DNA from: a virus
IMG/VR virus record: IMGVR_UViG_3300044985_000095
Location: 1 to 23,757 of that record
Length of the DNA: 23,757 nucleotides
Reading direction: 5' to 3' (one strand)
In this document: positions 1 through 23,757 of the stretch, piece after piece
Layout of the letters: each line of letters opens with the position of its first letter
Numbering within the stretch: position 1 is the stretch's first letter
The notes under the pieces: model-generated
What the model saw: only the letters and a program-made list of their open reading frames with translations
Told to the model about the DNA's origin: nothing
The model's database searches: none
Position numbers and translations under genes: made by a program

Positions 1-411
1 AGACAAGAGATGGGAGGCAAGTTCCCGTGGAGACTCCGCGTTGGTTCAGGCAATCGACGCACGTGGCTTGCTGACTTTGTGTTCACCGTCAACCCTGATC
101 AGGGTTGGCACGACATCAACCATGACATGAGTCACTTCATCGAACGTCGTAAGCATGGTGGTGCGCACACTGACTACCATGTACGACTGGAAGGTGCGGG
201 AGCCAGACTGATCGTGCGCAGGTTCTTGCGCGATGAGCCCTACGTCGATCCCAAGAAAGGTCGTGACCGTGTTGCGGATCGTGCAGTCCGAGTGGACGCT
301 GGAATCAAACGCTGGGACGCAAAGCTGAAGCGTGCGGTCAATGCGCTGAAGAAGCTCAAGAAACAACAACGTTACTATGATAAAGTTCTTGCTGAGCGCA
401 ACGCTCAATAA
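1..411 (+). CDS. Partial unknown phage protein with HDxSH zincin-like motif
   Basis: The reading frame is open to the left window edge. The first ATG is at 10, but only AAGAG sits directly against it, so the true start probably lies upstream and the gene is treated as 5' partial. Numbering from that ATG, the protein shows His38-Asp-Met-Ser-His42 followed by His53, His57 and Glu61. This resembles the HExxH-plus-distant-ligand layout of zinc metallopeptidases. The last 35 residues are a Lys/Arg-rich predicted helix. Small proteins with an HDxSH-type motif are, as I recall, found near terminase genes in other phages, but I cannot name the family. Zinc binding and peptidase activity are inference. 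The gene is separated from the terminase by a strong terminator, so it probably closes the preceding transcription unit. Confidence 0.7.
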   Translation, partial: RQEMGGKFPWRLRVGSGNRRTWLADFVFTVNPDQGWHDINHDMSHFIERRKHGGAHTDYHVRLEGAGARLIVRRFLRDEPYVDPKKGRDRVADRAVRVDAGIKRWDAKLKRAVNALKKLKKQQRYYDKVLAERNAQ

Positions 412-437
412 CTCCAACAGCCAGAACACACCATTCC

Positions 438-464
438 GGGACTCCTAGCGAGTCCCTTCTTTTT
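438..464 (+). terminator. Rho-independent terminator upstream of terminase gene
   Basis: A perfect 7-bp stem, GGGACTC (438-444) with GAGTCCC (450-456), encloses a 5-base loop CTAGC. It is followed at once by the T-rich run TTCTTTTT (457-464). It lies 27 bases after the stop of the first gene and 20 bases before the terminase start, so it separates the upstream unit from the packaging and head genes. Partial read-through is possible, because no clear promoter is visible between it and the next start. Confidence 0.85.
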
Positions 465-483
465 GGGCTAAGCTCGCCTGACC

Positions 484-2079
484 ATGGGTCAGGTCATCTC
501 GCTAAACTTTGGTCTCGTCCACCAACCTCCATCGTTTGATTACGACTTCGACTTCGATGATCTCGACGACGAGATAAAAGAACAACTCCCTGAGAACACT
601 GCCGAGGTATTGCAGATGTTCTCGGAGGAGGATCTGCACTTCCTGCGCTGGCGTATCTGTTGGCAGCGCATGGCACGCGAAAAACAATTACCTCCCGAAG
701 AATTTCTCAACATGGAGAAGTTCATCTGGCTGATTCGGTCAGGTCGTGGATTCGGTAAAACGCTTACAGGTGCAAACTGGATTGGTGAACAGGCGTGGAT
801 GGTTCCGAGTTTCTACGCAGTCATCTCGCCGACGCACGACGATGTTCGGTACACATGCTTTGAAGGTCCAACGGGCCTGTACTCAGTTATTCCTCCATCC
901 CTCATCCATGATCGGAACCAAGCACTGCCGTCTGTCACGCTGAAGAACGGGTCTATCATTCGTGGGTTTGCGGGGGACACTCCCGAGCGTTTACGTGGAC
1001 CGCAGCATGCAGCCATCTGGTGCGACGAGATTGCATCTTGGAAATACCCTCAGGAGGCATGGGACAACATCCTCTTTGGATTGCGTCTCGGTGATACTCC
1101 GCGCATCTGCGTAACGGGTACTCCTAAGCCCACTCCGTTCGTGCGCAGGTTGCAAGCGGACAAGCGCACCATAGATGTCGTGGGATCTACCTATGAAAAC
1201 CGCGATAACCTGACTGACTACTTCTTCGATTCGATTGCCAAGTACGAGGGCACACGCGTTGGTCGGCAGGAGATCTGGGGTGAGGTACTGGACCCGGAAG
1301 AAGAAGGTTTCGTACAGCGCAGCCAGTGGCGCGTCTGGCCCAGTGATAAGCCCCTGCCGAAGTTCACTTACATTGTCATGTCTTATGATCCGGCGTTTAC
1401 GGAGCGGAACTTCGATAAGCGGAAGCAGGAGAATGATCCAACAGCCTGTTCTGTATGGGGTGTCTTCATGCTGCCGCGAAAGAATAAGCCGCCTCTCCCT
1501 CAGGTGATCCTGCTGGACTGTTGGGAAGATTGGCTGGGGTTCCCGAACCTGATTCGTCGCATCAAGAAAGAAAGAAAGTATACCTACGGGGATGCCGATG
1601 AGCCGCTGATTAAGCCGGTAATTATTTCAAAAGCTAGGCGCGTCAAACACCAAGGACGTCGTCCCGACATCATCTTGATTGAAGAGAAAGCCTCCGGCAT
1701 CTCTCTACGTCAGCAGTTGCTCGAAGAGAATATCTTGACTCACGGCTACAATCCGGGTAATGAAGACAAGCTAACGAGACTTCATTATGTTTCACCGATG
1801 TTCGCGGCGGGCAGAATATGGGCAGTTGAGTCAGAGATCAATCCGGGGAACTTTAAGACATGGGCAGATCCTCTCATCTCCCAAGTGTGTTCGTACGTCG
1901 GGCCGGGGTCTATCGAGCGCGACGATTTGCTCGATTCTGCGACGCAGGGGCTGCGCTTACTCATGGATAAATTCTTCGGTCCCTTCACGGTGGTTGACAC
2001 AACTGAGGACCGCGAACGAGCACGCGCCCGTGAGATAGCAGAGCGACGCCTTGGTAAACGTGAGAATCCATATGGCTGA
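484..2079 (+). CDS. terL: Terminase large subunit (DNA packaging ATPase/nuclease)
   Basis: This 531-residue protein is the motor that cuts concatemeric DNA and pumps it through the portal. The N-terminal ATPase domain has a Walker A motif GRGFGKT at about residues 87-93, a Walker B AIWCDEI with Asp181-Glu182, and a coupling motif VTGTPKP at about 210-216. The C-terminal RNase H-like nuclease domain begins near MSYDPAF (Asp302). It continues through LIEEKASG (Glu400/Glu401) and ends with DDLLDSATQ (Asp484 and neighbours), which supplies the usual acidic metal ligands. Residues 18-32 are strongly acidic. Length and motif order match the gp17-like Terminase_6 type. No good Shine-Dalgarno sequence precedes ATG 484, which is unusual for this window. 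No small terminase subunit is visible here, so it may lie upstream. Confidence 0.96.
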   Translation: MGQVISLNFGLVHQPPSFDYDFDFDDLDDEIKEQLPENTAEVLQMFSEEDLHFLRWRICWQRMAREKQLPPEEFLNMEKFIWLIRSGRGFGKTLTGANWIGEQAWMVPSFYAVISPTHDDVRYTCFEGPTGLYSVIPPSLIHDRNQALPSVTLKNGSIIRGFAGDTPERLRGPQHAAIWCDEIASWKYPQEAWDNILFGLRLGDTPRICVTGTPKPTPFVRRLQADKRTIDVVGSTYENRDNLTDYFFDSIAKYEGTRVGRQEIWGEVLDPEEEGFVQRSQWRVWPSDKPLPKFTYIVMSYDPAFTERNFDKRKQENDPTACSVWGVFMLPRKNKPPLPQVILLDCWEDWLGFPNLIRRIKKERKYTYGDADEPLIKPVIISKARRVKHQGRRPDIILIEEKASGISLRQQLLEENILTHGYNPGNEDKLTRLHYVSPMFAAGRIWAVESEINPGNFKTWADPLISQVCSYVGPGSIERDDLLDSATQGLRLLMDKFFGPFTVVDTTEDRERARAREIAERRLGKRENPYG

Positions 2080-2431
2080 TGAGTCTTCCGACCTCAAGCT
2101 CGACGTCCCCTACTTTATGCATGAGCCTGTCCAGCATCTGAAAGCGATTAAGTGGTGTGACGGCCACTGGGCAGAGCTGATGTTCGCCTTGAGAGAGCGC
2201 GGTCTGGACGATCAGATTGCCGAGGATGCAGAAGAGTTAAATGCGAAGTTCGTGAGCGGTGAACTCGATCCGTGTTGGGAAGGCACCAACATGATCAACA
2301 TGGGGGCACTGGAGATCTTCGGACCTGACAGGATCATCAAGGAAAATGCTGGGTGTCCGGTATGCGCATTCGCAAATATTATCCCCCATGTAGCTGACCT
2401 CATGGCGCGGAAATACGGGAGCGTCAACTGA
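2072..2431 (+). CDS. Small conserved phage protein between terminase and portal
   Basis: I chose ATG 2072 over an in-frame TTG at 2051. It gives a 119-residue product and an 8-base overlap with the terminase stop (ATGGCTGA), with a weak GTGAG upstream. The product is acidic and mostly helical, and has a CPVC motif near residues 93-96 plus single cysteines near positions 29 and 69. Four cysteines could allow a metal site, but the spacing does not match a known zinc finger. The gene ends in a TGATG overlap with the portal gene, so translation of the three genes is probably coupled. I do not recognise the family. The position between terminase and portal suggests a packaging or head-assembly accessory role, which is inference. 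Confidence 0.8.
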   Translation: MADESSDLKLDVPYFMHEPVQHLKAIKWCDGHWAELMFALRERGLDDQIAEDAEELNAKFVSGELDPCWEGTNMINMGALEIFGPDRIIKENAGCPVCAFANIIPHVADLMARKYGSVN

Positions 2432-5040
2432 TGCCACCGGAAGAAGTAGGTGCGGTCGAAACATTTGCTGATGTCCCTGATAAAGTAATCGACACTGACG
2501 ACGGTGGTGCCATCGTAACCGTCGATGATGACGTTCCGAAGAGACCAGATCGTGCGTGGTATGAGAATATCGCGGATGACTTCGAAGACGGTGTTCTGGC
2601 GACAATTTGTACGCGCCTCATGGAAGATCTCGCCCGAGATGGCAAGGCGCGAGAGAAACGAGAAAAAGATTACGAGGAAGCTATCAAGCGCACGGGACTG
2701 GGCAAGGAGACGCCCGGTGGCGCTGACTTCGAAGGCGCGTCCAAAGCAGTACATCCCATGCTTACTTCGGCGGTAGTGGACTTCCAATCGCGTGCAATCA
2801 AGGAACTGATGCCACCGAATGGTCCGGTCAAGACCTACATCCCCGGTGACAATCCTGAGGTAGATCGCTTCAAGAAGGGTGATCGCATCAAGAACTACAT
2901 GAACTGGCAGTTCTTGGAACAAATGCCTGAATTCCGCACTGAGCTGGAACAGCTCCTATCACAACTTCCTTTGGGCGGCTCGCAGTACCTGCGACTTGTT
3001 TACGATGAACAAAAGAAACGTCCTGTCCCGGTGTATTGGCCCAGCGACGACGTTCTTATCCCCTACGCAGCTTCGAACTTTTACACCTCAGAGCGTTGCA
3101 CCTTCGTTGAGCACGTTACTGAGTTTGAATTCAAGCAGCGTGTCAAAAGCAAAATGTACACTGACATCGGAGAGGTTCCCACTTCTGCGACTGCTACCGA
3201 AGAACCAACGCGACCTGCAAAAGCGACCGCTGCTGTGGAAGGTAAGGATCAGGTTGCACCCTACAACGAGGATGGACTGCGTAACGTCTACGAGGTCAAC
3301 TGCTGGTCCGATGAGCTGGACGAGAAGACCGGTTGGAGTCCGTATCGCATCACTATCGATGGTGCTGCCAGAAAAGTAGTTGCCGTCAATCGCAACTGGG
3401 AAGAAGAAGACGAGACTCACCAGCCGCTGCACTGGGTCGTTGAGTTCCCGTTCATACCGTGGCGCGGAGCGTGCTCAATTGGTCTAGGCCAAATGATTGG
3501 CTCCCTGTCAGGTGCCGCGACCGGTGCACTCCGTGCCCTCCTAGACACGGCACACATGAATAACATTCCCACCTTGCTACGACTCAAGGGGGCAAACTTC
3601 AGCGGACAGAGCAAAGAGCTACGTGTCGCTGCAGTTACCGAGATCGAGGGCGGCATTGCCGGTGATGACATTCGTAAGCTCATCATGCCGGTGCCGTTCA
3701 ATGAGCCGTCGCCCGTCCTGCTCGAACTGCTAGGTGTTGTTGACGGTCTCGGTAAAGGTGTCGTGCAGACGACCTTCGAGAAGTTGGGCGAGCAAAGTAC
3801 TCAGATGCCGGTTGGAACGACCCTTGCACTGATCGAAGAGGGCATGACCGTCTTCAGCGCAATTCATCTGCGCATGTTCCAAGCCATGACCATGGTCATA
3901 AAGATCCTGTGCCGGATCAATCGGATGTACTTGGACGAAGAGGATCTTAAAGACGACGTTGGAACGACACTCGCTCATCGGAAAGATTTTGATCCGCCGC
4001 ATGATGTCATGCCGGTTGCAGATCCGGAGATCTTTTCTGACGTTCAGCGCATGGCACAGCTGCAAGTTATTGCAGATCGTGCTGCAGCGATGCCTGAAGT
4101 TTACAACGTCAAGGAAGTCGAGAAGCGCATTCTCGAACGAACCAAAATTCCGAATCCTGACGAATTGCTTCTCCCTGATGACACACCAGAGGAGACGAAC
4201 GCAGTTAATGAGAATGCAGCGATGTCCTTGGGCAGACCCGTTGCTGCATTCCCCGACCAAAATCATTTAGCGCATTTGCAGGTTCACTTGGACTACGCAA
4301 TGTCGCCTCTCATGGGAATGAATCCCTTGATCGCTCCGCGCTTTATTCCGATGCTCATGGGTCACCTCGTTGAACACATCGCATTTTATTACGTCGAGTA
4401 CAACGTTGACCTTCTGCAAGCTACGACGGGAATGGACGACGAGCGGCTGGGACAGATGATGAAGCTTCGAGATCCCGAAGTTCGTAAAGAGATGGATAAA
4501 AATCTCGCACTTCAGTCGCAGGCTGTGATTCCAGCGGTGGATAAAGTTCTGTCGGGTCTCCAGCCAATTATTCAGCAGCTGCAGCAGACCATGCAGGAAC
4601 TGCAGCCAGAAGAGCCGCAGCCGCCGGTCGATCCGAATGCCATGGCAGCTATCGAGCAAGAGCGTGAAGCTGATCAAGCACGACATGAACGGGAGACCGA
4701 ACGCACGCAGTTGACCCTCGTAGATAAGCGCGAGGAACGTGAACACGAGAAAGAAATGACCTTTATGGAGCTTGACGCTGAGGAGCGACAGAAGGCTTTA
4801 GATTTGGCACGTGATGATGCCCAGAAAGCTCAAGAGTACGCTGCTCGACTTGAAGAGATTATGGAGCGCGAACGTGGCGAAGACGAGCGTACTGAGATGG
4901 AAATAGCTTCGCGCGAGTTGATGAATGCTGAGGACAATCTCACAGCACTTCAGATCGCAGGCGACAAGACAGTGACTGATCGGAAGAAGATCACGACCGG
5001 AGAGGGCAAAACGGACCCCCGGCCTCGCACGGATACCTAA
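2431..5040 (+). CDS. Portal protein, long form with coiled-coil C-terminus
   Basis: This 869-residue protein is the likely portal, the ring at the capsid vertex through which DNA enters and leaves and on which the head assembles. Support comes from its place directly after terminase and before scaffold and capsid. It also contains the portal-like stretches FEGASKAVHPM (about 100-110), GGSQYLRLVYD (about 182-192) and VYWPSDDVLIPY (about 201-212), and a helical region near 430-500 that could form the stem and crown. After a Gln/Pro-rich linker (about 711-735), residues about 735-850 are extremely rich in Glu, Arg, Lys and Gln and read as a long coiled coil or single helix. This makes the protein longer than most podovirus portals (about 500-750 residues). 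It starts by TGATG coupling to the upstream gene. Residues 1-45 are acidic and probably disordered. Confidence 0.88.
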   Translation: MPPEEVGAVETFADVPDKVIDTDDGGAIVTVDDDVPKRPDRAWYENIADDFEDGVLATICTRLMEDLARDGKAREKREKDYEEAIKRTGLGKETPGGADFEGASKAVHPMLTSAVVDFQSRAIKELMPPNGPVKTYIPGDNPEVDRFKKGDRIKNYMNWQFLEQMPEFRTELEQLLSQLPLGGSQYLRLVYDEQKKRPVPVYWPSDDVLIPYAASNFYTSERCTFVEHVTEFEFKQRVKSKMYTDIGEVPTSATATEEPTRPAKATAAVEGKDQVAPYNEDGLRNVYEVNCWSDELDEKTGWSPYRITIDGAARKVVAVNRNWEEEDETHQPLHWVVEFPFIPWRGACSIGLGQMIGSLSGAATGALRALLDTAHMNNIPTLLRLKGANFSGQSKELRVAAVTEIEGGIAGDDIRKLIMPVPFNEPSPVLLELLGVVDGLGKGVVQTTFEKLGEQSTQMPVGTTLALIEEGMTVFSAIHLRMFQAMTMVIKILCRINRMYLDEEDLKDDVGTTLAHRKDFDPPHDVMPVADPEIFSDVQRMAQLQVIADRAAAMPEVYNVKEVEKRILERTKIPNPDELLLPDDTPEETNAVNENAAMSLGRPVAAFPDQNHLAHLQVHLDYAMSPLMGMNPLIAPRFIPMLMGHLVEHIAFYYVEYNVDLLQATTGMDDERLGQMMKLRDPEVRKEMDKNLALQSQAVIPAVDKVLSGLQPIIQQLQQTMQELQPEEPQPPVDPNAMAAIEQEREADQARHERETERTQLTLVDKREEREHEKEMTFMELDAEERQKALDLARDDAQKAQEYAARLEEIMERERGEDERTEMEIASRELMNAEDNLTALQIAGDKTVTDRKKITTGEGKTDPRPRTDT

Positions 5041-5117
5041 GGTAGGTTGATCCGAGATGCAGATGTATAACCGACAGAATTGTTCCGTGAGGACTCCATA
5101 TTTAATGGGAGACGATG

Positions 5118-5351
5118 ATGGCAAACGACACAGGCAGTAAAGGCATGAGAAAGTACCCGAGTGGTCCGATTCACCAGCACAAGTCACTGGCGACGGGGTC
5201 TTCCCTGCAAAAAGCAGATACGAAGAATCTCGGAGGCGAGGTAAATCTGAAGGGCGGAATGGGCAAAGGCGGCACAATTTCGTCCAGTGGCAGCACCGGA
5301 GGTCCGCGCGGAGGGTCACCTCCGAAGACGTCACGTTCGACACCCGCGTAA
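5118..5351 (+). CDS. Small basic Gly/Ser-rich phage protein
   Basis: The product has 77 residues and is rich in Gly, Ser and Lys, with no hydrophobic core, so it looks disordered. Two ATGs at 5115 and 5118 share one frame. GGGAG at 5107-5111 gives better spacing (6 bases) for 5118, which I chose. It follows a 77-base gap after the portal gene, one of the few gaps in the window, in which I see no convincing promoter. A perfect 7-bp inverted repeat (CGGAGGT at 5297 and ACCTCCG at 5318) lies inside the gene but has no T run. The family is not recognised. Its location between portal and GroES suggests a minor virion or assembly protein, as inference only. Confidence 0.65.
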   Translation: MANDTGSKGMRKYPSGPIHQHKSLATGSSLQKADTKNLGGEVNLKGGMGKGGTISSSGSTGGPRGGSPPKTSRSTPA

Positions 5352-5363
5352 TTCAGGACTAAT

Positions 5364-5561
5364 ATGCCCGCCGAGACTGTGATTTTGCAGAGACTTCTGC
5401 AAAGGCTGAAGGAGGAGCAAGCCGCGTGCGTTAACTTGCTGGCGACACCGAAAGACAAATCAGCTTTCGGATACGGTGAAGCAAGTGGCATGTACCATGG
5501 CTTGTGTCGCGCCGAGCAGCTGTTCGAGGAAGTAGTCGGGGAAGAAGAAGACAGGATCTAA
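5364..5561 (+). CDS. Small helical phage protein of unknown function
   Basis: The 65-residue product begins at an ATG preceded by AGGA at 5355-5358 with 5-base spacing. It reads as two helices: a Leu/Gln/Arg-rich N-terminal helix and an acidic C-terminal helix ending in VVGEEEDRI, joined by a Gly-rich loop (FGYGEASGMYHG). Small proteins with this helix, GYGEASG loop, helix pattern are, from memory, common in phage structural operons, but I know of no assigned function. The stop codon overlaps the start of the GroES-like gene (TAATG), so the two are probably co-translated. Confidence 0.72.
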   Translation: MPAETVILQRLLQRLKEEQAACVNLLATPKDKSAFGYGEASGMYHGLCRAEQLFEEVVGEEEDRI

Positions 5562-6013
5562 TGATGGTTGCAAGTATGAGTGAACGAATCGCGCTGGACT
5601 ACGACAATGTAGATCAAGCTTTTCCGGAAGTGGATGCGGGCTTGGTGCCGTTTGGCAGCAGAGTTTTGGTTCAAAAACGCTCGCCCAAAAAGCGCCTGAA
5701 GAGCGGAATCATTGTTCCAGATGATGTCCGGGAGACTGAGTTTTGGAACACTCAGGTCGCTAAAGTCATCTTGCTTGGACCGGGTGCTTTCAAGAATCGC
5801 GACACTCTGGAGGTCTGGCCGGAAGGCGAGTGGGCACAGCCGGGAATGTATGTACGAGTTCCCAAGTACGGAGGCGACAAATGGTTCGTCGAAGTGCCTG
5901 AAGAAGAGGCGGAAAAAACAGGCGTCGATAAAGCGTGCTTCGTGCTCTTCAACGATTTGGATCTGAGTGGTCAAATCACGTGTAACCCAATGGATGTAAT
6001 CGCTTATCTGTAG
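5561..6013 (+). CDS. GroES-like co-chaperonin (phage-encoded)
   Basis: The 150-residue product matches the GroES/Cpn10 beta-barrel pattern. FGSRVLVQ (about 31-38) is the first strand. A lysine-rich mobile loop follows with the hydrophobic tripeptide IIV (50-52) in SGIIVPD. Then come AKVILLGPGAF (67-77), the PGMYVRVPKYGG strand (94-105) and FNDLDLSG (130-137). Family proteins cap GroEL-type chaperonins through the mobile-loop tripeptide. Phages such as T4 (gp31) carry their own version to fold the major capsid protein. At 150 residues it is longer than bacterial GroES (about 95) because of an N-terminal extension and an acidic insertion around 113-120. ATG 5561 overlaps the previous stop, and 5564 and 5576 are alternative starts; AGGA at 5553-5556 fits 5561 or 5564. 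No GroEL gene is present, so it presumably works with the host's. Confidence 0.88.
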   Translation: MMVASMSERIALDYDNVDQAFPEVDAGLVPFGSRVLVQKRSPKKRLKSGIIVPDDVRETEFWNTQVAKVILLGPGAFKNRDTLEVWPEGEWAQPGMYVRVPKYGGDKWFVEVPEEEAEKTGVDKACFVLFNDLDLSGQITCNPMDVIAYL

Positions 6014-6023
6014 GAGATAAAGC

Positions 6024-7088
6024 ATGCCACCTGAAGAAAAAGATATTGAAGACGTCAAAGACGGCGAGAAGGAAGAAGAATACGTTGCCGTAGAGGATGA
6101 CGCTGCAGGGGCTCCGCCTGACGACGGCGAGAAAGAAGGCGACGAAGAGGGCGAAGGCGCAGGCGAGGACGAGGGCGAGGGCGAAGGCGAAGGTGAGGCC
6201 GACGACAAGCGTCTTGCTGCTGATCAGGAAGATGAGGACGAGGGCGATAAGAAAGCTCGACGTAAAGTCGAGAACAAAAACCGTCGTAAGCGTCAGAAGG
6301 ATGCACGGGATCGTACTGAACGCGAACTGAATTTTCTCCGTACTCGGAATCAAGATCTGGAACAACGTTTCAGTCGCTTCGAGCAGGAGACGGATGCACG
6401 TGTCACTGGCAGCGAGATTGCCAACGTAGACGGTGCTATTAACAAGGCTCGTGCAGATCTGCAGCTTGCCAACACCGTTATTCAACAGGCTGTCGATCAA
6501 AACGATGGTAAAAACCTTGCGGAAGCGCTCGATCATCGTGACACTATTCGCGACAATCTTCGCGATCTTAATGAAGCTAAAAGCTATCTATCCACTACGC
6601 GTCGAAGTGGCGGAGACGCCATACAGCAGCAATTAGATCCGCGACACGTTGCGCATGCGCAGTCTTTCATGATAGATAACGACTGGTGGGACCCGTCTGG
6701 ACGTGACGAAGATTCTGTTAAGGTTTTGGAGATTGATCGTGCACTGGTCACGGAAGGATTTGACCCGACACAAAAAGATTATTGGGACGAGTTAAGAACT
6801 CGTACCGAAGCAGCATTACCGAAACGGTTTGATACCCGAAGCGGTGACCGTGGTGACGATTCTGGAGATGCGGGGTCCGGTAACGGGCAACAACCTTCGA
6901 ATAAGAACCGTGGACCCTCATTTCGAACCGGTGGACGTGAACGTCCACTGAAGAAGAACGAAGTTTACATCAGCCCGGAGCGTAAATCCGCAATGGAAGA
7001 AGCTGGTGTGTGGGACGATCCAGTGCTCCGCAACAAGTACCTGAAGGCGTACGCAACTTACGACACTTCGGCAGCGGAGGGAGCATAA
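6024..7088 (+). CDS. Putative capsid scaffolding protein, very acidic N-terminus
   Basis: This 354-residue protein sits between portal/GroES and capsid genes, the usual place for a scaffold. Residues 1-75 are almost entirely Glu, Asp and Gly, including a GEGEGEGE stretch. Residues 76-98 are basic (KKARRKVENKNRRKRQK), and about 98-190 form a long coiled coil (ELNFLRTRNQDLEQRFSRFE and onward). The C-terminal 60 residues are polar and basic and contain YISPERKSAMEEAG. An acidic, helical, non-enzymatic protein with a basic C-terminus is what is known for scaffolds that co-assemble with capsid protein. Homology is not proven here, and no protease domain is seen. ATG 6024 has a strong AGGAG at 6012-6016. 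The acidic run is encoded by imperfect GGCGAR hexamers. Confidence 0.72.
   Translation: MPPEEKDIEDVKDGEKEEEYVAVEDDAAGAPPDDGEKEGDEEGEGAGEDEGEGEGEGEADDKRLAADQEDEDEGDKKARRKVENKNRRKRQKDARDRTERELNFLRTRNQDLEQRFSRFEQETDARVTGSEIANVDGAINKARADLQLANTVIQQAVDQNDGKNLAEALDHRDTIRDNLRDLNEAKSYLSTTRRSGGDAIQQQLDPRHVAHAQSFMIDNDWWDPSGRDEDSVKVLEIDRALVTEGFDPTQKDYWDELRTRTEAALPKRFDTRSGDRGDDSGDAGSGNGQQPSNKNRGPSFRTGGRERPLKKNEVYISPERKSAMEEAGVWDDPVLRNKYLKAYATYDTSAAEGA
6147..6197 (+). repeat. Imperfect hexanucleotide repeat encoding Glu-Gly run
   Basis: A run of GGCGAG/GGCGAA-type hexamers with a few interruptions encodes the alternating Gly-Glu stretch of the scaffold-like protein, around residues 42-58. Such tracts can gain or lose whole units by slippage without breaking the frame, so the length may vary between relatives. 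Confidence 0.75.
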
Positions 7089-7090
7089 TC

Positions 7091-7669
7091 ATGGTAGCAA
7101 GACGTAGAACAGACACGAGACTGAATTCCGATCAATCGGGAGTTCGCGCTGATCGTCACATGAAGGACCGGAGTGTGACCGAAGACCGCGAGCTGTCAGA
7201 CGATGAGCGGGTGGCTGAGTTTCGCCAGCAGTACTTTCAATCTGCATTGCCAGATATTCCAAAGATACCGAGTTACCACGTTTGTTGGCTAACTACGGAG
7301 AATCCACGTGATCCGATTCACGCACGCATGCGGCTGGGCTATGAGCCGATCAAAGCGTCGGACATTCCCGGCTGGGACCATGCGTCCATCAAGTCGGGTG
7401 AGTGGGTAGGCTGTATTGGTGTGAACGAGATGATTGCTTTTAAGCTTCCCATCGAGTTGTACGAGCAGTACATGCGCATCAATCATCACGAGCAACCTCT
7501 TCAAGAAGAGGAGATGCTCAGCAGCCAGCTCCGTGAAATAGAAGCTGAGATGAACGCAGCCGCGAAGCGCGGCAAAATAAATTTGGAATTAGAAGATGGC
7601 ACAGCAGCGTTGGGAGTGGCACCGGAACCCCCTCCTTTTGCTTTGCAAACTGGGGAGGCACCGGAATGA
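7091..7669 (+). CDS. Conserved phage head-region protein of unknown function
   Basis: I chose ATG 7091 over an in-frame upstream start at 7010, because GGAGGGAG at 7076-7083 is well placed and the scaffold stop is just upstream. The 192-residue product has a basic N-terminus (MVARRRTDTR), and a compact central part with HVCWLTTEN, DPIHARMRLGYEP, SGEWVGCIGVNEM and AFKLPIELYEQYM. A Glu-rich helix and a Pro-rich C-terminus follow. This pattern is, from memory, common in phage genomes between scaffold and capsid genes, but I know no function. Candidate roles are a head-assembly or minor virion protein. Two cysteines (in HVCW and GCIG) do not form a recognised site. Confidence 0.8.
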   Translation: MVARRRTDTRLNSDQSGVRADRHMKDRSVTEDRELSDDERVAEFRQQYFQSALPDIPKIPSYHVCWLTTENPRDPIHARMRLGYEPIKASDIPGWDHASIKSGEWVGCIGVNEMIAFKLPIELYEQYMRINHHEQPLQEEEMLSSQLREIEAEMNAAAKRGKINLELEDGTAALGVAPEPPPFALQTGEAPE

Positions 7670-7699
7670 TCTTTGATCTAGTATCTGGAGGCTCATATC

Positions 7700-8263
7700 A
7701 TGAGTTCTATAGCTTCTCCGTTCGGGTTAAAGCCAGCTTTCCATCCCTCAGGGATTATTAGACAGCAGCTGAGTACGATTATCAGTGGCTTTGCCACGAA
7801 CATTTTTCAGTTTTCTCCAGTGCGTATTGACGACGCAACAGGTGCTCTTCAGCCTGCTGCTGCCGGGGCAACTAATGTACTTGGCGTCTTCGCGGGCGTT
7901 GAGTTCACGGGTACCGATGGCAGACGACGTGTCGGCAACAATTGGGAAGCCAATCAAATAGGCACAGAAATTGTCGCCTACTACGTTGGTGACCCGTTGA
8001 TGGTGTATGAAATCCAAGGCGACGGTCCTGTTCTGCAGGCCAACGTCGGTGACATGGGTGATTACACTGCACTGGCTGGAAATGCAACAACCGGTCTGTC
8101 TAGCGTCGCGCTGGATGTGTCCTCTTTGGGGAATGCTGCTGCTACGCTCCGCGTAGTTGGAGTAAACCCTGCGCCTGATAATGTCGTTGGTGACTTGTTC
8201 ACCATCGCACAGGTTCAGATCGCTGAGCATGCATACCAGCTCAACGCAGTTCTCAAGACGTAA
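7700..8263 (+). CDS. Head decoration/cement-like structural protein
   Basis: The 187-residue product lies directly before the major capsid gene. Its opening MSSIASPFGLKPAFHPSG is characteristic of a widespread phage structural protein usually annotated as a capsid decoration or cement protein. It is rich in small residues and beta-prone segments (FQFSPVRID, ATNVLGVFAGVEF, TEIVAYYVGDPLMVYEIQ), with no membrane segment or catalytic motif. A strong GGAGG at 7687-7691 precedes the start by 8 bases. The suggested role is to bind the outer capsid surface and stabilise it against internal DNA pressure. That follows from position and resemblance and is not shown directly. Confidence 0.75.
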   Translation: MSSIASPFGLKPAFHPSGIIRQQLSTIISGFATNIFQFSPVRIDDATGALQPAAAGATNVLGVFAGVEFTGTDGRRRVGNNWEANQIGTEIVAYYVGDPLMVYEIQGDGPVLQANVGDMGDYTALAGNATTGLSSVALDVSSLGNAAATLRVVGVNPAPDNVVGDLFTIAQVQIAEHAYQLNAVLKT

Positions 8264-8290
8264 TCGGTTCAACTAACAGGAGACTAAGTT

Positions 8291-9220
8291 ATGGCTGTCC
8301 CAATGAGGTCAACCGACTTTAGGTCCATTGTTGAGCCAATTCTCAATGAGACCTTTGACGGTATCTACAACCAACGCGCCGATGAATGGAAAGGTGTCTT
8401 CAAGCAACGTACGGGTACCCCCCGTTCGTATCATGAAGAGCCGGTCCTGTTCGGTTTTAACGCTGCGCCGGAAATGCCTGACGGCACTCCGGTCACGTTC
8501 GACGCAGGCGGAGTGCTGTTCATTCAGCGTTACGTCTACAAGGTCTTCGGTCTTGCATTCGCACTGACCAAGGTCCTCGTCGAAGACGGCGATCACATCC
8601 GCATCGGAAGAATTTATTCCGAGCATCTCGCTCAGTCGATGATCGAGACGAAGGAAACACTGTGCGCGAATATTCTTAATCGCGCGTTCAACGGTGCTTT
8701 CGTCGGAGGTGATGGCGTAGCGCTCAACGTGACCAACCATCCAATTGCGCCGGGAGGCTCAGCGGGTGGTGTGTTCTCGAACCTTCTGACGACTGCTGCG
8801 GCTTTGTCGCAAACGTCACTTGAGCAACAGCTCATTCAGATTCGTAATGCCGTGGACAATAACGGCAAGCGGATTCGTTTGCAGCCGCTCAAGATCGTCA
8901 CGGGTCCGAGTCAGGTCTTCCAAGCTGAAGTCCTCTTGAAGTCTGTCCTGCGTGCAGGAACGGCTAACAATGACATCAACCCGATCCTGTCCATGGGACT
9001 GCTGTCTCAGGGTCAGGCAAACCTGTCGCGTATCACTTCGACAACTGCATGGTGGGTCCAGACGGATGCGCCACGTGGTCTGCAGATGATGATGCGTCGT
9101 GGGCTTGAAAAGTCGATGGAAGGCGACTTCGAGACCGACTCGATGCGGTACAAGTCCACCGAGCGTTACATTCCGGACTGGACTGATCCGCGCGCCGTGT
9201 TCGGTACTCCGGGACTCTGA
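8291..9220 (+). CDS. Major capsid protein
   Basis: This 309-residue protein is the likely main head subunit. It sits after scaffold and decoration genes and has a strong AGGAG (8278-8282). The sequence includes RSIVEPILNETFDGIY near the N-terminus, FIQRYVYKVFGLAFALTKVLVED, NILNRAFNGAF, and a C-terminal half with LKIVTGPSQVFQAEVLL, TAWWVQTDAPRGLQMMM and YKSTERYIPDWTDPRAVFG. These features resemble HK97-fold capsid proteins of the Mu gpT-like group, where a central alpha/beta spine is followed by a strand ending in a short tail. No prohead protease or cleavable delta domain is apparent, so assembly probably uses the separate scaffold. A strong terminator follows the gene, fitting a highly expressed capsid gene. 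Confidence 0.88.
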   Translation: MAVPMRSTDFRSIVEPILNETFDGIYNQRADEWKGVFKQRTGTPRSYHEEPVLFGFNAAPEMPDGTPVTFDAGGVLFIQRYVYKVFGLAFALTKVLVEDGDHIRIGRIYSEHLAQSMIETKETLCANILNRAFNGAFVGGDGVALNVTNHPIAPGGSAGGVFSNLLTTAAALSQTSLEQQLIQIRNAVDNNGKRIRLQPLKIVTGPSQVFQAEVLLKSVLRAGTANNDINPILSMGLLSQGQANLSRITSTTAWWVQTDAPRGLQMMMRRGLEKSMEGDFETDSMRYKSTERYIPDWTDPRAVFGTPGL

Positions 9221-9243
9221 ACGAGGGTTCTTCACAACGTCAT

Positions 9244-9280
9244 GGTGGAGCCCGGAGAATTGGGCTCCACCTTTCCTAGT
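9244..9280 (+). terminator. Rho-independent terminator after major capsid gene
   Basis: A perfect 10-bp stem, GGTGGAGCCC (9244-9253) with GGGCTCCACC (9262-9271), encloses an 8-base loop and is followed by TTTCCTAGTTTAA. The T run is short (three, then mixed), so termination may be partial. It sits 24 bases after the capsid stop and 27 bases before the next start. Confidence 0.8.
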
Positions 9281-9297
9281 TTAATCAGGAGTTAGAC

Positions 9298-10020
9298 ATG
9301 CCTTTGAATATTGAAGTAACACAATTTCCGAATGGTGTCGGTACCGCTAAAGACAACAGCGTACTGAATGCTATTCCTCTTCCCGGTCCCATCGCTGCAC
9401 TGAGTGTCGAAGACTTCGGTCAAGACACCGGCATCGCAGATTGGACTGATCTTGCCATCGGCGCTGGCGTTGGTGGCGACGTATTTCCTCTTGGCGCTAA
9501 CGGTGTCCTTCAGCAGGTTTCTGCTGGTGCAGCGACTGATGGAAATAAACTCTCCATCCAACTCGCTGGTACGGATACTTTCGGGCTCTCAGTCGGTCAA
9601 GAAGCGTGGTTCGGAATTCGCTTCAGAATTGACGATGCACTCAACACTATCCTCGTCTTCGGTTTTACTCCGTTCGACGAAACGGTAGCTCCGGTTGATG
9701 GTGTCTTCCTTCAGTCCGACGATGTCTCAGCTGCTCTCAATCTGGTTTCGATTGCTGCCGCTGGAGGTACGTCTTCTGTTGCTCTCGGTACGCTTGAAGA
9801 TGACACGTGGTACGAAGCTGCGTTCTACTGGGACGGCATCGACAAGATCTCTGGTCAGTTCTCAGGACCGGACGGTGTGATCGGTGGTGGTGGAACAGTT
9901 ATTCCGGGTGCGAATCTGACAGCAGTCGGATTGAATCCGGGATTCCTCTTCTCCGATGGTGTGGATGGTGCGGCGAAGACACTGGACGTTGACTGGGTTC
10001 TCTTCGGAGGCTCTCGCTAA
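9298..10020 (+). CDS. Putative virion protein, beta-sandwich (lectin-like) type
   Basis: The 240-residue product follows the capsid terminator and has its own AGGAG (9287-9291). After a 40-residue N-terminal part it contains a beta-rich domain (about 38-240) with VEDFGQD, NKLSIQLAG, QEAWFGIRFRIDDAL, DDTWYEAAFYWDG and KTLDVDWVLFGG. The spacing of aromatic strands resembles concanavalin-like jelly-roll domains seen in phage decoration or fibre proteins. There is no signal peptide or catalytic motif that I can see. Likely roles are head decoration or a head/tail fibre component, and the choice between them is not supported by sequence alone. Confidence 0.65.
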   Translation: MPLNIEVTQFPNGVGTAKDNSVLNAIPLPGPIAALSVEDFGQDTGIADWTDLAIGAGVGGDVFPLGANGVLQQVSAGAATDGNKLSIQLAGTDTFGLSVGQEAWFGIRFRIDDALNTILVFGFTPFDETVAPVDGVFLQSDDVSAALNLVSIAAAGGTSSVALGTLEDDTWYEAAFYWDGIDKISGQFSGPDGVIGGGGTVIPGANLTAVGLNPGFLFSDGVDGAAKTLDVDWVLFGGSR

Positions 10021-10035
10021 CAGGGAGGGCTCGTC

Positions 10036-10671
10036 ATGAGACCTATTGTTCAAACGCGGCAGCTTGCTGCCGCTGATCCGAACGGCATTGCTCTCGATCA
10101 ACAGTTGGGAGCAGCTGGAGATTTGGTTCTTACAGGTGCGGCGTTAGTTGATGCCGACGGTGTTGCTCAGCTAGGTACTCAACGACAAGTAATACTTGAG
10201 TCGGGTGGTAACATCGCGACTGTGGTCTTTACGGTCACGGGTACGGACGATCAAGGACGTCCGATCAGCGAAGACGTCACTGGCATTAACGGCAGTTCCG
10301 AAGTCACGGTGCTTAACTTTGCGACCGTGACGCAGATTGCTGCTGATGATGCGTTCGCGTCGGACGTTGAGGTTGGTACGACCGGAGTGGGAGCCTCGCA
10401 GGAGATTCCTCTCGATCAGTACATCTCGCCATTCAACGTGAGTCTGTTTGTGGACATCACCGGAACGGTGGACGTCACTGTTCAGTTCACCGGGGATGAC
10501 GTGTTCGGTGACGCGCCCGGACCTTTCAGTTGGACAGATCATCCGAGTCTTACCAACATCACAGCTGACGACGACGCGACGTTCATCTCGCCCGTCAGCG
10601 CCTGTAGATTGCTGACCAACTCTGGAGTTGGTGAAGCAGTCCTGAGGGTAGCTCAAGCCGGACTCACCTAA
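10036..10671 (+). CDS. Phage structural protein, beta-rich, unknown role
   Basis: The 211-residue product starts after a strong GGGAGG (10023-10028). It opens with RPIVQTRQLAAADPNGIALDQ and then shows repeating beta strands: ATVVFTVTGTDDQGRPISEDV, VTVLNFATVTQIAADD and VSLFVDITGTVDVTVQFTGDDVF. It ends with SPVSACRLLTNSGVGEAVLRVAQAG. This layout is typical of a virion protein common in phage structural operons, without a catalytic motif. The stop codon overlaps the start of the next small gene (TAATG). I infer a head- or fibre-associated structural role from its neighbours. Confidence 0.72.
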   Translation: MRPIVQTRQLAAADPNGIALDQQLGAAGDLVLTGAALVDADGVAQLGTQRQVILESGGNIATVVFTVTGTDDQGRPISEDVTGINGSSEVTVLNFATVTQIAADDAFASDVEVGTTGVGASQEIPLDQYISPFNVSLFVDITGTVDVTVQFTGDDVFGDAPGPFSWTDHPSLTNITADDDATFISPVSACRLLTNSGVGEAVLRVAQAGLT

Positions 10672-10853
10672 TGGGTGGGCTGACAGGAAGCGACGTGACC
10701 GCTGCGACGGTCACTGCCGCTCTTGTCACGGCTCCGAACGTGACTGGACCTCCGCCTACCCCCAGCGTGGGGGACATCCTTCTCATTGACGATGGCGGCG
10801 ATGCTTTGCTTATCGACGACGCCACCTCAGACAATCGACTCATCGAGGACTAG
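10671..10853 (+). CDS. Small phage protein with repeated LLIDD motif
   Basis: The 60-residue product begins at an ATG overlapping the previous stop (TAATG) and has little Shine-Dalgarno signal, so it depends on translational coupling. The N-terminal part is Thr/Val/Ala-rich. The C-terminus carries imperfect repeats ILLIDDGG, ALLIDDAT and RLIED, which would form a short beta repeat. Similar LLIDDG endings occur, from memory, in phage fibre or virion proteins. The gene lies 3 bases before the first large fibre gene. A GC-rich hairpin (10759-10773) lies inside it but has no T run. It may be a short fibre-associated or attachment peptide, which is inference. Confidence 0.62.
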   Translation: MGGLTGSDVTAATVTAALVTAPNVTGPPPTPSVGDILLIDDGGDALLIDDATSDNRLIED

Positions 10854-10856
10854 CCC

Positions 10857-13577
10857 ATGGCTAATTCAACCATCCCCAATCTTGTTGCCGTATCAGTTCC
10901 TGCACTTACAGATCTGTTCGGAGTTCGTCAGAGCGGTGATGCACGGGACAAAAAATTAACGGCTACGCAGCTTCAGGCTCTGATTGCCTCTGGAGATGTA
11001 GTCAAAGTCGGCACGCCTGTTGATGGACAGATCGGCGTATGGACAGGTGATGGAACGATAGAAGGTACGAATGACCTTGTCTTTAATGGTGGCGTCTTCA
11101 AAGTCGTTGCCAGTACGGAGAGTAGGTTTACTGGCGATTTAAAATTACAGACTGGCTCCGGTCAGGCACCGATGCTCAGGGACGTAGCGGCAGACGAAAC
11201 AACTCCATCACTTTGCCCTGCGGTTGCTGATTCTAATACAGGTATCGGTTGGAAGTCCGCTGACAGGCTCGCGTTTATCGCTGGCGGTAAACGTGCAATG
11301 GTACTCGCCGAAAGCAATAGTATCGGAGTCATTCCCGCGTATGACACTGGAACGGGCCTGACCGCTTTTGCAGGTGGAGGACAAGGTAGCGCGATAACGC
11401 TGGATCGTGGATACAATGTCGTAACCACTGTTGCGACTACTGCCGACTCAGCAAAACTTCCGACAGGCTTAGCTTTCTTAGTAGGCTCCGTCGTTTATCT
11501 CAAGAACAATGGCGTGAATTCCCTCGATCTGTTCCCCGGATCAGGCGATGATCTTGGAGCCGGAGTAGATACTGCTATCGCGGTTGCGGCAGGAGCGTCA
11601 GTAGCATTCATAGGAACGACTGAAGGCTCAATCTGGACCCAACTGATCTTCGCGGCTGGAGGAGGTGGAGGTGACGTAAGTAAAGTCGGCACGCCTGTCA
11701 ATGATCAAATTGGTGTGTGGACCGGCGACGGTACTATAGAAGGTGTCGCTTCCTTACGATACAACAGCTCGCTGGAACTGTTCGCGGACTCTATTGTATT
11801 AGGAGATTTGGAAAGCGTTAAGATCAGAGAAACTCTGGTGAACACGATTGCATTCCGGTTCTCTAATTTCGATAGATGGAGAATGAATAACGATTCTTTC
11901 GCTTCTTCAGTTAGTGACGGCGCTTTCCTGAAGCGGACTGGCGTATCGGGCAGTGTGCCATCGCTCGTACCTCGCTCTGGCGACGAGAACACAGGTATCG
12001 GCTCCGCTGCGAGCGACCAAATCAGTGTAGTTGCTGGTGGAATTGCAGCTATTAGCGTCGTAGAGGCAGCTAGCGTTATAACAATCTCTCTGGTGGGTAC
12101 TACGAGAGGTACTAGCGCTAATGCGTTTGGCTTAATCAATGAAAACGCAAGTGCGACGAACCCTACAATCCTCCCCAACAGGGCCGACGAAGACACTGGC
12201 ATCGGCCAGAACGCAGTTGATCAAGTCTCGATCATCGCTGGTGGACTAGAAATTGCGCGTCTTACTGAGGTAGGTGGCCTTCCGAATCTAATCGTTGACC
12301 CCAGTGACGCGAACACCGGAGACGTTACATTATCCTTCGGGGGTGGCGGAAGTGGGTTCCGTCAGTCAGGTACTGCTCTGTTCGTAAAGGTCGGAGGCGT
12401 ATCGAAATTCGCGTGGGATGCTGATCTCTTCGTATCGGCGTTGTCTGACGGCGCAGGCATGTTGAATGAATCGGCATCTGGTACGAATCCAACACTGGTT
12501 CCAGATCGCGGTGATCTTGATACGGGAATCGGATCAGTTGGTAATGATCAGCTTTCGCTCATCGCTGGTGGTGTAGAGATCGCACGAGCGACAGAAGCTG
12601 CGGTAGATCAATTCATTGTTTCACCGGGAGCGATACTCGGTAGTGCCGCTCTTCCGTCGCTCGCATTCGGTGACGGAGACAGTGGCTTCCGTGAGTCAGT
12701 CGATGACGCGATCAAAGTAACACTCGTCGGAGTGGACCGATGGACCTTCACCGCAGATCGCTTTGTCGCAGTCGCAGGAAACGGTCCTAGCCTACAGAAC
12801 GAAGCGTCCACTGCCACTAACCCGACGTTGATTCCTGCTCTTGGTGATGTATCTACGGGGATCGGTGGCGTTACTACTAGCCTCTCGCTGATCGTTGGTG
12901 GAGCTGAACGTATTCATCTCGATACTTCACTCGCGACTGCAAACACATTCACGGGGGATTGGAAAGCTGCAAATGCTACTGGTCCTGCCCTCATTGATGA
13001 GGCTGCATCGGCTACAAATCCGACACTGGTTCCGACTAAAGGTGATGAAGATACAGGAGTAGGTAGCAACGGGGCTGATACGCTTTCACTCATCGCTGGT
13101 GGCGTTGAGATGCTACGTTTAGAAGAAGGCACGACCGACCAAGTTCTCATTGGTCCAGATGGCAGTGCTGCAGACCCCGCTCTTTCATTCATAAGTGACC
13201 CCGATACGGGACTCTACTCTGTCACTCCCGGCATTATTGCGATGTCAGTTGACGGCATAGATAGATTTCGGTGGGTAGGCAATCAGTTTCGTGGAGCGAC
13301 AGGGGGCAGTCCTTCGATACAGAATGAAGTAGCATCTGCATCAAATCCAACATTGCTTCCAACTCAGTCCGATCTCGATACAGGGATAGGCTGGACAGGC
13401 ACTGATCAGTTGGCGCTCGTTGCTGGTGGTCTTGATTGTATGACCGTAAGAGAGACGGCGAGCGCTCGACAAATAGGTTTCTACACGACTGCACCGATTT
13501 CATTGCAGACCGGTGTTGCGGTGAGTGCCGCAGCGATTCACGCGGCTCTGGTCGCACTGGGACTAATTACCGCTTAA
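10857..13577 (+). CDS. Large modular fibre-like protein A
   Basis: This 906-residue protein has a short N-terminal domain (about 1-45, ending KLTATQLQALI) followed by repeat modules. Module A (VGTPV...GVWTGDGTIEG) occurs twice. Module B (AFAGGGQGSA ... DLFPGSGDDLGAGVD) occurs once. Module C (NPTLVP...DTGIG...DQLSLIAGGVE) has about seven degenerate copies, and module D (LAFGDGDSGFRES and variants) about three. The C-terminus ends AIHAALVALGLITA, an ending often seen in phage fibres. Such DTGIG/FASDPDTG repeats are known from phage tail or head fibres, where trimeric beta-rich shafts carry receptor-binding tips. GAGGA at 10845-10849 supports the start. Whether it is a head or tail fibre cannot be told. 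No endosialidase, lyase or autoprotease motif is seen. Confidence 0.82.
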   Translation: MANSTIPNLVAVSVPALTDLFGVRQSGDARDKKLTATQLQALIASGDVVKVGTPVDGQIGVWTGDGTIEGTNDLVFNGGVFKVVASTESRFTGDLKLQTGSGQAPMLRDVAADETTPSLCPAVADSNTGIGWKSADRLAFIAGGKRAMVLAESNSIGVIPAYDTGTGLTAFAGGGQGSAITLDRGYNVVTTVATTADSAKLPTGLAFLVGSVVYLKNNGVNSLDLFPGSGDDLGAGVDTAIAVAAGASVAFIGTTEGSIWTQLIFAAGGGGGDVSKVGTPVNDQIGVWTGDGTIEGVASLRYNSSLELFADSIVLGDLESVKIRETLVNTIAFRFSNFDRWRMNNDSFASSVSDGAFLKRTGVSGSVPSLVPRSGDENTGIGSAASDQISVVAGGIAAISVVEAASVITISLVGTTRGTSANAFGLINENASATNPTILPNRADEDTGIGQNAVDQVSIIAGGLEIARLTEVGGLPNLIVDPSDANTGDVTLSFGGGGSGFRQSGTALFVKVGGVSKFAWDADLFVSALSDGAGMLNESASGTNPTLVPDRGDLDTGIGSVGNDQLSLIAGGVEIARATEAAVDQFIVSPGAILGSAALPSLAFGDGDSGFRESVDDAIKVTLVGVDRWTFTADRFVAVAGNGPSLQNEASTATNPTLIPALGDVSTGIGGVTTSLSLIVGGAERIHLDTSLATANTFTGDWKAANATGPALIDEAASATNPTLVPTKGDEDTGVGSNGADTLSLIAGGVEMLRLEEGTTDQVLIGPDGSAADPALSFISDPDTGLYSVTPGIIAMSVDGIDRFRWVGNQFRGATGGSPSIQNEVASASNPTLLPTQSDLDTGIGWTGTDQLALVAGGLDCMTVRETASARQIGFYTTAPISLQTGVAVSAAAIHAALVALGLITA
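11001..11069 (+). repeat. Module A copy 1 (VGTPV-GVWTGDGTIEG) in fibre A
   Basis: First of five copies of a roughly 23-residue module shared by both large fibre genes. It follows the N-terminal domain directly, without module B in front of it. The best-kept part is TGDGT-IEG. Confidence 0.85.
11203..13450 (+). repeat. Seven degenerate module C copies (DTGIG/AGG repeats) in fibre A
   Basis: Seven imperfect copies of the pattern NPTLxPxxxDxDTGIG followed by DQLSLIAGGxE are spread through fibre A. The first is PSLCPAVADSNTGIG and the last is NPTLLPTQSDLDTGIG. Module D segments (FGDGDSGFRES, SFISDPDTGLYS) alternate with them. Copies are clearly divergent at the DNA level, so they are old duplications or exchanges. 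Confidence 0.85.
11355..11744 (+). repeat. Composite module B+A in fibre A
   Basis: A unit of about 107 residues (module B) with FAGGGQGSA, VVTTVATT, VVYLKNNGVNSLDLFP, GDDLGAGVD and WTQLIFAAGG is followed at once by a second module A (11676-11744). The same B unit occurs three times in fibre B (16222, 17455, 18424), the first two followed by module A. Confidence 0.85.
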
Positions 13578-13589
13578 CAGGAGAAAGAA

Positions 13590-14075
13590 ATGAACAAGAA
13601 CGTGGGACTGACGTACGTGAAGGATTTCTCGTTCCCTGCGGAGCAAGGTTTCTCTGGGTCAGCGGGCGTGCACAAAGTGCGCGGTTACATGCGCGGCGGG
13701 CACGTGAAGTCAAAAGCGTCACAGAAGATGCCGCCTACCGTCAAGGGCCATGGTGGCGCAGTGCACGACAAGCTTAAGAGTGAAGGCGCGAAGATGGGCT
13801 ATGCCTACGGTGGTCAGGTGAAGCAAAGCAACACCTCTGCTGAGTTCGTTGCGAAACGTGGTAAGCAGAAGACCATGGACCACGGTGTGCAGCCTGCTCG
13901 CAAGGGACGCACCCAGCAGGAAGTTGAAGCTGGTGGCACTAAGCGATTGAAACCCGGTTTCAAAAAAGGCGGAGGCGTATGTAGAGTTCGTATGCCCAAG
14001 AACGTGAAAGCGAAAGGTGGGCTCGCAAAGTACGCCGCAGGTGGCTTAGCAAAAAAAGCCGTGGCGGCTCCGTAG
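13590..14075 (+). CDS. Basic Gly/Lys-rich phage protein (zero-frame product)
   Basis: The zero-frame product has 161 residues, is strongly basic and rich in Gly, Lys and His, and has no hydrophobic core. It includes GYMRGGHVKSKASQ, KGHGGAVHDKLKSEG, YAYGGQV, KRLKPGFKKGGGV and AKGGLAKYAAGG. The start is well supported by AGGAG at 13579-13583. The gene ends a few codons after a run of seven A at 14051-14057 read as GCA AAA AAA. A -1 shift there gives a 202-residue form (see the separate entry). Small basic proteins of this type occur between fibre and neck genes in other phages. Binding to DNA or to acidic virion surfaces is plausible but not shown. Neighbours are fibre A upstream and a neck-like protein downstream. 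Confidence 0.75.
   Translation: MNKNVGLTYVKDFSFPAEQGFSGSAGVHKVRGYMRGGHVKSKASQKMPPTVKGHGGAVHDKLKSEGAKMGYAYGGQVKQSNTSAEFVAKRGKQKTMDHGVQPARKGRTQQEVEAGGTKRLKPGFKKGGGVCRVRMPKNVKAKGGLAKYAAGGLAKKAVAAP
14051..14057 (+). promoter_or_regulatory. Candidate -1 frameshift slippery site A_AAA_AAA
   Basis: Seven A residues are read in the zero frame as the end of GCA followed by AAA AAA, which is the X_XXY_YYZ arrangement needed for tandem -1 slippage on tRNA-Lys. The local sequence AGCAAAAAA resembles the well-studied E. coli dnaX site. An SD-like AGGTGG (14039-14044) ends six bases upstream, closer than in dnaX. Downstream, GCCGT (14058-14062) can pair with ACGGC (14081-14085), but with no spacer. The stimulators are therefore only suggestive. 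Confidence 0.55.
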
Positions 14076-14197
14076 AGAAGACGGCACGCAGAGTCGCTAA
14101 ACAAGTCATGGACCGGCACGTCAGATCCCCGAGACCAAAAGGTCACGGGACAAAGCCTCGTGGTGGTCGTAGCAGAGTGCGAGGAGGCGGCTACTAA
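14057..14197 (+). CDS. -1 frame extension of the basic protein (candidate frameshift product)
   Basis: After a -1 shift at 14051-14057, reading continues from AGC at 14057 for 46 codons to TAA at 14195-14197. The added sequence is basic, like the protein it extends. It includes VEKTARRVAKQVMDRH (a likely amphipathic helix), SPRPKGHG and RGGRSRVRGGGY. The stop overlaps the ATG of the next gene (TAATG), the coupling used throughout this operon, and the next gene's GGAGG lies inside the extension. The only in-frame ATG (14108) has no Shine-Dalgarno signal, so independent initiation is less likely. Alternatives are a homopolymer sequencing error (eight A would fuse the frames) or a separate 29-residue ORF. 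Without this extension, 14076-14196 would be an unexplained gap in a tightly packed operon. Confidence 0.55.
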   Translation, partial: SRGGSVEKTARRVAKQVMDRHVRSPRPKGHGTKPRGGRSRVRGGGY

Positions 14198-15267
14198 TGC
14201 CCACAACTGGAACAGTCGGTTCGACCGTCTTCACGAATCAGCAGATCATTGATCATGCTTTTCGTCGCTGCAAGATGGTCGAGCAAGAGATCACGGGCGA
14301 GCACATAACGATTGCTCTCGACCTGCTGTGGTTGTACACGCAGACATTGGTCAACAAAGGCATCAAGCTGTGGAATGTTATCCCGCTCTTGCTGCCGATC
14401 TACGAACGTCAGGCAACTGTCCCCTGTCCTGTCGGTACCGTAGACACGTACACCATCAACCTGCGTAATCTGAACCGGATCACGGGGGATGCAAGTGCTA
14501 CGGAGGGGGTCGCTGACAATGCATTCGATAGCGATCTGACCACTGCGTGCACGCAGGTAGCTGCTGCGGGCTCGATCACGATGGGACTGGACAGTGCTAC
14601 GAACGTGAATACCTTCGGCATCATGCCGAATGTCTCAGGACTTTGGGACTACGTGATCGAGGGGACGAACGATAACTTCGTGAGTACGACGACACTTCTC
14701 ACGCGGGTGGAGCAAGTTGTTGTTGCAAATGAGTGGCTTTGGGTGGACGTTCAGGGTGTGTTGGGAGGCGTCAACGATTTCGCTGCGTATCGACTGCGCG
14801 CGACGGGTACCACGGTGCTCGATGTCATCGAACTGTTCTACGGCAACAAGCCGAATGAGATTCCGATGTACAAGCTCAATCGGAATGACTATGCAAACTT
14901 GCCTGACAAAGTAAGTACCGGCAGACCGACTCAGTTCTGGTACGACAAACAACGCATTCAACCAGAGATAGAGCTTTGGCCGAGCCCCGGAGCTGAGTTT
15001 ACGTTCGATCAGATCACCGGTTTCGTGCAACGACAGTTGCAAGACGTCGGTGCGATGGTGGATGAACTGGAGGTGCCGGATCGTTGGTATCTTGCCATCG
15101 TATGTAACTTGGCATCAGAACTGGGCAGAGAAATTAAAGAGGTGGACGAGGTGATCATCCCTCGACTGGACCTCGATGCAGAAAAGTATTTGAAGGATGC
15201 ATGGACGGGAGAGACCGACGAGTCCGAAACGTACCTGCGTCCTAACATCTCCCCTTACACGAGGTAG
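14197..15267 (+). CDS. Neck/head-tail adaptor-like protein with discoidin-like insert
   Basis: The 356-residue product starts by TAATG coupling with a strong GGAGG (14183-14187). Residues 1-95 and about 216-356 belong together. They hold an N-terminal helical part (FTNQQIIDHAFRRCKM) and a C-terminal part with MYKLNRNDYANLPDK, GRPTQFWYDKQ, IELWPSP and WYLAIVCNLASELGREI. This resembles phage neck or tail-tubular/head-completion proteins. Residues about 97-215 form a separate beta-rich insert (GVADNAFDSDLTTACTQ, NTFGIMPNVSGLWDYVIEG, WVDVQ, YRLRATG). It reads like a discoidin (F5/8 type C) fold, a carbohydrate- or protein-binding module. The likely role is in the head-tail connection, with the insert exposed on the surface. 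The call rests on motif resemblance, with no computed homology. Confidence 0.7.
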   Translation: MPTTGTVGSTVFTNQQIIDHAFRRCKMVEQEITGEHITIALDLLWLYTQTLVNKGIKLWNVIPLLLPIYERQATVPCPVGTVDTYTINLRNLNRITGDASATEGVADNAFDSDLTTACTQVAAAGSITMGLDSATNVNTFGIMPNVSGLWDYVIEGTNDNFVSTTTLLTRVEQVVVANEWLWVDVQGVLGGVNDFAAYRLRATGTTVLDVIELFYGNKPNEIPMYKLNRNDYANLPDKVSTGRPTQFWYDKQRIQPEIELWPSPGAEFTFDQITGFVQRQLQDVGAMVDELEVPDRWYLAIVCNLASELGREIKEVDEVIIPRLDLDAEKYLKDAWTGETDESETYLRPNISPYTR

Positions 15268-15269
15268 TC

Positions 15270-15635
15270 ATGCCAGTATTTTTAGATCCAACTGGGAAAA
15301 CGACTTACGGAATAGGCATCTGTGCTCGATGCAGTCGTAAGTTCTTTTTGGAAGATCTGCACTCGGACCCAAACTCACCGGGTCTGAAAGTTTGCATCGA
15401 CGACCTTGACGATTACGATCCGTACCGTCTGGCTCCGCGTCAAGCTGATCGAATTACGCTCCCGTTTTATCGTCCTGATGAACCCCTGACGGCAGGCGGA
15501 CCAAACCCGAACCCGAACTCACTGTTCGGTGTTCGAGAAGCGATTGGTGAGAGTCCGCGTGCAACGGAAGACGGAAGATTACGCGTGCTTGAAGATGCGA
15601 CCGTGAACGATGATGAGGTAGATCTCGATGGCTAA
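15270..15635 (+). CDS. Small zinc-ribbon-like phage protein (incomplete Cys set)
   Basis: The 121-residue product shows Cys18-Ala-Arg-Cys21 followed by Cys42-Ile-Asp-Asp, and then DYDPYRLAPRQ. This looks like half of a CxxC...CxxC zinc ribbon in which the fourth ligand is replaced by Asp. Phage proteins with CxRC...VCxDD and YDPWRLPPR, as I recall, form a common small family near neck genes, without a firm function. The C-terminus is acidic and disordered. GAGG (15261-15264) precedes the ATG by 5 bases, just after the previous stop. The end overlaps the start of fibre B by 8 bases (ATGGCTAA). Confidence 0.72.
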   Translation: MPVFLDPTGKTTYGIGICARCSRKFFLEDLHSDPNSPGLKVCIDDLDDYDPYRLAPRQADRITLPFYRPDEPLTAGGPNPNPNSLFGVREAIGESPRATEDGRLRVLEDATVNDDEVDLDG

Positions 15636-18600
15636 CATAAAAATCTCAGCTCTGCCTCCAGCCATAACTCCTCTGGATAATGCGAACACTTTATTAGAGA
15701 CGACGGTTCTCGAAGCTGGGGAAGAAGTAAGCCGACGAATCACCGTCTCGGACATCGTGGCTGCAATAAGCGGTCTGGATGCCACGTTCTTAACGCTGTC
15801 TAACAACGCGAATCTACCGAACGAGCGAGTGCTGACTGAGGGAACCAACGTCACCTTCGTTGACAGTGGTCCGAACGGTACGCTGACAATCAGCGTAACA
15901 GGTGGGGGATTCGGCGACGTATTTAAGGTCGGAACTCCTGTAAACAACCAACTCGGCATCTGGACAGGTGACGGTACTCTCGAAGGGACTGACCAGTTTA
16001 CTTTAGTGAGTGATCTTCTCCGAGCTGGATTGGGCAATGGACCCGGAATGCGGAACATCTCATCAACGAGCGCAACCGTCGCTAGTCTTTTGCCCAGACA
16101 CGGTGATCCGAACACAGGAATCTCTAACGCAGGAGATGACAGATTAGGTTTAACTGCTGGTGGCGTCGGAGGAATGATTCTCGTCGAAGCTAGCGCTGGT
16201 GTCGTTCACGCATTTGATAGCGGTCTAGGGTTGACAGCTTTCGCGGGAGGTGGACAGGGAAGCGCTACTGAACTTTTCAGTTCATACAGCGTGGTGACGA
16301 CTGTTGCGACAACGGGTGATTCGGTAAAGCTTACAGGATCAAATCAAGTAGGCTCACTCATGTACGTCAAGAACGACGGCGCGAATGCCTGCGACGTCTT
16401 CCCCGCAGTTGGGGATGATCTTGGTCTGGGTGTCGGCGTAGCACTTTCACTTCCGGCTGGTCAGTCGGCTGCATTCATCTTAACTATCTCTAACACCACT
16501 TGGACTCAGCTGATATTCGAAGCTGGTGCGTCTGGTGGCGACGTCTTCAAAGTAGGCACGCCTGTTGACAATCAGGTTGGAGTATGGACTGGCGACGGTA
16601 CGATTGAAGGTAACGACAATTTCCTTTGGGATGGTGCTGTCCTTTCTACATTCGATGCCGGTACGACTGATGGCTTGTCGCAGGGTCACGATGGTCTGAA
16701 GTATGAGTTCTCCTTCTCTGCGTCTAACTCAGTAGATTTTTTTGGCACAACTTCCAGTTATCAATTCGACCGCACGGTTTCGATTGGCGGTATCGGAGGT
16801 TTTGGAAGCCAAGGATTATTCATCGACGATACGAGTGGTAGTAGCGTCGGAATACAGTTGCGAACCAGTGGTATCAACCAGAGTGGTGCAGGCATAGGAG
16901 CGTTCAACTTCTCCGGTATGACCGAAGTGGGATTACTGGGAGTTCCTTTCAAGTTGACTGACGGTGCGGCGGACACCTTCACTACCTCACTCGATGGGGC
17001 AGACATCAATTCAGTTGCCGTAGGGATTGCGGATTGGAATATCACGGGTCTCACCGGTCGCATCATGCAGGATGCAGAGACGCTGGCATTCGTGTCAGAG
17101 ATAACTGGTGTTTCGTTCCCAATCTTAGCTCCAGATGGGACGGCTGGTGCTCCATCGTATAGTTTCGCTTCCGATACAGACATCGGCATGTTCCGTGTCA
17201 GTGCAGATATTTTAGGATTAGCAGCCAGAGCGACGTTGATAGCTCAGGCTGTTGGTGCTCTCGGTGCTAATCAATTCGTTGTCGCTCCCGGAGCCGTTCA
17301 GAACAATGTTTCAGCTCCGGATCTTGGATTCGGTGATGGCGACTCCGGCGTCATGCAGACTGTTGATGACACCATCGCTCTGGTCGCAGGTGCAAATTTA
17401 GCAGTTCGGTACGCAGAGGCATCTGGCAGTGTAATTCAAACTAATAATAGCGACGTTGCACTGACTGCAAGCGTTACTCAGACGCAAGCTGGAGGTCTCG
17501 CGCTGCTTAGTTCGTACAACGAGATTTCAACTGTAGGGACGACGGGCGACGCTTTAACTGCATTCGATGTTTTTCAAGGTACTCGCCTCGTTGTCGTCAA
17601 CAATGGTGCGAACGATCTTCAGCTTTTCCCAGCTGTTGGTGATGACTTTGGTGCGGGCGTCGATGCATCAATTACGATTGCTGCGGGAGATGTTGGAGTA
17701 TTCCTTGGGCGTGATTCTGTAAATTGGGACGCTCTCCTCAACGCCGCTGCTGGTGGTGGTGGTGATGTATTCAAGGTCGGTACCCCAGTCGATAATCAAG
17801 TCGGCGTTTGGACTGGAGACGGCACCATAGAGGGGACTACAGGACTCACCTATGACGGGTCCGCTCTTGAAGTTGCCGGGACAATACAAGTTTCAAATGC
17901 AGCCGGTCCTGCAATGCTGGACGAGGCTGCGACCAGCACTAATCCGACGCTGGTTCCGAATCGTGCCGATCCTGATACCGGCATCAGTGGTAATGGAGTT
18001 GATCAACTCTTTCTCGTTGCTGGTGCGGTTCAGATGCTCCGAGCTACGGAAGTTCCCGGTTCCAGACAGATCACCATTACTCCCGGAATTATAGACAACA
18101 ATCCAGCACTTCCAGCACTGGCATTTGGTGACGCTGACACTGGCTTCTATGAGTCAGCCGACGACACCTTGAAAGTATCCATTGACGGCACTGCTAGATT
18201 TGTCTGGGCGGCGAATTCGTTCAACTCCGAGGTAGCAACCGGACCTGCGATGCTGAACGTGGCATCGGGCGCTTTGATTCCGGTGTTCACCCCGGATAGG
18301 TCCGATTCGGATACGGGTCTGGCATCTGCTGGTGCCGACATACTCACTCTGCCTGTAGGAGGCGTCGAAGCTCTGCGGCTTGCGGAGGTTTCCAGTCGCA
18401 TCATCCAGACCAATGCGAACCACGTCGGACTCACTGCCAGTGTCACGCAGACGCAGGGAGGCGGACTTGCACTGCTCAGTTCGTACAACGAGGTTGCAAC
18501 GGTAGCGAACGAGGGTGACGCACTGACTGCGTTCGCCGTGACCGAGGGCATAAGGCTCGTCGTCATCAACAACGGAGCCAACGGTCTCCAACTCTTTCCG

Positions 18601-19587
18601 GCGTCAGGCGACGACATCGGAGCCGGTGTCAATGCGGCAATTACAATTTCAGCGAACAGTGCTGCCGTGTTCTTAGGACGTGATGCCACGAACTGGGATC
18701 AACTGCAGAATCAAGGTCAAAACGGTGGAGCGGTATTCCAAGGACTGGGAACTTGGAGGTACAGGACTGAGATCACGAGTCCTCCAGCCAGCGGTCAGGT
18801 CAGATTCAACAACGCTGATCCGACGTTGGCGACGGAGATGTTTCTTGCCGAGACGAATGCTAACGGCACCGACGTCAACAACTTCCTTGACCTGCTGACA
18901 GCAGGCTCAATCTTCTACATTCAAGACAAGGCTATCTCAGCCAACTTCTTCCTCGTGGAGATCAGTTCCAACGTTGACAATGGAACAGACAGGACGTTTG
19001 GAATTGCGAACATCATACTGGAGGGTGCGGAACCGAGTCAGAATACTGAGGTTCTCATTGTCGCCACTGAATCAGGTGCGGACCAATTAGTATTTCCAGA
19101 ATTCCAGTTCTTCGCTGATCAACTGGAGAATCCCAACAACGCGGACTGGACGGTCAACGCGCTCGCGCCTGCTTCACCGGACAGCAACAACGCAGGACTG
19201 ACGGTAAGACTGTTCGATGACACGACAGAGGAAGGCGTCGGGTTCACCATAGAAGTTCCCGCAGATGCTACGAACATCGTCTTCGACTTCGTAGGACGTG
19301 CAGAGACTGGTCCGGGAGTGGCGAACACCGTCGGTCTTGACATATACAACCGGGGCATCCCGGACAACGCGGCAGTCCAAGCGTGGAGTTCAGCGACGCA
19401 ACTGACGGACCTTGACATACCGACCAACGAATTCTTCCAAGAAGATACGCAGACAGTGGCGCTCGCTACTCTCGGCGTAACGGCAGGAGAGACCACTCAG
19501 TTCGAGCTGGTTCGTGTGGCTCCGACCGGAGGGACGGATTTGACAGGCGACTGGGACTTGCTGCTGATGAAAGTGAGTTTCACCTGA
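15628..19587 (+). CDS. Large modular fibre-like protein B
   Basis: This 1319-residue protein starts with MANIKISALPPAITPLDNAN, an N-terminal type often used by phage fibres to attach to the virion. It has three copies of module A (FKVGTPV...GVWTGDGTIEG), three of module B (for example ALLSSYNE ... LQLFPAVGDDFGAGVD) and three of module C. Module D variants include YSFASDTDIGMF, GFGDGDSGV and AFGDADTGFYES. Residues about 1040-1160 (WRYRTEITSPPASGQVRFNN and onward) and about 1160-1319 (NADWTVNALAPASPDSNNAG to the end) are non-repeated C-terminal domains. They would carry the tip, and both look like beta-rich phage domains. The gene overlaps its upstream neighbour by 8 bases and its downstream neighbour by 1. 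It probably forms a trimeric fibre. Receptor specificity and head or tail location are unknown. Confidence 0.83.
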   Translation: MANIKISALPPAITPLDNANTLLETTVLEAGEEVSRRITVSDIVAAISGLDATFLTLSNNANLPNERVLTEGTNVTFVDSGPNGTLTISVTGGGFGDVFKVGTPVNNQLGIWTGDGTLEGTDQFTLVSDLLRAGLGNGPGMRNISSTSATVASLLPRHGDPNTGISNAGDDRLGLTAGGVGGMILVEASAGVVHAFDSGLGLTAFAGGGQGSATELFSSYSVVTTVATTGDSVKLTGSNQVGSLMYVKNDGANACDVFPAVGDDLGLGVGVALSLPAGQSAAFILTISNTTWTQLIFEAGASGGDVFKVGTPVDNQVGVWTGDGTIEGNDNFLWDGAVLSTFDAGTTDGLSQGHDGLKYEFSFSASNSVDFFGTTSSYQFDRTVSIGGIGGFGSQGLFIDDTSGSSVGIQLRTSGINQSGAGIGAFNFSGMTEVGLLGVPFKLTDGAADTFTTSLDGADINSVAVGIADWNITGLTGRIMQDAETLAFVSEITGVSFPILAPDGTAGAPSYSFASDTDIGMFRVSADILGLAARATLIAQAVGALGANQFVVAPGAVQNNVSAPDLGFGDGDSGVMQTVDDTIALVAGANLAVRYAEASGSVIQTNNSDVALTASVTQTQAGGLALLSSYNEISTVGTTGDALTAFDVFQGTRLVVVNNGANDLQLFPAVGDDFGAGVDASITIAAGDVGVFLGRDSVNWDALLNAAAGGGGDVFKVGTPVDNQVGVWTGDGTIEGTTGLTYDGSALEVAGTIQVSNAAGPAMLDEAATSTNPTLVPNRADPDTGISGNGVDQLFLVAGAVQMLRATEVPGSRQITITPGIIDNNPALPALAFGDADTGFYESADDTLKVSIDGTARFVWAANSFNSEVATGPAMLNVASGALIPVFTPDRSDSDTGLASAGADILTLPVGGVEALRLAEVSSRIIQTNANHVGLTASVTQTQGGGLALLSSYNEVATVANEGDALTAFAVTEGIRLVVINNGANGLQLFPASGDDIGAGVNAAITISANSAAVFLGRDATNWDQLQNQGQNGGAVFQGLGTWRYRTEITSPPASGQVRFNNADPTLATEMFLAETNANGTDVNNFLDLLTAGSIFYIQDKAISANFFLVEISSNVDNGTDRTFGIANIILEGAEPSQNTEVLIVATESGADQLVFPEFQFFADQLENPNNADWTVNALAPASPDSNNAGLTVRLFDDTTEEGVGFTIEVPADATNIVFDFVGRAETGPGVANTVGLDIYNRGIPDNAAVQAWSSATQLTDLDIPTNEFFQEDTQTVALATLGVTAGETTQFELVRVAPTGGTDLTGDWDLLLMKVSFT
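15919..15990 (+). repeat. Module A copy 1 in fibre B
   Basis: The first fibre-B copy, reading VFKVGTPVNNQLGIWTGDGT, follows the N-terminal domain with GGGFGD in front. It is the most divergent of the three copies in this gene. Confidence 0.85.
16222..16614 (+). repeat. Composite module B+A, copy 1 in fibre B
   Basis: Module B (GLTAFAGGGQGSA, VVTTVATTGDSVKL, VFPAVGDDLGLGV, WTQLIFEAG) runs directly into module A (16543-16614). It is closer to the fibre-A copy at 11355-11744 than to the other fibre-B copies, for example in GLTAFAGGGQGSA and WTQLIF-AG. Confidence 0.85.
17455..17838 (+). repeat. Composite module B+A, copy 2 in fibre B
   Basis: Module B variant (ALTASVTQTQAGGLALLSSY, GDDFGAGVDASITIAAGD, VFLGRDSVNWDALL) is followed by module A (17767-17838). 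It pairs with the copy at 18424 through the shared LTASVTQTQ-GGLALLSSYN opening. Confidence 0.85.
18424..18735 (+). repeat. Module B copy 3 in fibre B, without module A
   Basis: A B unit (GLTASVTQTQGGGLALLSSY, LQLFPASGDDIGAGVN, VFLGRDATNWDQL) ends in GGAVFQ instead of GGDVFK. It leads into the unique C-terminal domains, so the A unit appears to have been lost or replaced here. Confidence 0.85.
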
Positions 19588-20288
19588 TGGCTATTCGTAC
19601 CAATGACGTTGACGGATCAACCTTTTCGTTTGTTGATCCAGCGAATATTTTTACGCAAGATCCGTTCTCAGCGATGGCGTGGGCGAATCTTTATTCTGGT
19701 GACAGTAATCCCCAATCTCGTACAATCATTACTGTATGGGACAACCCCACTAGCAAGTCATGGTTCTTAAAACCTAGCCAAGTCATAACGCTTGAAATAC
19801 GTGCGTCGTTATCATTTGATGGTTCTGCGAATACTGTTTTGAACGGGACCACACTTATTGCGCTCGACCAGTGGAATCACATGGGTTTAGATTTTGATGG
19901 CACCGACCTGCATCTTTGGTTGAACGGGGTATTGGAAGCGACATTAAATGACCCCGGAACTGTATTTGATGATGGTGAAGACTTCGGAATCGGCGGCACT
20001 AGCGACGGTGGCAATACACAAGATGTTGATACAGCAGATGTGCGATATTACGACAGGATTTTATCAGCGGAGGAGTGGCTGACTATCTTCACTGCGCAAG
20101 GTCACGATGGAATTGTCGAGGGACTTTTACTCCGACCACTTTTGAATGACCGGGAATCCGGCATCCTTGTAACTGCGAAGAATCCCATTGATGCAGGTCC
20201 GGGTCAAATTGCTTATGGAGGCGAATTCGGTGCGCCTGTCCCAGAGTATGTAGAAGATGGCGGACTCAGTTTTAGAAGGAGAGTGTAG
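19587..20288 (+). CDS. LamG/concanavalin-like lectin-fold virion protein
   Basis: The 233-residue product starts by TGATG coupling to fibre B. Its strand pattern is that of a laminin-G-like/concanavalin jelly roll. It runs FSAMAWANLYSG (28-39), SRTIITVWDN (44-53) and QWNHMGLDFDGTDLHLWLNG (95-114, the diagnostic W-H-x-D-G-x-L-x-L-W-x-N-G segment). It then reaches DVRYYDRILSAEEWLTIF (151-168), the usual closing segment of such domains. The C-terminal 50 residues are non-domain and end in a basic FRRRV. Known members bind carbohydrate or protein ligands and are common in phage fibres and baseplates. Adjacent position suggests it works with fibre B, possibly as a receptor-binding or accessory subunit. 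No signal peptide is present. Confidence 0.8.
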   Translation: MAIRTNDVDGSTFSFVDPANIFTQDPFSAMAWANLYSGDSNPQSRTIITVWDNPTSKSWFLKPSQVITLEIRASLSFDGSANTVLNGTTLIALDQWNHMGLDFDGTDLHLWLNGVLEATLNDPGTVFDDGEDFGIGGTSDGGNTQDVDTADVRYYDRILSAEEWLTIFTAQGHDGIVEGLLLRPLLNDRESGILVTAKNPIDAGPGQIAYGGEFGAPVPEYVEDGGLSFRRRV

Positions 20289-20290
20289 CG

Positions 20291-20677
20291 ATGGCAGCGG
20301 TACTCAACAGAGCAACGAAAGAATTCAAAGCGTCGGCTCACACTCCGAACTACAGTTCGGTGGAGTGGATCATCAACCCAGATTTGTCAGCGGTACAGGG
20401 TCAGCCGAAGAAATACTGGATGATCAATGGCGACGTGGTCACGCTGGCGACTCCGGCGGAGCAGATTGTCATCGACGATGCCCTCGCTGCTACGCGAGCC
20501 ACAAAAGCTAAAGAGGAAGAGAAGAATCGGTTCGACAACGAACGACTTTTGAAAGCATTCGCGGAGTTAGTTTTGGATCAGTTCAACACGTTACGCGCAA
20601 TCGAGGGACTGCCTGATCTAACTTTCGCACAACTGCGGACGGCAATACGAGACAAGATTGACGTCGGCGCAAACTAA
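20291..20677 (+). CDS. Small phage protein following the fibre genes
   Basis: The 128-residue product has a strong AAGGAG (20276-20281). The N-terminal 45 residues contain aromatic, beta-like segments (SSVEWIINPDLSAV, PKKYWMINGDVVTL). The rest is helical: an Ala/Glu/Lys-rich region followed by LLKAFAELVLDQFNTLRAIE and FAQLRTAIRDKI. Short proteins of this layout are, from memory, common just after fibre genes in phage genomes, but I cannot name a function. There are no catalytic or membrane features. It is probably a minor virion or assembly protein, as inference. Confidence 0.75.
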   Translation: MAAVLNRATKEFKASAHTPNYSSVEWIINPDLSAVQGQPKKYWMINGDVVTLATPAEQIVIDDALAATRATKAKEEEKNRFDNERLLKAFAELVLDQFNTLRAIEGLPDLTFAQLRTAIRDKIDVGAN

Positions 20678-20689
20678 AGGGCGAAGATA

Positions 20690-21010
20690 ATGGAACAACC
20701 AAGAATAGATCTCAATCAACAGCAAATCCAAATGGCTGCTAACGCAGGGGTCACCTTATTGAACACACCCGGAGCAGTGAAGGTTGATGGTCCGATGGCT
20801 AGCAGCGGAGTGGTAAGAGTTCTGTTGCAGCTGTTGATGGCTATCGCTAATAACGAGGTGTTGGTGGTTAACACTCCTGTGAAATTGGAGGATGCGCCTC
20901 CAGCGGATGACTCATCGACGGAGCCTCCTAATAAGAAGGTAGCAGAGGCAGTTGCAGTTGCCGTGGAATCGTCAGGAAACTCTGAAGAGGCTCCTCCTGC
21001 GGAGAAGTAA
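20690..21010 (+). CDS. Small phage protein with acidic, proline-rich tail
   Basis: The 106-residue product begins after AAAGGGCGAAG, a moderate ribosome-binding site. Residues 1-62 form a conserved-looking helical part (QIQMAANAGVTLLNTPGAV, VVRVLLQLLMAIANNEVLVV). The remaining 40 residues are disordered and rich in Ala, Glu, Pro and Ser. No membrane segment is long enough to be convincing. It lies directly before the lysis-type genes. The function is not recognised. Confidence 0.72.
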   Translation: MEQPRIDLNQQQIQMAANAGVTLLNTPGAVKVDGPMASSGVVRVLLQLLMAIANNEVLVVNTPVKLEDAPPADDSSTEPPNKKVAEAVAVAVESSGNSEEAPPAEK

Positions 21011-21011
21011 A

Positions 21012-21383
21012 ATGGCGAGGGTCACGAAAGAGCAGGGAATCAACATCAGCGCGAGTGTCTTCGTGTCGTGGCTTACGATTGGAGCCGCATTCTGGCTGGT
21101 AGCGAAACCCATTTTGGTTGCATCTGTCAGTACAGCGATGGCGGAAGATATTAAGCAGACGGTGCAGCAGGAGATCGCGCCGATCAACGCGGCTTTCGTG
21201 GCTCTTCTTCAAACGAACATTGCGAACACTCGCCGGAAGATTGCGAGGTTGGAATTCAAACGTGATCAGCCACCGAATGGTGATTGGACAGCGCAGGATT
21301 CTGAAGACATGGTGAATCTCCAATTAGAATTGTCGAGCAGCGAGTCGGCTTTGGCTGCTCTAACGGTTACGAACACGAGCTGA
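21012..21383 (+). CDS. Single-TM coiled-coil membrane protein, candidate inner-membrane spanin
   Basis: I chose ATG 21012 over an in-frame upstream start at 20952, because GGAGAAG at 21001-21007 fits and the preceding stop lies just before it. The 123-residue protein has a short basic N-terminus (MARVTK), one hydrophobic segment at about residues 13-38 (VFVSWLTIGAAFWLVAKPIL) and a helical, charged remainder with likely coiled coil (about 43-115). This is the topology of an i-spanin, which spans the periplasm and pairs with an outer-membrane lipoprotein during lysis. A lipoprotein gene lies 0.7 kb downstream. The separation of the pair is unusual, so spanin function is only a candidate. Anchoring of another lysis protein is an alternative. 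Confidence 0.68.
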   Translation: MARVTKEQGINISASVFVSWLTIGAAFWLVAKPILVASVSTAMAEDIKQTVQQEIAPINAAFVALLQTNIANTRRKIARLEFKRDQPPNGDWTAQDSEDMVNLQLELSSSESALAALTVTNTS

Positions 21384-21862
21384 TGGAACTTACACTGAAA
21401 CGATTCTCTGGTGCCGACGAGTCTACTCTCGGACTGATCTTTGTTCATGAAGATTTCTTCTGCTATTCGCTGGAGGATCAGCACAACGAGCCAAAGATTC
21501 CGGGAGAAACTCGCATTCCCGCAGGAGAGTATGAGATCAAATTTCGTAACGAAGGTGGCATGCTCACACGGTACAAGAAACGATTTGACTGGCACAACGG
21601 AATGCTGTGGCTCCAAGACGTACCGGGGTTTCGATTTATTTATCTTCACGTCGGCAATAAGGATGATGATTCGGACGGGTGCATCCTTGTTGGCGACGGT
21701 CAAGTTCAAAACGTGACTGAGCGAGGTCAGGTGACCAGTTCAGTCGCAGCATACAGACGACTTTACGAGACCATCACGGAAGCACTGTCACCCCTGCCGC
21801 CCTCCCAAGCGACAGAAGAAGTGTGGATCAAAATATACGACGAAGACGAGGAGATAACATGA
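21383..21862 (+). CDS. DUF5675-family protein, candidate lysis or cell-wall enzyme
   Basis: The 159-residue product starts by TGATG coupling to the membrane protein. It shows FCYSLEDQHNEPKIPGETRI (about 26-45), IPAGEYEIKFR (45-55), HNGMLWLQDVPGF (71-83) and FIYLHVGNKDDDSDGCILVG (85-104). Together these match the phage and bacterial family DUF5675. His89 followed by Ser97-Asp-Gly-Cys100 resembles the H...S-x-G-C active site of YkuD-type L,D-transpeptidases, which suggests a cysteine-based reaction on peptidoglycan or a related fold. Catalysis is inference, since the DUF has no assigned function that I know. It sits between a single-TM protein and a holin-like protein where an endolysin would be expected, and no lysozyme- or amidase-type gene is seen in the window. 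Confidence 0.78.
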   Translation: MELTLKRFSGADESTLGLIFVHEDFFCYSLEDQHNEPKIPGETRIPAGEYEIKFRNEGGMLTRYKKRFDWHNGMLWLQDVPGFRFIYLHVGNKDDDSDGCILVGDGQVQNVTERGQVTSSVAAYRRLYETITEALSPLPPSQATEEVWIKIYDEDEEIT

Positions 21863-22092
21863 ACACGATCATCGGAGCGTTTGTCGCAATGGTTATCGCA
21901 TTGCTGACGGCAGCATTGGCGCTGCTGAGCGGGGAAGGAGTCACTTCTTTGAGTGATATCTCTGGTCTTCAGTGGACCATCCTGATCATTGGCGGAGCAC
22001 TTACATTTTCCAAGGACTTCCAGACGATTACTATCCGACGTCTGGCAAACAAAGTCACAGGCACGGGTGACGGAGGAGGTGCCGTAGGATGA
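21859..22092 (+). CDS. Two-TM holin-like protein
   Basis: I chose ATG 21859, which has GAGGAG at 21848-21853 and overlaps the previous stop by 4 bases (ATGA), over an in-frame upstream start at 21823. The 77-residue protein has two hydrophobic segments, about residues 3-24 (IIGAFVAMVIALLTAALALL) and 36-50 (LQWTILIIGGALTF). A short polar turn separates them, and a basic C-terminus (TIRRLANKV) precedes a Gly-rich end. Size, two segments and position after a wall-acting candidate fit a class II holin, which forms inner-membrane lesions to trigger lysis. The call rests on topology and context, because holins share little sequence. Confidence 0.72.
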   Translation: MNTIIGAFVAMVIALLTAALALLSGEGVTSLSDISGLQWTILIIGGALTFSKDFQTITIRRLANKVTGTGDGGGAVG

Positions 22093-22514
22093 ACTACTTA
22101 ACCGTAGGAGTACGCCAGTATCAGACGTTCTTCCTGCTCGCAATCATGTTGCTGCTGCAAGCATGTGCAGCATCCAACCCGGTTGCGAAAGCAGAAACGA
22201 TTGAGCAACGTGCGTTTGCAACGTACGGCACATTCGTGATCATCGAGGAGCAAGCTGCGAAGTTGGTCTCCAGCGGACAGATCTCGGACAGTGCTGTGCG
22301 TGCTATTGCACGTGCAGATTCGCAAATAAAATCAGTGGCAGATGCCCTGTTAGATACCGCTCTGGAATTCGTAGTGATTCGGGCGCAGTACGAAGCGGGG
22401 GCAACCACCGAGGAAAAGTTTGTAAGAGCCATGAACGAATTAAATGGATGGATCGAACGAGCAAGACCTCTCATTGCCACTCTCATAGCCGCAGTTAACG
22501 AAGCAAAGGAATAG
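22089..22514 (+). CDS. Phage lipoprotein in lysis cassette, possible outer-membrane spanin
   Basis: The ATG overlaps the holin stop by 4 bases (ATGA), and GGAGGAGG (22072-22079) lies upstream. The 141-residue protein begins with a lipoprotein signal. A basic N-terminus precedes the hydrophobic core FFLLAIMLLLQAC, whose lipobox LQAC gives a lipidated Cys26. The mature part is helical (ETIEQRAFATYGTFVIIEEQ and so on) and has no C-terminal TM segment, which excludes a one-piece u-spanin. In a Gram-negative host it would be placed in a membrane facing the periplasm. Its partner could be the coiled-coil protein at 21012. The mature part is longer than classical o-spanins (about 40-60 residues), so another envelope role remains open. 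Confidence 0.75.
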   Translation: MNYLTVGVRQYQTFFLLAIMLLLQACAASNPVAKAETIEQRAFATYGTFVIIEEQAAKLVSSGQISDSAVRAIARADSQIKSVADALLDTALEFVVIRAQYEAGATTEEKFVRAMNELNGWIERARPLIATLIAAVNEAKE

Positions 22515-22516
22515 AT

Positions 22517-22921
22517 ATGATTGAATTAATTTTAATAGCCATTCGGGGACTCGCAGTGGTCACCAACAACCCGGCACTCGGTGGTGGGTCCAGCGTCAGG
22601 ATGCAGGAAGCATCCGAACTTCTGGGTCTGCTTGGTGAGTTGCTGGAGCGTGGCGACGAAGCACATGATGACCTCGTCGCGTTCACGAAGGTAATGGAAG
22701 GTATGGCGAAGCAAGGTAGATCGCCCTCTTCTATTGAGTGGGACACGCTCCGTTCTCGTAGCGATGCTGCGCACGATGTTATTCAGGAGGCTGCTGCAGC
22801 AACGGAGGAACCGGAGGTAGAGACGGAACCGGAGGTAGAGACAGAGCCCGCTCCTGAAGGGGAGCCAACCCCCGATCCCGATCCCGACCCTGATCCTAAG
22901 CCCGAGTCCGAAACGGAGTAA
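22517..22921 (+). CDS. Small phage protein with acidic, repeat-built C-terminus
   Basis: The 134-residue product starts after AAAGGA (22505-22510). The N-terminal 90 residues look folded and conserved (IELILIAIRGLAVVTNNPAL, SELLGLLGELLERGDEAHDD, DTLRSRSDAAHDVIQ). They are followed by about 40 residues of Glu/Pro/Thr and Asp/Pro repeats. The tail is encoded by an 18-bp tandem duplication (22810-22845) and a hexamer run (22871-22906). The conserved part is, from memory, common in phage genomes between lysis and tail genes, but I know no function. The N-terminal hydrophobic stretch (LILIAIRGLAVV) is too short and interrupted to be a clear membrane segment. Confidence 0.72.
   Translation: MIELILIAIRGLAVVTNNPALGGGSSVRMQEASELLGLLGELLERGDEAHDDLVAFTKVMEGMAKQGRSPSSIEWDTLRSRSDAAHDVIQEAAAATEEPEVETEPEVETEPAPEGEPTPDPDPDPDPKPESETE
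22810..22845 (+). repeat. 18-bp tandem duplication
   Basis: Two adjacent 18-base units starting ACCGGAGGTAGAGAC (22810-22827 and 22828-22845) differ at one base. They encode two EPEVET units in the acidic tail. This is a young, in-frame duplication. Confidence 0.9.
22871..22906 (+). repeat. Hexamer run encoding Asp-Pro repeats
   Basis: Six hexamers of the form CCCGAT or close variants (CCCGAT, CCCGAT, CCCGAC, CCTGAT, CCTAAG, CCCGAG) encode alternating Pro and Asp/Lys/Glu at the end of the protein. Confidence 0.85.
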
Positions 22922-22924
22922 TCC

Positions 22925-23569
22925 ATGGCTGTCTCGATGACATTCAACTCGCTCCTTGAAGATATGCGTAAGTATCTGGAGCGAGGTACGGCTGTCGATC
23001 CCAGTGTGTTCGACCAGCTCCCCAGCCTTATCAATTTGGCTGAACGGGAGCTGGCGAATCGGTTAAAGATACTGGGATTTGTACGGGTCGTGACCGACAC
23101 GTTTGGCGTCGGGCAGTCCGTGGTGCCGAAACCTAATCGATGGCGAGATACGATCTCGATCAACTTCGGTGTGGGAGTAGAGCAAGAGCGCACGCCATTG
23201 TTTGCTCGCTCCTATGAGTACTGTCGGCGCTATTGGCCGGATGAAGACACCACTGCTCAGCCGAAGTTCTACGCTGATTACGATTACTTCAACTGGCTGA
23301 TAGTTCCGTCAGCGGACCTTGCATATCCATTTGAAGTCAACTACTGGGAGTTGCCTGCGTTACTGGATAACGTCAACCAAACGAACTGGACAACGGATTT
23401 CGCCCCCAACAGTCTGCTTCATGGCGCGCTCTTGCAGGCAACCCCCTTTTTAAATAACGATGAACGCATTCCTATTTGGGAAGCGATTTACGAGAAAGAC
23501 GTTGCAATACTCGAAGCGCAAGACATGAAGCGCATCATTGATAGGAACGTCACGAGGGAGGCTGTCTGA
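22925..23569 (+). CDS. Head-tail adaptor protein, SU10-adaptor-like
   Basis: The 214-residue product starts after GGAG (22915-22918). It contains TFNSLLEDMRKYLERG near the N-terminus, LPSLINLAERELANRLKILGF (about 29-49), KPNRWRDTISINFGVG, YEYCRRYWPDED and PKFYADYDYFNWLIVPSADL. It continues with YPFEVNYWELPALLDNVNQT and a C-terminal helix region (LLHGALLQATPFLNNDERI). This pattern matches, from memory, the adaptor proteins of podoviruses related to SU10, which attach below the portal and connect to the tail nozzle. The protein has no membrane or catalytic features. It overlaps the next gene by TGATG. Together with the 14197 protein it forms the neck set of the particle. Confidence 0.82.
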   Translation: MAVSMTFNSLLEDMRKYLERGTAVDPSVFDQLPSLINLAERELANRLKILGFVRVVTDTFGVGQSVVPKPNRWRDTISINFGVGVEQERTPLFARSYEYCRRYWPDEDTTAQPKFYADYDYFNWLIVPSADLAYPFEVNYWELPALLDNVNQTNWTTDFAPNSLLHGALLQATPFLNNDERIPIWEAIYEKDVAILEAQDMKRIIDRNVTREAV

Positions 23570-23757
23570 TGTCTTACACCGATGTCTTTGGCGGAGAGCT
23601 GATCTTCCCGTCGGAGATTAGTTACCTTGCCATTACGACCGCTGTGGATATCGAACTGCAGTGGCCGACTGAGCAACAGATTACAGGTGACAACGTCGTT
23701 GCCGATGTCATGGACATCACGACTTCCGTTGCATCGCTCAACATCGACATGCCGGAT
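23569..23757 (+). CDS. Phage tail/nozzle-like structural protein, 3' partial
   Basis: The frame opens at ATG 23569 (TGATG coupling, with GGGAGG at 23556-23561) and runs 63 codons to the window edge without a stop. The visible start MSYTDVFGGELIFPSEISYL and the following AVDIELQWPTEQQI are typical of a phage structural protein that follows the adaptor gene in many podovirus genomes. That protein is often annotated as tail or nozzle protein. The visible part lacks any catalytic motif, and its full length is unknown. Confidence 0.72.
   Translation, partial: MSYTDVFGGELIFPSEISYLAITTAVDIELQWPTEQQITGDNVVADVMDITTSVASLNIDMPD

Follow-up and report, generated by a model that had tools for sequence, protein, structure and literature searches.

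A very probable programmed −1 ribosomal frameshift appends an Arg-rich basic tail to a Gly/Lys-rich phage protein

Organization of the locus

The sequence analysed here, referred to below as the window, comprises positions 1 to 23,757 of the viral record IMGVR_UViG_3300044985_000095. It contains a gene for a basic, Gly/Lys-rich protein of 161 aa with a net charge of about +25 (13590–14075), located between a fibre-like ORF of 906 aa and an adaptor-like ORF of 356 aa (14197–15267), the latter matching phrog_12985 and having relatives annotated as 'tail adaptor'. The 161-aa gene, the adaptor-like gene and all elements of the junction between them lie on the plus strand.

An initial annotation had placed a candidate −1 shift at a run of seven A near the 3' end of the 161-aa gene. 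Codon reading of the sequence confirms that this run (14051–14057) is read in the zero frame as GCA AAA AAA GCC, which corresponds to the slippery phase A_AAA_AAA, and that the zero-frame stop, TAG at 14073–14075, lies 15 nt 3' of the heptamer. The translated −1 frame is open, as claimed, for 46 codons plus TAA (14057–14197), encoding a tail, SRGGSVEKTARRVAKQVMDRHVRSPRPKGHGTKPRGGRSRVRGGGY, with a net charge of +12. Its stop (TAA, 14195–14197) overlaps the ATG of the adaptor-like gene (14197–14199) in the arrangement TAATG, and a GAGGAGG motif within the 3' end of the tail (14181–14187) is, judging from its sequence, the likely ribosome-binding site of that gene. The fused product, as computed from the sequence, would contain 156 + 46 = 202 aa. 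The 121-nt gap that follows the zero-frame stop, which had been described as out of keeping with the tight packing, is indeed the largest between neighbouring ORFs placed in the window. Moreover, the A7 run is the sole in-phase A_AAA_AAR or G_GGA_AAR site among the 7654 codon steps of the window ORFs.

Conservation of the heptamer and tail

A search with the adaptor protein yielded 49 viral loci with a readable upstream gene, and using the tail as query contributed three further contigs (L053, L070 and L079). The tail together with an in-phase shift-prone heptamer (X_XXY_YYZ) occurs in 37 metagenomic viral contigs, corresponding to 23 distinct sequences when they are compared over the stretch between 60 nt 5' of the heptamer and the end of the tail and the window is included. 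The heptamer, its phase and the tail are all retained in 23/23 of these distinct homologous junctions, although the sequences are related and such counts are not independent. A_AAA_AAA is found in 19 of them, G_GGA_AAG in two (L042 and L043), A_AAA_AAG in one (L006) and G_GGA_AAA in one (L053), so that the substitutions alter amino acids or codons but retain slipperiness. The zero-frame stop follows at a distance of 15 nt in 11/23, directly (as TAG) in another 11/23, an arrangement that occurs in clades B, C and E, and after 3 nt in the remaining sequence. Upstream of the same tail, the zero-frame C-termini fall into four contexts (KKAVAAP/KKAGAAL; RGGSVKK; PYTGYNxQPGGSxxEDARYMxxKK; and VPTFTDVPKVGxxxGKRGAAR), and in every tail-bearing contig of the main locus comparison the tail runs up to or overlaps the start of the adaptor gene. 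In the tree of the adaptor protein, tail-bearing members fall into several separate groups, namely L042/L043, L079, L027/L036 and the main group.

The occurrence of the heptamer at these junctions is more than chance. Within the 23 homologous gene bodies, no in-phase A_AAA_AAR or G_GGA_AAR was found in 5421 positions, and lysine is encoded by AAA in 36% of cases. GTA accounts for only 41 of the 356 Val codons in the gene bodies, yet for 12 of the 12 Val codons that precede A-run heptamers.

A homopolymer run within a metagenomic contig invites the explanation that the broken frame reflects gene decay or an indel introduced by sequencing or assembly. The likelihood of this is practically negligible, given 23 distinct sequences from many assemblies, heptamers that are not homopolymers, purifying selection on the tail (see below) and the lack of in-frame versions. 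None of the 37 tail-bearing contigs carries an in-frame fusion of the tail, although the A7 run makes such a mutation easy, and a second assembly (L014), identical over 13068 bases except for one mismatch, likewise shows seven A; the single continuous gene that would have overturned the original proposal was thus not encountered. Retention of the slip signal in 23 distinct relatives shows that the junction represents real coding rather than sequencing error.

The tail as a coding sequence

In the comparison of homologues, the tail shows a pN/pS of 0.31 in the −1 frame, versus 1.47 and 1.80 in the other two frames. Divergence is concentrated at third codon positions (0.55–0.59 of sites, versus 0.16–0.25 at first and second positions), and indels comprise whole codons in multiples of three. 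When the tail is divided at a conserved Met, pN/pS is 0.36 between the heptamer and this residue, a part in which selection is mixed in clade A since the first tail codons overlap the zero frame there, and 0.30 after it. By these measures of divergence, purifying selection acts on the tail in the −1 frame, including the part 5' of the sole candidate start. The tail adds a charge of about +7 to +12, and structure prediction for the tail alone suggests a helix at residues 5–22 with low to moderate confidence.

The same Met, located in the motif VMDRHV, raises the alternative that the tail is made as a small protein in its own right, with ribosomes starting at this internal codon or re-initiating once they have passed the zero-frame stop. 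The residue is encoded by ATG in 21/23 sequences and by GTG in L003, and L006 and L009 also possess an ATG just after the TAG. However, L053 has CTG at this position, the only candidate Met common to all sequences; the codons between the heptamer and the Met are constrained in the −1 frame, as the pN/pS of 0.36 indicates; and in L023 and L024 a −1-frame stop 3 nt 5' of the heptamer leaves the conserved segment with no ATG, GTG or TTG start. Independent translation of the tail would also leave the heptamer unexplained, and is considered highly improbable.

Candidate stimulatory elements

Two elements flanking the heptamer may contribute to slippage. On the 5' side, the previously reported AGGTGG, six bases upstream of the A-run, is present at 14039–14044 as a Shine-Dalgarno (SD)-like motif and possible stimulator. 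Its predicted anti-SD pairing energy is −5.9 kcal/mol in the window and ranges from −5.0 to −10.8 across homologues, compared with a background mean of about −3; an SD-like stretch (AGGTGG, AGGAGG or GAGG) precedes the heptamer in most homologues, with pairing above the gene average. The coding context is GG-rich, and the GG dipeptide encoded by AGGTGG is common in the protein. In dnaX, the SD-like element lies about 10 nt from its heptamer, farther than here. Since the spacing at the present site is short, the role of the motif in the shift is uncertain, and it perhaps assists.

On the 3' side, the downstream stem is present as the initial annotation had supposed, but it is larger than the 5 bp then given: a 5' arm, TGGCGGCTC (14062–14070), can pair with a 3' arm, GAGTCGCTA (14091–14099), to form a putative stimulatory stem of nine contiguous pairs including G-U, with a loop of 20 nt and a spacer of 4–5 nt. 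Its fold energy is ordinary when compared with synonymous recodings (z about −0.5 to −0.9 at 48–60 nt). In all tail-bearing homologues a stem starts 2–6 nt 3' of the heptamer; a GC-rich stem is clear in most clades and only moderate in the window, and many sequences of clades B–E as well as L079 reach z values of about −2 to −3.3 against synonymous recodings in at least one window of folding. In clade A, RNAalifold places the stem GGCGGCTC/GAGTCGCC at +6 to +13 and +34 to +41 after the heptamer, with five invariant pairs and no covariation seen. The stem region is larger in clades B and E, where two pairs have changed on both sides.

Proposed mechanism

A canonical programmed −1 ribosomal frameshift at the A_AAA_AAA of the 161-aa gene is very probable on the basis of these comparisons. 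Most ribosomes would read GCA AAA AAA GCC in the zero frame and terminate at the TAG at 14073, yielding the 161-aa protein. Some would move one base back on A_AAA_AAA through tandem re-pairing of lysine tRNAs, probably aided by the downstream stem and perhaps also by the upstream SD-like motif, and would then translate 46 further codons up to TAATG, generating an isoform of 202 aa that ends in an Arg-rich basic tail. What the sequences themselves establish is the conserved heptamer, its phase and a tail constrained in its own frame; slippage on the ribosome, as well as its efficiency, is inferred. Several points stand against this interpretation, namely that A_AAA_AAA is a weaker shifter in E. 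coli than A_AAA_AAG (PMC5009743), the unexceptional fold of the stem in the window, the lack of covariation in the clade A stem, the closeness of the SD-like motif to the heptamer and the absence of the tail in some close relatives. The mechanism itself is ordinary; it is the gene that is new, and the comparative support is unusually complete.

The same product would arise if RNA polymerase added an A on the A7 run, such that a share of the mRNAs reads into the tail, and the run is homopolymeric in 19/23 variants. However, A_AAA_AAG, with six A, and G_GGA_AAG and G_GGA_AAA, with three and four A, represent poor sites for polymerase slippage or none at all, and the downstream stems suit ribosomal shifting. 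Transcriptional slippage is very unlikely, and the ribosome is favoured over the polymerase because the runs in G_GGA_AAG and G_GGA_AAA are too short for the latter to slip.

A further alternative accepts the frameshift and differs only in its purpose: shifted ribosomes, on terminating at TAATG, would pass on to the adaptor gene through translational coupling, and the peptide would be incidental. The 3' end of the tail does hold the adaptor SD, and the tail stop lies at or overlaps the adaptor start. A mainly regulatory shift is nevertheless unlikely, as the amino acid sequence of the tail is subject to purifying selection and relatives without a tail express the adaptor from a standard SD with coupling. 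The programmed frameshift could serve such coupling in addition.

Comparison with known frameshift systems

Tail assembly chaperones represent the usual case of phage frameshifting. Lambda gpG/gpGT and other members of this class likewise have a slippery heptamer near the 3' end, a −1 shift and a −1-frame overlap, but the position of the gene differs, and the product here belongs to another class, that of a basic Gly/Lys-rich protein. A tail assembly chaperone was rejected as an identity for the gene, given that no PHROGs or Pfam chaperone match was found and that the next gene is adaptor-like, with an SU10-type adaptor at 22925, rather than a tape-measure gene of a long-tailed phage, for which there was no match among the window ORFs scanned.

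Frameshift-extended phage structural proteins are also known in T3/T7, Kuravirus and Listeria phages (PMC5009743, PMC9965538). T7/T3 gene 10 and the capsid gene of Kuravirus (YF01) resemble the present gene in that ribosomes shift by −1 close to the 3' end of a gene from the head region, producing a minor form with a C-terminal extension (PMC9965538, PMC5009743), and the Kuravirus site, GGGAAAG (PMC9965538), matches that of L042 and L043. In those phages, however, the shifted gene encodes the capsid, whereas the window has a separate capsid gene at 8291–9220 (phrog_4523, PF10124), for which reason a frameshift-extended major capsid was also rejected; in addition, the extensions there are Ig-like domains or large, in contrast to the tail found here, a short peptide rich in Arg for which one helix is predicted. 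The coat and tail genes of Listeria phages A118, A500 and PSA similarly encode structural proteins that frameshifting lengthens at the C terminus (PMC5009743), but the PSA coat site and the tail (tsh) sites involve +1 shifts on proline codons, and the proteins are unrelated to that of the window. Bacterial dnaX, whose protein is likewise unrelated, also shifts on A-runs with two lysine codons followed by a downstream stem-loop, comparable to the putative stem of the window, and in some bacteria the zero-frame stop directly follows its shift site (PMC5009743), as in clades B, C and E.

Protein family and function

The body protein matches no Pfam or PHROGs family, and sequence searches with it returned nothing useful; a PDB match to bS21 (E 0.03) was discarded as marginal and probably compositional. 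The fused protein and two family members had no match among isolate phages, nor did the gene family among the prokaryote genomes scanned, and the virus group is known so far only from metagenome assemblies. The earlier designation as an inter-fibre/neck protein describes a genomic location only. Its place in the operon suggests that the 161-aa protein serves in the head-neck region, likely as a component of the virion or of its assembly. By analogy with other phage structural extensions, the long isoform may represent a minor form of this structural or neck-region protein, made in a fixed ratio and binding DNA, RNA or protein, a view to which we give roughly even credence; most plausibly, the shift would set the isoform ratio and the basic end would touch DNA or the adaptor/portal.

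In the literature on frameshifts in phage structural genes, no description of this basic Gly/Lys-rich family was found. The junction provides a well-supported natural −1 frameshift in a phage gene that is neither tail chaperone nor capsid. Its 23 natural variants differ in heptamer (four types), stop spacing (three) and stem, and constitute a comparative set for studying how bacterial frameshift sites evolve and yet remain functional. Gene callers will miss the tail and report a false gap before the adaptor gene.

Evolution of the tail

The tail can be dispensed with in some phages, as it is missing from the close relatives L010–L013 and L026. L013 and L026 retain apparent remnants of its 3' end, which also carries the adaptor SD. 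In the tail-less L010–L012, a sequence 5' of the adaptor gene, GAGGCGGCTCCGTA, resembles the clade A stem arm and is read in the zero frame; it may derive from a frameshift cassette that has since been lost. The wider, more distant body family (L130–L146) showed no matching tail or heptamer, and the extension is accessory because the wider protein family mostly lacks it.

In L053, the adaptor groups with clade B and the tail is of the clade A type, a mismatch suggesting recombination of the cassette. Tentatively, and with somewhat less than even confidence, the tail and its shift signal may be viewed as a mobile expression cassette in which recombination has coupled differing heptamers and zero-frame C-termini to one and the same Arg-rich tail, always with a −1 shift and never as a fusion, such that a fixed minor share of the neck-region protein carries an end binding nucleic acid or the adaptor.

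Other features of the window

Two long fibre-like ORFs (10857–13577 and 15628–19587) have the repeats KVGTPV(D/N)xQ(I/V)GVWTGDGTIEG and ATNPTLxPxxxDxDTGI in common, which suggests repeat expansion or exchange between them. Directly 3' of the second lies a concanavalin A-like lectin domain (19587–20288; Laminin_G_3, E 6.8e-13), a possible receptor- or sugar-binding part. There are two different adaptor-like genes, that at 14197–15267 (phrog_12985) and an SU10-type adaptor at 22925–23569 (PF24175). Between the portal and capsid genes, the product of 5564–6013 is similar to chaperonin-10 (GroES) proteins (Pfam Cpn10, E 1.6e-6) and may be regarded as a phage-encoded co-chaperonin-like protein. An apparent lysis region contains a DUF5675 protein (21383–21862; E 4.7e-27), after which come a small ORF of membrane type and an ORF whose start resembles a lipobox (22089–22514).
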